DNA of 64,000 nucleotides from Burkholderia ubonensis subsp. mesacidophila (lineage in GTDB: Bacteria > Pseudomonadota > Gammaproteobacteria > Burkholderiales > Burkholderiaceae). Every line of letters begins with the position of its first letter. Position 1 is the first letter of the stretch. Below, one piece after another: positions 1-64,000 of the stretch. Location of the stretch: positions 2,666,001 to 2,730,000 of the forward strand of contig NZ_CP020738.1 of NCBI RefSeq assembly GCF_002097715.1. Reading direction: 5' to 3'. A model generated the notes under the pieces. That model was not told the DNA's origin, made no database searches, and saw nothing but the letters and a program-made list of their open reading frames with translations. A program made the translations under genes and the position numbers.

Positions 1-409
1 GCAGCGTATTCCACGGGCCTTTGGACAGCCGCGCCGGCACGTTCTTCGCGTGACGGCGGCGCCACACGAACACCGCGCCGACCAGCATCGCGAGCGCCGC
101 GAGAAAGATCAGCTTGTCGAGCCACGGCGAATAGATTGCGAGGCCGTAGTTGACGAACACCAGCGCGAGCGCGGCGATCGCGCCGCCCGCCGTCGCGACG
201 TGCGTTTTCGCGATGTACGGATCGCGGGCGACCACATGGTGCAGGTCGACGAAATAGCGCTTCGGGATCGCGAACAGGTTCGCGACGCCGAACGCGCCGG
301 GCGCGGTGGCCCGCCCGAGACGCCAGTATGACGAGCGCTTCGCGACCGCGAACGCGAGCCCCGCCACCGACAGCCACAGCAATGCGGTAATCAGGAAGGA
401 CGGATTCAT
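1..409 (-). CDS. dgcB: DgcB-like membrane iron-sulfur protein, N-terminal part (cut by window edge)
   Basis: Partial gene: only about the first 136 codons are in the window, and the frame runs off the left edge without a stop. The start is the ATG at 409, four bases after the dgcA stop. The visible part has a hydrophobic segment at the N-terminus (about residues 4-22) and two more hydrophobic stretches around residues 75-95 and 100-118, with a basic, His-containing loop between. This fits the membrane anchor of DgcB, the ferredoxin/heterodisulfide-reductase-like subunit of dimethylglycine demethylase in Pseudomonas and Burkholderia. The cysteine clusters expected downstream lie outside the window. 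The DgcB call rests mainly on the position directly behind dgcA and on the N-terminal topology, so it is good but not proven. Confidence 0.75.
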   Translation of the reverse strand, partial: MNPSFLITALLWLSVAGLAFAVAKRSSYWRLGRATAPGAFGVANLFAIPKRYFVDLHHVVARDPYIAKTHVATAGGAIAALALVFVNYGLAIYSPWLDKLIFLAALAMLVGAVFVWRRRHAKNVPARLSKGPWNTL

Positions 410-413
410 GGCG

Positions 414-2477
414 TTAGAAATCCTTCACGAGACGCAGCGAGTCGTAGATCGCGCCATGGACGTTGTGCATCGAGATGCAGTCGCCGACACGGAACAGCAG
501 GAAACGGCCGTTGCCGAGCTCTTCCGACAGGCACGGCTGCGGCTCGGCCGCAAACAGCGTGTGCGGATCGATCTGGCCGCGGTTCAGCGACTCCGGCTTG
601 AGCTTCCAGTACAGCTCGTCGTTCGGCGACGACCCGTTCTCGATCACCACCTGGTCAACGGCGCGCTCTTCCAGTTCTTCCGTGTACTCGTTGCGCAGCA
701 CGGCGATCTTCTTGCCGTCCTCTTCATAGATGCGGTCGAGCATATAGTTCGGTGTAGGGATCACGCCAAGCGCGTACAGGCGGCGATAGAAGATCGGGAA
801 GGTCGTGCCGCCGCAATCGTCGGCGACCTTCACGTCGGGTGTGACGACCTCGACCTTCGAACCGCGGCTCGCCATGAAGTCGGCCACGCCCGCGCCCGCA
901 TGGGTGCTCACGCCGTCGAACAGCAGCACGTTCTGCTTCGGCTCGACCTTGCCGGTCAGGATGTCCCATGAGCTGACGGCCAGGCCCTCGGCCACGCCCC
1001 AGCCCGGCACCTGCCAGGTGAAGCTGGAGCCGCCCGTCGCGAGCACGACGATGTCCGGCTTCTCGGCCATGATCATCTTCTCGTCGGCGGCCACGCCGAG
1101 GCGGCGGTCGACGCCCAGGCGCTTCGTTTCCATGTCGAACCAGCGGATGATCCCCGACATCTGTTCGCGCTGCGGCGCCTTCGCCGCGATCATCACCTGC
1201 CCGCCCACTTCGGCGTTCTTCTCGAACAGCACGACGTCGTGGCCGCGCAGCTTCGCGACGCGCGCCGCCTCGAGGCCCGCCGGGCCGGCGCCCACCACCA
1301 CCACCTTGCGCTTCGGGCCGCGCGACTTCTCGATGATGTGCGGCATGGTCGATTCGCGCGAGGTGGCCGCGTTCTGGATGCAGAGCACGTCGAGGCCGTT
1401 GTACTGCCGGTCGATGCAGTAGTTCGCGCCGACGCACTGCTTGATCTCGTCCTCGCGGCCGTCGCGGATCTTGATCACCATGTGCGGATCGGCGATCTGC
1501 GCACGCGTCATGCCGACCAGGTCGATCATGCCGTTGGCGAGCAGGCGCTCGGCCTGGCCCGCATCGCGGATGCTCTGCGCGTGCATCACGGGAATCTTCA
1601 CCACCGACTTGATGCCGGCCGCGAGGTGCACGAACGGCTCCGGCGGCAACGCCATCGGCGGCATGCAGTTCGCGATCGTGTTGTGCGTATCCCCGCCGGA
1701 GCCGACCACGCTCAGGTAGTCGATCAGGCCCGTCTCCGACATCGCCTGCGCGATTTCCTTCAGCGCGTCGTGATCGAGGCCGTCCTCGTGGAATTCGTCG
1801 CCGCACATGCGCAGGCCGACGCAGAAATCCTTGCCGACCGCCTCGCGCACCGCCGTCAGCACCTCGATGCCGAAGCGCAGGCGGTTCTCCAGGCTGCCGC
1901 CCCATTCGTCGGTGCGATGGTTCGAGCGCTTGCTCCAGAACTGGTCGATCAGGTGCTGGTGGGCCGCCGAGATCTCGATGCCGTCCATGCCGGCGGCCTT
2001 CACGCGCTTCGCGGCCGCCGCGAAATCGCCGATGATGCGGCGGATTTCCTCGATCTCGATGATCTTCGCGTTGCCGCGGTGCACCGGCTCACGCACGCCC
2101 GACGGCGACATCAGGTGCGGCCAGTGCTCGCCGTGGAACGACGAGCGGCGGCCCATGTGCGTCGCCTGGATCATGATCTTCGCGCCGTGCTTGTGCATCG
2201 TGTCGGCCAGGCGCGTGAGCGGATCGATGATCTTGTCGGTCGACAGATTCACCGATTTCCACCAGCCCTGCGGGCTGTCGATCGACACCGGGCTCGACCC
2301 GCCGCAAATCGCCAGGCCGACGCCGCCCTTCGCCTTCTCTTCGTAATAGCGGATGTAGCGGTCGCCCGGCAGGCCGCCCGGCTCGGCATACACCTCCGCG
2401 TGGGCGGTGCTGACGATCCGGTTGCGCAGCGTCAGCTGGTTCAGCTGCATGGGTTTGAACAGGTGGGGATAACGCAT
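414..2477 (-). CDS. dgcA: Dimethylglycine demethylation protein DgcA (OYE-like/TMADH-family flavoprotein)
   Basis: 687 residues, the usual length for the trimethylamine dehydrogenase / 2,4-dienoyl-CoA reductase-like family. Residues 1-370 form an old-yellow-enzyme TIM barrel (LFKPMQLNQLTLRNRIV at the start). From about 390 a Rossmann FAD/NAD domain begins with VVVVGAGPAGLEAA. The product removes a methyl group from dimethylglycine to give sarcosine during glycine betaine breakdown, probably with DgcB and an electron-transfer flavoprotein as electron acceptors. In related TMADH the 4Fe-4S cluster is held by CxxCxxC...C. Here the segment reads CVGANYC followed eleven residues later by C, so the second cysteine is alanine. 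Neighbours (DUF5943 protein, M19 dipeptidase, glyA, gbdR) match the Pseudomonas PA5396-PA5399-type locus. An old-yellow-enzyme acting on another N-methyl substrate such as stachydrine is the main alternative. Confidence 0.88.
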   Translation of the reverse strand: MRYPHLFKPMQLNQLTLRNRIVSTAHAEVYAEPGGLPGDRYIRYYEEKAKGGVGLAICGGSSPVSIDSPQGWWKSVNLSTDKIIDPLTRLADTMHKHGAKIMIQATHMGRRSSFHGEHWPHLMSPSGVREPVHRGNAKIIEIEEIRRIIGDFAAAAKRVKAAGMDGIEISAAHQHLIDQFWSKRSNHRTDEWGGSLENRLRFGIEVLTAVREAVGKDFCVGLRMCGDEFHEDGLDHDALKEIAQAMSETGLIDYLSVVGSGGDTHNTIANCMPPMALPPEPFVHLAAGIKSVVKIPVMHAQSIRDAGQAERLLANGMIDLVGMTRAQIADPHMVIKIRDGREDEIKQCVGANYCIDRQYNGLDVLCIQNAATSRESTMPHIIEKSRGPKRKVVVVGAGPAGLEAARVAKLRGHDVVLFEKNAEVGGQVMIAAKAPQREQMSGIIRWFDMETKRLGVDRRLGVAADEKMIMAEKPDIVVLATGGSSFTWQVPGWGVAEGLAVSSWDILTGKVEPKQNVLLFDGVSTHAGAGVADFMASRGSKVEVVTPDVKVADDCGGTTFPIFYRRLYALGVIPTPNYMLDRIYEEDGKKIAVLRNEYTEELEERAVDQVVIENGSSPNDELYWKLKPESLNRGQIDPHTLFAAEPQPCLSEELGNGRFLLFRVGDCISMHNVHGAIYDSLRLVKDF

Positions 2478-2538
2478 CGCTGGCGACCTCTGGCGTTCGT
2501 GTGTCTCGTGTTGCGGGTGTTGTTCCGTGTCTGCTGTG

Positions 2539-3072
2539 TCAGTGAGCGATCGGCGACACTTCGAAGACGCAGTGGTCGTGGCCTTCCGCCGCGCACTGCA
2601 CTTCCGACGATCGCGCGCGCGGCGCGCCCTGGCCTTCCGGCGTCGTGTCGTTCACCCAGTCCATCGCGCCGGCGAACCAGCCCGCGAACATGTAGCAGAG
2701 CTTGCCTTCCTTGCCGGGCTGCTGGAGCACGAACGACGAGTGGCGCAATTCGATCTTCGCGCGCGCGCTGGCCGGGTCGGCCTCGATGATCGAGAACAGG
2801 CCCCAGCCGCGCTGCGACAGGCGCTTCAGGTAATGCTCGAACACCGCCATGCCGGTCAGGCCGTGCTGCTTCGCTTCCTTGTCGCACCAGTGGTACGCGG
2901 ACTTGTAGCCGGCCTTGTAGAGAATCTCGGCATACGCTTCGACGCCGAGCGCTTCCTCCACGGCGACGTGGTTGTTCGTGAAGAAGTGGCGCGGCACGTA
3001 CAGCATCGGCAGCGCGTCGGTGGTCCAGACGCCGGTATCGGGATCGACGTTGATCGGCAGTTGCGGTTGCAT
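2539..3072 (-). CDS. DUF5943 / V4R-domain protein of the dimethylglycine locus
   Basis: 177 residues, starting at the ATG at 3072 with GGAG upstream. A longer reading of the frame to 4077 would overlap the dipeptidase gene and is not real. The protein is soluble with no signal peptide. Its C-terminal half has the 4-vinyl-reductase (V4R)-like pattern, including a conserved Cys/His ending (CAAEGHDHCVFEVSP), reminiscent of V4R proteins that bind small ligands or zinc. Proteins of this family sit beside dgcA in Pseudomonas and Burkholderia, so a role in dimethylglycine or sarcosine metabolism is likely. No reaction can be assigned from sequence. It lies between dgcA (61 bases downstream) and the dipeptidase gene (155 bases upstream), on the same strand and probably in the same transcript. 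Confidence 0.8.
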   Translation of the reverse strand: MQPQLPINVDPDTGVWTTDALPMLYVPRHFFTNNHVAVEEALGVEAYAEILYKAGYKSAYHWCDKEAKQHGLTGMAVFEHYLKRLSQRGWGLFSIIEADPASARAKIELRHSSFVLQQPGKEGKLCYMFAGWFAGAMDWVNDTTPEGQGAPRARSSEVQCAAEGHDHCVFEVSPIAH

Positions 3073-3227
3073 CGTGGTGACTCCGTGAGGAAAATTCGCC
3101 GCGCGCCGCCCGCAGTTTCGCAGGTCTAGCAGGCGCGGCATCGTCCGCGCGCCCGCGCGGCTTGCGCGGGCACGTCCCGATTTTTCTAGTGTTGAATCGC
3201 TTGTGGCTGTCCGGCCCGGCGTGGCGC

Positions 3228-4199
3228 TTACGCGCCCCAGACGTCCTTGAACACGCGCACCCAGTTCTCGCCCATGATCTTGCGGATGCGCGATTCCTTC
3301 CAGCCGGCGCGCTCCATCGCCGCGGTCAGGTTCGGGAATTCGCCGATCGTGCGGATGCCGTCCGGGTTGATCACCTTGCCGAAGTTGGTCAGCTGACGAT
3401 AACGGCCCTTGTCGTGCGTCAGCATGTCGAAGAATTCCTTCGCGTAGTCCTGCGTGAAATCCGTGCCGATGCCGACCGCGTCTTCGCCGATCAGGTTCAC
3501 GACGTAGTCGATCGCTTCGATGTAGTCGGCGATCGTCGCTTCGATCCCGCGCTTCAGGAACGGCGCGAACATCGTCACGCCGACGAAGCCGCCCGCATCG
3601 GCGATCTCCTTCAGCTGCGCGTCGCTCTTGTTGCGCGGATGCTCCTTCAGGCCAGACGGCAGGCAGTGCGAGTAGCACACCGGCTTCTTCGAGAACGCGA
3701 TCGCCTCCGACGACGTGTTGCCGCCCACGTGCGACAGGTCGACCATGATCCCGACGCGGTTCATCTCGGTGATCACTTCGCGGCCGAAGTCCGACAGCCC
3801 GCCGTCGCGCTCGTAGCAGCCGGTGCCGACCAGGTTCTGCGTGTTGTAGCAGAGCTGCACGACGCGCACGCCCATGTCGGCGAACGCCTCGATGTAGCCG
3901 ATGTTGTCCTCGAACGCATGGGCGTTCTGGAAGCCGAGGATCACGCCGGTCTTGCCTTCCCGCTTCGCGCGGAAGATGTCGTCCGTCGTGCGCACCAGCG
4001 TCAGCAGCTCGCTGTTGTCGCGGATCTTCTTCTTCATCACGCCGATGTTGTCGACGGTCTTCGTGAAGTTCTCCCACACCGACACCGTGCAGTTCGCGGC
4101 CGTGATGCCGCCCTTGCGCATGTCTTCGAACACCGGTTTCTCGAACTTCGAGATGTTCAGCCCGTCGATGATGATGCTGTCCTGATGCAGCGTGCTCAT
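3228..4199 (-). CDS. Membrane dipeptidase family protein (peptidase M19)
   Basis: 323 residues with the renal-dipeptidase (M19) fold, a zinc-dependent amidohydrolase-type barrel. Visible family features are an early IIDGLNISKFE segment in place of the classical DGHND, a DLSHVGG motif near the middle and GIGTDFTQDY near residue 240. There is no signal peptide, so it should be cytoplasmic. The replacement of the usual HND by GLNISK suggests that metal binding differs from canonical dipeptidases. Members next to dgcA are conserved in glycine betaine loci. The substrate may be a sarcosine- or dimethylglycine-derived compound, but this is not established. The gene follows glyA on the same strand after 40 bases. 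Confidence 0.85.
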   Translation of the reverse strand: MSTLHQDSIIIDGLNISKFEKPVFEDMRKGGITAANCTVSVWENFTKTVDNIGVMKKKIRDNSELLTLVRTTDDIFRAKREGKTGVILGFQNAHAFEDNIGYIEAFADMGVRVVQLCYNTQNLVGTGCYERDGGLSDFGREVITEMNRVGIMVDLSHVGGNTSSEAIAFSKKPVCYSHCLPSGLKEHPRNKSDAQLKEIADAGGFVGVTMFAPFLKRGIEATIADYIEAIDYVVNLIGEDAVGIGTDFTQDYAKEFFDMLTHDKGRYRQLTNFGKVINPDGIRTIGEFPNLTAAMERAGWKESRIRKIMGENWVRVFKDVWGA

Positions 4200-4239
4200 A
4201 TCTGCCTCTCGCTTGAGTCTCTGGTCTTGTCGGTGTCGA

Positions 4240-5514
4240 TCAGTAAATCGGGAAGCGCTCGCAGAGCGCGAAGATCTCGCGGCGCACGCGCTGCTCGGTC
4301 GCGTGGTCGCCTTCCGGGTTCGCGCGCAGCGCGTCGAACACCTCGAGGATCAGGCGGCCGATCTCGCGGAATTCCGCGACGCCGAAGCCGCGCGTCGTGC
4401 CGGCCGGCGTGCCGAGGCGGATGCCCGACGTGACGGTCGGCTTCTCGGTGTCGAACGGAATGCCGTTCTTGTTGCAGGTGATGCCCGCGCGCTCCAGCGC
4501 CTGCTCGACCGGCGCGCCCTTCAGGCCCTTCGGCCGCAGGTCGACGAGCAGCAGGTGGTTGTCGGTGCCGCCGGTGACGAGATCGACGCCGCCCGCCTTC
4601 AGCACTTCGCCGAGCGCCTGCGCGTTCGCGAGCACGTTGTCGATGTAGGTCTTGAAGTCCGCGTGCAGCACTTCGCCGAACGCGACGGCCTTGCCGGCGA
4701 TCACGTGCATCAGCGGGCCGCCCTGCAGGCCGGGGAACACGGCCGAGTTGATCTTCTTCGCGATCTCCTCGTCGTTGGTCAGCACGAAGCCGCCGCGCGG
4801 GCCGCGCAGCGTCTTGTGGGTGGTCGACGTGACGACGTGCGCGTGCTCGACCGGGTTCGCGTGGCGGCCCGCGGCGATCACGCCCGCGATGTGCGCCATG
4901 TCGACCATCAGCTTCGCGCCGACGCTGTCCGCGATCGCGCGGAAGCGCGCGAAGTCGAGCTTGCGCGGATACGCGGAGAAGCCCGCGATGATCAGGTTCG
5001 GCTTGTGCTCGTGCGCGAGCGCCTCCACCTGGTCGTAGTCGATCAGCATCGTGTCGCGATTCACGCCGTACTGCACCGCGTTGAACCACTTGCCCGACAG
5101 CGCCGGCTTCGCGCCGTGCGTCAGGTGGCCGCCCGCGTCGAGCGACATGCCGAGCACCGTGTCGCCCGGCTTCGCGAGCGCCAGCATCACCGAGCCGTTC
5201 GCCTGCGCGCCCGAGTGCGGCTGCACGTTCGCATAGCCGGCGTTGAAGATCTGCTTCACGCGCTCGATCGCGAGCGCCTCGACTTCATCGGCGAATTCGC
5301 AGCCGCCGTAGTAGCGCTTGCCCGGATACCCTTCCGCATACTTGTTGGTCAGCACCGACCCCTGCGCTTCGAGCACCGCGCGCGACACGATGTTTTCCGA
5401 CGCGATCAGCTCGACCTGCGACTGCTGGCGTTCGAGTTCCTTCAGGATGGCGTTGCGGACCGGCGCGTCGCGCTCGGCGAGGGGCTGCGAGAAGAAAGAC
5501 TGGGTGTTCGACAT
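4240..5514 (-). CDS. glyA: Serine hydroxymethyltransferase
   Basis: 424 residues, full family length. The chosen ATG at 5514 gives the standard N-terminus MSNTQSFF; the frame is open further upstream but not conserved in character. GlyA converts glycine and 5,10-methylene-tetrahydrofolate to serine and tetrahydrofolate, using PLP. The Schiff-base lysine lies in [14 protein letters not shown] (Lys234). Other family motifs are [10 protein letters not shown] near the start and [13 protein letters not shown]. It is the first gene of the dimethylglycine/betaine cluster and divergent from gbdR. The context suggests a catabolic paralogue that assimilates the glycine and C1 units released from betaine, rather than the housekeeping copy. 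Confidence 0.96.
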
Positions 5515-5964
5515 AGAGCATCCGTGACGAAGAATGGGGAGGCGGCGATCGATGCGCAAGGCCCGCCACGCCTGGGTTTCCGGCATGTCCAGGGCATGGC
5601 TGCCGACGGCTCTATTCTTGTCGTTCGGATTTTCGGTCGATTGATGAATTTAGACGCGTTCTTTGCCTTTTCCGCCATGCGCGTCCGTTTTATACAAGTG
5701 ATCGGTCGTGCTTTTTCGGATCGCCGGGCATCGCCGCCGCAGCGCGCCAACGGCCGGCAGGCACTGTGGCGGTGCCGCCGTCGCCCGCCGCGGGTGCAGC
5801 CGGTCACGGATTCGGTGCAGTGCAGCAGCGCGTTTGAGCCAAGTCAACGTATGTAGCTAGGGTTTAGCCGTATGGCACGCTTGTTGCGCTCGCTCACACA
5901 ATACCGCAGCCCGTTCCGTGCCCCGGGCCAATAGCTATTAGTAGAGATTCAAGGAACGCTCCCC
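5515..5964. promoter_or_regulatory. Divergent control region between glyA and gbdR (450 bases)
   Basis: No credible gene is present. The region must hold the promoters of the minus-strand glyA-dgc operon and of the plus-strand gbdR. The stretch 5640-5720 is noticeably richer in A+T than its surroundings and is a likely promoter area for glyA. A second A+T-rich patch at about 5925-5960 lies just before gbdR. I looked for a tandem glycine riboswitch upstream of glyA and saw no convincing aptamer. A GbdR binding site is expected, but I cannot place it by eye. Confidence 0.5.
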
Positions 5965-6987
5965 ATGTCGCCCGACCGCACAGCGTCGCTGTCTCATTTC
6001 GCGTTCATGCCGTTGCCCAGCTTCACGATGATTGCGTTCACGAATGCGATCGAGGTGCTTCGGATGGCGAATTACCTGAGCGGCCAGCCGCTCTACCGCT
6101 GGTCGGTGATCAGTCCGGAAGGCGGCCCGGTCACGGCGAGCAACGGCCTGACCGTCGACACCGGCCCGGCCGAATGCGCGGGGCAGCCGGATATCGTGTT
6201 CGTGTGCGGCGGCGTCGACGTGCAGCGCTCGACCAGCGCGGCCCACCTGTCGACGCTGCGCCGCTTCGCGCGTTCGGGCATTCCGCTCGGCAGCCTGTGC
6301 ACGGGCACCTATGCGCTCGCGAAGTCGGGCCTGCTCGCGGGCTACGCGTGCGCGATCCATTGGGAGAACATGTCCGCGCTGAAGGAGGAGTTTCCCGACA
6401 CGCGCTTCCTGAAGGAACTGTTCGTGATCGATCGCGACCGCATCACGTGCACGGGCGGCGTCGCGCCGCTCGACATGATGCTGAACCTGATCGCCGCGCG
6501 CGTCGGCACCGCGCGCGTCACGCAGATCGCCGAGCAGTTCATCGTCGAGCACGTGCGCGACACGAGCGCGCAGCAACGGATGCCGCTCGTCGCGCGGCTC
6601 GGTTCGGCGAACAAGTCGCTGTTCGAAGTGATCTCGCTGATGGAGAACAACATCGAGGAGCCGCTGTCGCGCGAGGAGCTCGCGCGGCTCGCGAACATGT
6701 CGCAGCGGCAACTGCAGCGGCTGTTCCGCGAGCATCTCGGCATGACGCCGACGCACTACTACCTCACGCTGCGGCTGCGCCGCGCGCGCGAGCTGCTGCT
6801 GCAGACCGACATGTCGATCATGCACATCACGATGGCGTGCGGGTTCCAGTCGGCGTGCCATTTCAGCAAGAGCTACCGCGACGCGTTCGGCGTGGCGCCG
6901 ACGCGGGAGCGCCGCAAGCAGGTCGCGCCGCTCGCGCAGGGGCCCGGCAGCGCATCGATCCCGACACTCGCGATGATGCATGCGTGA
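5965..6987 (+). CDS. gbdR: GbdR-type AraC/GlxA family activator of glycine betaine catabolism
   Basis: 340 residues. The N-terminal part (about 10-190) is a DJ-1/PfpI-like (GATase-1-like) sensor domain with SLCTGTYALAKSGLLAG and the GlxA-type IHWENMSALKEEFP segment. The C-terminal part (about 225-325) is an AraC-type double helix-turn-helix (LSREELARLANMSQRQLQRLF, then ITMACGFQSACHFSKSYRDAF). In Pseudomonas, GbdR senses glycine betaine and dimethylglycine and activates gbc, dgc, sarcosine-oxidase and related genes. Its divergent position next to the dgc/glyA operon supports the same role here. ArgR- or CdhR-type paralogues of the same family are the alternative. The start at 5965 has AAGGAACG upstream. 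Confidence 0.87.
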   Translation: MSPDRTASLSHFAFMPLPSFTMIAFTNAIEVLRMANYLSGQPLYRWSVISPEGGPVTASNGLTVDTGPAECAGQPDIVFVCGGVDVQRSTSAAHLSTLRRFARSGIPLGSLCTGTYALAKSGLLAGYACAIHWENMSALKEEFPDTRFLKELFVIDRDRITCTGGVAPLDMMLNLIAARVGTARVTQIAEQFIVEHVRDTSAQQRMPLVARLGSANKSLFEVISLMENNIEEPLSREELARLANMSQRQLQRLFREHLGMTPTHYYLTLRLRRARELLLQTDMSIMHITMACGFQSACHFSKSYRDAFGVAPTRERRKQVAPLAQGPGSASIPTLAMMHA

Positions 6988-7009
6988 CGCCTGCATCGCG
7001 TGACGTAAA

Positions 7010-7035
7010 AAAAAGCGGCCTTGCGGCCGCTTTTT
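7010..7035. terminator. Bidirectional rho-independent terminator
   Basis: A perfect 11-base-pair stem (AAAAAGCGGCC pairing with GGCCGCTTTTT) closes a four-base loop TTGC. The A run on one side and T run on the other make it usable on both strands. It sits between the convergent gbdR gene and the secreted propeller/discoidin gene. Confidence 0.9.
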
Positions 7036-7051
7036 CATTTCCGGTGGACGC

Positions 7052-8464
7052 TCAATACCCCCACACCTGCATTTCGTCGAGCGAGTAGCCCCACTGCGTC
7101 GCGCGCTTGGTGCCGTACATCCGCACGTAGCGGCCGTGGCCGTTGAGATTCGGGATCGCGACATGCCCCCACGCCACGCCGTTGTTGGTGGAGTAGATCG
7201 TCGTCCAGTTCACGTTGTCGTTCGACGTCTGGATCTGGTAGACGAGCGCGCCGGCGTCCCAGTAGAGATCGACGCCGTTGATGGTCTTCACGGACCCGAG
7301 ATCCACGGAGATCCATTGCGGATCGACGCCGGCGCCCTCCGGCGAATCCCAGCGCGTGCTGGTGGTGTTGCCGTCGAATGCCTTGTCCGGCGTCAGCGAC
7401 GCGTTGTAGCTGGCCGACGCGGCAGCGGGACGCCCTTGCGACAGCAGCGTGGTCTGGCCGGCGACCGTACCGCCGTAGTAGCTCGACCCGAGCTTGGCCT
7501 TCGTGGTGTCGGCGTTCACGCCGAACTGCGACAGGCTCCAGCGCTGGCCGGTCGTCACGTCGCCGACGTAGAGCTGATAGCCGCCGGCCGTCGTCGACGA
7601 GAAGAACAGGTAGTTCGTGCCGTTCACCGGCGCGGGGTCGGAGTTGTTGCTGATGCAGTCGTTGAGCGCGAGCTGATTCGGCGTCGACGCCGGGTCCGCG
7701 GTCTTCGAATAGATCTGATCGAGCTGGCTCGTGTCCTTCCAGCGCGCGTAGAACACCGCGCCGTCCGCGCGCACGATCGGATAGTAGGTCTGCAGGCCCG
7801 CCGGATTGTCGAACACGGCCGTGGCGCCGGTCGCGATCGTGCGCTTCATCAGGCCCATGTTCGCACCGGTGCCGGTGGCGTAGTAGACGGCGCTCGCGTC
7901 GGGCGCGAGAAACGGCATCGAATACTCGGCGCCGGCCGGCGCGTTGGTCAGGCTCACGACCGACGTGAACACCGGACCCGCGCTCGTGTACGACAGCGTC
8001 GCCTGCTTGACGTCGCCGTTCTGCTTGAACACGAGGGTCTTGCCGTCCGCGCTGAATTTCGGGTCTTCGTTGCGGGTGGCGCCCGTGCTGTTCGTCATGT
8101 TGATCGGCGGATTGCCGGTGCCGAGCTGAACCATGAACACGTTCCACGCGCCGTTCATGATGCCCATGAACGCGAGCCACTTGCCGTCCGGGCTGAACAC
8201 CGCGTTCATCGGATCGGTGATGCCCCACGAGCTCTTGCTCAACTGGGTCAGCGAGTGCGCCGCGAAATCGTAGAGGAACAGCTGGCTCGTGCCGTCGCCG
8301 TAGTTGACGTAGCTGTGATAGACGAGCTTGCCCGTGAGGGCGGCGGGGAACGACGCATTGGACTGGGCCGGCGGATTGCTGATGCAGGCCGCTTCGGCGG
8401 CGGCGCCGGACAGGTTGAGGGCGATACCGGCCACAAGGCCCGCGACGAGGGTCTTCGATTTCAC
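7052..8464 (-). CDS. Secreted TolB-like beta-propeller protein with C-terminal discoidin (F5/8 type C) domain
   Basis: 470 residues from a GTG at 8464, chosen because AGGA lies about ten bases upstream and because the product then begins directly with a clean Sec signal peptide (VKSKTLVAGLVAGIALNLSG, cleavage near AAAEA-AC). The next part (about 30-310) contains repeated segments of the TolB/WD40-like PD40 type, for example FSPDGKWLAFMG and FSADGKTLVFK, predicting a beta-propeller. The last 140 residues fit a galactose-binding/discoidin domain (DKAFDGNTTSTRWDSPEG, WISVDLGSVKTINGVDLYWD). An extracellular or periplasmic carbohydrate-binding role is inferred; no catalytic residues are recognised. 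The gene stands alone, divergent from the MocR regulator and convergent with gbdR behind a strong terminator. Confidence 0.82.
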   Translation of the reverse strand: MKSKTLVAGLVAGIALNLSGAAAEAACISNPPAQSNASFPAALTGKLVYHSYVNYGDGTSQLFLYDFAAHSLTQLSKSSWGITDPMNAVFSPDGKWLAFMGIMNGAWNVFMVQLGTGNPPINMTNSTGATRNEDPKFSADGKTLVFKQNGDVKQATLSYTSAGPVFTSVVSLTNAPAGAEYSMPFLAPDASAVYYATGTGANMGLMKRTIATGATAVFDNPAGLQTYYPIVRADGAVFYARWKDTSQLDQIYSKTADPASTPNQLALNDCISNNSDPAPVNGTNYLFFSSTTAGGYQLYVGDVTTGQRWSLSQFGVNADTTKAKLGSSYYGGTVAGQTTLLSQGRPAAASASYNASLTPDKAFDGNTTSTRWDSPEGAGVDPQWISVDLGSVKTINGVDLYWDAGALVYQIQTSNDNVNWTTIYSTNNGVAWGHVAIPNLNGHGRYVRMYGTKRATQWGYSLDEMQVWGY

Positions 8465-8732
8465 GCTGGGTGTTCCTGGGTGGAGGTGGAGACGCCGACA
8501 CACAAGACCCCGCGCAAACGCGCGAGACCACGGATCAGCCGTCAGGCAGCGTGAATTCCGTATGAGTTGAACGCCGGTTGAAAGAGGTGCCGAGAGGATG
8601 CCCGCGAACCGGACGAATGAAAAGGATCAGAGTCTTAAAAAATCAAGCGGATCAGATATGAGGACCAGATGGTGTGCGACGCGTGCCGTGCTACTCTTTT
8701 TTCAGCGAGGCACGGCTCGGCCGAGGACAGGC

Positions 8733-10154
8733 ATGAAGCGATACGCGGCGCTGGCGCAGACGATAGCCGATTCCATTCGGCGCGGCGATCTGGTGCCCGG
8801 TGCGCGCATTCCGACCATTCGCGACGCCAGCAAGGCGTTCAAGGTCAGCCCGACGACCGTGTTCCGCGCCTATTACCTGCTCGAGAGCGAGGGCCTGATC
8901 GTCGCGCGAACGCGTTCCGGCTATTTCGTTTCGGACGTCGAAACCAAGCGCGTGCGGCCGGGCCACGGCCCGCCCCGCAAGACGCCCGCTGCACGCAGCG
9001 GCGTCGACGATGCGCTCGTCAGGCTCGTGGATTCCATCAAGGATCAGGACATCGTTCAGCTGGGTTCGGCGTTCGCCAGCTATTCGCTGTTCCCGATGGG
9101 CAGCCTGTGGCGCTGCGTGACGTCGGTGGCGCGCAACATGAATCGCACGCGGCTGCTGTCCGGCTTTCCGCCCGGGGACGAAGGGCTGCGCCGGCAGATT
9201 GCATTGCGGTACCTGATCGCGGGCGCGTCGTTGCCGATGGACGAAATCGTCATCACGACCGGCGCGCTGGAAGCGCTGACGCTGAGCCTGCAGGCGCTGA
9301 CGCGCCCGGGGGAAGTGATCGCGATCGAACGCCCGGCCTTCCACGCGGTGCTGCAGGCGGTGCAGCGCCTGCATCTGAAGGCCGTCGAAATTCCGGTCGA
9401 TCCACGCACGGGGCTCGATCTCGACGCACTCGCCGAAGCGCTCGACCGGCATCCGATCCGCGCCTGCTGGCTCATGACGTCGTTCCACAACCCGACCGGC
9501 GCGACGCTGTCCGACGAGCGCAAGCGCGCGCTGATCGACCTGCTCGCCGCGCATCAGGTGCCGCTGATCGAAGACGACGTCTACAGCGAACTGTATTTCG
9601 GGTCGACGCCGATGCGCCCGGCGAAACTGTACGACGATAGCGGACTCGTGCTTCATTGCGGCTCGTTTTCGAAATGCCTCGCGCCGGGTTTCCGCATCGG
9701 CTGGGTCGCAGCCGGGCGTTACGTGCACCAGATCCGGCAGGCGAAATGCGTCGCGGCGCCATCGGCCGACGTGCCGGCGCAACTGGCGATTTCGAGCTAT
9801 CTGCAGGACGGCGGATACGACCGCTTCCTGCGCAAGCTGCGGCGCAATCTCGCCGCGCATCAGGAGCAGATGCTCGCCGCGGTGCGCGCGTATTTTCCGC
9901 AGGGAACCGAAGTGTTCGCCCCGCTCGGCGGTTATTTCCTGTGGCTCGAATTGCCGCCGCGCGTGGACGCGCTGCGCCTGTTCGGCGCCGCGATGGAGAA
10001 CGGCATCAGCATCGCGCCCGGGCCGATCTTTTCCGCGACCGGGGGATTCCGCCGCTACGTCCGTCTCAACTACGGCCGCCCGTGGACGCCCGCCGTCGAA
10101 AACGCGATGCGGACCATCGGCGCGCTCGCGGCCCGGCAGCGGCACGTGCGCTAG
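8733..10154 (+). CDS. MocR-type transcriptional regulator (GntR helix-turn-helix fused to class I aminotransferase fold)
   Basis: 473 residues from the ATG at 8733, which has GAGGACAGG just upstream. The open frame begins earlier at 8598, but that extension is not conserved in character. Residues 1-75 form a winged GntR helix-turn-helix (IPTIRDASKAFKVSPTTVFRAY). Residues about 105-470 form a type I PLP aminotransferase-like domain, with the PLP-lysine candidate in HCGSFSKCLAPGFRIGW. MocR proteins sense PLP and an amine ligand and control a nearby gene. The target is unknown: candidates are the divergent propeller gene or the class I aldolase gene 160 bases downstream. Direct PdxR identity is possible but unsupported, since no pdx gene is adjacent. 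Confidence 0.9.
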   Translation: MKRYAALAQTIADSIRRGDLVPGARIPTIRDASKAFKVSPTTVFRAYYLLESEGLIVARTRSGYFVSDVETKRVRPGHGPPRKTPAARSGVDDALVRLVDSIKDQDIVQLGSAFASYSLFPMGSLWRCVTSVARNMNRTRLLSGFPPGDEGLRRQIALRYLIAGASLPMDEIVITTGALEALTLSLQALTRPGEVIAIERPAFHAVLQAVQRLHLKAVEIPVDPRTGLDLDALAEALDRHPIRACWLMTSFHNPTGATLSDERKRALIDLLAAHQVPLIEDDVYSELYFGSTPMRPAKLYDDSGLVLHCGSFSKCLAPGFRIGWVAAGRYVHQIRQAKCVAAPSADVPAQLAISSYLQDGGYDRFLRKLRRNLAAHQEQMLAAVRAYFPQGTEVFAPLGGYFLWLELPPRVDALRLFGAAMENGISIAPGPIFSATGGFRRYVRLNYGRPWTPAVENAMRTIGALAARQRHVR

Positions 10155-10317
10155 CACGGGGCATGCCTCGCACGCGCGCGCCCATCTTAATCATTGCGCG
10201 CCTTGCGTTCTGATCGACGCGCGACCAAAAATGAAGATCGGAAGGCCGGCGTTGCGACGCGCAACCGTCTGACCAGCACCCGCGTGGCGTCGCATCGCGG
10301 TCTTCATGGAGGATCAG

Positions 10318-11340
10318 ATGAGCACCGACAGCGAACTCCAGGCGACGATCGACGCCCTCGTGCAGGACGGCAAGGGCTTGCTGGCCGCCGACGAAAGCGG
10401 ACCGACCATCGCGAAGCGCTTCAAGACGATTGCGGTCGAATCGACTGACGAGAACCGCCGCGCGTGGCGCAGCCTGTTGCTGTCGACGCCGGGCCTCGGC
10501 GAATTCATCAGCGGCGTCATCCTGTATGAAGAGACGCTGGGACAACGCGCGGACGACGGCACGCCGTTGCCCGAACTCGCCGAGCGCCAACGGATCGTGC
10601 CCGGCATCAAGGTCGACGCGGGCAAGATCCCACTCGCGCACGCGCCGGGCGACGAAATCACGCAAGGGCTGGACGGGCTCGCGATTCGCGTCGATCGCTA
10701 CAAGCAGCAAGGCGCGCGTTTCGCAAAGTGGCGCGCGGTGTACAACGTGTCCGACACGCTGCCGAGCCGCGTCGCGATCGAAGCGAACGCCGAGGCGCTG
10801 GCACGCTATGCGGCGATCTGCCAGGAGGCCGGCGTCGTGCCGATCGTCGAGCCGGAAGTGCTGATCGACGGCGATCATTCGCTCGCGCGTTGCGCGGCCG
10901 TGACCGACGCGGTGCTGCACGCGGTGTTCGACGCGCTGCATCGGCATCGGGTCGTGCTGGCGCACATGCTGCTCAAGCCCAGCATGGTCGTCCCGGGCAA
11001 AGCGCATGCGGCGCAGCCGGCACCCGCGGTGATCGCCGACGCGACGGTTCGTCTGTTGCGCGGCGTCGTGCCGGCCGAAGTCCCCGGCATCTTCTTCCTG
11101 TCCGGCGGGCAGACGCCCGAGGAAGCGACGGCCAATCTCGACGCGATGAATCGCCTGTCCGGACGGCCGTGGCTGTTGAGCTTTTCCTATGGACGCGCGC
11201 TGCAGGAACCGCCGCTTGCAGCCTGGAAGGGACAGGCGGCCAATGTGCGCGACGCGCAGCAAGCGCTGCTCCTGCGCGCGCGCCTGAACGGTGCGGCGTG
11301 CCGCGGTCGGTACGACGCCGCCATGGAGCGCGCTGCGTGA
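10318..11340 (+). CDS. Fructose-bisphosphate aldolase, class I
   Basis: 340 residues, the normal length for metal-independent class I aldolases. The start at 10318 is preferred over the in-frame ATG at 10306 because the GGAGGA ribosome-binding site lies between the two. Family motifs include GKGLLAADESGPTIAKRF near the N-terminus, the Schiff-base segment LLKPSMVVPG (Lys220) and FLSGGQTPEEATANLDAMN. It cleaves fructose-1,6-bisphosphate to dihydroxyacetone phosphate and glyceraldehyde-3-phosphate in the cytoplasm. Burkholderia normally uses a class II enzyme in the main chromosome, so this is likely a second, condition-specific aldolase. It stands between a MocR regulator and a zinc-ribbon membrane protein. 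Confidence 0.95.
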   Translation: MSTDSELQATIDALVQDGKGLLAADESGPTIAKRFKTIAVESTDENRRAWRSLLLSTPGLGEFISGVILYEETLGQRADDGTPLPELAERQRIVPGIKVDAGKIPLAHAPGDEITQGLDGLAIRVDRYKQQGARFAKWRAVYNVSDTLPSRVAIEANAEALARYAAICQEAGVVPIVEPEVLIDGDHSLARCAAVTDAVLHAVFDALHRHRVVLAHMLLKPSMVVPGKAHAAQPAPAVIADATVRLLRGVVPAEVPGIFFLSGGQTPEEATANLDAMNRLSGRPWLLSFSYGRALQEPPLAAWKGQAANVRDAQQALLLRARLNGAACRGRYDAAMERAA

Positions 11341-11395
11341 ATGGATTCGGGTGGATTTCGTTCAGTCGGTTGCGCGGATCTGCCCTCGTCGAACG

Positions 11396-12217
11396 ATGCG
11401 AGTCCTGCTCAACCGGAAAGTCATCGCGCGCGACACCCTGACGGGTGCGCTGAACGCGCATGCCAGATCGCGACAGGCGGCCTGTTATCGCTGCAGGGAG
11501 TGCGGCTTCGTCGCTTTCCGCGCGCTCGAGCACTGCCCCGTGTGCGGGATGCGGAACTGGCCGTTCGATGCGCGTGCCGTCAGCCCGGCGCGGCCGCCGT
11601 TCGACAGCTGGCCCATGCGCATCGCGCGTTCACTTCATCACGCCGCCATCCATCAGCCGCGCGCGTCGTCGGCGCCGTTGCTGAGCCTCGTGACGCTCGT
11701 GCTGGTGTTCGGCGGGTACGTCGCGTTCGACAAGATGTGCCAGGCGGACCCCGTCTGCCGCGCACCGGACCTGCCGAGTGCAACGGTGATCATCGGCGGC
11801 TTGCGCGCGCCGGCGGAACGGGTGACGCCGCCTGGCGATCCGGCGCTGCCGATGCCGCCGCCCGCCTATCCGTTTTATTCGCTCGACGAAGAACAACTCG
11901 CGGCCAACACGGAAAGCGGCCCGAGCGCGGGTCAAGCCGTTGACCGGACGATCGCAAGCGCTGCGCCGGCCGACGCGCAGCATCCGACCACCGCGCGCGC
12001 GCCGGATGCGATGGTTGCCGCGCGCCCGTGCACGGCCCGTGCCGCACCCGGCTGCGCGGGAGCGCATGCCGCGCCGATACGCACCGCGGAACTGCGGAAC
12101 AGGCCCTTCCCGACGCATCACACGCATGGGATACGCCGCGTCGGCGCGCGCCCCGAGCCGGGACGGCGGCCGGCGTCGAACGAGATGGATCTTGCCAGAC
12201 TCTATCGCGGGCACTAG
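11396..12217 (+). CDS. Unknown protein with N-terminal zinc ribbon and one membrane segment
   Basis: 273 residues from the ATG at 11396; the frame is open upstream to 11291, overlapping the aldolase gene, but that part has no domain character. Residues 22-45 contain two CxxC pairs (CYRCREC and CPVCG) separated by 15 residues, a rubredoxin/zinc-ribbon-like knuckle. A single hydrophobic segment follows at about residues 94-112. The C-terminal 150 residues are rich in Ala, Pro and Arg and look disordered. No family is recognised. The gene ends before a strong hairpin and may be cotranscribed with the aldolase gene (55 bases upstream). Confidence 0.6.
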   Translation: MRVLLNRKVIARDTLTGALNAHARSRQAACYRCRECGFVAFRALEHCPVCGMRNWPFDARAVSPARPPFDSWPMRIARSLHHAAIHQPRASSAPLLSLVTLVLVFGGYVAFDKMCQADPVCRAPDLPSATVIIGGLRAPAERVTPPGDPALPMPPPAYPFYSLDEEQLAANTESGPSAGQAVDRTIASAAPADAQHPTTARAPDAMVAARPCTARAAPGCAGAHAAPIRTAELRNRPFPTHHTHGIRRVGARPEPGRRPASNEMDLARLYRGH

Positions 12218-12230
12218 CAGCCCGCATGCA

Positions 12231-12268
12231 CGAAGGGGCCGGGGCGTTCGACCGCCCCGGCCCCTTCG
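12231..12268. terminator. Strong GC-rich hairpin between convergent genes
   Basis: A perfect 16-base-pair stem (CGAAGGGGCCGGGGCG and its complement) closes a six-base loop. It sits between the zinc-ribbon protein gene and fdhA, which converge. There is no long T run on either side, so it is a probable but not textbook terminator. Confidence 0.65.
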
Positions 12269-12289
12269 ATTACCGCGCCGTCAGCCGCG

Positions 12290-13486
12290 TTACGCCGCCA
12301 GCAGGCCGTGCGGATCGATGACGAATTTGCGCGGCGCGCCGCCGTCGAACTTCTTGTAGCCCTCCGGTGCCTGGTCGAGCGAGATCACCGTGACGTTGAC
12401 GATCTGCGCGATCGGCAGCCGGTCGAACAGGATCGCCTGCATCAGGTTGCGGTTGTACTTCAGCACCGGCGTCTGCCCCGTGAAGAACGAATGCGACTTC
12501 GCCCAGCCGAGGCCGAAGCGGATGCTCAGGCTGCCGTGCTGCGCGGCCTTGTCCTTCGCGCCCGGATCGTCGGTCACGTACAGGCCCGGAATGCCGATCG
12601 CGCCCGCCGGCCGCGTGATTTCCATCAGCGAGTTCAGCACCGTCGCGGGCGCCTCTTCCGAGTGGCCGGACGAGCCGTGGCCGTGCGCCTCGAAGCCGAC
12701 GCAATCGACCGCGCAATCGATCTCCGGCGTGCCGAGAATCTGCGCGATCTGCTCGCCGAGCGTCGCATCCAGCGACAGGTCGACCGTCTCGAAGCCCATC
12801 GCCCGCGCATGCGCGAGGCGCTCCGCGTTCATGTCGCCGACGATCGTGACCGCCGCGCCGAGCAGGCGCGCGGAAGCGGCCGCCGCCATCCCGACCGGGC
12901 CCGCGCCCGCGATGTACACCGTCGAGCCGGGCTTCACGCCCGCGCTCACCGCGCCGTGATAACCGGTCGGCAGGATGTCCGACAGGCACGTGAGGTCGCG
13001 GATCTTCGCCATCGCCTGGTCGCGGTCGGGGAACTTCAGCAGGTTGAAATCCGCGTACGGCACCAGCACGTACTCGGCCTGCCCGCCGATCCAGCCGCCC
13101 ATGTCGACGTAGCCGTAAGCGCCGCCCGCGCGCGACGGGTTCACGTTCAGGCACACGCCGGTATGCGTTTCCTTGCACATCGCGCAGCGGCCGCACGCGA
13201 CGTTGAACGGCACCGACACGAGATCGCCGAGCTTCAGCGTCTCGACGTCGCGGCCGACTTCCACCACCTCGCCGGTGATCTCGTGGCCGAGCACGAGACC
13301 GACCGGCGCCGTCGTGCGGCCGCGCACCATATGCTGGTCGGAACCGCAGATGTTCGTGCTCACCACCTTCAGGATCACGCCGTGGCCGATCGCGCGGCCG
13401 CTCGGATCGACCATCTTCGGATAATCGATATTCTGCACCTCGACCTGGCCCGGCCCAAGATAGACGACCCCTCGATTGCTGCTCAT
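12290..13486 (-). CDS. fdhA: Glutathione-independent formaldehyde dehydrogenase
   Basis: 398 residues, the same length class as Pseudomonas putida formaldehyde dehydrogenase, a zinc-dependent medium-chain dehydrogenase that oxidises formaldehyde to formate with NAD. Residues around 46 hold the catalytic zinc ligand (NICGSDQHM). The structural zinc lobe follows with CGRCAMCKETHTGVC. A Rossmann motif VYIAGAGPVGMAAAASARLLG begins near residue 185. The start at 13486 gives MSSNRGVVYLGPG, typical of the family. It has no partner gene. Given the nearby betaine/dimethylglycine demethylation genes, it probably detoxifies formaldehyde released by N-demethylation. Confidence 0.93.
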   Translation of the reverse strand: MSSNRGVVYLGPGQVEVQNIDYPKMVDPSGRAIGHGVILKVVSTNICGSDQHMVRGRTTAPVGLVLGHEITGEVVEVGRDVETLKLGDLVSVPFNVACGRCAMCKETHTGVCLNVNPSRAGGAYGYVDMGGWIGGQAEYVLVPYADFNLLKFPDRDQAMAKIRDLTCLSDILPTGYHGAVSAGVKPGSTVYIAGAGPVGMAAAASARLLGAAVTIVGDMNAERLAHARAMGFETVDLSLDATLGEQIAQILGTPEIDCAVDCVGFEAHGHGSSGHSEEAPATVLNSLMEITRPAGAIGIPGLYVTDDPGAKDKAAQHGSLSIRFGLGWAKSHSFFTGQTPVLKYNRNLMQAILFDRLPIAQIVNVTVISLDQAPEGYKKFDGGAPRKFVIDPHGLLAA

Positions 13487-13689
13487 CGCATTGTCTCCAT
13501 GTCTCGTTGGATGGCGCTGCCGCGCACGACAGCGTGCTGTTCGAGAGTAGACCGGGACATGGGGGCACCGATGTCTCAAACGCGACATGCGTTTGAATCG
13601 TGCCGACATCGGCGGCCGGAGGACGTGGATGGGCAAGGCGCCGGCTTTTTCGCGCCAGCGGTCCGGCGCGTATGGATCACCCGTATGGA

Positions 13690-14880
13690 TCACCCTCCCT
13701 GGTTGTCGCGAATCACCGCCGCTGCGGCCGCCTCCGCCTCGCTCGCGACGCCGTCGTGCACGCGCGTGCTTTCCGCCGGCGTCGGCGGCTCGCTGTCGAG
13801 CGCGTGCCCGCCGCGATCGTGCGTATCGACGCTCGCCCGCATCGACAGCCCGACGCGCAACGGATGCGCGGCGAGATCCGCCGCGTCGATCGAGATCACG
13901 ACCGGCACGCGCTGCACGACCTTGATCCAGTTGCCGGCCGCGTTCTGCGACGGCAGCATCGAGAACGCGCTGCCCGTCCCCGCCGAAAAACCCTGCACGC
14001 GGCCGCGATAGACGACCCGCGCGCCATAGATGTCCGACACGATCTCGACCGGCTGGCCGACGCGCATGTGCCGGATCTGCCCTTCCTTGAAGTTCGCCTC
14101 GACCCACAGGCGCTTCAACTGCACGATCGACATCAGCGGCACGCCGGGTCCGACCTGCTGCCCGACCTGCACCGCGCGCTGGCCGACGGTGCCATCGACC
14201 GGCGCGACGATCGTCGTGCGCTTCAGGTTGCGGTACGCAAGCTTGAACTGCGCGGCCGCCTGCACGACGGCCGGGCTCTCGTCGACCGGCAGCTTGCTGC
14301 CGAGCGCACGCGCCGCGTCTAGCTGCGCTTGCGCGGCCGCGAGATTCGCCTGCGCGCCTGCAACGGCCGCGCGGGCGCGCGCCAGCTCCTCCGGCGCGAC
14401 GATCTCGACCGATGCGCCCGCGCGCGCCGCGAGCGCACGCTGCGCGAGCGACAGGTCCGCGCGCCGCGCGTTCACCGCTTCCACGTACATCGTGTTCGAG
14501 ATCTTCGCGTTCGCGACCTGCCGCACCGCCTGCGCGAGCTGCGCCTTCGCCTGCGCGAACGCAACCGACGCCTCCGTGTCGTCGAGCCGCACGAGCACCT
14601 GCCCGGCGCGCACCGGGTGAGTGTCGCCGGCCAGCACGTCGGTGACCGTGCCCGGCACCTGCGCGGCGATCTGCACGATGGCGCCGGCCACGTACGCGTC
14701 GTCGGTTTCCTCGTAGTAGCGGTCGCGGATCCACCACGCCGCGAGCCACGCGATGGCGGCCAGCAGCACGGCCGCGAAGAACACGAGAAAGCGCTTGCGG
14801 CGCGTCGCGCGCCGTGCGTCGAGTGCGGCATCGGCCTGCGATGCCGGCATGGGAGCGGTGTGAAGGTTGTCGTGGTGCAT
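13690..14880 (-). CDS. EmrA/HlyD-type membrane fusion protein of the rhamnolipid operon
   Basis: 396 residues. A cytoplasmic basic start is followed by one membrane anchor at about residues 30-50, then a barrel-sandwich/lipoyl half-motif (GAIVQIAAQVPGTVTDVL), a long alpha-helical hairpin and the second half-motif (GTVGQRAVQVGQQVGPGVPL). This is the EmrA type of periplasmic adaptor, which pairs with DHA2-class MFS pumps. Its start codon directly follows the outer-membrane-factor stop with no gap, and it is the last gene of the seven-gene rhl operon. The likely job is to link the MFS pump to the outer-membrane channel for rhamnolipid export; this role is inferred from position. Confidence 0.88.
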   Translation of the reverse strand: MHHDNLHTAPMPASQADAALDARRATRRKRFLVFFAAVLLAAIAWLAAWWIRDRYYEETDDAYVAGAIVQIAAQVPGTVTDVLAGDTHPVRAGQVLVRLDDTEASVAFAQAKAQLAQAVRQVANAKISNTMYVEAVNARRADLSLAQRALAARAGASVEIVAPEELARARAAVAGAQANLAAAQAQLDAARALGSKLPVDESPAVVQAAAQFKLAYRNLKRTTIVAPVDGTVGQRAVQVGQQVGPGVPLMSIVQLKRLWVEANFKEGQIRHMRVGQPVEIVSDIYGARVVYRGRVQGFSAGTGSAFSMLPSQNAAGNWIKVVQRVPVVISIDAADLAAHPLRVGLSMRASVDTHDRGGHALDSEPPTPAESTRVHDGVASEAEAAAAAVIRDNQGG

Positions 14881-16515
14881 TCAGTCGCTTTGCGTGACGA
14901 CCAGGCGGTCGTGCTGGAACATCGGATTCGACGGCGCGTCGGACAGGCTTGGGCCGGCGGCCGGCGCGCGCGCGATCGCGGTTCGGTTAGCGGATGCAGC
15001 GCCGCGCTTCGCATGTGCGTTCGGCGTTGCGCGCGCCGCCGGCGCCGGGTCCGAGTCGAAGCCGCCGCCGAGCGCGCCGATCAGCCCGACGCGCAGCGTG
15101 CGCTGCTTGCCGAGCAGGTCGATCAGTTGCGTGCGCTCGTCGATCAGCGACAGCTGCGCGACGTCGACGTCCTTCTGCATCAGCAGCCCGCGCCGGTGAC
15201 GGTCGGTCGCGATCTGCACGATCTTCTGCGCGGCGGCCACCGCGTCCTGCTGCTGCGCGACGAGCGCCTGCGAGGTCTGCAGCGACGAGACGAGCTGCGC
15301 GACCTGCCCGAGCGCGTCGTCGACGGTCTTGTTGTACAGGCCGATCGCGACGTCCGCCTGCGCGACGTCCGCGCCGAGCTTCGCCTTCAGCCGGCCGCGG
15401 TCGAAGATCGGCAGCGACACCGCCGGGCCGACCGAGCCAGCCAGCGCGTCGCGCGAGAACAGCGACGCGGGCGTCAGCGCGAACACGCCGCCGAGCCCGA
15501 TGAGGTTCACGTCCGGAAAGAACTGCGCGCGCGTCGAGTCGGCGTTCGCATACGCGGCCTCGACGCGCAGCCGCGCGGCGACGATGTCGGGCCGGCGGCC
15601 GAGCAGGCCGGCCGGCAGCCGCGCGGGCAGCGCCGCATCGCCGAACGCGCCGAATTTGCCGACGTTGGGCCGCTGCAGCGCGAGACCGCGTTCCGGGCCG
15701 CGCCCCGACAGCACGCCGAGCTGCAGTTGCGCGAGCTTGATCTGCTCGTCGTTCAGCGCGATCTGCCCGAGCAGGCGGCTGCGCTTGATCGATGCGTCGC
15801 TCGCGTCGTACGCGTTGTCGATGCCGCGCGCGGTGCGCTCGCGCAGCACCGTCGTGACCCGCTGGCTGACCTTCATCTTCTGCTGCAGCAGGTCGCGCGC
15901 CGCGTAGGCCTGGTCGAGCTGGCAGTAGACGGTGACGATCGCGGTCGACATCGCAAGCCGCACCTGGTCGGCCTCGACGCGCGCCGCGTCGCGCAGCGAC
16001 ATCAGGCTCTTCGTCGCGGCCTTGTTCCTGCCCCACAGGTCGAGCTGGTAGTTCAGCGCGACGAACGCCGACGACGGCGACGCGGCCGGATCGCCGAAGA
16101 TCTGCACCGGCACCTTGTAGCCGCCGATCGTCACGTCGGCGATGTCGCCCGGCTGCGGCATGCGCGCGCGGTTGACCGTCGCGCCGGCGGTGCCGGTCAG
16201 CCCGGTCAGCGCGTCGAACTGCTGCAGCTGCGCCTGCGCGATCCGCAGCCGCGCCTGCGCGACCTGCAGGTCCGGATTCTGCTGCAGTGCCTCCGCGACC
16301 AGCTGATCGAGCTGCGGGTCCTGCAACTGCCTGACCCAGTCCGGCGCGGGCCACGCGCCGGCCGCGCCGGGGCCGGCCGTGTGCGCGAGCGCATCGTCGG
16401 CCGGCGCGCGCAACGACAGCGACGGCAGGAACCCCGACGGCGCGCAGCCGCTCAACGCCAGCAATGCGGCCAACGCGCCGGCCGTCCAGCCGGTCTTCTT
16501 CCTCGAACTCCGCAT
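14881..16515 (-). CDS. NodT-family outer membrane efflux lipoprotein of the rhamnolipid operon
   Basis: 544 residues from the ATG at 16515. The frame is open much further upstream, through the rhlC, MFS and rhlB region, but those are other genes. The N-terminus MRSSRKKTGWTAGALAALLA ends in LSGC, a lipobox giving a lipid-modified cysteine at about residue 23. Two TolC-type coiled-coil repeats follow, with NPDLQVAQARLRIAQAQLQ in the first half and family motifs such as GRRPDIVAAR near residue 318. The C-terminal 60 residues are a low-complexity Ala-rich tail. It should form the outer-membrane channel of a tripartite pump with the EmrA-like adaptor and the MFS protein. Eight bases separate it from rhlC. 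Confidence 0.9.
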   Translation of the reverse strand: MRSSRKKTGWTAGALAALLALSGCAPSGFLPSLSLRAPADDALAHTAGPGAAGAWPAPDWVRQLQDPQLDQLVAEALQQNPDLQVAQARLRIAQAQLQQFDALTGLTGTAGATVNRARMPQPGDIADVTIGGYKVPVQIFGDPAASPSSAFVALNYQLDLWGRNKAATKSLMSLRDAARVEADQVRLAMSTAIVTVYCQLDQAYAARDLLQQKMKVSQRVTTVLRERTARGIDNAYDASDASIKRSRLLGQIALNDEQIKLAQLQLGVLSGRGPERGLALQRPNVGKFGAFGDAALPARLPAGLLGRRPDIVAARLRVEAAYANADSTRAQFFPDVNLIGLGGVFALTPASLFSRDALAGSVGPAVSLPIFDRGRLKAKLGADVAQADVAIGLYNKTVDDALGQVAQLVSSLQTSQALVAQQQDAVAAAQKIVQIATDRHRRGLLMQKDVDVAQLSLIDERTQLIDLLGKQRTLRVGLIGALGGGFDSDPAPAARATPNAHAKRGAASANRTAIARAPAAGPSLSDAPSNPMFQHDRLVVTQSD

Positions 16516-16523
16516 CGCCGCCC

Positions 16524-17462
16524 TCACCCTTGTCGCACGTGCGGCACCCGCGCGGCCAGGCGCGGACGCGTGCGCTCGAGCGGGCCGAGCCGGCCGAACA
16601 GCCCGTCGGCGATGCCGAGCACCATGCCGCCGAGCTTCGCGAGCTTGTCGCGTTCGACGAGCACGATCTGCACGATCTGCCATAGCGTCAGCAGGCTCGG
16701 CACGATCGCCACCGGAAAGCGCAGGCCGTACTGCATGCCGAGCTGCACGGCGTTGCGCGCGCCGTAATAGCGCCGCTGCCACGGATGATTCGTCGACGTG
16801 ATCGCGAAAGGACCGATCGCATGGCGCCGCTTCGCGCCGATCCGGTGCGGCAGCACGAGCGACGGCACGACGTAGAGCGGCACGTTGCGCGCGAGCGCGC
16901 GGAAGGAGTATTCGGTGTCGACGTGATCGATGAAGAGCGTCTCGTCGAACGGGCCGAGCGCGTCGTACGCGTCGCGCGACACGACGCAGCCCGACGAGAT
17001 CAGGAACGCGCAGCGCTGCATCGCGGCGCCCGGCTCGATCGACAGGCGGCGCAGCGTGAGGCCGTTGGACGACAGCTCCGGCAGGAAGCTGCGCGCGTTC
17101 TCGTCGAAGATGCGCGGGCCGGCCAGGAACGCGCGCGGCGCGAGCCCCGCGCAGACGCCGCGCATCGCCGGGAAGTAAGCCTCCGGCACCGTCGAATCCT
17201 GGTCGAACAAGGCGACCGCGTCGACCTGCTCGCGAAACAGCGTCGCGAGCCCCGCGTTGAACGCGCCCGCGATGCCGCCGCGGTTGCCGTGATGCAGCAG
17301 CGCGATGCGGTCGCGCGCGCAGACGTCGCGGGCCCGCGCGTCCGGCTGCGGCGTGTTGTCGACGACGAGCAGCGCGTCGCTGGCGCGCCGCAGCGCGTCG
17401 AGCGCCGCGAGCTGCGCGTCGGTCGGGTGGTAGAGAATCACGAGCGCGCCGAGTGCCGCCAT
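16524..17462 (-). CDS. rhlC: Rhamnosyltransferase 2 (second rhamnose transfer), RhlC
   Basis: 312 residues from the ATG at 17462, supported by CGGAGG six bases upstream; an ATG at 17480 is less well placed. This is a GT2-type glycosyltransferase with the early LVILYHPTDAQ strand, the nucleotide-binding segment HHGNRGGIAGAFNAGL and the metal-binding FDQDSTVPEAY. Hydrophobic stretches near residue 250 fit membrane association. RhlC adds the second dTDP-L-rhamnose to mono-rhamnolipid, producing di-rhamnolipid. Other GT2 rhamnosyltransferases of O-antigen loci are similar, but the rhlA and rhlB neighbours make RhlC by far the best call. Confidence 0.93.
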   Translation of the reverse strand: MAALGALVILYHPTDAQLAALDALRRASDALLVVDNTPQPDARARDVCARDRIALLHHGNRGGIAGAFNAGLATLFREQVDAVALFDQDSTVPEAYFPAMRGVCAGLAPRAFLAGPRIFDENARSFLPELSSNGLTLRRLSIEPGAAMQRCAFLISSGCVVSRDAYDALGPFDETLFIDHVDTEYSFRALARNVPLYVVPSLVLPHRIGAKRRHAIGPFAITSTNHPWQRRYYGARNAVQLGMQYGLRFPVAIVPSLLTLWQIVQIVLVERDKLAKLGGMVLGIADGLFGRLGPLERTRPRLAARVPHVRQG

Positions 17463-17483
17463 GTTGCCTCCGGGAAGCAATGC

Positions 17484-19088
17484 CTAGTGACCGAAGGACG
17501 CCGCCGCGCCCCGCTTCGGCCGGGTGAGCCACATCATCGCGGCGAGCACGAGACACGTCATGCTCGCCATCCAGAACATGTCGCCCGTGGCCATCATGTA
17601 CGCCTGCTGCTGCACGATGCGGTGCAGCGTCGTCAGTTCGCGCGTGCCGTCGATGCCCATCGCGTTGAGCGTGTGCACGAAGCGCTGCGTGTTCGCCGCG
17701 GCCTGCGTGACCGCCTGCGACACGACGTCGTAGTGATAGGTCGCGCGGTTGTCCCACAGCGTCACGCTCATCGCGGTGCCGAACGCGGCCGACAGCGTGC
17801 GCAGGAAGTTCGACAGGCTCGACGCGGCGGCGAGCTTGTCGTCGGGGATGCGCGACAGCGTCGCCGCGGTCAGCGGAATGAAGAAGCACGGCAGCCCGAT
17901 GCCCTGGATCAGCCCCGGCGCGACGATCTGCGCGAACGTCATGTTCAGCGTGAAGTGCGCGTCCCACGCGAGCACGCCGGCGAACACGAGAAAGCCGAAG
18001 GTCGCGAGCGCGCGCGCATCGAAACGGTGCGCGTGCAGCCCGACGAGGATCGAGAACACCAGCGCGAGGATGCCGAGCGGCGCGGTCGCGAGCCCCGCAT
18101 GGAACGCGTTGTAGCCCATCACCGCCTGCAGCCACAGCGGGAACACCACGCCGACCACCGAGAAGCTCATCATCCCGAGCGAGATGATCAGCACGCAGAA
18201 CGAGAACGTGCGGTCGCGGAACAGGCCCAGCTCGACCACCGGATGCGCTTCGCCCGCTTCCCAGATCAGCAGCGAAACGATCGCGAGCCCCGCGACGATC
18301 GCCAGCGTGACGATCAGCGGCGAGCCGAACCAGCCTTCGTCGTGGCCGAGGTCGAGCACCGCCTGCAGCGCGCCGACGCCGATCACGAGCAGCACGATGC
18401 CCGGCACGTCGATCGGGCCGGCCGCGCCGCGCTGCGCGTCGGGCCGCAGCATCGCGGTGCAGACCGCGAACGAGAAGATGCCGATCGGCAGGTTGATCAG
18501 GAAGATCCACGGCCACGAGAAGCTGTCGATGATCCAGCCGCCGACCACCGGCCCGAAGATCGGCGCGAGCAGCACCGTCATCGCCCACAGCGCGAGCGCG
18601 ACCGTGCGCTTCTCGGACGGGAACGCGCGCAGCAGGATCGTCTGCGACAGCGGCACCATCGGCCCGGAGAACAGCCCCTGCAGCGCGCGGCACAGCACCA
18701 GCACGTGCAGGTCGCGCGCGAGGCCGCAGAGCAGCGACGTCAGCGTGAACAGCAGCACCGCGCCGACGAACAGCCGCAGCTCGCCGATGCGGCGCGCGAG
18801 CCAGCCGGTCAGCGGCACCGCGATCGCGGCGGCGACCGAATACGAGCTGATCACCCACGTGCCCTGGCTGTTCGACACGCCGAGACTGCCCGAGATCGCC
18901 GGCACCGCGACGTTGGTCACGGTCGAGTCGAGCACCTCGATGAAGGTCGCGAGCGACAGCGCGAACGTCAGCAGCGCAAGGCGCGCGCCGCGCAGCGGCC
19001 GCACCGCCTGCACCGCCTGCACCGCCTGCGCTTCGTCCGGGGCGGCCGGGGCGGCGCTCGCGTCGCGCAGCGACGATGCGGTGCTCAT
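17484..19088 (-). CDS. DHA2-family MFS exporter of the rhamnolipid operon (EmrB-like)
   Basis: 534 residues with about fourteen hydrophobic segments, the DHA2 layout. Motif A-like GWLARRIGELRLF, the motif C region and the EmrB-type start (FIEVLDSTVTNVAVPAISGSLG) are visible. Residues 20-35 contain a short low-complexity run in which the codons for QAVQAVQAV repeat (a nine-base tandem repeat at about 19006-19032). The start overlaps the rhlB stop by four bases (ATGA). With the downstream adaptor and outer-membrane factor it would form a tripartite exporter. Rhamnolipid export is inferred; multidrug export is the alternative. Confidence 0.9.
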   Translation of the reverse strand: MSTASSLRDASAAPAAPDEAQAVQAVQAVRPLRGARLALLTFALSLATFIEVLDSTVTNVAVPAISGSLGVSNSQGTWVISSYSVAAAIAVPLTGWLARRIGELRLFVGAVLLFTLTSLLCGLARDLHVLVLCRALQGLFSGPMVPLSQTILLRAFPSEKRTVALALWAMTVLLAPIFGPVVGGWIIDSFSWPWIFLINLPIGIFSFAVCTAMLRPDAQRGAAGPIDVPGIVLLVIGVGALQAVLDLGHDEGWFGSPLIVTLAIVAGLAIVSLLIWEAGEAHPVVELGLFRDRTFSFCVLIISLGMMSFSVVGVVFPLWLQAVMGYNAFHAGLATAPLGILALVFSILVGLHAHRFDARALATFGFLVFAGVLAWDAHFTLNMTFAQIVAPGLIQGIGLPCFFIPLTAATLSRIPDDKLAAASSLSNFLRTLSAAFGTAMSVTLWDNRATYHYDVVSQAVTQAAANTQRFVHTLNAMGIDGTRELTTLHRIVQQQAYMMATGDMFWMASMTCLVLAAMMWLTRPKRGAAASFGH

Positions 19089-20371
19089 GCGCCCGCCGCG
19101 GCGACGGCGGCCGGCGCGGACGGCCCGGCCCTGCTGCCCGGCGCGAAGCGCTCGATGAAATCCGCCGCGCGCTCGCAGCCATCCGCCGCGCCGGCGATCC
19201 TCGCCCGCGCGCGGGCGCCCTGCGCCGCGAAGCCGGGATCGTCCAGCACGCGCCGCAGCGCAGCGCCGAGCCGCGCGCCGTCGACCGGACCGTCGAGGCG
19301 CACGCCGCAGCCACTGTCCGCGACACGCTGCGCGTTGTCGAACTGGTCGTGCGCGAACGGCGTCACCACCTGCGCAATGCCGGCCTCGCAAGCGAGCGCC
19401 GCGGTGCCGATGCCGCCGTGGTGCACGAGCGCACGGCAACGCGGCAGCAGCGCGCGCATCGGCACGAAGCGCCGCACGAGCAGGCGGCCGTCGTCCGCCG
19501 GCGCATCGGCGGGTGTCAGCAGGATGCCGCGTGCGCCGGTGGCGCGCAGCGCTTCGCCGACCGCGCGCGCATACGCGGCGTGATCGACGAGCGTCGAGCC
19601 GGCGGTGAACACGACCGGCGGCTCGCCCGCCGCGAGAAACGCGTCGAGTTCGGCGTCTTCCATACGCTCCCCGACGTCGTTGAACAGCGGAAAACCGCTT
19701 TGCAGATGCCGCGCGGGCCAGTCCGGCTGCGGCGGCGCGAACCAGTCGGGAAACAGGCACAGCACGCCGTCGGTCGAGTGCAGCCAGCGGCCGAGCACGC
19801 GCCGCGCGGGCGGCAGCCCGAGGTCCGCGCGCACTGCGTTCAGCGCGCGGCCGCACACGCGGTCGAGCACGAGCCGCTCGATCAGCGTCATCAGCGCCGA
19901 CTTGACCGGCAGCGGCCAGCGCGCGGGGATCGTCAGGCGCGGGTGCGTCGGCGGCACGTGCGCGGACAGCAGCGTCGACGGCGACACCTGCACCGACACA
20001 TACGGCGTGCCGTGCAGCTCCTGCATGAAGCGCGCGGAGAACGCCCACAGCGTGCCGACGAGCACGGTGTCGGCGTCGGCCAACGCGCGCAGCGTGTCGT
20101 AGTGAGGCCGCAACACCGGCGCGATCACCTGCCACAGCGTGCGGAACGACGTGCGCGGGTCCCACAGCGCCGGATTCGCCATCGCCGCGTCGTATTCGGC
20201 GGCGGTGCCGACCGGCACGAACGCGAAGCCGAAGCGGCGCGCGGCCGCCTCGAACGGCGGATGCGTGCAGAACACTATCGCGTGGCCGCGCGCCGCGAGC
20301 GCGCGCGCGACGCCGAGCAGCGGATGCACGTCGCCCGCCGAGCCGATCGCGGTCACGATCACCTTCGCCAT
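19085..20371 (-). CDS. rhlB: Rhamnosyltransferase 1 catalytic subunit, RhlB
   Basis: 428 residues from the ATG at 20371. This is a GT1/UGT-like enzyme. The N-terminal MAKVIVTAIGSAGDVHPLLG is the classic start of the RhlB / sterol-glucosyltransferase group. The donor-binding signature is VHHGGIGTAALACEAGIAQV followed by a DQFDNA segment near residue 365. RhlB joins dTDP-L-rhamnose to the 3-(3-hydroxyalkanoyloxy)alkanoate made by RhlA, forming mono-rhamnolipid at the inner membrane. It overlaps the MFS gene by four bases and lies 17 bases behind the ICMT-like gene, so all are translationally linked. Confidence 0.95.
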   Translation of the reverse strand: MAKVIVTAIGSAGDVHPLLGVARALAARGHAIVFCTHPPFEAAARRFGFAFVPVGTAAEYDAAMANPALWDPRTSFRTLWQVIAPVLRPHYDTLRALADADTVLVGTLWAFSARFMQELHGTPYVSVQVSPSTLLSAHVPPTHPRLTIPARWPLPVKSALMTLIERLVLDRVCGRALNAVRADLGLPPARRVLGRWLHSTDGVLCLFPDWFAPPQPDWPARHLQSGFPLFNDVGERMEDAELDAFLAAGEPPVVFTAGSTLVDHAAYARAVGEALRATGARGILLTPADAPADDGRLLVRRFVPMRALLPRCRALVHHGGIGTAALACEAGIAQVVTPFAHDQFDNAQRVADSGCGVRLDGPVDGARLGAALRRVLDDPGFAAQGARARARIAGAADGCERAADFIERFAPGSRAGPSAPAAVAAAGA

Positions 20372-20388
20372 CGCGCGCCTCGCGGGAG

Positions 20389-20958
20389 TCAGTAGAAGCC
20401 GGGGATCAGCGCCGCGACCTCGCGGCGGTACTGCGCGTAGGCCGCCCCGAAATGGCCGGTCAGCCAGCTCTCCTCGACGCGCACCTTGTAGGCGAGCGAC
20501 GCGAACACGAGCAGCACGCCGAGCGCGCCGCGCCACTCGCCGCCGAGCAGCGCCGCGCCGGCGAGCGCGAGCAGGCAGCCCGTATAGATCGGATGCCGAA
20601 CGAGTGCGTACGGGCCGCTGCGAACGAGCTCGTGGCCGTCCTTCAGCGTGACCGACACGCTCCAGTTCGTGCCGAGATGCCGCCGCGCCCACACCGAGAA
20701 CAGCAGCCCGGCGATCAGCACCGCGAGACCGGCCGCGGCCTGCAGGCCGAAGCGCTGCCAGTCGGGCGTGAACGCCTGCCACGTCGGGTCGGGCAGGATG
20801 ATCAGCGCGCCGCCGACGATCAGCGGAATCGACTGCAGCGTGCGCGAGCGCGACGCCTCCTTGCGCACGGTCGCCTTCACCGCCTGCGACGTGGCGATCC
20901 AGTATGCGAGCCACGCGGCCCACGGAACGACGATGGCGATGCTCTGAACGATATTCAC
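20389..20958 (-). CDS. Isoprenylcysteine carboxyl methyltransferase (ICMT)-family membrane protein inside the rhl operon
   Basis: 189 residues from a GTG at 20958, supported by a purine-rich GAGGCAGG upstream. Four to five hydrophobic segments are visible. The C-terminal catalytic region has the ICMT/phospholipid-methyltransferase pattern: LVRSGPYALVRHPIYTG, then EESWLTGHFGAAYAQYRREV and a final IPGFY. Such enzymes use S-adenosylmethionine at the membrane to methylate a carboxylate or other polar group of a lipid-like substrate. It lies 47 bases behind rhlA and 17 before rhlB, so it should be made with the rhamnolipid enzymes. Methylation of the free carboxylate of the rhamnolipid or its precursor is an attractive inference, not shown by sequence. 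Confidence 0.85.
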   Translation of the reverse strand: MNIVQSIAIVVPWAAWLAYWIATSQAVKATVRKEASRSRTLQSIPLIVGGALIILPDPTWQAFTPDWQRFGLQAAAGLAVLIAGLLFSVWARRHLGTNWSVSVTLKDGHELVRSGPYALVRHPIYTGCLLALAGAALLGGEWRGALGVLLVFASLAYKVRVEESWLTGHFGAAYAQYRREVAALIPGFY

Positions 20959-21005
20959 GGCTGGCCTGCCTCGTGTGGAGTGGAAAGACGGATGGCTGCG
21001 CGGCG

Positions 21006-21908
21006 TCACGACGACAGCACGGGCCACGGCGCGCCCACGCATGCCTGCGACACGTCGGGCGACTCGCCGGCCGCGACCTGCGCGCCGCCGCAGAGGAAGC
21101 CGAGCAGTTCCGCGCGCGTGCTCTCGCGCTGCGCGCGGCCTTCGATGTCGAGGAAATGCCCGGCGGCCGGAATCGTCGCGAACTGCGCGCGCGGCACGTG
21201 CGCGGCGAGCCTGCGGACTTCGGCCGGCGTCGTGTATTCGTCGAGCGCGCCGTTGACGAACTTCAGCTCGCAGCGGATGTTCGAGAACTCGCTCAGGTAG
21301 CGCTCCGGCTGCAGCGACAGGATCTGGTCGACGTGGAACGCGACCTGGTCCTGCTCGTCGCGCGGCAGCCGCGTCAGGTAGCGGTAGTTGTACAGCTTCA
21401 TGATGCGCGGCAGGTAGCGGCCCACGGTGTCGTTGAGCAGCTGCGCGGCCTTCAGGTTCTCGCCGGCGGCGATGTGGTCGCGCGCGCGGGTCACGTAGTC
21501 GACCATCGCGTCGTTGAGGAACGGCGAGAACGAGCAGATCACCGCGCGCCGCACGCTCGGGCAGCCGCGCGCGAGCGCGAACAACGACGCGACGCCGCCC
21601 CACGACACCGACACGAGGAACGTGGGCGCGAAGCGCTCGACGAGGTGCTGCAGGATCTCGACCTCGTCGTCCTTCGTCAGCACGAAGCAGCCCGGATTGT
21701 GCTGGCGCGACTGCCCCGCATACGGCAGGTCGAAGCAGACCGTGTTCATCCGCTCGCCGAGGTACTGGACGGTCTGCCCGAACGACGCCGTGGTCGCGAG
21801 CGCGCCGTTGACGAGAATGGCCGTGTCGAAAGCCGGATCGAATATCTGGCGTTCGACGTAAACCCTCAGACCATTGGGCAGCGGGACCACGTGTTTTTCC
21901 GTCGGCAT
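21006..21908 (-). CDS. rhlA: 3-(3-hydroxyalkanoyloxy)alkanoate synthase RhlA
   Basis: 300 residues, an alpha/beta-hydrolase-fold protein with the typical RhlA start (KHVVPLPNGLRVYVERQIFD) and nucleophile elbow FLVSVSWGGVASLFAL. It couples two 3-hydroxyacyl chains from ACP or CoA to make the lipid part of rhamnolipids. The ATG at 21908 has GGGAG upstream. It is the first gene of the seven-gene minus-strand operon, and the promoter must lie in the 727-base A+T-rich intergenic region before it. Confidence 0.95.
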   Translation of the reverse strand: MPTEKHVVPLPNGLRVYVERQIFDPAFDTAILVNGALATTASFGQTVQYLGERMNTVCFDLPYAGQSRQHNPGCFVLTKDDEVEILQHLVERFAPTFLVSVSWGGVASLFALARGCPSVRRAVICSFSPFLNDAMVDYVTRARDHIAAGENLKAAQLLNDTVGRYLPRIMKLYNYRYLTRLPRDEQDQVAFHVDQILSLQPERYLSEFSNIRCELKFVNGALDEYTTPAEVRRLAAHVPRAQFATIPAAGHFLDIEGRAQRESTRAELLGFLCGGAQVAAGESPDVSQACVGAPWPVLSS

Positions 21909-22635
21909 CGTCGTTCTCCCGGTGGATTCGGCGTCTCGGCATCGTTGCTTGCTGCGGGCGCACAGGTGCGCGATGGCGCGCGCCGGCCCCCCCGGCGCGA
22001 TCCTCGAGCGCGCCGTCGCCGACGCACTGCGTCAGGTTCGGCTGCGTCGATTGATTCTCGTCAATGCGGCGAAATATTAATACGCGTCAAATTGATTACT
22101 CAAGCCGCACCAAATATCCCCTCTACTCAAGTAGGAAATACATCGAATTCGAATTTTTCCCGCATTTTTTATGGTATGCGGAAAGGCACGGCGCCGCCAG
22201 AAATCGTTTTCATTGCGAGGCTGCCCGGCCATCAAAATCGCTCAATACATATTAATATTCAATAAGTTACAACGTTTCAAACGCATTTCTGAATCGCACC
22301 TCGCCAGCACCCTGCCCATTCGAATGTTTCTTCGCTTTCCGGAGCGCCACTAAAATCGTCAGCGTCAACATTCTTTCATTGAGGATGGATTCGCAAATAT
22401 TCGTGCCATTCGTCAACCATCTCGTTCAATTTGAAATCTGTTTTAAACAAACTTTGCTTTATTTAGCAGTCTTGCGATTGTGTTTTCCGCAACCGTACAT
22501 CGTTTGCGCCGCATCGGTCACCCCCTCCCCTCACGCTGGGCTTCCGACCCCCGTTTTTTATTGATTGAACGTTCAATAAAAAACCGCTAAGCTCTCGGCT
22601 TCCATTCATCCGCCGTCCGTGCACAGGGAGTCGCG
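21909..22635. promoter_or_regulatory. A+T-rich divergent control region between rhlA and betI
   Basis: This 727-base region holds no supported gene. From about 22060 to 22580 it is strikingly A+T-rich compared with the coding DNA on both sides. It must carry the rhlA promoter and the betI promoter. Visible structures are a ten-base palindrome TCGAATTCGA at 22143-22152, an inverted repeat CCGCAT-N10-ATGCGG at 22160-22181, and the betI operator palindrome described separately. The inverted repeat is a candidate operator for rhl control, but I see no good match to a CepR/lux box by eye. Confidence 0.55.
22564..22577. promoter_or_regulatory. BetI operator palindrome
   Basis: A perfect 14-base palindrome, ATTGAACGTTCAAT, lies 58 bases before the betI start and is embedded in an A+T-rich segment. 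It resembles BetI operators known from choline-responsive bet promoters. BetI would bind here and release on choline, giving autoregulation of betIBA. Confidence 0.75.
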
Positions 22636-23220
22636 ATGCCGAAAGTGGGAATGCGGGAAGTCCGCCGCGCGCAGTTGATCGATGCGACGCTGCGCTCGAT
22701 CGACGAGGCGGGCCTGCCCGGCACGACGCTCGCGTCGGTCGCGCAGCGCGCGAACATCTCGACCGGCATCGTCAGCCACTACTTCGGCGACAAGGACGGC
22801 CTGCTCGAAGCGACGATGCGGCACGTGCTGCGCGACCTGTGGTCGGCCACCACGCGCCGCCGCGTCGCCGCGCGCAAGGACCCGCGCGCCCGGCTGCGCG
22901 CGATCGTCGCCGCGAATTTCGACGACACGCAGATCAGCGCGCCCGTGATGAAGACGTGGCTCGCGTTCTGGTCGCAGAGCATGCACGAGCCGACGCTCAA
23001 GCGCCTGCAGCACGTCAACACGCGGCGCCTCTACTCGAACCTGTGCGCGGAATTCGCGAAAGCGCTGCCGCACGTGAAGGCGCGGGAAGCCGCCAGCGGC
23101 CTCGCCGCGCTGATCGACGGCTTGTGGCTGCGCGGAGCGCTCGCCGGCGGCCCGTTCGACACCCGGGCGGCGCTGAAGCTCGCCCACGACTACATCGATC
23201 TGCTGCTCGCGTCGGCGTGA
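22636..23220 (+). CDS. betI: TetR-family choline-responsive repressor BetI
   Basis: 194 residues, the normal length. The N-terminal helix-turn-helix (about residues 9-55) reads [18 protein letters not shown] then [20 protein letters not shown], which is the BetI recognition helix. The C-terminal domain carries the BetI signature [21 protein letters not shown]. It represses the bet genes in the absence of choline. It starts a three-gene operon with betB (34 bases downstream) and betA. Confidence 0.95.
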
Positions 23221-23254
23221 CGCGTCGCACGGTCGCCCCACCAAGGAGATCCTC

Positions 23255-24736
23255 ATGTCCGTAATCGGTTTACCGCGCGGTTTGCAGCGCCTCTACATCG
23301 GCGGCGGCTACGTCGACGCCACCAGCGGCAAGACTTTCGACACCTTCGATCCGGCCACCGGCGAACTGCTCGCGCAGGTGCAGCAGGCGAGCGCCGCCGA
23401 CGTCGACCGCGCGGTCGCGTCCGCACGCGAAGGCCAGCGCGAATGGGCGGCGATGACCGCGATGCAGCGCTCGCGCATCCTGCGCCGCGCGGTCGAGCTG
23501 CTGCGCGAGCGCAACGACGAACTCGCCGCGCTCGAGACGCGCGACACCGGCAAGCCGATCGCCGAGACGCTCGCGGTCGACATCGTCACCGGGGCGGACG
23601 TGATCGAGTACTACGCGGGCCTCGCGACCGCGATCGAAGGGCTGCAGGTGCCGCTGCGCGCCGAGTCGTTCGTCTATACGCGCCGCGAGCCGCTCGGCGT
23701 GTGCGCGGGCATCGGCGCGTGGAACTACCCGATCCAGATCGCGTGCTGGAAGACCGCCCCCGCGCTCGCGGCCGGCAACGCGATGGTGTTCAAGCCGAGC
23801 GAGGTCACGCCGCTGACGGCGCTGAAGCTCGCGGAGATCTACACGGAAGCCGGCGTGCCGGCCGGCGTGTTCAACGTCGTGCAGGGCGACGGCTCGGTCG
23901 GCGCGCTGCTCACCGGCCATCCGGACATCGCGAAGGTGTCGTTCACCGGCGGCGTCGAGACCGGCAAGAAGGTGATGTCGCTCGCCGGCGCATCGTCGCT
24001 GAAGGAAGTGACGATGGAGCTCGGCGGCAAGTCGCCGCTGATCGTGTTCGACGACGCCGATCTCGACCGCGCCGCCGACATCGCGGTGACCGCCAACTTC
24101 TTCAGCTCGGGCCAGGTCTGCACGAACGGCACGCGCGTATTCGTGCACCGCTCGATCAAGGATGCATTCACCGCGCGCGTGCTCGAACGCGTGAAACGCA
24201 TCCGCGTCGGCAAGCCGACCGATGCCGACACCAACTTCGGCCCGCTCGTGTCCGCCGCGCAGCTCGACAAGGTGCTCGGCTTCATCGACAGCGGCAAGGC
24301 CGAGGGCGCGAAGCTGCTCGCGGGCGGCGCGCGCCTGACCGACGGCCACTTCGCGAACGGCCAGTACGTCGCGCCGACCGTGTTCGGCGACTGCCGCGAC
24401 GACATGAAGATCGTCCGCGAGGAAATCTTCGGGCCGGTGATGAGCATCCTCGAATTCGAATCGGAGGACGAAGTGATCGCCCGCGCGAACGACACGCACT
24501 ACGGGCTCGCGGCCGGCGTCGTCACCGAGAACCTGTCGCGCGCGCACCGCACGATCCACCGCCTCGAAGCCGGCATCTGCTGGATCAACACGTGGGGCGA
24601 GTCGCCGGCCGAAATGCCGGTTGGCGGTTACAAGCAATCCGGTGTCGGACGGGAGAACGGCATCACGACGCTCGAGCACTACACTCGAATCAAGTCGGTG
24701 CAGGTCGAGCTCGGCCGCTACAACCCGGTGTTTTAA
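23255..24736 (+). CDS. betB: Betaine aldehyde dehydrogenase
   Basis: 493 residues with AAGGAGAT as ribosome-binding site. It belongs to the aldehyde dehydrogenase superfamily. The glutamate motif [13 protein letters not shown] and the nucleophilic cysteine in [15 protein letters not shown] (Cys289) are both present, and the NAD-binding [15 protein letters not shown] segment is typical of BetB. The enzyme oxidises betaine aldehyde to glycine betaine in the cytoplasm. It is the middle gene of betIBA. Confidence 0.96.
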
Positions 24737-24761
24737 GTTTCAGGAAAGGAGATTGACCGTC

Positions 24762-26462
24762 ATGACGACGCGCGAATACGACTACATCATCTGCGGCGCA
24801 GGCTCCGCGGGCAACGTGCTCGCGACGCGCCTGACGGAAGATCCGGACGTCACGGTGCTGCTGCTCGAAGCCGGTGGTCCCGACTACCGCTTCGACTTCC
24901 GCACGCAGATGCCGGCGGCGCTCGCCTATCCGCTGCAGGGGCGCCGCTACAACTGGGCGTACGAGACCGACCCCGAGCCGCACATGGACAACCGCCGGAT
25001 GGAATGCGGGCGCGGCAAGGGGCTCGGCGGCTCGTCGCTGATCAACGGGATGTGCTACATCCGCGGCAACGCGCTCGACTACGACAACTGGTCGACGCAC
25101 AAGGGCCTCGAGAACTGGACGTATCTCGACTGCCTGCCGTACTTCAAGAAGGCGGAGACCCGCGACGTCGGCCCGAACGACTATCACGGCGGCGACGGTC
25201 CCGTGTCGGTCACGACCAGCAAGCCGGGCGTGAACCCGCTGTTCGAGGCGATGGTCGAGGCCGGCGTGCAGGCCGGCTATCCGCGCACCGACGACCTGAA
25301 CGGCTACCAGCAGGAAGGCTTCGGCCCGATGGACCGCACCGTGACGCCGCGCGGCCGCCGCGCGAGCACCGCGCGCGGCTACCTCGACCAGGCCCGCGCG
25401 CGGCCGAACCTCGAGATCGTCACCCACGCGCTCGCCGACCGGATCCTGTTCGACGGCAAGCGCGCGTCAGGCGTCACCTACCTGCGCGGCAGCGAGCGCG
25501 CGACCGCGCATGCGCGCCGCGAAGTGCTCGTGTGCAGCGGCGCGATCGCGTCGCCTCAACTGCTGCAACGCTCTGGCGTCGGCCCCGGCGCGTGGCTGAA
25601 GGAACTGGACATCCCCGTCGTGCTCGACCTGCCCGGCGTCGGCCAGAACCTGCAGGACCACCTGGAGATGTACATCCAGTACGCGTGCAAGGAGCCCGTG
25701 TCGCTGTACCCGGCGCTCAAGTGGTGGAACCAGCCGAAGATCGGCCTCGAATGGATGCTGAACGGCACCGGCCTCGGCGCGAGCAACCACTTCGAAGCGG
25801 GCGGCTTCATCCGCACGCGCGACGACGACCTGTGGCCGAACATCCAGTATCACTTCCTGCCGGTTGCGATCAATTACAACGGCTCGAACGCGATCGAGAT
25901 GCACGGCTTCCAGGCGCACGTCGGCTCGATGCGCTCGCCGAGCCGCGGCCGCGTGAAGCTGCGCTCGCGCGATCCGAACCAGCATCCGAGCATTCTGTTC
26001 AACTACATGGCCGAAGCGCTCGACTGGCGCGAGTTCCGCGACGCGATCCGCGCGACGCGCGAGATCATGCGGCAGCCGGCGCTCGATCGCTTCCGCGGCC
26101 ACGAGCTGCATCCCGGCGCGGATCTGAAGAGCGACAAGGACCTCGACACGTTCGTGCGTGCGCGCGCGGAAACGGCGTTCCATCCGTCATGCTCGTGCAA
26201 GATGGGTTACGACGACATGGCGGTGGTCGACAGCGAAGGCCGCGTGCACGGGCTCGAAGGGCTGCGCGTGGTCGACGCGTCGATCATGCCGATCATCACG
26301 ACCGGCAACCTGAACGCGCCGACGATCATGATCGCCGAGAAGATCGCCGACAGGATTCGCGGCAGGCAGGCGCTAGCGCGTGCGGATGTACCTTATTTCG
26401 TTGCGAATGGTGCGCCGGCGCGGAATGTCGCGAAGGTGGCGAGGGCGCCGGAGAGGGTTTGA
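24762..26462 (+). CDS. betA: Choline dehydrogenase
   Basis: 566 residues from the ATG at 24762, which has AAGGAG upstream; the open frame extends back to 24621 inside betB but that is not coding. It is a GMC-family flavoprotein with the FAD motif [17 protein letters not shown] at the N-terminus, [15 protein letters not shown] near residue 85 and the active-site histidine region [10 protein letters not shown] near residue 474. It oxidises choline to betaine aldehyde at the membrane and can carry out the second step as well. It is the last gene of the betIBA operon. Confidence 0.96.
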
Positions 26463-26489
26463 CGGAGTCGTGACGCCCGAAAAAGGCAA

Positions 26490-26527
26490 GGCCGGGATTC
26501 GTATATAAAGTCTGCGATATCCCGGCC
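26490..26527. terminator. Inverted repeat between betA and the PAAR gene (possible terminator)
   Basis: A nine-base-pair stem, GGCCGGGAT pairing with ATCCCGGCC, encloses a 20-base A+T-rich loop. It lies 27 bases past betA, between convergent transcription units. There is no T run, so termination is likely but unproven. Confidence 0.45.
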
Positions 26528-26598
26528 TGCGCTCTTGGTAACGCGCCGCTTCCTGGCTGAACGCACGCTCGATTGGCTCCGAAATCCGCCGAAGGGAT

Positions 26599-26886
26599 CT
26601 ATGTCCAGGCAGCCATATCATCCTGCGAAGCCAGCACGTGTGGTCTGGGATCGCATTGGCAGTGGCAGAGGTCCCCATGCAGCGCGGGTTCCCGGTTCAG
26701 CATGCGGTCCTCGGGGCGATCCCCGCTCGGTGCGATGAAGCCTGTCGTGTTACACGCCGGACATGAGACCCGCGCGTACAGATAGCTGAAACTGCGGCCC
26801 ATTGCATTCATGTCGGGATCGCCGTCGAGCACCAGACCACCGCTCGTGGTCCGGTCGAACTGCATGACGTATGCTCGTCGTGTCAT
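26599..26886 (-). CDS. PAAR-domain type VI secretion tip protein
   Basis: 95 residues. The protein matches small PAAR proteins found beside vgrG genes: RAYVMQFDRTTSGGLVLDGD, then VSCPACNTTGFIAPSG and LHGDLCHCQCDP, ending LASQDDM. The Cys and His residues would bind the zinc ion at the tip of the spike. It should cap the VgrG trimer. It starts three bases after the stop of the upstream 478-residue protein and is the last gene of the vgrG cassette. No toxic extension is fused to it. Confidence 0.85.
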   Translation of the reverse strand: MTRRAYVMQFDRTTSGGLVLDGDPDMNAMGRSFSYLYARVSCPACNTTGFIAPSGDRPEDRMLNREPALHGDLCHCQCDPRPHVLASQDDMAAWT

Positions 26887-26889
26887 GGC

Positions 26890-28326
26890 TCAGACTCCGA
26901 TCCATTCCCAGCGCACTTGGTCGCGCGCCCATTCGTTGGCGCGTCTGGATGGTGGAAGCAAATCACCCTGCCTGCACAGGATCACCTCGTTGAGATCATC
27001 CTCATAAGTCGGTGGCCAGACATACAGCGGCGATTCGATCCGTGCAAACCAGCGCCCGCTGCGCGGACAGACCTCGCCCGGCTGGCTCCGCGCGGCAGCA
27101 TCCAGATCGGCTTCCCAGAACCAGCCGGGATGCCGGCCGTAAATCGCCTCGCCCCGCTCGTCCAGCACGCCCGCCATGTCCGGCGCGCGCTCGCCTGCGC
27201 GAAACGCCTTCACGAACCGGCTGCGCTGCGTGCTGCCCGACACGGCGCGGTAATAGCCGTCCTCGGCAAATGTCGCGCCCGGATATACCGGATGTGATGA
27301 CAACTTCTCGCGCTGCATCGCTTCGAATTCCTCCATTTCCCTCGGCGTCGACGGCCAGTCGCGGTCGAGCGTGATCGGCACCCGCCTGCCGGTGTCCGAG
27401 TGGAAATCGACCCGGCCCATGCTGGGTGCCACCTCGCGAGCCGTAACGGCCGCGTTCACCACAACGTTGAACTTGTAGGTTCCGCGTTTGAATTTCTCAT
27501 CCGGCAAGGTCAGAAACCTGAACGTCACGCTGCCCTTCGCAGGTATTACGACCCTGCCGTCAGGAAACTCCGATTGGTTAATCAAGGGCAGGCCCGCGAG
27601 ACTGGCTCCCCATGTGCTTGTGCCGTCTTCGTTTTTTCCACCGAAATCCAGTTGATATCCCATCACTTTCGACCATTTGTCCGGCGTATCCATCGCGATC
27701 GGATATTGCCCGCCGTTGACAAACCGGATCGACACCAGGAATCGGCCCTTTTCCTGCTCGACATTTACAACCTCGGCATCTAGCCGGACCACCGTCCGGC
27801 TTTCCGCCAAGTAGTCATTACGCCCACGCACATAAAGGCCTAATATACTTTTAATAAGCATTTCCGGTAACTGGGACGTAATACCATGATGTATCTCGAG
27901 CTTTCCATCCCGCAGGCAATCAACTGAGTATCGTCCATCGGTGGGTGAGGGGATTACATTGCTTTTGATCCCCGCGTCTACCGTCTCACAAAGCTGACGG
28001 TGGACCTCCCGAGCCAGCTTCCGATCGTCCGGCGAAAGCTTGCCATCGAAAACGCCGACACCATGGAAATCCATATTGTCGATTGTGTCACCCATCGTGA
28101 CTCGAATGCTTCCAGACAGCCAGACAGAGACGGTATTCATTCCATATCCATGCCCCCCTAACCCCACTATCCCAAACCCCTCCCCACTGCCACCGATATC
28201 AAGATTGCCACCAGCCACCGCCACCGAAACACTCGACATGACCCATACCCCACCGAGAATGAACAAGATTTCTGTTAGACGCGAGGCGCAAGCTCGAACC
28301 ACGAGCGCAAGCTTATTTCCGCTCAT
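26890..28326 (-). CDS. Predicted exported T6SS-associated protein, candidate immunity protein
   Basis: 478 residues from the ATG at 28326, overlapping the vgrG stop by 14 bases; an internal ATG at 28239 is an alternative start. A hydrophobic stretch at about residues 18-38 fits a signal peptide or anchor, so the bulk should be periplasmic. The middle has no recognised domain. The C-terminus has a CPRSGRWFARIES...CRQGDLLPP pattern of the kind seen at the end of several T6SS cluster immunity proteins. Its place between a vgrG carrying a protease and the PAAR gene, with overlapping ends, suggests that it neutralises the protease in the periplasm. It could instead be a loading adaptor. Confidence 0.7.
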   Translation of the reverse strand: MSGNKLALVVRACASRLTEILFILGGVWVMSSVSVAVAGGNLDIGGSGEGFGIVGLGGHGYGMNTVSVWLSGSIRVTMGDTIDNMDFHGVGVFDGKLSPDDRKLAREVHRQLCETVDAGIKSNVIPSPTDGRYSVDCLRDGKLEIHHGITSQLPEMLIKSILGLYVRGRNDYLAESRTVVRLDAEVVNVEQEKGRFLVSIRFVNGGQYPIAMDTPDKWSKVMGYQLDFGGKNEDGTSTWGASLAGLPLINQSEFPDGRVVIPAKGSVTFRFLTLPDEKFKRGTYKFNVVVNAAVTAREVAPSMGRVDFHSDTGRRVPITLDRDWPSTPREMEEFEAMQREKLSSHPVYPGATFAEDGYYRAVSGSTQRSRFVKAFRAGERAPDMAGVLDERGEAIYGRHPGWFWEADLDAAARSQPGEVCPRSGRWFARIESPLYVWPPTYEDDLNEVILCRQGDLLPPSRRANEWARDQVRWEWIGV

Positions 28327-31300
28327 AACCGATCCTCCATTGCTTGTGCGTCATTTCGCAAAAATGCCGCCTGATGTACTCGAGGTAATAGGGTTGCACC
28401 AGCGCGCCCAGCGGCGCATCGGCAACCGGTGAAACCGGATGATTCGCCCCGTAACCCATGACATTCTTGTCGGAGCGGATCTGCCAGACCTCCTGCCCCT
28501 TGAAGCATTCGCCCGCCTCGAAATCTAGCTGGCCGTCCTTCACGTACCGCTTGTGCACATATCCTCCCCATTCCCAATACTCGTCCGGGAAATTGAACAG
28601 ATGCCCGCATTCGTGGGCGACGATATTCGATTCCGGCAGCGACACGAACTGGCCCAAATCTCTCGCGCCCCCTTTGATGACCTGTATCTCGCCCCACATA
28701 CCAGCATCGGCCCGCTCGGCTTGCGGGAACAAGAAAATCGTCTTGTGGATCTTCTTGCCGTCACCCACCGCGGCATCTCTCACTCCAATCAGAAACTCGA
28801 CCCGAAAGCGCACTACCACGCGACACCCGCAGGCCGCTTCCTTCGAGCAGCCGTCTAGGATCAGCATGCTGCCGTGCTCGTTCAGCACGCTTTCAACCCG
28901 CTTTTTGCTCTGCTTCACGTCGAATTTCCGACCCGCCCCGTCGCGGTAGCGCATTACATAGAAATTGCCATCTGAGCCGTTGGTCGGAATATCTACCGCC
29001 ATAGGACGCGCGGAGGCATGCACATCATGATGAAAGGGAACCCGCTGCTTTTGTCCGTCCAGCCCGAGCAGTTCTTTACCGGTCGCGTCTGTCTTGAACA
29101 AGTCGACCGGCACAACCTTGATCCGCACCGTCGCCTCCAGCAGTTTGTGCCGGTCGTCGTAGGTCAGTTCGAAGGCCGTGGGAAACTTGTAGCCGGCGTT
29201 CAAACCCATCAGCGACTTATCGGCTCGCAGCGCCTCGTAGGTCTCCATCTCCGTCTCGTCCGTGCATTCCCGGCGCGTGTCCGGCATGTGCCAGTTGCAA
29301 GGAACCGCCTTGTCGAGTTGGATCGGCACGCTCGGATCCTTCCCGGCCGACGGCGTCGACTCACGCTCGGCACCGTGACCGGCGTTCGGCGCGTCGGGCG
29401 AATCGCTCGACGCCCACGTGTCGACGGTCCCGCCTGATGACGAGGTCTGCCCCGTCATCGGCGCTGGAGCGGAAACGCCATCCTGAGCGACCAGCGCGGG
29501 CGACGTCTCCCGTGCGAGAGCCGCGTTTTTCCGCCACGCCTCGCAGCCCACCTCGAACGGAAACAATGCCGGTGCAAACGCCGGTGCACCCAAATGCATC
29601 TGCGATGCCGGACGCCGGTTGAACCGGGCCACCTCCCAATACAGGTCATACGGCGCGCCCAGCGTGATGCATCCGTTGGCCAGCTTGATGAATGCCCCCT
29701 TGCATTCGATGATGAATTCCTTCTGGGCCCGCATCATTACCGACCCGTTCACGCTCGACACCGTGACGTCCTGCTCGGCCGCCAGTGACAGCAAGTCGCT
29801 TTGAGCCTGAATCTGCACCGGCCCCTTCGCCGCAAAAATCCGGATCCCCAATTTCTGCGCGAACAGCGACAGCCGCTCCCCTGCCGCCGCCGTGAAGCGC
29901 CTGAGCGCGTTCACATGAAACCCGGCCCCGCTCCCGACGCTCACGTCCTTGCCCGCCGACACCATCACCCGGTCCGGCGTCGCCATGCCGATGCCGTTCG
30001 GCGCGGACAGCGCGATCACGGATTTCTTCAAACCGGCCAGTTCGTTCTTCAGCCACGTGTTTTCCGCTTTCAGATCCGCAACCTCCGCCTTCGAGGCCTC
30101 CGCCGACGCGGCCAGCATCTGCACACGCGCCTGCATCGATTCGAACTGCCGCATCGCCGGCTCCATGTCGGCGTGCACGCCATTCGCCTTTTCCTGCATG
30201 TCGGCCGACACCAGCACGCCCTCGCCCGCGCGCACCTGCCCGGGACCATCCGTACGCAACTCGAAGCCCGTGCCTCGCAGCTTCTGGTCCCGATCCACCG
30301 TGTAACCCAGGTTCAGCTGCGTCTTGCCGTGTTCAGTCGCAAGCTTGATGTGTTCCTTGCCCTTCCTGTCGTCCAACTCGAGGGTGTTGTTCGAACGCGT
30401 GCGAATCGTGTTGCGCGTGCCCCATGGATAGCCCGCAATGACGGGATCCATGTCCTCAGCCGTATGAAGCACTTGACTGATAAACGGAAGATCCGGATTC
30501 CCCCACAAGAAGCCCACGGTCACGACCGTGCCCTCTACGAGCCCGAAGTGAAACCCGGTTCGGCCTGCTCCCGCGAACGGCTTTGCAAGCCGCATCGGAC
30601 AGCTTTGCAGGCCCGGCGTGCGTGCGTCCCGGTCAGGGTGGATATGGACGGTGTAGCGGCCCTGCTCATCCAGATACGGATCCCGCCATCCTCCCGACGA
30701 GGCGACCGTACCCGTAATGACACCCTCGATCCTCGGCCACGCTTCTTCCTGCAGTGGCAGCCGATACAGCCGGTCGGACGGAATCGCCGAGAACTCGACG
30801 TGGTATGGCTTGTTGCGCGAGGCGCGGCATGTGACCCGCACGGCGAGCAGCCCATGCTTCGCATCGGGCAGCGTGCGGTTCGACAGCTTCAACACCGAGC
30901 CGGGTGTGAGGTCCAGCAGGTCGCAAGTGCCGCGATACTCGACCTGCGTCGCCAGCGCCGCCTCGTGGCGAAGCAACGCCTCTTGCTTCGCCTCGTCGTC
31001 CGTCAGATACGGCGTGCCCCACACATAGGCCTCGCCATACACGGTGCGGTCTTCGTGGATGTCCTTGGATGCTTCGATCGGCTCCGCCGGTTGCCGCTCG
31101 GTGTGATACGTGCGCACGGTGTGACGTTTCGGAACGGTCGTCGCGCGCATTTCCAGCGAACTGACGGACTCCACGCCTGCCGTTTCCATGCCGCTGGGCT
31201 CGCGGTACGCAACGGTCAGCGCCGGGTCGTGACGATAATGCGTGAAGTCGTCGCCAAAGCGTACGTGCTCGCGCTTTTCGCCGGCCTCGCAGACGAACCA

Positions 31301-31876
31301 GATACCGGTGCGGCGGCACAGACGCGTGATGAACGAAAGATCGTCCTCGCCCCATTGCATTACGAACGGGCGCTTGCGGTACTCGCGATACAGCGTGAAC
31401 TCGAAGCGAGCGAAGATCTGGTTGAAGTCGTGTTCCTTCAGGATCTGCCGGATGATCTCAGGCTCGCTCATGTCGAGAAAGAACCGGCACCGCCGGGTGC
31501 CGCGCAGCAGCGCCAAGCGCGATTCCAGCACGACCTCGTAGGTGGACTGGTCGCGGTTGCTGTTCAACAGCGCAAAGCCAGTCACCACGCCATGCACGCG
31601 CCGCGCATCCTCCGGCTTGCTCCAGCGGTCACGCGGTGGCGGCTGGATCACGAATGCGGCGCGCTTGTTCAGATACTCGGCGCGCGACAAATCGTGCTGC
31701 GGATGGGTGAACTGGATCGTGTATTTTGTTGGCTCGCCGATACCGCGCATGCCGTCGAAAGCGAAGATATCGGCCAGCGCCGCACTTTTTGCCTGCGGCA
31801 TGTCAAGGCTGTAAAACGCGTGAACGTTGACGCCCGCCCGCGCGGACGTATCGACAAAAGCGGTGCTCGGGCCCAA
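28313..31876 (-). CDS. vgrG: Evolved VgrG spike protein with C-terminal metzincin-like metalloprotease effector domain
   Basis: 1187 residues from a TTG at 31876, chosen because a perfect AGGAGGAG lies just upstream; no ATG occurs in frame until about residue 26. Residues 1-470 are the VgrG (gp27/gp5-like) core, ending with an OB-fold (GVITGTVASSGG, LVEGTVVTVGFLWGNPDLP). A coiled-coil-like stretch follows at about 590-640, then the DUF2345 beta-prism (GAGFHVNALRRFTAAAGERL). After a low-complexity linker (about 800-860) there is a C-terminal domain of about 330 residues with HECGH at 1088-1092, followed by LFNFPDEY and, about 45 residues later, NVMGYG. This pattern fits a zinc protease with an HExxH helix and a Met-turn, similar in style to M64 peptidases. 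The protease would be delivered into target cells by the T6SS. Confidence 0.88.
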   Translation of the reverse strand: MGPSTAFVDTSARAGVNVHAFYSLDMPQAKSAALADIFAFDGMRGIGEPTKYTIQFTHPQHDLSRAEYLNKRAAFVIQPPPRDRWSKPEDARRVHGVVTGFALLNSNRDQSTYEVVLESRLALLRGTRRCRFFLDMSEPEIIRQILKEHDFNQIFARFEFTLYREYRKRPFVMQWGEDDLSFITRLCRRTGIWFVCEAGEKREHVRFGDDFTHYRHDPALTVAYREPSGMETAGVESVSSLEMRATTVPKRHTVRTYHTERQPAEPIEASKDIHEDRTVYGEAYVWGTPYLTDDEAKQEALLRHEAALATQVEYRGTCDLLDLTPGSVLKLSNRTLPDAKHGLLAVRVTCRASRNKPYHVEFSAIPSDRLYRLPLQEEAWPRIEGVITGTVASSGGWRDPYLDEQGRYTVHIHPDRDARTPGLQSCPMRLAKPFAGAGRTGFHFGLVEGTVVTVGFLWGNPDLPFISQVLHTAEDMDPVIAGYPWGTRNTIRTRSNNTLELDDRKGKEHIKLATEHGKTQLNLGYTVDRDQKLRGTGFELRTDGPGQVRAGEGVLVSADMQEKANGVHADMEPAMRQFESMQARVQMLAASAEASKAEVADLKAENTWLKNELAGLKKSVIALSAPNGIGMATPDRVMVSAGKDVSVGSGAGFHVNALRRFTAAAGERLSLFAQKLGIRIFAAKGPVQIQAQSDLLSLAAEQDVTVSSVNGSVMMRAQKEFIIECKGAFIKLANGCITLGAPYDLYWEVARFNRRPASQMHLGAPAFAPALFPFEVGCEAWRKNAALARETSPALVAQDGVSAPAPMTGQTSSSGGTVDTWASSDSPDAPNAGHGAERESTPSAGKDPSVPIQLDKAVPCNWHMPDTRRECTDETEMETYEALRADKSLMGLNAGYKFPTAFELTYDDRHKLLEATVRIKVVPVDLFKTDATGKELLGLDGQKQRVPFHHDVHASARPMAVDIPTNGSDGNFYVMRYRDGAGRKFDVKQSKKRVESVLNEHGSMLILDGCSKEAACGCRVVVRFRVEFLIGVRDAAVGDGKKIHKTIFLFPQAERADAGMWGEIQVIKGGARDLGQFVSLPESNIVAHECGHLFNFPDEYWEWGGYVHKRYVKDGQLDFEAGECFKGQEVWQIRSDKNVMGYGANHPVSPVADAPLGALVQPYYLEYIRRHFCEMTHKQWRIGYERK

Positions 31877-32058
31877 GAATCTCCTCCTGGTCAAACGTTT
31901 GTCAGATATCCCGGCACGACCTTAATCTCCAAGTAGAACGAAGGAAATAGAACTTGTTCGAAAATTCAAACGAAATAAAAAATACGTGTCCAATCGCAAA
32001 TCGACGATCACGATCACCGACAGCGTTCGCGGGTGCACGCCGGCCCGTCGCCGCCTGA

Positions 32059-32089
32059 AACGCCGCCGACAGCCCCTGTCAGCGGCGTT
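32059..32089. terminator. Hairpin terminator at the end of the phosphatase operon
   Basis: A 14-base-pair stem with one G-T wobble (AACGCCGCCGACAG against CTGTCAGCGGCGTT) closes a three-base loop. On the minus strand it is followed by TTTC. It lies 12 bases past the stop of the exported phosphatase gene, in the gap before vgrG transcription starts. Confidence 0.7.
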
Positions 32090-32101
32090 TGCATTTCCGC
32101 C

Positions 32102-32686
32102 TTATCCGTTGTTGACCTGCTGCCGCAACCGCTCGACGTCAACGTGCTGCAGGTAATACGTGATGTTCTGCCAGATCGCGTGGAACCCGTAGCCGCCATG
32201 CTGCAGCTCGTCGAGTGCCTGTTCCCTCGTCCAGCCCTGGTACACCATCCGATACAGCGCCGACACGAGGCCGGTGCGATCCGCGCCGTGCTGGCAATGG
32301 ATCAGCACCGGACCATCCTTGTCCACGTTGCGCAGCGCCTTGAGCGCCGTGACCATGTCTTCGTCGCGGATGTACCAGGTGTTGATCGGAATGCGCTGCA
32401 TCGTGATCTGCGTGCCGGCCAGGATGCGGTCGTCCGAGTGAAACGCTCGGAAGCTGATGACCTTGCGAATGCCGAGCTTCTGCAATTGCGGCACATCCTC
32501 TTTGGACAACTGCGCGCTGCGGTACAGCGACGGCGTGATGCGATGCAGGTTGTTCACGCGCGCATCGGCAACGCTTTGCGCCCATTGAAGCGGTCGCGCA
32601 GAGCCATCGGAAGACGGCTCCGCGCTGACCGGCTGCACGAGCCCCGCGAGCGTGACGGCGATCACGGCAATGACGGTAATTTTCAT
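32102..32686 (-). CDS. Exported dual-specificity/tyrosine-type phosphatase
   Basis: 194 residues with a Sec signal peptide (MKITVIAVIAVTLAGLVQPV, cleavage near SAE). The cysteine phosphatase signature HCQHGADRTG (Cys131, Arg137) is intact, with a possible general acid Asp in the upstream YIRDED loop. The protein should act in the periplasm on a phosphotyrosine, a phosphoinositide-like or another phospholipid substrate. It lies six bases behind a membrane-protein gene and, with it, behind a lipid glycosyltransferase gene, so a lipid phosphate such as a phosphatidylglycerophosphate-like compound is a reasonable guess. The specific substrate is not known. Confidence 0.88.
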   Translation of the reverse strand: MKITVIAVIAVTLAGLVQPVSAEPSSDGSARPLQWAQSVADARVNNLHRITPSLYRSAQLSKEDVPQLQKLGIRKVISFRAFHSDDRILAGTQITMQRIPINTWYIRDEDMVTALKALRNVDKDGPVLIHCQHGADRTGLVSALYRMVYQGWTREQALDELQHGGYGFHAIWQNITYYLQHVDVERLRQQVNNG

Positions 32687-32692
32687 GTCGGT

Positions 32693-33187
32693 TCAGGTGG
32701 GGGTGCGCTCGCGCGCACGGGACAGGAAGAACAGGACGATCGCAGCGGCGCTCATCGTCCAGTAGTCGGTCGGTGCAACGCCCAGCCAGTGGATATGCCA
32801 CGGCACGTTGGCCGGGTTGAACCGGGCGAGGCCATAGGCCGGGTTCAGGACGAACCACAGAAAATCCTCGGCCAGCCAGAACACCATGATGCAGGCAATG
32901 AGCCGGGCTTCGATGCGCCACGACCACTGTCCGTTGAAGATCGGCGGCAGATGGAAGAACAGCGCCACGAACGGGAACACCCACGCGTGGTATCCCGTCA
33001 TCGGCCGCCCGCCCCAGAACAGATCGAGCAGCCAGTGCTTCTCGATGCGCCAGGTCGGCAGGTTGGCGGCCCAACCCGCGCTGCCCTCGATCTGAATCTC
33101 GACGTTCGCGAAAAAGAACGCCAGCAGCACGACCCAGGCAACGAGAACCAGCGTGCGGCGCGTCGGGAGAATGCAGGACACGCTCAT
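32693..33187 (-). CDS. Small polytopic membrane protein of the glycosyltransferase operon
   Basis: 164 residues from the ATG at 33187, which overlaps the stop of the preceding glycosyltransferase gene by four bases (ATGA). About four hydrophobic segments are visible (near residues 12-30, 64-82, 90-113 and 140-156). Tryptophan-rich and His-containing loops (WRIEKHWLLDLFWGG, NVPWHIHWLG) are prominent. No family is recognised with certainty. Tight coupling to a lipid glycosyltransferase and a periplasmic phosphatase suggests a membrane-lipid or envelope role. Confidence 0.75.
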   Translation of the reverse strand: MSVSCILPTRRTLVLVAWVVLLAFFFANVEIQIEGSAGWAANLPTWRIEKHWLLDLFWGGRPMTGYHAWVFPFVALFFHLPPIFNGQWSWRIEARLIACIMVFWLAEDFLWFVLNPAYGLARFNPANVPWHIHWLGVAPTDYWTMSAAAIVLFFLSRARERTPT

Positions 33188-34326
33188 GCGGCAGGCTCCA
33201 GGCCCAGTACACGGTCGAGCACGTAGCGTCCGGCCTGCGGCCGCCCGAGCGGAGCGAGACGCCGGCGCATGTCGGCAAGACGCTCGGGCGCCTGCAGCAA
33301 CGCGCGGATGCGATAGACGAGCGCATCGTCGTCGATGGCCTTCAGCGCCACGCCCTGCTCCAGCAGGAAATCCGCATTGCGCTCTTCCTGGCCCGGAATC
33401 GGCGAGTTGACGATCATCGGCAACTGCATCGCCAGGCATTCGGAGGTCGTCAGGCCACCCGGCTTGGTGATGACGAGGTCCGCGCATGCCATCAGGCGCT
33501 CGACCTGTTGCGTAAATCCCTGCGGAAAGAGCCGGCCGGGATGTTGCGCGGCGAGCGCCTGCAACGACGCGAGCATCGCCTGGTTCTTGCCTGCCAGCGC
33601 GATCAGCTGGAAGTCGGCGTCCATCTCCAGCAGACGCGTCGCCAGCACGTCGAGCCCGCCGAGGCCGGCGCCGCCGGACATCATCAGGAAGGTCGGGCGC
33701 GCCGGGTCCAGGCCGAACTCGGCCGCGCAGGCCGTGCGATCGAGCGGCTGGCCGAAGGCCGGCATGATCGGGATGCCGCTGACGTGCACGGTGTCGGGCG
33801 CCATCCCGCGGGCGCGCATGCGCCACGCGATCTCGTCGTTCGCGGCGAAGTAGCCGCTCATGTTCGGCACGACCCACATGCTGTGCAGGTCGAAGTCGGT
33901 CACCTGCACCCACACCGGCGCGTCGACGCGCGCCTTGCGAATCTCGCGCGACAGCAGCTCGGCCGGCAGGAAGTGCGTGCAGATGATGGCGTCCGGGCGC
34001 TGCCGTTCGATCTCCGCGAGCAACGGCCGGCAGTTGAGCCGCTCGATCGCGCGCCGGATCTTCTGCGACGGCGCGCTGGGGTCCGCTTCGTCGGTCTTCT
34101 GGTACAGGTAGCCCCAAAGCGCCGGCTGGCTGCTGACGAGCTTGATGTAGAGGTCGGTGTAGAGCTTGCGGAAGCCGGCGGAAACGAAATCCATCACGTC
34201 CAGGTGCGTGGCTTCGATGCCTGCGGGGTGATGGTCCGCGAAGGCGCGGATCGCTTCGGCCGCTCGGGTGTGGCCCGCTCCGGCGCTGACGCTCAGCAGG
34301 AGGATTTTCTTGTTGTGTGTCGACAT
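33184..34326 (-). CDS. MGDG-synthase/UgtP-like glycosyltransferase (GT28-like)
   Basis: 380 residues. The N-terminal motif ILLLSVSAGAGHTRAAEAIR is that of the MGDG synthase/processive diacylglycerol glycosyltransferase family, related to MurG. The C-terminal donor-binding part has ADLVITKPGGLTTSECLAMQLP followed by PGQEERNADFLLEQGVA. No signal peptide is present, so it acts at the inner face of the membrane, transferring a sugar from a nucleotide donor onto a lipid acceptor such as diacylglycerol. It heads a three-gene operon with a small membrane protein and an exported phosphatase. The acceptor in this organism is not known. The start at 34326 has no strong ribosome-binding site. Confidence 0.85.
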   Translation of the reverse strand: MSTHNKKILLLSVSAGAGHTRAAEAIRAFADHHPAGIEATHLDVMDFVSAGFRKLYTDLYIKLVSSQPALWGYLYQKTDEADPSAPSQKIRRAIERLNCRPLLAEIERQRPDAIICTHFLPAELLSREIRKARVDAPVWVQVTDFDLHSMWVVPNMSGYFAANDEIAWRMRARGMAPDTVHVSGIPIMPAFGQPLDRTACAAEFGLDPARPTFLMMSGGAGLGGLDVLATRLLEMDADFQLIALAGKNQAMLASLQALAAQHPGRLFPQGFTQQVERLMACADLVITKPGGLTTSECLAMQLPMIVNSPIPGQEERNADFLLEQGVALKAIDDDALVYRIRALLQAPERLADMRRRLAPLGRPQAGRYVLDRVLGLEPAA

Positions 34327-34835
34327 CTGATTGATCGTTTTGATTGATGTGATCGGGATGCGGGTTCGGTTACGTCAAATGTGAACAGGATCGTCCTTGG
34401 CATCTTCGGCCGGATCATGCTTCGCCAGTTCTTCATCAAGCCGTTCCGTTGTCGCCGCTATCGTTGCCAGTTTGGCACAACACCTTCCCGGCGTAGAAGC
34501 CAATCGCCAGGAATCGACCCACGGCGCCCGGTTCCACCCGGTTCGTTACGTACTGGAAACGTTCAGCGCGCCTTGAAATCCGGTACTTCGCAATGAATCG
34601 GCGCCGACCGTCGCCTCAATCAGCGTTTGTTCGTCCAAACCGACTAATCGGCAACTTTCCCGCATGGCTGTTGCGCACTCCGGCAAACTCCGGTCGCCGT
34701 TGCTAAGATAGCGGTCCCATCGCTTAGACGAACGCCGATCGAACGCCCGATGCCGCCTGCCCGCGCCACGCTTCGCCCTTCGCGCCCGCGCGCCGCCGCG
34801 CCGGCGCCCGCCCTCTCTCAAACCGGACTTCGCCC
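34327..34835. promoter_or_regulatory. Divergent intergenic region (509 bases), no gene seen
   Basis: Several short open frames are present, but none has protein-like composition or a ribosome-binding site. The region carries the promoters of the minus-strand lipid glycosyltransferase operon and of the plus-strand ABC exporter. I see no clear hairpin or repeat. Confidence 0.5.
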
Positions 34836-35795
34836 GTGAGCACGCCCCCGATCCTGTCCGTCTCGAACCTGTCCAAGACCTATGCGTCAGGGTTCCAGGC
34901 CCTGAAGCACGTCAATCTCGACATCCGTCCCGGCGAAATCTTCGCGCTGCTCGGGCCGAACGGCGCCGGCAAGACGACGCTGATCGGCTCGATCTGCGGG
35001 ATCGTCACGCCGACCGACGGCCGCGTGACGGTCGGCGGCCACGACATCCGCGACGCGTACCGCGCGGCGCGCGAGATGATCGGCCTCGTGCCGCAGGAGC
35101 TGACGACCGACGCGTTCGAGACCGTGTGGGCGACCGTATCGTTCAGCCGCGGCCTGTTCGGCAAGGCGCCGAACCCCGCGCACATCGAGAAGACGCTGAA
35201 GGCGCTGTCGCTGTGGGACAAGCGCGACAACAAGCTGATGACGCTGTCGGGCGGCATGAAGCGCCGCGTGATGATCGCGAAGGCGCTGTCGCACGAGCCG
35301 CGCATCCTGTTCCTCGACGAACCGACCGCGGGCGTCGACGTCGAGCTGCGCCGCGACATGTGGAAGCTCGTCGACTCGCTGCGCGAAAGCGGCGTGACGA
35401 TCGTGCTGACCACGCACTACATCGAGGAAGCCGAGGAAATGGCCGACCGGATCGGCATCATCCAGGGCGGCGAGCTCGTGCTCGTCGAAGACAAGCACGA
35501 GCTGATGCGCAAGCTCGGCAAGAAGCAGCTCACCGTACAGCTCGAACAGCCGCTCGCCGCGCTGCCACCCACGCTCGCGTCGTTCGGGCTGGAACTCGCG
35601 GACGCCGGCGGCGCGCTCGTCTACACCTACGACTCGCAGCGCGACGACGCGAGCATCGCGACGCTGATCAACGCCCTGGGCGCGGCCGGCATCGGCTTCC
35701 GCGACCTGCACACGACACAGAGCTCGCTCGAGGACATCTTCGTCAGTCTGATCGACAACCGCCGCAACGGCGCACGAGAGGCATCCCTGACATGA
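34836..35795 (+). CDS. ABC-2 type exporter ATP-binding protein
   Basis: 319 residues. Walker A is GPNGAGKTT, the signature is LSGGMKRR and Walker B is [12 protein letters not shown], all in the normal order. The C-terminal 80 residues are the extension found in ABC-2 exporters of the NodI/drug and lipid-export group. It pairs with the permease gene downstream, with which it overlaps by four bases (ATGA). The transported molecule is unknown; polysaccharide, lipid or drug export are the usual choices. Confidence 0.93.
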
Positions 35796-36553
35796 ATTTC
35801 CAAGCAATCCGCGCGATCTACCGCGCAGAAATGGCCCGCACGCGGCGCACGCTGATGCAGAGCATCATCGCGCCGGTGATCTCGACGTCGCTCTACTTCG
35901 TCGTGTTCGGCTCCGCGATCGGCTCGCGCATCAGCGACGTGAACGGCATCGGCTACGGGTCGTTCATCGTGCCGGGCCTCGTGATGCTGTCGCTGCTGTC
36001 GCAGAGCATCTCGAACGCGTCGTTCGGCATCTACTTCCCGCGCTTCACGGGGACGATCTACGAGATCCTGTCCGCGCCGGTGTCGTACTGGGAGATCGTG
36101 ATCGCCTACGTCGGCGCGGCCGCGTCGAAGTCGATGCTGCTCGGCCTCATCATCCTCGCGACCGCCGGCCTGTTCGTGCCGCTGCACATCCTGCATCCGT
36201 TCTGGATGGTGCTGTTTCTCGTGCTGACGTCGATCACGTTCAGCCTGTTCGGCTTCGTGATCGGCATCTGGGCCGACAGCTTCGAGAAGCTGCAGCTCGT
36301 GCCGCTGCTGATCATCACGCCGCTGACGTTCCTCGGCGGCAGCTTCTACTCGGTCGACATGCTGCCGCCCGCGTGGCGCATCGTCACGCTGTTCAACCCG
36401 ATCGTCTATCTGATCAGCGGCTTCCGCTGGTCGTTCTATGGCCTCGCGGACGTGCACGTCGGGATCAGCCTCGGCGCCACCACGCTGTTCCTCGCCGTGC
36501 TGCTCGCGATCGTCGCGTGGATCTTCCGCACCGGGTATCGGTTGAAGAACTGA
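35792..36553 (+). CDS. ABC-2 type exporter permease
   Basis: 253 residues with six hydrophobic segments, the NodJ/ABC-2 membrane pattern ([18 protein letters not shown] near the start; [19 protein letters not shown] before the last two segments). It would form the channel for the preceding ATPase. The start at 35792 overlaps the ATPase stop. The unit ends 93 bases before a strong terminator. Confidence 0.93.
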
Positions 36554-36646
36554 CGGCGGGCGCGCCGCGCCGATGACGCATTTGAACAAACCGGCGGCGC
36601 TTTTCCTCCTATGCGGCCTTTTGTGGTCGCGTCTACTGAATGCTCG

Positions 36647-36680
36647 GGGCCTTGAAGCATGTCGCTTCGAGGCCCTTTTT
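36647..36680 (+). terminator. Rho-independent terminator after the ABC exporter genes
   Basis: GGGCCTTGAAGC pairs with GCTTCGAGGCCC (one wobble pair) around a five-base loop, followed directly by five T. It lies 17 bases before the start of the next gene, an MFS transporter, and so could also act as an attenuator for it. Confidence 0.85.
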
Positions 36681-36696
36681 CATTTCAGAGGACGCC

Positions 36697-38127
36697 ATGC
36701 CCGCCGCCACCGCCCCCTTCGCGCGCGCCAGCGCCGCCGCCCGGCTCGAACGCCTGCCGTTTTCCGGGTATCACAAGCTGATCTTCTTCATCATCGCGAT
36801 CGCGTTCTTCTTCGACTCGGTCGACCTCGGCACGATGACCTTCGTGCTCGGCTCGATCAAGAAGGAATTCGGGCTGTCGACCGCGATGGCCGGCCTCGTC
36901 GCGAGCGCGAGCTTCTTCGGGATGGTGCTCGGCGCGGCGGTCGCGGGGCTGCTCGCCGACCGTTTCGGCCGCCGCCCGGTATTCCAGTGGAGCATGGTGC
37001 TGTGGGGCGCGGCGTCGTACCTGTGCTCGACCGCGCAGAGCGTCGATGCGCTGATCGTCTACCGCGTGCTGCTCGGCATCGGCATGGGGATGGAGTTTCC
37101 GGTCGCGCAGACGCTCTTGTCCGAATTCGTGCCGGCCGCGAAGCGCGGCCGCCTGATCGCGCTGATGGACGGTTTCTGGCCGCTCGGCTTCATCACCGCC
37201 GGCATCGTGTCGTACTTCGTGCTGCCGCAATTCGGCTGGCGCACGGTGTTCGCGCTGCTCGCGATTCCCGCCGTGTTCGTGCTGATCGTGCGCCGCGTCG
37301 TGCCCGAATCGCCGCGCTGGCTCGAACACGCGGGCCGGCTCGGCGACGCCGACGCGGTGATGCGCGACATCGAGGCGAAGGTGATGCGCTCGGCCGGCGT
37401 CGCGACGCTGCCGCCGCCGGCGCGGCTCGCGCAAGCGCCGGCGCAGCGCGGCCGCGGCGCGCTGCGCGAGATCTGGAGCGGCGCGTACCGCCGCCGCACG
37501 ACGATGGTATGGCTGCTGTGGTTCTTCGCGCTGCTCGGCTTCTACGGGCTCACGTCGTGGCTCGGCGCGCTGCTGCAGCAGGCCGGCTTCGAGGTCACGA
37601 AATCGGTGTTCTATACGGTTCTGATCTCGCTCGGCGGCGTGCCGGGCTTCCTGTGCGCGGCGTGGCTCGTCGAGCGCTGGGGGCGCAAGCCGACCTGCAT
37701 CGCGTCGCTGCTCGGCGGCGGCGCGATGGCGTATGCGTACGGGCAAAGCGCGCTGTACGGCGGCAGCACCGCGCTGCTGATCGGCACGGGCCTCGCGATG
37801 CAGTTCTTCCTGTTCGGGATGTGGGCGGCGCTGTATACGTACACGCCGGAGCTGTACGGCACCGGCGCGCGCGCGACGGGGTCGGGCTTCGCGTCGGCGA
37901 TCGGGCGCGTCGGCTCGCTGATCGGGCCGTACGTGGTCGGCGTCGTGCTGCCGGTGTTCGGGCAGGGCGGCGTGTTCACGCTCGGCGCGCTGTCGTTCGC
38001 GGCGGCGGCGCTGGCCGTATGGACGCTCGGGATCGAAACGAAGGGGATGGCGCTGGAAACGCTTGCGGCGGGCGACGACGCGCGCGACGGCGGCCGGTAC
38101 GCGGCCGCAGTGGACAAGGTGTCGTGA
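36697..38127 (+). CDS. MFS transporter, sugar/aromatic-acid symporter type
   Basis: 476 residues from the ATG at 36697 with AGAGGA upstream; an ATG at 36640 is inside the terminator and is rejected. About twelve hydrophobic segments are visible. Motif A reads GLLADRFGRRPVF, the central segment has PESPRWLEHAGR typical of the SP/AAHS families, and the second-half motif A-like AAWLVERWGRKPT is present. The family imports sugars, aromatic acids or other organic anions with protons. No adjacent catabolic enzyme indicates the substrate. Confidence 0.9.
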   Translation: MPAATAPFARASAAARLERLPFSGYHKLIFFIIAIAFFFDSVDLGTMTFVLGSIKKEFGLSTAMAGLVASASFFGMVLGAAVAGLLADRFGRRPVFQWSMVLWGAASYLCSTAQSVDALIVYRVLLGIGMGMEFPVAQTLLSEFVPAAKRGRLIALMDGFWPLGFITAGIVSYFVLPQFGWRTVFALLAIPAVFVLIVRRVVPESPRWLEHAGRLGDADAVMRDIEAKVMRSAGVATLPPPARLAQAPAQRGRGALREIWSGAYRRRTTMVWLLWFFALLGFYGLTSWLGALLQQAGFEVTKSVFYTVLISLGGVPGFLCAAWLVERWGRKPTCIASLLGGGAMAYAYGQSALYGGSTALLIGTGLAMQFFLFGMWAALYTYTPELYGTGARATGSGFASAIGRVGSLIGPYVVGVVLPVFGQGGVFTLGALSFAAAALAVWTLGIETKGMALETLAAGDDARDGGRYAAAVDKVS

Positions 38128-38140
38128 CCTGACCGGGACG

Positions 38141-39676
38141 TCACCCGACGCTGAACACCGACACCGCCGCCCGCAGGCGCGTCGTCTGCTCGTCGAGCGA
38201 CGACGCCGCGGCGGCGGCCTGCTCCACGAGCGCCGCATTCTGCTGCGTCACCTCGTCCATCTGCGTGACCGCCCGGCTCACCTGCTCGATGCCGGTGCTC
38301 TGCTCGTCGGACGCCGCCGTGATCTCGCCCATGATGCCGGCGACCTGACGAATCGACTGGACGATGGCCGTCATCCGTTCACCCGCGACGCCGACCAGCC
38401 GGCTGCCGTGGCCGACCTGCTCGACCGACGCCTGGATCAGCGCCTTGATGTCCTTCGCGGCGGCCGCGCTGCGCTGCGCAAGCGACCGGACTTCGGACGC
38501 GACGACCGCGAACCCGCGCCCGCCTTCGCCCGCGCGCGCCGCCTCGACCGCCGCGTTCAACGCGAGGATGTTGGTCTGGAACGCGATGCTTTCGATCACC
38601 GACGTGATGTCGGCGATCTGCTCCGACTGCTGCGCGATCTGCTGCATCGTCGACACTACTTCCTCCACCGCCGCGCCGCCGCGCTCGGTCGCATCGTTGG
38701 CCGTCGCGACGAGCCCGTTGGCTTGCCGCGCGTTGTCGGCGTTCTGCTTCACCGTCGCGGTAATTTGCTCCATGCTCGCGGCGGTCTCCTGCAACGAGGC
38801 GGCCTGCTCCTCGGTGCGCTGCGACAGGTCGAGATTGCCCTGCGCGATTTCGCCGGCCCCGATCGCGATCGAGTGCGTCGCGGACTGGATTTCGGCAATC
38901 ATCCCGACAAGCCCCGCCTTCATCTCGGCGAGCGCCGCGAGCAGGCTGCCCGGCGCCGCCTTCGCGACGTCGAGCGGCACGTTCAGGTTGCCGGTCGCGA
39001 TCGCGCGCGCGATCTGCGTCGCGTGCGCGGGTTCGCCGCCGAGCGTGCGCTTGATGCTGCGCAGGATCGCCCACGCGATCGCGCCGAGGCTTGCCGCGAC
39101 GCCGAGCGCGATCGCGCCGAGCACAAGGGCGAGCTTCGAGAACGCGGCGTCGATGTCGTCGTAGAAGAAGCCGGTGCCGATCCACCAGTCCCAGTCCGGG
39201 ATCGCCACGACGCCTTGCAGTTTCGGCTCGGGTTCCGCGTCCGGGCTGCGCTTCACGAGCACGTCGACGAGCGCGAAATGCGATTGCGCCATTCCGGCGC
39301 GGTACGCCTCGCTATCGGTCAGCCCGCCGGTCGTCCGGTTGCCCTTGGCCTTCGTGCCGACGAACTTCGCGTTCGGGTGCACCAGATTGACGCCGTCGGC
39401 CGTCGTGACCCAGTAATAGCTGCGGGCGTTCGCGTTGAGCCGCGACAGCGCCTCCTTCGCCTGCTGCTGCGCCTGCTCGCGCGTCAGCGCGCCGCTCGTC
39501 TGCAGTTCGCGGTACGCGTTGACCAGATGCTCGGCCTTCGTCAGGAGAATGACGATTTCCTCGCGCCGGCCGTCGATCAGCGCGCCGCGCAACGTGTGCA
39601 GCGCCGTCGCGGCCAGCAGCACGACGCCCAGCAGCGCCGCGCCGACGAGCAACAGCAGTTTCGTGGAAAGCTTCAT
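38141..39676 (-). CDS. Methyl-accepting chemotaxis protein with single Cache domain
   Basis: 511 residues. A membrane segment at 6-24 is followed by a periplasmic single-Cache (sCache_2-type) sensor at about 30-180 ([34 protein letters not shown]) and a second membrane segment at about 182-205. Next come HAMP and the long helical signalling domain, with the hairpin tip [20 protein letters not shown]. The end lacks a CheR-binding NWETF-type pentapeptide. It would sense a small organic acid or similar ligand and control CheA. It converges with the MFS transporter gene with only 13 bases between. Confidence 0.95.
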
Positions 39677-39907
39677 GCGAATGCCCCGATTTGTTAACTA
39701 ACCGGTACATATAACGACGCCCGGCCGCGAGACTTAAGCGTCATCGCCCCCTCGTAAACCCGCACTCCGGAGCGCGGCGGATCGCCGGATGATCTGCCGC
39801 GTGTCGATTTTCGATATCCTGATTCGTCGTAGTGTCGGAGGCGCACGTCGACGTGCAATGACTGTCGGCGGGAGCGCGATCTTTCCCCCACTCAAGGAGA
39901 ATGGAAC

Positions 39908-40342
39908 ATGCGTGTCATGGTGATCGTGAAGGCGACGAAAGAATCCGAGGCCGGCGAGATGCCGGACACCGAACTGCTGGCCGCGATGGGCCGGTACAAC
40001 GAGGAACTGGTGAAGGCGGGCGTGATGCTTGCGGGCGAAGGGTTGCACCCGAGCTCGCGCGGCAAGCGCGTGCGCTTTTCCGGAACGGGCCGCAGCGTGA
40101 TCGACGGGCCGTTCGCCGAGACCAAGGAGGTCATCGCCGGTTTCTGGATGTGGCAGGTGAAGTCGATGGACGAAGCCGTCGAATGGGTGAAGCGCTGTCC
40201 GAATCCGATGAAGAGCGACTCGGAGATCGAGATCCGGCCGGTGTTCGAAGCCGAGGACTTCGGCGCGGAACTCACGCCGGAACTGCAGGAGCAGGAGGCG
40301 CGGCTGCGGGCCGAGATCGAGGCCGCGCAGAAGAAGCACTGA
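39908..40342 (+). CDS. YCII-related (DGPF-domain) protein
   Basis: 144 residues, a complete YciI/DGPF-family ferredoxin-like fold with the signature DGPFAETKEVIAGFWMWQV at about 63-81. Members are small cytoplasmic proteins often paired with ECF sigma factors; none is adjacent here. Function unknown. The start at 39908 has AAGGAG upstream. Confidence 0.9.
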   Translation: MRVMVIVKATKESEAGEMPDTELLAAMGRYNEELVKAGVMLAGEGLHPSSRGKRVRFSGTGRSVIDGPFAETKEVIAGFWMWQVKSMDEAVEWVKRCPNPMKSDSEIEIRPVFEAEDFGAELTPELQEQEARLRAEIEAAQKKH

Positions 40343-40384
40343 CGGCGGCGGTGTTCCGCGGTCGCGCGCCCGCCGCGGCCGCGC

Positions 40385-41080
40385 TCAACCCCGGATCGCC
40401 TTCCCGCCGCTTGCGGCCTGCAGCCCGCGCGGCAGCGGCGACCGCGGCAACAGCTCGAACGTCACGTTGACCGTGCCGCCCTGGCTGGAGATTCGCATCG
40501 CGCCGGCACCCCGCGTTCTCGTCAGGCAGTCGAGGTCGGTCGACGACGCGCCGGACACGCCGAGCTGGCAGGACCACGCGAGGGTCGCTTCGCTCCTGCC
40601 CGAGTCGCTGAATGCGATCAGCCCGCCCCATCCACTCGGTCCGTCGCTGACGCCGGGGACGAATTCGGCGTGGCGAACGCCCAGCGGCTGCCATCCGCAG
40701 CGGCCCGACGCATATCGATCAACGAAGAATCGGACCTCGAAGCGGTCCTGGCCGGCCGGCAAACGGACATTGTCCGTGACGACCTGCGGGAGGTCCGGCG
40801 CGCCGAACAGGCGGCCGAACCATGTCTGGGACTGGCAGCCCGGGTGGGTGGACGCGAAGTCGATGCCGAGCCACAGCTCGACTTTCGGGTCCTTGCGGCC
40901 CTGGATGACGAGGACATGGTGCGGGTCGTCCGTTTCGGTCGGGCGGTCCGATAGCTGGTTGTGGGCGGCCTCGACGTGGGCTTCGAAATGCAGGCGGCTA
41001 TCGTCGGCCGATGCCCGGCCGGGGATGGCGGCGAGCCAGCCGATCGCTAGAACGAGCACGAGATGAGCGCGCGGTGACAT
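40385..41080 (-). CDS. Exported protein of unknown function
   Basis: 231 residues from the ATG at 41080, preceded by GGGGGAG. Residues 1-24 form a Sec signal peptide (SPRAHLVLVLAIGWLAAIPG, then RASA). The mature part has four to five cysteines spread in pairs and beta-rich composition (ELWLGIDFASTHPGCQSQ, RFEVRFFVDRYASGRCGWQ), suggesting a disulfide-bonded periplasmic beta-sandwich. No family is recognised. It stands alone, converging with the YCII gene. Confidence 0.7.
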   Translation of the reverse strand: MSPRAHLVLVLAIGWLAAIPGRASADDSRLHFEAHVEAAHNQLSDRPTETDDPHHVLVIQGRKDPKVELWLGIDFASTHPGCQSQTWFGRLFGAPDLPQVVTDNVRLPAGQDRFEVRFFVDRYASGRCGWQPLGVRHAEFVPGVSDGPSGWGGLIAFSDSGRSEATLAWSCQLGVSGASSTDLDCLTRTRGAGAMRISSQGGTVNVTFELLPRSPLPRGLQAASGGKAIRG

Positions 41081-41477
41081 GGCTCCCCCACACACAATTG
41101 ACGGTGCGTTCCCCGGGCGGCGTTGCGCGTTGTTCCGGGGCGGTCGGGGCGGGTAATGCGTCCGCGCGCGGGTCGGTCCGGTCCGTGATGCCGATCAGGC
41201 ATTGTGGGCAGTGGGAGGTGGCGGCGTAAAGCTGGGACGAACCCCCTGAGGGGGGCCCGCCGCTTGACGTGCTTGCGCGATGCCGCTGCCGCAAGATCCC
41301 GATGGCGGGGTATTGCGTATTGTGAATTCGAATCGACGCGTCCAAGATTGAATGGCGCGGGCTATCTCACGCGCCGATCAGGCATTGAGGCGATCGACGG
41401 ATTCGACAGCTTTGTGTGGGACCGGAGCAAGCGCATATGCGCTCACCCCGGATCGACAAACGGTGAGGGAGAACCCT
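41081..41477. promoter_or_regulatory. Control region before the branched-chain-type ABC importer (397 bases)
   Basis: No credible gene is present. The region carries the promoter of the minus-strand exported protein and that of the plus-strand five-gene importer. A small perfect hairpin, CCCCC-TGA-GGGGG, lies at 41242-41254. A+T-rich DNA at about 41310-41360 is a possible promoter for the importer operon. Confidence 0.45.
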
Positions 41478-42740
41478 ATGAAAACACCGAGTCGCATTCC
41501 TAACTTGAATCGTCGTGCCTTGCTCAAGGCGGCTGCCGCCGCAACGGCCGTGCAACTGGCGCCTCCGTTCATCATCAAGTCGCGCGGCGAAGCGCCGCTG
41601 CGAATCGGCATGGTCGACCCTTTGACCGGCGTTTATGCTGCAGACGCACAGAACGAAGTGATCGGTGCAAGGCTTGCCGCCCAGCAGATCAATGCGCGGG
41701 GCGGCATCCTCGGGCGGCCTGTCGAGCTGATGGTGGAGGATTCGGCGAACGACGTCGGGACCGGCGTGCAGAAGGCGCGCAAGCTGATCGAACGCGATCA
41801 GGTCACGTTCCTCATCGGCGACGTGAATTCAGGCATCGCCCAGGCCATTGCCCAGGTCAGCAACGAGAAGAAGGTGTTGCACATCGTCTCCGGCGGCCAT
41901 ACCGACACGATCACGGGCAGCGACTGCAAATGGAACGTCTTTCGCGTGTGCAACACGACGAGCATGGAGGCCAACGCCGTCGCCGACCTGCTGTTTACCA
42001 AGTACGGCAAGAAGTGGCATTTCATCACACCGGATTACGCGTTCGGCCATACCCTGCAGAAGGCCGCGGCGACCGACCTGCAGAAGCTGGGCGGCACGAT
42101 CACCGGCAACGAGCTCACGCCGCTCGGCACGACGGATTTCTCCGCCTATCTGATCAAGGCGCGCGCGGCGAAGCCGGACGTTCTGCTGGTGTTGCCGCAA
42201 GGCTCCGATATGGTCAACTGTCTGAAACAGATCGCACAGTTCGGCATCAGCAAGGATATTCACGTCGCCGGCCTGCAGCAGGAGCTGGAATCGCTCGAGT
42301 CGATGCCGCCCGAAGCGCGCGTCGGTATCTGGATGCTGGAGTGGTACTGGAAACAGCCGGGCGTGCCGGGCGTCGAGAAGTTCGTGGCCGACATCCGCAA
42401 GGTGAACGGCGGGAAGGTGCCCACCGCCCGTCACTGGTTCGGGTACACGTCGGTCCGCACGCTGGCCGCCATCGCCAACAAGGAACAAACCCTCGACGCC
42501 AGAAAGCTTGCCGAAGCGCTCGGCGGATTCGAACTGGCGGACGACATCAAGCTGCAACCCAACAAGGTCTACTACCGCAAGGGCGACCATCAACTGATGA
42601 CGTCGGCGTTCGTCGGCGAAGCGCTGTCCAGGCCGGCCGGCGATCCCGAAGACCTGTTCCGCGTCGAACACGTGGTCGCCGGCGACAAGACCGCGCCGCC
42701 CGAGAGCGAGACCGGCTGCAAGCTGCAGTGGCCGGCCTGA
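41478..42740 (+). CDS. Branched-chain amino acid-type ABC importer, substrate-binding protein
   Basis: 420 residues from the ATG at 41478, which has GAGGGAGAA upstream. The N-terminus contains NRRALLKAAAAATAVQLAPP, a twin-arginine-like signal. The mature part is a type I periplasmic-binding protein (LRIGMVDPLTGVYAADAQNE, then GGILGRPVELMVEDSANDVG). Five-gene systems of this class import branched-chain amino acids, but also urea, amides or aromatic compounds, so the ligand cannot be read from sequence. It heads the operon, 81 bases before the LivH-type permease. Confidence 0.93.
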   Translation: MKTPSRIPNLNRRALLKAAAAATAVQLAPPFIIKSRGEAPLRIGMVDPLTGVYAADAQNEVIGARLAAQQINARGGILGRPVELMVEDSANDVGTGVQKARKLIERDQVTFLIGDVNSGIAQAIAQVSNEKKVLHIVSGGHTDTITGSDCKWNVFRVCNTTSMEANAVADLLFTKYGKKWHFITPDYAFGHTLQKAAATDLQKLGGTITGNELTPLGTTDFSAYLIKARAAKPDVLLVLPQGSDMVNCLKQIAQFGISKDIHVAGLQQELESLESMPPEARVGIWMLEWYWKQPGVPGVEKFVADIRKVNGGKVPTARHWFGYTSVRTLAAIANKEQTLDARKLAEALGGFELADDIKLQPNKVYYRKGDHQLMTSAFVGEALSRPAGDPEDLFRVEHVVAGDKTAPPESETGCKLQWPA

Positions 42741-42821
42741 TTCCCGCAGCCCTGTCCGGACGGCGCAGGCGCATCGGGCGACGCGCGTACGTGGCATGCA
42801 CGATAACAAGAACGGTGTGCG

Positions 42822-43691
42822 ATGACCCAGCTTCTCCTGTTCAACGTCACCAACGGGCTGATCATTGGCGCGTTCTATGTGCTGATGGCGCTCGGGTTAT
42901 CGCTCATCCTCAACTTGAGCAATGTGATCAACTTCGCCCATGGCGGCTTCCTTGTCGCCGGCGGCTACGTTGCGTACACCATCACGCCGTACGTCGGCTT
43001 CTGGGGCGCGCTGCTGATCGCGCCGCCGTGCATCGCCCTGATCGGCCTCGCGCTCGAGCGGTTGCTCATCCGGCGAGTCTACGGGCGCGATCCGCTGTAC
43101 AGCCTGCTGCTGACGTTCGGCCTCGCCTTCATCTTCGAGGACGGCACCCGCTTCATATGGGGCGCCCAAGGCAAACCCGTGACCGTGCCGGCCGTGCTCG
43201 CGCAGCCTTTGAGCGATACGTTCTTCTTCGTCACGGGCTACCGCCTGTTCATGGTCGGCACGGTCGCGGTGGCGGTGGCGCTGCTGTTCATTCTGCTGCG
43301 CTACAGCAGGCTTGGCATCCGTATCCGTGCGGGCACCCTCGACCTTGAAACCGTCGCGGCGCTCGGCATCAATGTGGGCAGGTTGCGCTCGCTCAATTTC
43401 GCGGTCGGGGCGTTTCTCGCCGGCCTGAGCGGCGTGCTCGCAGCCGGTCAGCTTGGGCTCGAGCCGACCATGGGAACCGGGTTGCTGATGCCGAGCTTCA
43501 TCGCCATCATCGTCGGCGGGGTCGGCAGCCTCACCGGCACGCTGCTCGGCGGCTTGCTGATCGGGGTCGCGTCGGGCGTCACGGCGGTGTTCCTGCCCGC
43601 CGCGAGCGAGGCGATCATCTACGTGATGATGGCCGTGGTGCTGCTGCTGCGCCCGCGTGGCCTGCTTGGCGAAGAGGGCATGCTGGAATGA
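42822..43691 (+). CDS. Branched-chain amino acid-type ABC importer, LivH-type permease
   Basis: 289 residues, about eight hydrophobic segments, with the LivH start pattern (NVTNGLIIGAFYVLMALGLSLI) and the family loop NFAHGGFLVAGGYVAYT. It overlaps the next permease gene by four bases. Together with the LivM-type subunit it forms the membrane channel. Confidence 0.95.
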   Translation: MTQLLLFNVTNGLIIGAFYVLMALGLSLILNLSNVINFAHGGFLVAGGYVAYTITPYVGFWGALLIAPPCIALIGLALERLLIRRVYGRDPLYSLLLTFGLAFIFEDGTRFIWGAQGKPVTVPAVLAQPLSDTFFFVTGYRLFMVGTVAVAVALLFILLRYSRLGIRIRAGTLDLETVAALGINVGRLRSLNFAVGAFLAGLSGVLAAGQLGLEPTMGTGLLMPSFIAIIVGGVGSLTGTLLGGLLIGVASGVTAVFLPAASEAIIYVMMAVVLLLRPRGLLGEEGMLE

Positions 43692-44653
43692 GCGAACGGC
43701 CACGATCCCGCCGGCGCCGGCTGCTGGCGCTCGCAGCAATCTGGGCGGCGTTGCTGCTCGCCCCCTACTGGATGCCGCCGCTCGGCGGCTATACCGCGCT
43801 CGGCACACGCGTGCTGGTGCTTGGCCTCGCCGCGATGTCGGTGAACTTCCTGCTTGGCTTCACCGGCGTGCTTTCGTTCGGTCACGCGGCCTATTTCGGG
43901 CTCGGCGCCTACGGTGCGGGCTTCGCGTTGAAATTCGCGGCGCCGAGCACGCCGCTCGCGCTGCTGTGCGGCACGTTGCTCGGCGGCATCGCCGGCGCGC
44001 TGCTGGGTGCGCTCTGCGCGCGGCGGCGGGGCGTGTACTTCGCGATGGTCACCATCGCCTTCGGGCAAGTCTTCTACTACATCGCCTTTCAATGGAGCTC
44101 GGTGACAGGCGGCGACGACGGACTGCGCGGTTTTTCACGCATGCCCCTCCATCTTGGCGTTGCGACGATCGACATCCTCTCGAACGCCGACGCGTTCTAC
44201 TACTTCGCGCTGTTTTGCCTGGCGCTGGCGGTCGGATCGATGGGATTCATCCTGCGCTCGCCGTTCGGACGCACGATGATCGCGATCCGGGAGAACGAGC
44301 AGCGCGCCCGCTTTCTGGGCATTCCCGTCGATCGCCACATCTGGATCGCATTCACGCTGTCGTGCTTCTTCATGGGCTTCGCCGGCGCGCTTTACGCGCT
44401 CCTGAACAACTTCGCCGATCCGCGCGGGCTGCATTTCAGCCAGTCCGGCGATTTCGTGATGATGGCCGTGATGGGCGGCATGCGCAGCTTCTGGGGGCCG
44501 CTCCTCGGTGCCGCGGTGTTCGTCGTGCTGCAGGATTATCTGTCGAGCGTCACCGTCAACTGGATGTCCTTCATCGGCATGCTGTTCGTCGCGATCGTGC
44601 TGTTTTTCCCGCGCGGCCTGCTCGGCTTCATCCGACGCAAGAGCGAGTCATGA
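43688..44653 (+). CDS. Branched-chain amino acid-type ABC importer, LivM-type permease
   Basis: 321 residues, with about nine hydrophobic segments and the LivM motif NFLLGFTGVLSFGHAAYFG near residue 55. A loop with IRENEQRARFLGIPVDRH, the ATPase-contacting region, lies at about 200-217. Overlaps both neighbours by four bases. Confidence 0.95.
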   Translation: MSERPRSRRRRLLALAAIWAALLLAPYWMPPLGGYTALGTRVLVLGLAAMSVNFLLGFTGVLSFGHAAYFGLGAYGAGFALKFAAPSTPLALLCGTLLGGIAGALLGALCARRRGVYFAMVTIAFGQVFYYIAFQWSSVTGGDDGLRGFSRMPLHLGVATIDILSNADAFYYFALFCLALAVGSMGFILRSPFGRTMIAIRENEQRARFLGIPVDRHIWIAFTLSCFFMGFAGALYALLNNFADPRGLHFSQSGDFVMMAVMGGMRSFWGPLLGAAVFVVLQDYLSSVTVNWMSFIGMLFVAIVLFFPRGLLGFIRRKSES

Positions 44654-45399
44654 GCGTTCTCGAAGTCAGGCGCGTCAGCAAGCGCTTCGGCAGCCTCGCG
44701 GCGGTGCGCGACGTATCGCTCGCCGTCGAGAAAGGCGAGTTGCGCGCAATCATCGGACCGAACGGCGCCGGCAAGACCACCTTCTTCAATCTGATCAGCG
44801 GCTTTTTCCCGCCGACCACGGGAACCATCGTATTCGACGGACGCGACATCACGGCGCTTCCGGCGCATCGGCGCGTGGCGGCAGGTATCGCGCGCACCTT
44901 CCAGATCACCGAGATCTTTCCCGAACTCACGGTGTTCGAGAGCGTGCGCATCAGCACGGAGGTGACGGCCGGTCTTCGCCTGCGCCCATGGATCAGCCGC
45001 GCGGAGCGGATGCGGGTGCGCGAGCGCGTCGAACAGACGCTCGACATCACCGGCCTGGGCGCCAAGGGCGATCGGCTGGTCGGCGAGCTTTCGCATGGCG
45101 ATCAGCGCGTTGCCGAAATCGCCATGGCGCTGGCCCTTCATCCGCGCCTGCTGCTGCTCGACGAGCCGACCGCCGGCATGGGCGACCAGGAGACCCACGA
45201 GATCACGCAACTCATCCGCCGCTTGTACCGTGGCAGTGACGTGACGATCGTGTTGATCGAGCACGACATGCGCGTCGTGTTCGATCTTGCCGACCGGATC
45301 ACGGTGCTCGACCGCGGCAGCCTGCTTGCCGAGGGCGCGCCGCGGCAGATCGCGTCGAACGAGACCGTGCAGGCCGCTTACCTGGGGGACTCGACATGA
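44650..45399 (+). CDS. Branched-chain amino acid-type ABC importer, LivG-type ATPase
   Basis: 249 residues from the ATG at 44650, overlapping the permease stop by four bases. Walker [10 protein letters not shown], a signature of the LivG type (LSHGDQRVAEIAMALA), and Walker B LLLLDEPTAGMG are present. The LSHGD in place of LSGGQ is usual for this subunit family. Confidence 0.95.
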   Translation: MSVLEVRRVSKRFGSLAAVRDVSLAVEKGELRAIIGPNGAGKTTFFNLISGFFPPTTGTIVFDGRDITALPAHRRVAAGIARTFQITEIFPELTVFESVRISTEVTAGLRLRPWISRAERMRVRERVEQTLDITGLGAKGDRLVGELSHGDQRVAEIAMALALHPRLLLLDEPTAGMGDQETHEITQLIRRLYRGSDVTIVLIEHDMRVVFDLADRITVLDRGSLLAEGAPRQIASNETVQAAYLGDST

Positions 45400-46106
45400 A
45401 CGCGGCACTCGTCGCCGACGGCCTGCATACCTATTACGGGGAGAGTCATATCCTGCGTGACGTGAGCCTCGCCGTCGAGGAAGGCAAGATCACGGCCTTG
45501 CTCGGCCGCAATGGTGCCGGCAAGACCACGACCCTGCGCACGCTGATGGGCCTGACGCCTGCGCGTCGGGGACGCGTGACGATCTTCGGCGCGGATACCT
45601 CGCGCTGGCCGACCTTCCGGATCGCCGCAAGCGGCGTCGGCTACGTGCCGGAGGGGCGGAGAATATTTGCCAATCTCAGTGTCGAGGAAAACCTGAAGGT
45701 GCCGCTCGTGCGCCGCGGGCCGTGGACGATTGCGCGCATCTACGCGTTGTTTCCGCGCCTCGCCGAGCGCAAGGAGAGCCGCGGGCGCCAGCTCTCCGGG
45801 GGCGAACAGGAAATGCTGTCGATTGCCCGCGCGCTGCTGCTCAATCCCCGGTTGCTGATTCTCGACGAGCCGTCGCAAGGCCTGGCTCCGCTGATCGTGC
45901 GCGAGGTGTTTCGCGTCGTATCGCAGATGCGCGACGAGGGGATTTCGGTGCTGCTGGTGGAGCAGAACGCGCGCATGGGTCTCAGGATCAGCGACTACGC
46001 TTATGTGCTGGACGATGGTGGCATCGTTTATTCGGGCAGCTCGCGGGAGCTCGCCGCCGATGAGAATCGGGTGCGGGCGCTGACGGGGGTTAGTACGCGG
46101 GAGTAG
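45396..46106 (+). CDS. Branched-chain amino acid-type ABC importer, LivF-type ATPase
   Basis: 236 residues, overlapping LivG by four bases. Walker A GRNGAGKTT, signature LSGGEQEML and Walker B LLILDEPSQGL are in the expected positions. It completes the five-gene importer. The G+C content falls sharply soon after this gene, at the start of the accessory island. Confidence 0.95.
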   Translation: MNAALVADGLHTYYGESHILRDVSLAVEEGKITALLGRNGAGKTTTLRTLMGLTPARRGRVTIFGADTSRWPTFRIAASGVGYVPEGRRIFANLSVEENLKVPLVRRGPWTIARIYALFPRLAERKESRGRQLSGGEQEMLSIARALLLNPRLLILDEPSQGLAPLIVREVFRVVSQMRDEGISVLLVEQNARMGLRISDYAYVLDDGGIVYSGSSRELAADENRVRALTGVSTRE

Positions 46107-47047
46107 ATGCGTCGAAACATGGGTGGGGCGATGCGCCGGGTCGATCTGCGGGGCGGTTGCTATTGCTCTGTGGTTTCGGCTGGCGCAGATCGACCCGAAG
46201 CCGACCGTCGAGTAGTCAAAGGCGCAACGGCAGGTAACAGAGTCGAGCAGTCGCTCGGTATGGCGACTCAACGAGAATAAGTCGCCTCTTGGATCTCAGG
46301 TACCTGGATGGGTTGACACGGAAGGATTGAGATTGCCGTCATCGTGACGCTCGCCTCCATACAAGAAATCAATTTTTCCGGGTGCAAGCTGTCTGCATGC
46401 GATCCGGTAAATCGATTTGTCCGTTACCGAGATTCTGATCGACGACAGCTTATGTCGGATCGAGGCTACGTCCTGCAAGGATTGCCCCATCCAGCAGGCG
46501 ACGCGGCTAAAGCCATCACACAGGATTCCCAGCGAGTTCCTCCCGCCTGGGTCGATGCTTTAGGGCCGCCATTTCTGGACTGCAACCATGTCGGGACGGG
46601 ATTCGAAACGGCCCAGACGTTCCCTGCGGTCACAGTCCAAATCGATGTGGTGGGCGTGCGGCGGTCAATACGCCACCGGCAGCGTTCGGGGTGGCATGAT
46701 CGTCGATTACACGTGCCCCCCCCAGACGAAGCTCCCGTCGTCACACACGGCAGCATCGGCCCGCCGCACCTAGCACGGTGTGCGCGCCGCAGGCAGGAGT
46801 CAAGCCAAGCCGTCGTACGAAGGCGCGACGGCCTTGGGTCACCTTTATGCCGAAATGCTACACTGCGGTCTGAAAAAATTACGGCGCCAACTGGAGCGTT
46901 GGCGCGTCAACCGCGTGGCGGGGCCGACCACGGCCCACCCGGAAGGATCATTCGCCTTATATCGATCGGATTAAGGGGCTCACGCAGCGTATTACGCGAG
47001 AGTGTGCGGACTATGGTTTCACGCGTCAGAACGTCTGGGCATCGGGA
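46107..47047. other. Island boundary region without a supported gene (941 bases)
   Basis: Short frames occur on both strands, but none has a recognisable domain or a ribosome-binding site. The base composition is mixed, between that of the core and that of the island. An open plus-strand frame at 46344-47051 ends in an ATGA overlap with the next gene but has an Arg-, Gly- and Pro-rich composition typical of a wrong-frame reading. The stretch may contain decayed remnants of a mobile or other gene and one island junction. An inverted repeat at its start is listed separately. Confidence 0.4.
46138..46196. repeat. Inverted repeat after the ABC importer operon
   Basis: GGGTCGATCTGCG and its perfect complement CGCAGATCGACCC (13 bases each) are separated by 33 bases. 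It lies about 30 bases past the LivF stop. It could be the operon terminator or a boundary element of the island; there is no T run. Confidence 0.6.
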
Positions 47048-48262
47048 ATGACACTTAAGAAGTTTCCTCGCAACAAGCCGAACAAGGGCGACCGTGTGCT
47101 GGAAGAACTGACGTCTACGGGGGACGCTACGGGAATTGAGGCCTCGACGGAGGAAGCCAGGGAGTATCAACAGCTACCCTTTGATCCGGCGAGCCTTGAT
47201 ATAGACACCCGCGCCATGACCGTGCACCACATAGTGCAACTCACGCGTTTGTCTGAGCTCATCCTAATGCCTGAGTATCAACGGCGATATGGGCTTTGGG
47301 ACGATCATCTGCAAAGCCGGCTTATCGAATCGCTGTTGTTGCGCCTGCCCATCCCGAGCCTCTACCTTTCGGAAGACGACGACGGCAGGTATTCCGTCGT
47401 GGACGGCGTGCAACGACTCAGCGCAATCATGCGTTTCGTCGATCCCGAGGCCCTGGAGCGTCACGTTGACACGAGGTCATCTCACCCCCTTCGTCTGGTC
47501 GGTCTCGAATATATGTCCGGATTTGAGGGATGTACCTTCCGGGATCTACCGTTTGCGCTCCAGCGACGTATACTCGACACCCCGCTCGTCATGCACGTAA
47601 TCCGACGGGGCACTCCTGAGATCGTCAAGTTCAATGTCTTTGAACGAATCAATACGGGGGGGCTGCCTCTCTCCGGACAAGAGTTGCGTTCCGCACTCAT
47701 CGGGGGACGGGCAAGAGACATTCTCCGCGCTCTGGCAGATAGCCCCGAGTTTCTGGAGGCGACGGCTGGTTCTGTCTCTCAGGAGCGCCTCGCCGATCAA
47801 GAGCTCATTCTTCGTTATTTCGCTTTTGATCAGATTTGGCCTTGGGAATACTTCGACCATTCAGTCGGGAAGTCGTTCTTGAATGATGCGATGCACGCCA
47901 TGAACAACTGGAGCCATGGGTTTGCGGACAAAAAAATCGGAGACTTCAAGACTGCAATGGCCAATGCAGCTCGTCTTTTTGGGGAGCACGCCTTTCGCAA
48001 AGTTTCGCTTGATACGTACCGCCCTTTTCCGATTAATCGAGCTTTGTTTGAGGCAGAAGCGGTATTGTGCGGCCGTATTTCAATGGTCAACCGGTCGACT
48101 CTCGCCGAGCGGCGAACGACCGTGACGCGGCGCCTTGCCAAAGAGCTCGAAAGCAATGTCGATTTTTGGCGTGCCGTGTCTCAAGCTACCGGCAGCGCAA
48201 GAGCCGTATTCACACGTTTTGAAGTAATGCAGCGAATCTTTGAAAGGGCCGATCTTGCTTAA
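47048..48262 (+). CDS. DUF262-domain protein, first gene of a putative defence operon
   Basis: 404 residues. The N-terminal domain is DUF262 (ParB/sulfiredoxin-like): PEYQRR at 75-80, an IESLLLRLPIP segment and DGVQRLSAIMRF at about 119-130 in place of the common DGQQR. The rest is helical, with FERINTGGLPLSGQELRSAL, a typical DUF262 segment, at about 197. Such proteins are found in restriction (GmrSD) and other anti-phage systems, where this domain binds nucleotides or acts on DNA. It overlaps the ATPase gene by eight bases. Codon use is much less G+C-biased than that of flanking genes. The ATG at 47048 is the only reasonable start, though its ribosome-binding site is weak. Confidence 0.85.
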   Translation: MTLKKFPRNKPNKGDRVLEELTSTGDATGIEASTEEAREYQQLPFDPASLDIDTRAMTVHHIVQLTRLSELILMPEYQRRYGLWDDHLQSRLIESLLLRLPIPSLYLSEDDDGRYSVVDGVQRLSAIMRFVDPEALERHVDTRSSHPLRLVGLEYMSGFEGCTFRDLPFALQRRILDTPLVMHVIRRGTPEIVKFNVFERINTGGLPLSGQELRSALIGGRARDILRALADSPEFLEATAGSVSQERLADQELILRYFAFDQIWPWEYFDHSVGKSFLNDAMHAMNNWSHGFADKKIGDFKTAMANAARLFGEHAFRKVSLDTYRPFPINRALFEAEAVLCGRISMVNRSTLAERRTTVTRRLAKELESNVDFWRAVSQATGSARAVFTRFEVMQRIFERADLA

Positions 48263-49349
48263 TCATCTTCTGCTTCGTAATTTCAAGCTATTCGAACGGC
48301 TTTCCTTGCCTCTCGCGGAGCTTACTGTTCTATCGGGAAATAACAGTTCCGGAAAGAGCTCTGTGCTGCAAGCCGTCGCTTTGCTTGAACAAGCCTATTT
48401 GCGCGACGACCGGATCACTGCCATAGAGCTTAACGGCGAACTGGTCGAGCTCGGATCCGGCAACGAGATATATTTCTCTGAGGGTTTGACGTCTACTATC
48501 GACGTACGGCTGGAGGATGAATCAACCTCAACCGACTGGAAAATGCACTTCGAGTCTGAGGGAGACGTTCTGAATCTCGCTGACGGCCCGATCGAACGGC
48601 CGTTGCTTCTTCCCAAGTCATTCCAATATTTACGAGCGGATCGCATATCGCCTCAGCAAGTTTTCCCCCGCTCTTCACATATGGTGATGGATCGCCGGTT
48701 CCTCGGACCGCGTGGCGAATATACTGCCGACTTTATCCTTCGACACAAGGACGAGCGGGTCGAGAAGCGGCGACAAAGAATCGTCTCTGACGGCGATGCG
48801 CTGAAACTTGATGAGGCTATAAACCAGTGGCTCGAACCGATCAGCGCTGGGGTTGGAGTCAAGGTATCGCCGGTCTCAGGCCTCGATTACGTCAAGCTTG
48901 GCTTCAGCTATCGACGCGCGGGTGACGTGGCGGAGAATGCGCGCCGCTCAACGCACGTGGGATTCGGCCTTACCTGCGTTCTTCCCGTCATCACTGCGTG
49001 CCTGAGTGCGAGGAAAGGCGACTTGCTGCTCATAGAGAATCCGGAAGCGCATCTGCATCCGGAAGGACAGGCCGTTCTCGGGGACTTGTTATCGAAAACT
49101 GCCGCAGATGGCGTTCAGGTGCTCGTTGAAACGCACAGTGACCATGTCTTAAATGCGATTCGGCTCGCGGTGAAGTGCAAAACGCTCACACCGATACAAG
49201 TAGCATTCCATTTTTTTGGGCGACATGCTTCGGGAAAGGTCGCTCATGACCAGCCAGAAATTGATGCCGGGGGAAGACTTGATCAGTGGCCATCCGGGTT
49301 TTTCGATCAGTGGGAAAAAGCCCTGCGCGCTCTTTTGCGCGATGCATGA
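48255..49349 (+). CDS. AAA/ABC-like ATPase with DUF3696, second gene of the putative defence operon
   Basis: 364 residues from a TTG at 48255; AAGGG lies upstream at a suitable distance, and another TTG at 48240 is possible. Walker A is SGNNSSGKSS at 27-36. The ABC-like C-terminal part has LLLIENPEAHLHPEGQ (Walker B with the catalytic Glu) and ETHSDHVLNAIRLAV. The C-terminal DUF3696-like tail is present. Proteins of this kind resemble RecF/OLD-type ATPases and are common in anti-phage systems next to an effector nuclease. It lies between the DUF262 gene and a TOPRIM-like protein gene, 15 bases before the latter. Confidence 0.88.
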   Translation: MLNHLLLRNFKLFERLSLPLAELTVLSGNNSSGKSSVLQAVALLEQAYLRDDRITAIELNGELVELGSGNEIYFSEGLTSTIDVRLEDESTSTDWKMHFESEGDVLNLADGPIERPLLLPKSFQYLRADRISPQQVFPRSSHMVMDRRFLGPRGEYTADFILRHKDERVEKRRQRIVSDGDALKLDEAINQWLEPISAGVGVKVSPVSGLDYVKLGFSYRRAGDVAENARRSTHVGFGLTCVLPVITACLSARKGDLLLIENPEAHLHPEGQAVLGDLLSKTAADGVQVLVETHSDHVLNAIRLAVKCKTLTPIQVAFHFFGRHASGKVAHDQPEIDAGGRLDQWPSGFFDQWEKALRALLRDA

Positions 49350-49364
49350 GAGGGTACAAAAAAA

Positions 49365-50537
49365 GTGCCAGGTATCTTCTTCAATGAGCAGTCGCGGTTT
49401 TCAGCCAGGCCATCTACGCAACAGGCACTTGCCGCCGTGGAACGATTTGTGTCAGTACTGCACGCTCTTAACGAACTCTCTTCGTCTTTCTGGTTGTGTC
49501 TTGACACCGACAACATTTCAAGCTTCGCACTGGATAACACGGAGCAGCCTCTCACTCTGGGTGAAGTACTGGCGGGCGACCGTTATCGCGATCACTGGGC
49601 GTTTCTGCTCGAGCTTCTGAGACGCGCGCCGTACAAGCCGCACTCGGCATGGCTCACAGAAGGAATAACACATGGAGTTGACTATCTGCACAATGGCACA
49701 AACGTCTTTGGCCTCGGCGCGGCCTCATGTCATCAGGGCGTCGCAGTCAACCTTGAAAGTAGTGCAGTAGCTGGCACTGTAGTTGAACTCGTCCGTAGAG
49801 CGCTTAGCCCCGATGGAGAACATGTCCTAGAAACAGTGGTGCAAACCCAGCAGATAACTTCAAGTACAGATGTTGCTGCCATCCGCGACTGGTTTGTTGA
49901 GCACTACCCCCCTGTGAAAACACAAGCGCTTGAGACAACAACGCTTTATGTTGAAGGAGGTGGCGATGACAGTGATCTCCGCTCCCAGTGCCGAGACGCC
50001 TTCAAGACGTTGCTTAAGAGCAGCAAGGTGCCTTCGCATAGGTTCACCGTCAAAGCTTGCGGCGGTCGCTCGACTACGTATCGCGCGTACACAAAAGCAG
50101 TCGAGCGTGGCGACGCCCCGTGCGTGCTGCTCGTCGATAGCGAGTCCAGTGTCACCACAGAGCACCCGTGGGAACATCTGCGCTTACGTGCAGGAGATGA
50201 ATGGGCTAAGCCGGAACCCGCCAGCGCTGATGATTGTCATTTGATGACGCAATGCATGGAGATGTGGTTGGTTGCGGACCCATCTGCGCTTTCTGCGTTT
50301 TTTGGTGCAGGCTTTCAAGTATCCAGGCTACCCAAAGCAAACCTGGAGACCGTCGCGAAGGAGTTGTTGTATGACGCCTTGGCGAACGCGAGCAAAGATT
50401 GCAAAACGAAAGATCCATATGGGAAGGGCGCGCACTCGTTCAAGATACTGAAAACATTAGATCCTGAGCGCATCGCCGCTGCGTCTCCTTGGGCCAAGCG
50501 GTTTTTCGATCGAATGGCCGTCCTTACCAGGGAGTGA
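49365..50537 (+). CDS. Two-part protein: unknown N-domain joined to DUF4276/TOPRIM-like domain, third gene of the putative defence operon
   Basis: 390 residues from a GTG at 49365 with AGAGGG upstream. Residues 1-185 form an unrecognised domain (FFNEQSRFSARPSTQQALAA at the start). Residues 192-390 match the DUF4276 pattern: LYVEGGGDDSD at 195-204 and VLLVDSE at 254-260, then CHLMTQCMEMWLVAD, KGAHSFKIL and a final PWAKRFFDRM. The Glu and the DSE fit TOPRIM catalytic positions, predicting a Mg-dependent nuclease. An ATPase followed by a TOPRIM protein is the logic of OLD, Gabija and PARIS defence. The N-domain could be a sensor or second effector. The two parts are in one uninterrupted frame. 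Confidence 0.75.
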   Translation: MPGIFFNEQSRFSARPSTQQALAAVERFVSVLHALNELSSSFWLCLDTDNISSFALDNTEQPLTLGEVLAGDRYRDHWAFLLELLRRAPYKPHSAWLTEGITHGVDYLHNGTNVFGLGAASCHQGVAVNLESSAVAGTVVELVRRALSPDGEHVLETVVQTQQITSSTDVAAIRDWFVEHYPPVKTQALETTTLYVEGGGDDSDLRSQCRDAFKTLLKSSKVPSHRFTVKACGGRSTTYRAYTKAVERGDAPCVLLVDSESSVTTEHPWEHLRLRAGDEWAKPEPASADDCHLMTQCMEMWLVADPSALSAFFGAGFQVSRLPKANLETVAKELLYDALANASKDCKTKDPYGKGAHSFKILKTLDPERIAAASPWAKRFFDRMAVLTRE

Positions 50538-50864
50538 ACCCGAGCGGCAAGCGTGTCGAAGCACCGCGACGCAGTCCGAACTATCAGCGAACGAAGGTCC
50601 GCTTTCTGCGAGCAGCCGACGTTAGAACCTCCCTGTGGAAGCAGAAGTCGACGTCCGTAGTTGGCTGCGCGACGTATTCCGGAAATCGGCGATCAACCAT
50701 AAATAACCCCTTCCGTCATCATCTGCCTGACCAGGTAGCAGCCAGCCCCAACGGGGGAACCCGTTGGTCGACGAGGTTGCATTTTTCTCTGATAGATTAG
50801 AGGGTGCCGCCCATTAGGACGCGCAGCGGTACATCACAAAAAATTCCATATTGTCGGGGACACG
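50538..50864 (+). promoter_or_regulatory. Intergenic region between the two island operons (327 bases)
   Basis: No gene is seen. The region contains a hairpin at 50748-50767 and then an A+T-rich segment (about 50770-50860) that probably carries the promoter of the DUF5343-HEPN pair. No clear repeat was found. Confidence 0.45.
50748..50767 (+). terminator. Hairpin, possible terminator of the first island operon
   Basis: CCAACGGG pairs perfectly with CCCGTTGG around a GGAA tetraloop, followed about ten bases later by a T run (TTGCATTTTT). It lies 210 bases past the TOPRIM-like gene and about 100 before the next gene. Confidence 0.45.
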
Positions 50865-51485
50865 ATGGCAGCCGAACTTCCTTATCTCGCAAGCTACAAG
50901 AACGTTGCGGAGCTTTTTCAACGAATTTCGTCAGCGAAGAAGCCAGAAAATTTCACGACTCGATACTTAGCCGAAACAATTGGTCTAAAAAACTCCACCG
51001 ATCGCCAACTTATAGCTTTACTTAAGACGCTAGGGTTTCTGGACAGTGCCGGACGCCCAACACCGAACTACGACCAACTAAAAAATTCAAATCGCGCACC
51101 GAAAGCCATCGCCGATGCAGTTCGACGAGCATATGAACCACTATATGCTGCAAATGAGAATGCACATAATTTATCGAGCTCCGAACTTAAGGGACTTATT
51201 TCTCAAGTTGCTGGCTCAGATACCGGCATGACGATGAAAATTCAGGGGACTTATGCCTCACTTATTAAGATTTCAGATTTTAGCGGCGAGGAATCCGTCA
51301 AAAACGAACCAGATACAACTGCCACAAGGGAAGTTGATGGCTCATCGACAAACGTCGAACGCGCACTGGGCGCCCGACTCAAGCCGGAGTTTCATTACAA
51401 TATTCAAATTCATTTGCCAGCCAACGCTGCCGAAGAGACGTATCTAAATATCTTCAATGCCCTTCGCCGATCATTTGAATCATGA
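50865..51485 (+). CDS. DUF5343-domain protein
   Basis: 206 residues. The N-terminal 110 residues are a helical, winged-helix-like DUF5343 domain (LPYLASYKNVAELFQRISSA, then RQLIALLKTLGFLDSAGRPT), which predicts DNA or nucleic-acid binding. The C-terminal 40 residues (LKPEFHYNIQIHLPANAAEE) look like a beta-strand end that often occurs in such proteins. It overlaps the HEPN gene by four bases, so the two form one functional unit. Codon use is atypical for this genome. Confidence 0.8.
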   Translation: MAAELPYLASYKNVAELFQRISSAKKPENFTTRYLAETIGLKNSTDRQLIALLKTLGFLDSAGRPTPNYDQLKNSNRAPKAIADAVRRAYEPLYAANENAHNLSSSELKGLISQVAGSDTGMTMKIQGTYASLIKISDFSGEESVKNEPDTTATREVDGSSTNVERALGARLKPEFHYNIQIHLPANAAEETYLNIFNALRRSFES

Positions 51486-52045
51486 ACGATCAACGGCTTG
51501 CACTCTTTCTTATGTTAGGTCAAACCGCATCTCGCGAGATGCGAAATTTGCCTGGTCTTGTTCCCCCAGAACCTCTGCGAATCTCTGCGTCGCACGATTT
51601 GGCAGCCACCATGCCAGAGACTGTCCGTGAAGCAATGGAAGCTGCCGAGGCATACAAGCTATTTTTTGCATTCGAGAATTATCTTAGAGAGTTTGCTGTT
51701 GAAGTTCTTTCGAATGATGCTGCTGACGATTGGTGGCAGAAATTGCCACAAGATGTTCGCGATGAAATTGTCAAGCTAGAAGAAAACGAGGAGTCGAAGA
51801 GTTGGATGGCTCTTGGTTCCCGGGATAAATCTGCCCTTATGACGTATCCTCAGATTATCCGAGTGATTGACCATTGCTGGAAAAGTCATTTTGAAGATAT
51901 GTTGCGCGACAAGACTCTCATTCAGGAAGCCCGGATGATTGGCCATCTTCGAAATGCGATTTGCCACATGTCTGCTATACCAGATGAAGAGATCGCTCGG
52001 GTACGTCAAGTCATGCGGGATTGGTTCCGCCGCATTGCACCATAG
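51482..52045 (+). CDS. HEPN-domain protein (Swt1-like), candidate RNase partner
   Basis: 187 residues, all helical. It contains AFENYLREFAVEVLSND and, near the C-terminus, the HEPN RNase motif RNxxxH as RNAICH (Arg157, His162). The arrangement FENYLRE ... DWW ... HLRNAICH is the Swt1-type HEPN pattern. HEPN proteins are metal-independent RNases used in abortive infection and toxin systems. It starts within the stop of the DUF5343 gene, so the partner could be a sensor or regulator of its activity. Function in defence is inferred. Confidence 0.8.
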   Translation: MNDQRLALFLMLGQTASREMRNLPGLVPPEPLRISASHDLAATMPETVREAMEAAEAYKLFFAFENYLREFAVEVLSNDAADDWWQKLPQDVRDEIVKLEENEESKSWMALGSRDKSALMTYPQIIRVIDHCWKSHFEDMLRDKTLIQEARMIGHLRNAICHMSAIPDEEIARVRQVMRDWFRRIAP

Positions 52046-52223
52046 GCGATCGTGAGCAAACTACACTGGCGCGGAGATTTTTAACTACAGACCATTGTTT
52101 GTCCAACTCACTCGGACTGGCGTCAATTTGCACGAAGATCCGAGAGACGAACTCGAAATCATAGGCGATCTTACATATCTGAAAAATACGGGAAGACTCA
52201 TCACTCACGACTCGGAGGACCAC

Positions 52224-52688
52224 ATGACTCACAACTTCGAACGCTTGCGGGAGCATATCCTGCCACTTTCTAAATCGAAAAATTTCGAAGCAGCGCGAAC
52301 CGAGTGGGTTCTTGAATCTGTCGAAGTTAGTGATGAATTTGATTCTTGCCCGTGCGGTCAAGATATCAAGGAGCACTGCTATATCCGCAATACAGTGACT
52401 GGACATCGAACCTATGTCGGTAACGTATGCGTTAACCAGTTCATTGGGATTGATACTGGAAATCTCTTTGACGGCCTACGTCGCATCAAGGAGAATCCAT
52501 CGGCAAACCCGAACTTGGCAGTGATTGCCTACGCAGAGGCTAGGGGTTTTCTTTTCGACAAAGAACCCGACTTTCTCCGAGCAACAGTTCGAAAGCGGAT
52601 TCTTTCATCAGCACAGAAGGCCTGGAAGGAAAAAATCAATCTCCGTATTCTGCAAGGAACGGTCGTGAGACGTAGAACGGTTCGGTAA
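52224..52688 (+). CDS. Small zinc-finger protein of unknown function
   Basis: 154 residues from the ATG at 52224, which has a near-perfect GGAGG five bases upstream; the open frame begins earlier at 52095 with a TTG but lacks such a site. A Cys cluster CPCGQDIKEHC at about 40-50 and a further VGNVCVNQF suggest a zinc knuckle. The C-terminal half is basic and helical. No named family is recognised with certainty. It stands 178 bases after the HEPN gene and has the same low-G+C codon use, so it belongs to the island. Confidence 0.65.
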   Translation: MTHNFERLREHILPLSKSKNFEAARTEWVLESVEVSDEFDSCPCGQDIKEHCYIRNTVTGHRTYVGNVCVNQFIGIDTGNLFDGLRRIKENPSANPNLAVIAYAEARGFLFDKEPDFLRATVRKRILSSAQKAWKEKINLRILQGTVVRRRTVR

Positions 52689-52984
52689 TGTAAGTTAGTA
52701 AGCCGCGCAACGCCGGACCATCGCGATTGACGCCTTCTGGCCGACAATGGGCAGTCGCCCAACTAATTGCTTGCCAAGTTCCCGATAGCGTTATTTGCGA
52801 ATCGATCAAATCGGTATCCAATTTCGAGGAGAGCAAACATACCTCCATGTTGAATGGCTCTCGATACCCCCTCGTCACGCCTCCCGCTTCACACGACCGG
52901 CTGCGCCGCCCAAGCCGGCAGATTGACACGGCACTCCTCAATAACGTATCGTTTTGCAACGTTACAATCCAGACCCGCCCCGCG

Positions 52985-53773
52985 ATGCACTCCCGCTTCG
53001 ACCGCTTCCGCACCACCCCTCTCGGCGCACAGCTCGAAGCCCTGATCGCCCAACCCGACCGCTACCTCGAATTCGCCGCCCTTTCCCGCGTCGGCGTCGC
53101 CGCGATCGGCGCGATCCAGGACGAAATCGCCCAAAAATTCCCCGAAATCTCGACCGAAACCACCGCACGCCAGTTCTGCGGCGCGATGGTCGCCGACGTG
53201 ATGCGGCGCCACGGCCACGATGTCGTCCAGGCGCGCGGCCGCCTCGGCGGCGCGTTGTTCAGCTACGGCGCCGTATTCAGCCCGTACCCGCAACAGCTGC
53301 CTTTTGCCGACATCGTCAGCGAACTCGCGCGCATGCCCGACACGTTCGCCGCATTCGTCACCCACATACCCACCGCACTGAGAACCCAACGCCCCGACGG
53401 CACCGGCTTCTCACTCGTCGAACACGCATGCCACCTGCGCGACCTCGACGCGATATTCGCCGCGCGCATCGACGCAGTGCGCACCGCCGACCTGCCGGTG
53501 ATCGCATCGGTCGACGGCACCGTGCTCGCCGAACAGCGCGACTACCTGCATCAGGATCTGGGCGAAGCACTTGATGCGTTCCGCACCACGCGGCGCCATC
53601 TGTGCGCAACACTCGCGACGCTTTCACCGGCCGAACTGACGCGCTGCGGCCTACGCGACGGCATCCGCCGCATGTCGCTCGATGAGCTCGTGCACGAGTT
53701 GCTCGACCACGACCGCACCCATTCCGTCGAACTCGGCGAACTGCTCGCCGAGCTGAACCCGCGCCTCGCATGA
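52985..53773 (+). CDS. DinB-like (DUF1993-type helical bundle) protein
   Basis: 262 residues from the ATG at 52985; the open frame extends upstream to 52727 into A+T-rich DNA that looks non-coding. The C-terminal part has SLVEHACHLRDLDAIFAARID and HELLDHDRTHSVELGEL, with histidines spaced as in DinB/YfiT metal-binding helical bundles. The N-terminal part is unassigned. Family members are metal-dependent, with thiol transferase or unknown roles. High G+C codon use returns here, marking the end of the island. It overlaps the next hydrolase gene by four bases. Confidence 0.75.
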   Translation: MHSRFDRFRTTPLGAQLEALIAQPDRYLEFAALSRVGVAAIGAIQDEIAQKFPEISTETTARQFCGAMVADVMRRHGHDVVQARGRLGGALFSYGAVFSPYPQQLPFADIVSELARMPDTFAAFVTHIPTALRTQRPDGTGFSLVEHACHLRDLDAIFAARIDAVRTADLPVIASVDGTVLAEQRDYLHQDLGEALDAFRTTRRHLCATLATLSPAELTRCGLRDGIRRMSLDELVHELLDHDRTHSVELGELLAELNPRLA

Positions 53774-54498
53774 GCCTCCACACACCCGTCGTCTTCATCC
53801 ACGGCTTCATCGGCACGTTCGACATGCCGTCCTGGCCCGGCCCGCACCTCGCGCCGGACCTGCTCGGCTACGGCACGCATCGCGCAGCACCGCCCGACAC
53901 CATCACGCTCGCTGCACAGGTCGAACATCTGCGGCAAGCAATCAACACCAACTTCGGCGACACACCTGTCGACATCGTCGGCCACTCCGTCGGCGGCGCG
54001 ATCGCGATGCTGTTCGCGCATGCACATCCCGCGCGCGTGCGCCGGATCGTCAACGTCGAGGGGAATTTCACGCTGGACGACGCGTTCTGGTCAGCATCGG
54101 TCGGACGCATGTCGCCCGCCGAAGCCGATGCGATGCTCGACACATTGCGCGCCGACCCGCTCGCCTGGCTGCGCGGCGCCATCGCCGATCCAGCTCCGGA
54201 GCTGGCAACCAAGGCCACCCGCTGGCTCGCCCATCAGCCCGCATCGACGCTGCGCGCGATGGGCCGCTCGGTAGTCGCGACGACCGGCGACGCCGCCTAC
54301 CTGAACGCGCTCGCGCAGGTGTTCGAACGCCACCCGGTCTACCTGATCGCCGGCGAACGTTCGCGCGACGGCTGGCATGTGCCGGACTGGGCGCTGGCGC
54401 GCAGCGCCGGCCTCGAGATCATCGGCGGAGGCGGACACATGATGACGACGGAACAGCCCGAAGCCTTCCGCGCATCGGTCGAGCGCTGCCTGGGGTAA
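53770..54498 (+). CDS. Alpha/beta hydrolase
   Basis: 242 residues with the alpha/beta-hydrolase fold. The oxyanion-hole motif is FIHGFIGTFD, the nucleophile elbow VGHSVGGAIA (Ser about 76) and the catalytic His probably GGGGHMM near residue 222. No signal peptide. The four-base overlap with the preceding DinB-like gene implies coupled translation. The substrate is unknown. Confidence 0.88.
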   Translation: MSLHTPVVFIHGFIGTFDMPSWPGPHLAPDLLGYGTHRAAPPDTITLAAQVEHLRQAINTNFGDTPVDIVGHSVGGAIAMLFAHAHPARVRRIVNVEGNFTLDDAFWSASVGRMSPAEADAMLDTLRADPLAWLRGAIADPAPELATKATRWLAHQPASTLRAMGRSVVATTGDAAYLNALAQVFERHPVYLIAGERSRDGWHVPDWALARSAGLEIIGGGGHMMTTEQPEAFRASVERCLG

Positions 54499-54621
54499 AG
54501 CGACCGCCCCGCCAACCTGACAACCCGCATGCACCACCGAAATTTGGTTGAAAGGCACCGTTGCTAAAGTGATTCCACATAGGGTTTCCGGCCCTGCCCG
54601 GCCATTTGGCGGACACGACGA

Positions 54622-55524
54622 ATGCGACGATCGACGAACATGGCGCGCGCCCTCCAGCTGTTCCTGCTGCTTGCCGTCGCAAGCCCCGTCTGGGCCTTCC
54701 AGACGCGCGTGGTCACGATTCCCAGCGCGACGATGCGCCAGTCGTTCGCGGCGACCGTCGTGCTGCCCGACGCCTACACGCACAGTACCCACGCCGACCG
54801 CTTCCCCGCCGTCTACGTGCTGCACGGCTCGGGCGGCAACCATACCGACTGGACCGCGAACACGCGGATCGGCGAACTGGCCGACCGCTATCACGTGATT
54901 CTCGTGATGCCCGACGGCGGCCACGAAAGCTGGTACATGGACAGCCCGTTCGATTCGGGCAGCCGCTACGAAACCTTCGTCGGCAAGGAAGTCGTGTCAT
55001 ACATCGACACGCATTTCCGCACGATCGCGACGAAGCGGGCCCGCGCAATCACCGGCCTCAGCATGGGCGGCTTCGGCGCGCTGCGCATCGCGCTCGACCG
55101 GCCGGACGCGTTCGGCGCGGCCGGCAGCATCAGCGGCGCGGTCGATCCGCGCAAATGCGAGGACGAGCCGGGCATCGATCACGTGTTCGGCGACCCGGGG
55201 CGGCATCCGTCGTTCTGGAGCCGCAATGCGATCGTCGAGAGCGCCCGCGCATTCGCGCACGCGCACATGGACCTGACGATCGACTGCGGATCCGACGATT
55301 CCCTCGTCGGCGCAAACCGCACGCTGCACGAACGGCTGATCGCGCTCGGCGTGCCGCACGACTATGCGGAGCGGCCCGGCGGCCACACGTGGGACTACTG
55401 GGCGAACGCGATCCGCTACCAGGTGCTGTTCTTCGCGTCGTCGTTCCAGCGCAGCGGCTACGCATTCCGCCGGCACACCGACGTCGCAGGCCCCGCGACC
55501 ACCGCACCATCACACGCCGGCTGA
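54622..55524 (+). CDS. Exported esterase (esterase D/antigen 85-like fold)
   Basis: 300 residues. A signal peptide is visible (ARALQLFLLLAVASPVWAF, cleavage near AFQ); the ATG at 54640 is an alternative start. The catalytic elbow is GLSMGGFGALR (Ser about 150). VYVLHGSGGNHTDW gives the oxyanion region and PGGHTWDYW the catalytic His. It is a periplasmic or secreted carboxylesterase of the S-formylglutathione hydrolase/antigen 85 superfamily. No partner gene indicates a substrate. Confidence 0.88.
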   Translation: MRRSTNMARALQLFLLLAVASPVWAFQTRVVTIPSATMRQSFAATVVLPDAYTHSTHADRFPAVYVLHGSGGNHTDWTANTRIGELADRYHVILVMPDGGHESWYMDSPFDSGSRYETFVGKEVVSYIDTHFRTIATKRARAITGLSMGGFGALRIALDRPDAFGAAGSISGAVDPRKCEDEPGIDHVFGDPGRHPSFWSRNAIVESARAFAHAHMDLTIDCGSDDSLVGANRTLHERLIALGVPHDYAERPGGHTWDYWANAIRYQVLFFASSFQRSGYAFRRHTDVAGPATTAPSHAG

Positions 55525-55684
55525 CGCACCACCTTCCACATCACGTGCGAGCGCCGCGCTATCGCACGTCAGCGGAAAAATTCAGCGCGCGGCCTTCAGC
55601 GCCGCATACGGAAGGACAGGAATGCGTCGATCGTTGCGATCGACGCCATGCAAGCGGGAGACGGGGAATAGGGGAATCGGGGAA

Positions 55685-55915
55685 TCAGTTGCGCTCGCGC
55701 GCGTCGTCGCTCACGACCTTGTCGAAGAATTCCTGTGCGCGCGCCAGCTCGTCGAGCGCGCGATCCAGCCGGGACATCGCCATCGCATATTCGACCGACG
55801 ACGCGTCGTCGTCGGCTTCGCCGCGCACCGCGCGGAACGCCTGATCGACGTTGCGCGTCGCTTCGACGAAGCGTTGTGCGGCCCGGGCTTCTCGCGAACA
55901 GATGTGGGTGGACAT
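55685..55915 (-). CDS. Small helical protein of unknown function
   Basis: 76 residues from the ATG at 55915, with GAGGGAG eight bases upstream; an in-frame GTG at 55921 sits too close to that site. The product is charged, Ala- and Asp/Glu-rich and predicted helical throughout. No family is recognised. It stands alone. Confidence 0.6.
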   Translation of the reverse strand: MSTHICSREARAAQRFVEATRNVDQAFRAVRGEADDDASSVEYAMAMSRLDRALDELARAQEFFDKVVSDDARERN

Positions 55916-56179
55916 CGACACTTCTCCCTCAGAATGCTGTGTGAAGCATGCCGACGCTCAGTGTGCGTGGTGCGCATGGCGACGGCATGAACAAAGCCAA
56001 CTGCCGGTCAACGCATCGGCCGCCGCGCTGCGCGCATCAGCCGATTGTCCCTCTGCGCTCGCCGATCCGCCACGACGAGATTGCAACAATTTCTTGCGTG
56101 AAGCGGAACGTCCGCCGCACGCGCTTCAATTGCGCTGCCCCTCTCAAGACTCTGCCACTCTGTTCAACCGCCGAGTGCG

Positions 56180-57085
56180 TTACGCGCGGCCGACACGCGG
56201 ATGCGTCAGCCCGCCGAACGGCGCGGATTCGCCCGGCGACAAATCGAACAGATCGCGCGTGAAGCCGCGCGCATCCTCCGTAGCCGGACGACTGCGCAGG
56301 CGCGTGGCATGCGCCGGCGCGACATACGCCGACGCCGTTTCGATCAGCGGCACGTCGAACAGGTCGCGCGTGACCCCACGCACGTCGTCCGTCGACGAGC
56401 GGCCGCGCAAGCGCGTGACCAGCTCGACGAAACGGTCGAAATCGCCGTCGCGCGTCGCCTTGTTCACCGCCGCGAGATCGCGCGCCTTCAGCACGCTCGG
56501 CTGCGTGAGGCGCACGAAATACGGCGCCTCGAGCTCGACCGACAGCGCGATCGGATAGCTTTTGCCGCCCTGCTCCGCGGGCCGGCCAAGAGAGTCGACG
56601 ACGACCGCGCCTTGCGCGGCGCCGAGCGCCCTGCCAGTGCTCACGCTGCGCAGCTGTTCCGGATACACGCGCAGGCGCGTGCCGATCGTTAGCGCGGTGG
56701 ACGACGCACACACGAGCGCGTAGTGATGCTCGCGCGGCCGGCCGGACGGCAGCTTCGCGCGGCTCGTGATGAACGTGTGCGGCGGCAGCGGCCGCACCTG
56801 GCCGCTCGCATCGACCCACGCATTCCACAACAGCACGTTGCCCCGCCCACGCTCAGCCGCGCGCGTACGCGCCGCGACCGGCGAGAACAGCGCGAGCAGC
56901 GAGCCCGTGCGATGCGCGGCGACCTGCGCGCTGTTGCCGAGCGGCTGGTTGATCCCCCACAAAAACCGCCCGCCTCCCAGCCGGCGCTCCCATTCCTTGC
57001 GGAGCACCACGGTGGCCAGTTCTTCGCCGGGCTCGGCGCCGATCTTGGTCCAGCAAAACGTACGAGGGAGGTGTTTCAGTGTCAT
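56180..57085 (-). CDS. Unknown protein with a C-terminal tandem repeat, divergent from an HTH regulator
   Basis: 301 residues from the ATG at 57085; the frame is open far upstream, but that part overlaps the divergent HTH gene. The N-terminal half (LPRTFCWTKIGAEPGEELAT, FLWGINQPLGNSAQVAAHRT) has no recognised domain. Near the C-terminus a 21-residue unit ending TRDLFD occurs twice with a period of 37 residues (111 bases), and 15 of the 21 positions are identical. The gene is divergent from and only 70 bases away from an HTH protein, a typical regulator-target or toxin-antitoxin-like layout. Function unknown. Confidence 0.7.
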   Translation of the reverse strand: MTLKHLPRTFCWTKIGAEPGEELATVVLRKEWERRLGGGRFLWGINQPLGNSAQVAAHRTGSLLALFSPVAARTRAAERGRGNVLLWNAWVDASGQVRPLPPHTFITSRAKLPSGRPREHHYALVCASSTALTIGTRLRVYPEQLRSVSTGRALGAAQGAVVVDSLGRPAEQGGKSYPIALSVELEAPYFVRLTQPSVLKARDLAAVNKATRDGDFDRFVELVTRLRGRSSTDDVRGVTRDLFDVPLIETASAYVAPAHATRLRSRPATEDARGFTRDLFDLSPGESAPFGGLTHPRVGRA

Positions 57086-57164
57086 CAACTTTCTCAGGGC
57101 GCAGCCGCTTGCCAGTTTCAGCAAGTCATTCAACAACCGTAACTGTATAGGTATAATGCATGAC
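57086..57164. promoter_or_regulatory. Divergent promoter region with a consensus -10 box
   Basis: The stretch before the HTH gene contains TATAAT at 57152-57157, which overlaps the first possible ATG (57156). A transcript starting six to eight bases later would begin at or just before the second ATG (57165). The HTH gene may therefore be transcribed as a leaderless mRNA. No ribosome-binding site precedes either ATG. Confidence 0.55.
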
Positions 57165-57503
57165 ATGGAAGCCCCTGACGATGATTTTCCCATTGATGAC
57201 CTGTTGCGCCGCTTGTCGGCGGATACCCGCTCATCCAGCGAAATAGCGCGGCTTTCCGGGGTCAGCCAGCCGACCGTGTCGCGCCTTCGGCAGTCGAACG
57301 GCCGGCGCCTGCGTCGCAGCACCCCATTCAATAAGCTATGCACTTTCTATGGCGTCGACGTGCATCCGTCGCAGCGCCGCTATAACGAATTGCTGCGCGA
57401 CGCGATCGTAGACGCGTGGGACGGCTCCGACGAGCACGGGCGCGCGTTGCTGGTCGTGATCAAGGGTTTGAAGGATTTGCAGGCCAAGGCCGACGACGGC
57501 TGA
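57156..57503 (+). CDS. Small helix-turn-helix DNA-binding protein
   Basis: 115 residues from 57156, or 112 from the ATG at 57165, which I favour if the message is leaderless. Residues about 25-55 form a helix-turn-helix (SSEIARLSGVSQPTVSRLRQ). The remaining C-terminal helices (FNKLCTFYGV, RALLVVIKGLKDLQAK) may allow dimer formation. It probably controls itself and the divergent 301-residue protein. It is preceded by a consensus -10 box. Confidence 0.8.
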   Translation: MHDMEAPDDDFPIDDLLRRLSADTRSSSEIARLSGVSQPTVSRLRQSNGRRLRRSTPFNKLCTFYGVDVHPSQRRYNELLRDAIVDAWDGSDEHGRALLVVIKGLKDLQAKADDG

Positions 57504-57822
57504 CGGTGCGGGAAGGCGCGCGGCGATCGGCCAGCGCGCGACATGCAGCATGAATAGCGCGGGCGACGGCGAACGGGATTCGTCGCCGCCCGCGTGTCGT
57601 TTCGGCGCATGCAAAACGCCGGCCACGGCGAGCAGATTGCGCACATCGCCTGCCGATCCTGCCTCTTTGCCAGCTGTCTGTTGGCGCGGCTCTTCGAAAT
57701 AATCGCTGCACGGTTCGTGCGGCCCAATTCCGCGCGATCCCCACCATCCCCAACTGACAACAGACAACGGCCGCAACGGGCAGGCAAGCGCCGCCCGTGC
57801 GCAGGCCACGGAAGGAGACGAC
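57504..57822. other. Intergenic region (319 bases), nothing recognised
   Basis: No gene, clear hairpin or repeat is seen. The region separates the HTH gene from a small membrane protein gene and presumably holds the promoter of the latter. Confidence 0.4.
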
Positions 57823-58080
57823 ATGCCGCAAAGCGCACCGCTCTTTCCGTATTGCAACGCCGTCGCGATGGCGTTCCTCGTCGTCGTGATTGCGCTGATG
57901 GCAGCGTATCCGGACACGCGCATCGCGGTGGTCGTCGGGCCGATCTGGATCGCAATGGTCACGGGCATCTACTTCGCGACGAAGGCCCGCCGGTCCCCCG
58001 CCGCGCGTACGCGCCGTTCGCTGAGCGAGAACACAGAGTTCTGTCCCTGCCGGCTACGCAGCGCGCGGGCATTCGCCTAA
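57823..58080 (+). CDS. Small membrane protein with two hydrophobic segments
   Basis: 85 residues. Hydrophobic segments lie at about residues 12-28 and 34-52, with a basic, Arg-rich C-terminal tail (KARRSPAARTRRS). The start has AGGAG about ten bases upstream. No family is recognised. Confidence 0.65.
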   Translation: MPQSAPLFPYCNAVAMAFLVVVIALMAAYPDTRIAVVVGPIWIAMVTGIYFATKARRSPAARTRRSLSENTEFCPCRLRSARAFA

Positions 58081-58213
58081 TCTGACTGGGCTCGCCGGCG
58101 GCCTCGCATGCATCGGGCCGCCGGCAACGGCATTCGTATCGGGCCTCTCCCGATTGCGGCGCGCCGCAATCGGGCGTCCCATTTCCACCCGTTACCCCCA
58201 CCAGGAGAGAGCC

Positions 58214-58852
58214 ATGGCAAGCGAACCGATTCGCGACCCCGCAAACGACCATCTGCTCACGCCGCAGAATTCCGCGTTCATCGTCATCGACTACCAGCCG
58301 GTTCAGGTGAATTCGATCGCGTCGATGGATCGCCAACTGCTGATCAACAACATCGTCGGCGCGTCGAAGGCCGCGATCGCGTACAAGCTGCCGATCGTGC
58401 ACTCGACCGTGAACGTGAAGACGGGCCTGAACAAGCCGCCGATTCCGCAGCTGCGCGCGGTGCTCGGCGACCATCCGACCTACGACCGCACGTCGATCAA
58501 CTCGTGGGAAGACGTCGAGTTCCGCAAGGCCGTCGAGGCGACCGGCCGCAAGAAACTGATCATGACCGCGCTCTGGACGGAAGCGTGCCTGACGTTCCCG
58601 GCGCTCGACGCGCTGAAGGCCGGCTACGAGGTGTACGTGGTGGCCGACGCGGTCGGCGGCACGTCGGTCGCCGCGCACGAAGCCGCGCTGCGCCGCATCG
58701 AGCAAGCCGGCGGCCAGCTGATCAGCGTCGCGCAGCTGTTCTGCGAACTGCAACGCGACTGGGCGCGCAGCGACACCGTGCCCGCGTTCATCAACCTGTT
58801 CATCGAGACGGGCGGCACGGCCGGCATCCAGTTCTCGTACGACAAGAGCTGA
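58214..58852 (+). CDS. Isochorismatase-like cysteine hydrolase (YcaC type)
   Basis: 212 residues from the ATG at 58214 with AGGAGAGAG upstream. The cysteine-hydrolase fold is clear: SAFIVIDYQPVQVNS supplies the Asp, the nucleophile lies in ALWTEACLTFPALDAL (Cys about 124), and GYEVYVVADAVGGTS follows. YcaC-like proteins are amidohydrolases of unknown substrate. It may form an operon with the DoxX and ABM genes downstream (107 and 83 bases between). Confidence 0.9.
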   Translation: MASEPIRDPANDHLLTPQNSAFIVIDYQPVQVNSIASMDRQLLINNIVGASKAAIAYKLPIVHSTVNVKTGLNKPPIPQLRAVLGDHPTYDRTSINSWEDVEFRKAVEATGRKKLIMTALWTEACLTFPALDALKAGYEVYVVADAVGGTSVAAHEAALRRIEQAGGQLISVAQLFCELQRDWARSDTVPAFINLFIETGGTAGIQFSYDKS

Positions 58853-58959
58853 CGCGTGCCGCGCGCCGCGCATCCGATGCGCGGCGTTCGCCCGAGGTCC
58901 GGCGCCGCGACGCGCCGGACCTCCCGTCGAGATCGCGTCCTCTCCAGTCAAGACACATC

Positions 58960-59346
58960 ATGAACGACTACCTCCTGTTCGCAGGGCGCCTGTTCATCGC
59001 ATTGATGTTTGTGCTGAGCGGCATCAACAAGCTGTTGTTTTTCAAGCACGGCCTCGAGGAAGTCGAGGCCAGGAACCTGCCGCTGCCGAAGCTCGCGCTG
59101 GCGAGCACGATCGCGGTTCAACTCGCGTGCGGCGGGGCCATCATGGCCGGATTCCATACGACCATCGCGTCGCTCCTGCTGGCCGCCTTCACGTTGGCGA
59201 CGGCCGTCGTGTTTTACGACTTCTGGAATCAGCAGGGCAATCAGCGCACGTTGATGCTGACCGGCTTTCTCGAGCACATCAGCATCATCGGCGGGTTCAC
59301 GCTCCTGATCGCGGCCGGTCCGGGGCGGCTGGCCATTCACCTGTAA
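58960..59346 (+). CDS. DoxX-family membrane protein
   Basis: 128 residues with four hydrophobic segments and the DoxX start (LLFAGRLFIALMFVLSGINK). Such proteins occur in oxidative stress and quinone-related contexts. It is placed between an isochorismatase-like hydrolase and an antibiotic-biosynthesis-type monooxygenase, a common trio in proteobacteria for handling reactive organic compounds; this role is inferred. Confidence 0.88.
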   Translation: MNDYLLFAGRLFIALMFVLSGINKLLFFKHGLEEVEARNLPLPKLALASTIAVQLACGGAIMAGFHTTIASLLLAAFTLATAVVFYDFWNQQGNQRTLMLTGFLEHISIIGGFTLLIAAGPGRLAIHL

Positions 59347-59429
59347 GCGCCTGGCGGGGTCGCCATCCATCCGGCGCTTTCGACCCATCCGAATCGCATC
59401 CGAACACGCGCTCACCACCGGAGCAGAGC

Positions 59430-59723
59430 ATGAAAGATCTCCATATCGTCGCCGTCCTGTACGCGAAGCCAGGGCAGGAGGCGCAGTTGCGCAAGGACCT
59501 GACTGCCTTGGCCGCGCCATCGCAAAACGAGGAGGGAAACCTGCGATATGAGGTGCATGTCGACAACCAGGACCCGCGCCGGTTCGTGTTCGTCGAGCAT
59601 TGGGCAGATGCGGCGTTGCGGGCGAAACATCACACGCAAGGCGAACACATTCTGCGCTTTCACGCGGGCGGCGCGCAGAATATCGAGCGGGCCGAAGTCT
59701 TCGAGCTGTCCCGTATCGCCTGA
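59430..59723 (+). CDS. ABM-domain putative quinol monooxygenase
   Basis: 97 residues, one ABM (antibiotic biosynthesis monooxygenase) domain: IVAVLYAKPGQEAQLRKDL, NEEGNLRYEVHVDNQD and FVFVEHWADAALRAKH with a His pair. It is a small dimeric oxygenase-like protein, possibly YgiN-type, acting on quinols. Last gene of a probable three-gene unit, followed directly by a strong hairpin. Confidence 0.9.
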   Translation: MKDLHIVAVLYAKPGQEAQLRKDLTALAAPSQNEEGNLRYEVHVDNQDPRRFVFVEHWADAALRAKHHTQGEHILRFHAGGAQNIERAEVFELSRIA

Positions 59724-59725
59724 CA

Positions 59726-59762
59726 AACGGCTGAATCCCGCTTGACACGGGATTCAGCCGTT
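59726..59762. terminator. Strong hairpin between convergent genes
   Basis: A perfect 15-base-pair stem (AACGGCTGAATCCCG and its complement) closes a seven-base loop CTTGACA. It lies between the ABM gene and the quinoprotein gene, which converge, and can end both. Confidence 0.8.
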
Positions 59763-59788
59763 GCGAGCCGGGCCTTCAACCGTCCGGC

Positions 59789-61357
59789 TCACTGCTTCGT
59801 GATGGCAAACGCATAGAGCTTGTGGTTGTCGCCGGCATAAGGCAGCCCGAGCACCTTCGTGTGATAGCCGCTCCCCCAGTACACCGTGCCGTCGACGATC
59901 GCCGCGCCGGACACGACCGCGCCGCCGCTCTCGAAGCTCCACTTGATTTCGCCGGTCGCCGCATCGAGCGCATACATGTTCGCGCCGCTGCCGGCGAGCG
60001 AACCGGCATAGACCAGGCCGTTCGCCGCGGACATCGCGACGGTGTCCATCATCTGCTGCGGATCGGCCGTGCGCCACAACACCTTGCCCGTCGCCGCGTC
60101 GACCGCCGCCCAGATCCCGCCCGTGGTGGTCGTCGTGCCCTTCGGCGAATCGACGGGAATCGGCTCGTGCTTGAGGTTGCCGATCGACACGTAGACCCGC
60201 TTGCCGTCGGCGGCCGTTCCCCACAGCATGCCGCCGAGCAGGCTGCCGGGGCCGACCTGCGTATGCCAGACGACCTTGCCCGTCTTTGGCTCGAGCGCCC
60301 AATAGACGCCACTCTTCTGGCCGGCGCCGAGCAGGGTCCGCTCATGCCCGCCGATCGTCGTCTTGAACAGGTTGGGACCTGACCCAAAGTCGTAATCCGG
60401 ACCATCTTCGTGGTCGTAGTTCGTCGACATGTCGGCAGGCAGCGTGCGGGTGGCCCACGCGATCTTGCCGGTCTTCAGGTTGAGCGCGACGAAGCTGTCG
60501 ATGTGATTGGCCGCCGCCGTCGGCTTGCATTTCTTTTGCGTCGGATACCGGCAGACGCCGGCCGGAACGGTGAAGTTGTTGCCGGTGGTGACATACAGGA
60601 GCCCGGTCTCGCGATCGACAACCGGCGTATTGCCCCAGACCGAGCCGCCCGTATAGCCCACGGGCACCATGTACGTCTTCCAGAGCAGCTTGCCCGACGT
60701 CGCGTCGAGCGCCGCGACGCTGCCCCGGTACTTGGGAACGTCCTTGAGCGCTTCGGCCCGCGACGATACGCCTACGTAGACCACGCCATCGTCGATGACG
60801 GGCGAACTGGTGATGATGGCGGTCGGTTCGGTCTCGACCTGCGTGCGCCACAGCGGCGCCCCGTCCGCGGCCTTGATGCCCAGCACGTAGGCGCCGGTCG
60901 GATTGACGGCGATCTGCGTGCCCTGTCCGATCACCAGCGTGCCGTTCCAATACGCCGGGCTGGTGCGCGACGCGTCGTTCGGAATCCCGGTATAGTCGCT
61001 GACCTTCTTGTGCCACTTCACCTGCCCGTTCGCGGCATCGACGGCCCACAACGTGCCGCCGAAGTCGGGAACGTAGACGACCCCGTCGACCACCGTCGGC
61101 GTGGCGGCGACATTGCCGTCCGTGTCGAGCGTCCAGCGCGGCGCCAGCTTCGCGACGCTGTCCACCCCGATCGCGCGCTCGCCCGGCGCGCTGCGGGTGT
61201 TATGGACGTTCTGCCCCGCCATCGGCCAATCCCCTGCGCTTTGTGCTGCAGCATGGCCGGCGGCCACGACACCTCCCGCCAGCGCCACCGCGACGAGAAT
61301 CCGCCGGCGCGGCGACGACGGCCGACAAGCGCTTTGTCTGCTGAACTCGTTTAGCAT
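59789..61357 (-). CDS. Periplasmic PQQ-dependent quinoprotein dehydrogenase, short type
   Basis: 522 residues from the ATG at 61357 with GAGGGGG upstream; the open frame upstream is not coding. The N-terminus has a basic region and hydrophobic core (RRRILVAVALAGGVVAAG) ending AAAQS, a signal peptide. Repeats of the propeller type (GTLWAVDAANGQVKW, GSVAALDATSGKLLW, NMYALDAATGEIKW) define an eight-bladed PQQ propeller. There is no fused cytochrome c domain. Related short enzymes oxidise polyvinyl alcohol or other alcohols. It stands alone between porins and the ABM gene; its electron acceptor is not visible. Confidence 0.9.
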   Translation of the reverse strand: MLNEFSRQSACRPSSPRRRILVAVALAGGVVAAGHAAAQSAGDWPMAGQNVHNTRSAPGERAIGVDSVAKLAPRWTLDTDGNVAATPTVVDGVVYVPDFGGTLWAVDAANGQVKWHKKVSDYTGIPNDASRTSPAYWNGTLVIGQGTQIAVNPTGAYVLGIKAADGAPLWRTQVETEPTAIITSSPVIDDGVVYVGVSSRAEALKDVPKYRGSVAALDATSGKLLWKTYMVPVGYTGGSVWGNTPVVDRETGLLYVTTGNNFTVPAGVCRYPTQKKCKPTAAANHIDSFVALNLKTGKIAWATRTLPADMSTNYDHEDGPDYDFGSGPNLFKTTIGGHERTLLGAGQKSGVYWALEPKTGKVVWHTQVGPGSLLGGMLWGTAADGKRVYVSIGNLKHEPIPVDSPKGTTTTTGGIWAAVDAATGKVLWRTADPQQMMDTVAMSAANGLVYAGSLAGSGANMYALDAATGEIKWSFESGGAVVSGAAIVDGTVYWGSGYHTKVLGLPYAGDNHKLYAFAITKQ

Positions 61358-61607
61358 TTCCCCCTCCATGAGACGGTTGATTGCCTGGCCGGCGCCCGGC
61401 CGGCCTCCCGAAGAACAAACCCCGCCTGGCCGATTTTTCGATGGACAGCGGATGCCCCGCATCCACCCTTCACGGCGTCCACGGCGAGTTCGATGCAGAG
61501 ACGAATTTCGGTAAAAGCATAGGGAGCGCCCTGTCCAATTACAAGGATCGCGAAACGATGCGCCGCGACGACGAATGCGACGCCTCTGCGCGGATCGATC
61601 GTGCTGC

Positions 61608-62684
61608 CTAGAAGCGGTCGATCATGCCGAACTGCACGCCGCGCACCGGCGCGCCGGGGTACGTCGGCGGCAGGCCCGTCACATTGACGCCGCGCAGCGT
61701 GAACGTCGCCTGGTTGCGATTGCGCAGCCAGCCCGCACTTGCGTAGAGCTGCAGCGTCTTCGAGAGGCTGTACTCGCACATCGCGCTGAACTGATCGGCA
61801 TTGTTGCGCGCCGATGAGCGGTCGCGCACATATGCATAGCCGAGCGACGCATCGACATTCGCCATGAACGCATAGCGCAGCGAGACGGCGATGCCGTCGT
61901 CGCGATAGGCCGGCTTGCCGCCGCCCGATCCATTGAACCAGTCCGCGAACAACGTTGCCTTGCCAACGTCATACGATATGCCGCCGAGGTTCGCGCGCAG
62001 CGCGCCGCTGCCGTGCGTCTGCTGGTGCGCGTAGGCGATCCGGAACGGCCCGTACCGGTACGACACCGTCTCGAAGTTGCCGGCGAGCCCGTTGCCGTCC
62101 TTGTCGTCCGGCGCGCGCAGCGCCATCATCACGGTCGCATCGAATCCCGCGAGCGTCGGCGACAGATACGTCATCGCATTGCTCACGTACGGCGTGATCT
62201 TCGACAGGTTGTTCAGCCCGGACGCGATCGTGCCCGCGCCGAACGCGTCGATCGATCCTTTGAACGGAATATAGATCGGCGAATATTGCCGCCCCACCCG
62301 CACTTCGCCCCACGGGCCGCCCATGCCGATCCACGCCTGGCGGCTGAACAGCGTGCCCGCCGTCGACAACGTGCCGTCGGCCGTGCTGAAACCGCTCTCG
62401 AGCGCGAACAGGATGCTCGTGCCGCCGCCGATCGGCTCACGGCCCCGCAGGCCGACCCGCGATCCGCGATAGGCGCCGGAATCCATCCGCGGCACCCACC
62501 CGCCGCCCGGATTCGTGACCTCGATACTGGTGTCGAGCAGACCGTACAGCGTCACCGAACCCTGCGCCCACGCGCATGGCGCCGCAACGAGCAAGGCGCC
62601 CAGCACGCCATACGCGCGCACCGGCGATGCCCTGCCCGCTCGGGCATCGCCACGCCACCGACCGTGCCGCCCGTTGCCGATCAT
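61608..62684 (-). CDS. Gram-negative trimeric porin
   Basis: 358 residues, Burkholderia-type general porin. The mature part begins QGSVTLYGLLDTSIEV, and the protein ends in Phe as required for BAM assembly. The porin loop with FKGSIDAFGAGTI is visible near residue 140. The long Arg-rich N-terminus before the hydrophobic core is unusual. A GTG at 62621 would give a compact signal peptide (VRAYGVLGALLVAAPCAWA) and is a serious alternative start. It forms a diffusion channel for small solutes. Confidence 0.9.
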   Translation of the reverse strand: MIGNGRHGRWRGDARAGRASPVRAYGVLGALLVAAPCAWAQGSVTLYGLLDTSIEVTNPGGGWVPRMDSGAYRGSRVGLRGREPIGGGTSILFALESGFSTADGTLSTAGTLFSRQAWIGMGGPWGEVRVGRQYSPIYIPFKGSIDAFGAGTIASGLNNLSKITPYVSNAMTYLSPTLAGFDATVMMALRAPDDKDGNGLAGNFETVSYRYGPFRIAYAHQQTHGSGALRANLGGISYDVGKATLFADWFNGSGGGKPAYRDDGIAVSLRYAFMANVDASLGYAYVRDRSSARNNADQFSAMCEYSLSKTLQLYASAGWLRNRNQATFTLRGVNVTGLPPTYPGAPVRGVQFGMIDRF

Positions 62685-63162
62685 CGATGATCTTTTCCGT
62701 GATGTGCCTGGTGATTTACCGTGCCGCGCAGTAGGTGAAACCCTCCCTATCCCGCGTCATCTGTGGCTTGCCGCCGGGCGGATTCGAGGTCGGCGTCGAG
62801 CCGGGCGGGGTTCGGGCATCGGGGATGCGGTCATCGCGGGGTTCAGGGATTCGACGGCGGCGTCGATCCGGCCGTGCGAGGTCGCGATCGATTGCGCGCG
62901 CACCCGTTGCGCTCGGGTTTCCGGCGGCACAGCAGCAGCGCATCTATTGCTCATCGGTCTCTCCGACGATCGTTGTCGTGTCTTCCCGGCGCTTCGCGGG
63001 CAGGATGACGAGATTCCAGCCCCCAACGTCGCGCAGTATATCGACCGCGAACCACCGCCAATATCGGGTCATTCCCGCTTCCGGCATCGCATCGTGCGCC
63101 ACGATGCGTTCACGATGTCTTTCGCCGGGAATGGAACGCCGTTCTCCGTCTCGCGGAGCTGA
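62685..63162. other. Intergenic region between two porin genes (478 bases)
   Basis: Several open frames occur on both strands, all with wrong-frame composition (Arg- and Ser-rich). No terminator-type hairpin is evident. It holds the 3' end of the upstream porin's transcript and the promoter of the 61608-62684 porin gene. Confidence 0.4.
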
Positions 63163-64000
63163 TCAGAAAATCGTATGAATGCCGACGCGGGCAATCGCCT
63201 GGTTCGCGCCGGAGGATGCGCCGTCCGGGTCCATCACGCCGTTGATCTGCGCGTGCGCGCCGCTGCTTGCGCGCTGCCACACGCCGCTTGCGTACACCAT
63301 CGTCCGCTTCGACAGCGAATACTGGAGTGTCGCGGTGACCTGATGCGCGTGATTGTCGTCGAGCACCGCGTTGCCCTTCATGTACATGTAGTCGGCGCCG
63401 ATCCGGATCGGGCCGGTCAATTGCCAGACGCCGCCGAACTCGCTCATCCATGCCGCGCCGCCGTTGGCGGCGTTGCGCACCGTCGTGAAAAGCGCGCTCA
63501 CCTTCACCTGGCCGAGCTGGTAGTGCGCGCCCGCGCCCCAGTTGCGCACGCTCGTCGCAACCGAACCCGGCTGCGCGCCATACTTCTGGTTGGTATATGC
63601 CGCGGCCGCGCCAAACGGCCCGGCCTCGTAGTCGAGACTCACGCTCACCGTGTTGCCGGCGCCGATGGACCCCGGGACGCCGCCGAACGCATAAAGCGCA
63701 CCCGCCTTCAATCCGCCGACGACGGGGCTCACGTACTTGACGGAATTCGCGACGCGCTGGCTGCCCGCCATCCGGTCCCAGTCGAACGCGCCGGTCGGAT
63801 TGCCGGGCAGTGCAAGCTTCTGGAACGGCCCGTTGCGCAGGTTGTAAAGCCCGCCGACATCCCCGGCGGCGTCGATGCCGCTGAAGAACAGCGTGTCGGC
63901 CATGAACTCGTACTGGTTGCCGAGCGTCAACGTGCCGAACCGGTCGTTCTGCATGCCGACGTAGGCAGTGCGCGCAAAGAGCCCGTTGCCGATGATCGCC
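63163..64000 (-). CDS. Gram-negative trimeric porin, C-terminal part (cut by window edge)
   Basis: Partial: the frame is open to the right edge, giving about 279 residues of the C-terminal portion. The sequence is that of a Burkholderia porin (FGTLTLGNQYEFMADTLFF, then VKYVSPVVGGLKAGALYAFG, ending VGIHTIF with a terminal Phe). The first residues and signal peptide lie outside the window. It is a second porin of a different subtype from that at 61608. Confidence 0.9.
   Translation of the reverse strand, partial: AIIGNGLFARTAYVGMQNDRFGTLTLGNQYEFMADTLFFSGIDAAGDVGGLYNLRNGPFQKLALPGNPTGAFDWDRMAGSQRVANSVKYVSPVVGGLKAGALYAFGGVPGSIGAGNTVSVSLDYEAGPFGAAAAYTNQKYGAQPGSVATSVRNWGAGAHYQLGQVKVSALFTTVRNAANGGAAWMSEFGGVWQLTGPIRIGADYMYMKGNAVLDDNHAHQVTATLQYSLSKRTMVYASGVWQRASSGAHAQINGVMDPDGASSGANQAIARVGIHTIF

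Follow-up and report, generated by a model that had tools for sequence, protein, structure and literature searches.

According to a review (PMC10952713), Menshen combines a predicted OLD nuclease and a DUF262 gene, its protection is lost without the latter, and one of its components is linked to an OLD-family TOPRIM domain; the same review describes the role of the DGxQR motif in GmrSD. Among systems in which ATPase and TOPRIM are encoded by separate genes, PARIS is the closest that has been worked out: AriA recognizes a phage protein and in turn switches on AriB, which cleaves host tRNAs (PMC12839542). Class 2 OLD proteins are presented as nonspecific DNA endo- and exonucleases in PMC10568477, where a two-metal mechanism is suggested.

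The window analyzed here, a stretch of 64,000 nucleotides from Burkholderia ubonensis subsp. mesacidophila (contig NZ_CP020738.1, positions 2,666,001 to 2,730,000), contains an operon of three genes (Table 1). An earlier note, made from the sequence alone, had recognized in it an anti-phage-type operon composed of a DUF262 gene, a DUF3696-type ATPase, and a TOPRIM-like DUF4276 fusion, with an eight-base overlap, a 15-base gap, intact Walker A and B motifs in gene 2, and foreign codon use, and was right on each of these points. All three ORFs are found on the plus strand at the coordinates listed, key positions of the Walker motifs are conserved in 60–62 of 62 NsnB proteins, and GC3 is 0.56–0.60 in genes 1–3 versus 0.82–0.89 in four genes nearby. 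The same note had proposed a new candidate system, advising that Menshen be tested first. The advice was well placed and the proposal did not hold, since a search with defense models assigns the genes to NsnA, NsnB, and NsnC (PADLOC, 1.9e-15 to 5.3e-108), the components of Menshen, and thus indicates clear membership in a described system.

Table 1. Features of the Menshen operon and of two neighboring genes in the window (positions are those of the window).
Feature	Position	Strand	Description and support
Gene 1, NsnA	47048..48262	+	404 aa; DUF262/GmrSD_N ParB-like NTPase-fold protein; PADLOC, Pfam
NsnA motif DGVQR, residues 119-123 (DGxQR nucleotide-pocket motif)	47402..47416	+	D119, G120, Q122, R123 invariant in 18/18 sequences
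Gene 2, NsnB	48255..49349	+	364 aa; OLD/ABC-type ATPase, C-terminal DUF3696; PADLOC, Pfam
NsnB Walker A GNNSSGKS	48336..48359	+	fixed G, N, G, K in 62/62 NsnB; last position S/T in 62/62
NsnB Walker B (LLLIENPE) and following loop, LLLIENPEAHLHP	49023..49061	+	E269 in 62/62; E266 in 60/62, D in 2 (369-aa ORF numbering)
NsnB ETHSDH loop	49128..49145	+	E, H, S, D, H in 62/62
Gene 3, NsnC with exchanged effector	49365..50537	+	390 aa; ORF and PADLOC
NsnC N-terminal adaptor domain, residues 1-185	49365..49919	+	iterated HMM; PADLOC NsnC 1.9e-15
DUF4276/HEC-01B TOPRIM nuclease domain (predicted), residues 192-385	49938..50519	+	PADLOC HEC-01B 3.8e-68
TOPRIM motif 1 glutamate E197	49953..49955	+	E in 120/120
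TOPRIM motif 2 D258-S-E260	50136..50144	+	D and E in 120/120
PDC-M34A candidate defense gene (DUF5343), neighbor outside Menshen	50865..51485	+	PADLOC 7e-50; Pfam 1.7e-36
PDC-M34B candidate defense gene (HEPN_Swt1), neighbor outside Menshen	51482..52045	+	PADLOC 9.5e-26; Pfam 1.9e-14

Gene 1 matches NsnA (5.3e-108, 360 bits) over residues 17–400 of 404, has GmrSD_N as its sole Pfam match at E up to 1 (1.3e-22), and is 27–44% identical to 17 NsnA relatives in an alignment. Gene 2 matches NsnB (8.2e-107, 356 bits) over residues 1–362 of 364, the next model reaching 120 bits, and its Pfam matches are AAA_15, AAA_21, and DUF3696. The longest ORF of gene 2 starts at TTG 48240 (369 aa) and overlaps gene 1 by 23 bases; we favor the start at TTG 48255, which gives the overlap of eight bases, because a GAAAGGG stretch lies just 5' of it and because the NsnB profile of PADLOC matches the shorter form from residue 1. 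Gene 3 begins with GTG 49365, 15 bases past the end of gene 2.

Gene 3 consists of two parts. Residues 2–179 are NsnC by PADLOC (1.9e-15), and an adaptor HMM seeded here with the N-terminal stretches of gene 3 and a second fusion protein (P0002) and run through five iterations matches at 7.1e-26, a value obtained with the window itself in the seed. The 185 N-terminal residues, in which the earlier note had seen a possible new effector or sensor, are therefore the N-terminal domain of NsnC. The Glu197 and the DSE motif (residues 258–260) to which it had drawn attention are borne out: all 120 aligned DUF4276 domains, window included, carry E197, D258, and E260. When gene 3 was modeled with AlphaFold2, the N-domain came out poorly: residues 91–135 score below 50, and only 2 of the 32 sequences used extend over this part. 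Two NsnC models among the PADLOC 2023 models match gene 3, both in the adaptor part only, and PDLC03879 spans residues 1–307 of the canonical third gene L060 but only 2–179 of gene 3. The effector part is thus unlike that of the reference NsnC model, a mismatch treated here as a variant and not as failed membership, because effector parts vary among other NsnC proteins too. The Pfam match of gene 3 is DUF4276, and the six best fold matches of the predicted C-domain structure are OLD or GajA TOPRIM proteins. According to this model, residues 192–385 adopt the fold of OLD-family TOPRIM nucleases; the catalytic acids are invariant in the alignment, and nuclease activity is predicted.

With Menshen the operon has in common gene content, gene order, tight spacing, near-full-length NsnA and NsnB, and the NsnC adaptor, but the C-terminal part of its NsnC is a DUF4276 TOPRIM domain, absent from the other 61 adaptor-bearing NsnC proteins compared. 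The C-domain of gene 3 is that of HEC-01B from HEC-01 (PADLOC HEC-01A and HEC-01B). However, the eight other loci viewed encode DUF4276 on its own, next to the gene of an OLD-type ATPase, while in the window it is fused to the NsnC adaptor, the ATPase is NsnB (356 bits versus 65 for the best HEC-01A model), and no separate HEC-01B gene beside HEC-01A is present. Compared with PARIS (AriA/AriB), Gabija, and OLD nucleases, the operon has an extra DUF262 partner and an extra adaptor domain. Gene 2 scores 88 bits with the best AriA model versus 356 with NsnB, and gene 3 has no AriB match in PADLOC. Gabija combines a TOPRIM domain fused to an ATPase (GajA) with a UvrD-like helicase (GajB); Pfam finds neither a TOPRIM domain in gene 2 nor a helicase in the six genes scanned. 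As in the type IV restriction systems GmrSD and BrxU, gene 1 has a DUF262 domain with a DGxQR motif, but ATPase and TOPRIM partner genes take the place of the DUF1524 nuclease, a domain not found by Pfam in genes 1–3 at E up to 1.

For a survey of the family, an alignment of 18 NsnA was used in a profile search, and the best 80 of at least 587 qualifying stretches of genome contigs plus 80 loci on viral contigs were considered. NsnB lies directly 3' of NsnA in 74 of the best 80 genome loci; the remaining six comprise over-long ORFs (L093 and L104), NsnB in two pieces (L065 and L116), a contig end (L098), and a match on the other strand (L102). This recurrence, like the PADLOC E-values, exceeds what chance would give. 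Of 71 genome relatives that have a third ORF, 59 show an overlap of both genes by 1–30 bases. Within the DNA examined, an NsnB-type ORF occurs near an NsnA-type gene in 22/30 loci of a phylum sample, in 3/9 of the same genus, and in 24/80 viral loci. Because the link to NsnB is looser in these weaker sets, a DUF262 gene of the NsnA kind alone does not mean Menshen.

Third genes were compared in a set of 83 (84 full genes of at least 245 aa, minus the viral L148 and L149, plus the window). The iterated HMM detects the adaptor in 62 of them, window included, and does not match 21, some of which are in our judgment wrong ORFs in GC-rich loci and some divergent. The parts behind the 62 adaptors fall into 10 groups of 37, 8, 6, 3, 2, 2, 1, 1, 1, and 1. 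Links are weak (E 4e-4 to 5e-3) within the group of 3 headed by L125 and the group of 2 headed by L062. A YoeB match in Pfam occurs in six of the 83 third genes, with its best match (8.7e-21) in L092 from the group of six, and DUF4276 in a single one, that of the window. One member of the main group of 37 was modeled by AlphaFold2 and displays a RelE/YoeB toxin fold, an assignment for which Z is mostly below 8, so that it may reflect a common arrangement only, and for which Foldseek E-values are weak. RelE/YoeB toxins cleave mRNA and are not known as DNA-cutting enzymes. L110 and L119 share 95% identity in NsnA and 89% in NsnB, yet only 26% in NsnC, the ends of which differ; judged from the sequences, this pair is a direct case of effector exchange within the family.

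The NsnA and NsnB of the window fall into a clade of 11 members with a support of 0.997 (FastTree, midpoint-rooted), the other ten of which all carry the main effector group, as do the best matches of the window NsnA (45%) and NsnB (43%). With the window core nested among Menshens of the main group, its history is most simply explained by a swap of the effector. Among the 120 proteins listed of 142 significant matches to gene 3, P0002 (389 aa, from a contig of 2364 bases, source lgn) is the only other one with full query coverage; it is collinear with gene 3, 49% identical, and shows the same two-part layout in PADLOC. The other 118 proteins listed are mostly stand-alone and 35–49% identical to the C-domain of gene 3. 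The two fusions are sisters (support 0.998) in a tree built from the 120 C-domains, so that one fusion event suffices. Searches of 369 class, 398 family, and 399 order genomes (overlapping sets) found the fusion in the genome of the window only, the remaining matches covering only about residues 187–384 of gene 3. Stand-alone DUF4276 lies directly 3' of an OLD-type ATPase gene in all eight loci viewed (L202–L206 and L215–L217), of which L203, L204, and L206 are near copies and L216 shows the ATPase end only; three ATPases scanned from such loci are HEC-01A at 1e-186 or better.

The operon is situated inside a lower-GC stretch at about 46–53 kb of the window, the GC of genes 1–3 being about 0.54–0.55 versus about 0.66. 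In the same-genus relative G407, window positions 41.3–52.9 kb are replaced by about 1.2 kb, and in G458, of the same genus, blastn similarity within the 16 kb examined starts only at 52.9 kb, so that the operon occupies a variable slot.

We consider it probable that the operon is a Menshen system (nsnA-nsnB-nsnC) with an exchanged effector, in which the adaptor docks and the predicted TOPRIM nuclease kills the infected cell. NsnA, with its ParB-like NTPase fold, and NsnB, an OLD-type ABC ATPase, would form a core that senses infection and switches; the N-terminal 185 residues of NsnC would tie the effector to this core, and the C-terminal part would be the killing module, in the window a complete, predicted TOPRIM nuclease of the HEC-01B type. 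Sensing, gating, and cutting may be divided in this way among genes 1, 2, and 3. Infection would lead the core to set NsnC free or to assemble it; with the TOPRIM domain then active, cleavage of nucleic acid, possibly RNA and perhaps tRNA, would stop the cell ahead of phage progeny. Of this picture, Menshen membership, the modular build of NsnC, the retention of the core genes with different effectors, the TOPRIM fold, the intact catalytic residues, and the swap on the tree are supported by sequence or model, whereas the signal sensed, the restraint and release of NsnC, the substrate, and an abortive outcome are inferred. A shutdown of infected cells seems preferable to classical restriction because the main effector group has a RelE/YoeB-like fold.

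It is also quite conceivable, if somewhat less than an even prospect, that within the same operon and with the same swap the TOPRIM domain attacks DNA as OLD nucleases do, nicking or degrading that of phage and host. The OLD nucleases nearest in fold are described as DNA nucleases, which speaks for DNA rather than RNA; OLD or GajA TOPRIM proteins make up the six best fold matches, and nonspecific endo- and exonuclease activity on DNA is reported for class 2 OLD proteins (PMC10568477). In contrast, AriB of PARIS, the known case with ATPase and TOPRIM on separate genes, is described as cleaving host tRNA (PMC12839542), and a RelE/YoeB toxin fold is predicted for the main group of Menshen effectors. 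RNA is favored over DNA only slightly, because AriB cuts tRNA but OLD proteins cut DNA. A modification-dependent restriction, in which NsnA, in the manner of GmrSD proteins, would bind modified phage DNA for NsnC to cut directly and without cell death, would agree with the GmrSD_N domain and DGxQR motif of gene 1 but is unlikely, considering the missing DUF1524 match in genes 1–3 and the likeness of effectors elsewhere in the family to RelE/YoeB toxins. Foreign composition, the island setting, and the single other fusion protein among the 120 matches listed of 142 might suggest a nonfunctional or decaying island remnant with an accidental fusion; three intact frames, the kept catalytic residues, and the same architecture in P0002 make this very improbable. 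Although the C-terminal half of gene 3 has no NsnC model match, a new system merely resembling Menshen but unrelated to it is refuted at the sequence level by near-full-length matches of NsnA and NsnB in PADLOC and by the adaptor HMM, which places gene 3 in NsnC, and can practically be dismissed.

Menshen being already described, what is unusual about the operon is the exchanged effector of gene 3. Domain polymorphism of Menshen is reportedly the subject of a paper by Li, Tan, Basu, Corbett, and Zhang (Nucleic Acids Res, 2025), and the TOPRIM-effector variant may already be in print there. TOPRIM in Menshen may also be less new than our survey suggests, because the review cited at the outset ties a TOPRIM/OLD-type domain to a Menshen component. 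In the literature searched, no mention of DUF4276 was found and, among the matches listed for the Nsn names, no text on phage defense, which is not proof of absence.

More tentatively, and with a chance that we place just below even, the core of NsnA, NsnB, and adaptor might be an effector-agnostic arming device that drives toxins of unrelated fold and chemistry, such as RelE-type toxins and metal-dependent TOPRIM nucleases. If so, it would act by freeing, moving, or assembling the adaptor and not via active-site contact, and the window would represent a HEC-01 weapon taken over whole by Menshen. If the swap works, a single sensing core could be demonstrated as the driver of unrelated killing domains, the question of Menshen activation would become a direct chimera experiment, and the difficult annotation of Menshen third genes would be accounted for. 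As one profile name, NsnC, spans different chemistries, effector predictions from the system name alone can mislead.

Downstream of the operon lies the neighbor PDC-M34A, to which none of the ORFs in loci L002–L201 matches. A DinB-like and hydrolase stretch behind the operon (53100–54498) is matched at E ≤1e-80 in 50 of 65 same-genus genomes, its own included. The source genome of the window comprises 7.84 Mb in four contigs.

Eight NsnC proteins, the third gene products of the Menshen loci L072, L084, L096, L099, L106, L110, L111, and L118, have the same unnamed domain at their C-terminus, in which HHG and TTGRNxRET-like motifs occur. For this domain Pfam gave nothing significant in L110, the sole member scanned alone. 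When L110 is compared with a further Menshen locus, L119, NsnA and NsnB are 95% and 89% identical, respectively, whereas identity between the NsnC proteins is only 26%. The C-terminal domain of NsnC from L119 belongs to the YoeB-containing group and that from L110 to the group with the HHG and TTGRNxRET-like motifs, and this difference in NsnC is apparently due to a recent exchange.

A second candidate defence pair of the window, PDC-M34A/B, is situated 327 bases downstream of the Menshen operon. Its GC3 (0.40-0.44) is below even that of the Menshen genes, and no ORF in loci L002-L201 matches it. An orphan ORF of low GC3 (0.49), for which neither Pfam, above its cut-off, nor PADLOC returned anything, lies at the island's downstream end.

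Features of the window outside the Menshen operon
Feature	Position	Strand	Domains
478-aa protein next after VgrG	26890-28326		
VgrG, type VI secretion system	28313-31894	-	Phage_GPD, T6SS_Vgr, DUF2345
PDC-M34A/B	50865-52045		DUF5343, HEPN_Swt1
Orphan ORF, 197 aa	52095-52688		

Elsewhere, VgrG possesses a long C-terminal extension containing an HExxH-like stretch. Together with the neighbouring 478-aa protein, which is without a Pfam match, it is encoded in a lower-GC region of the window.
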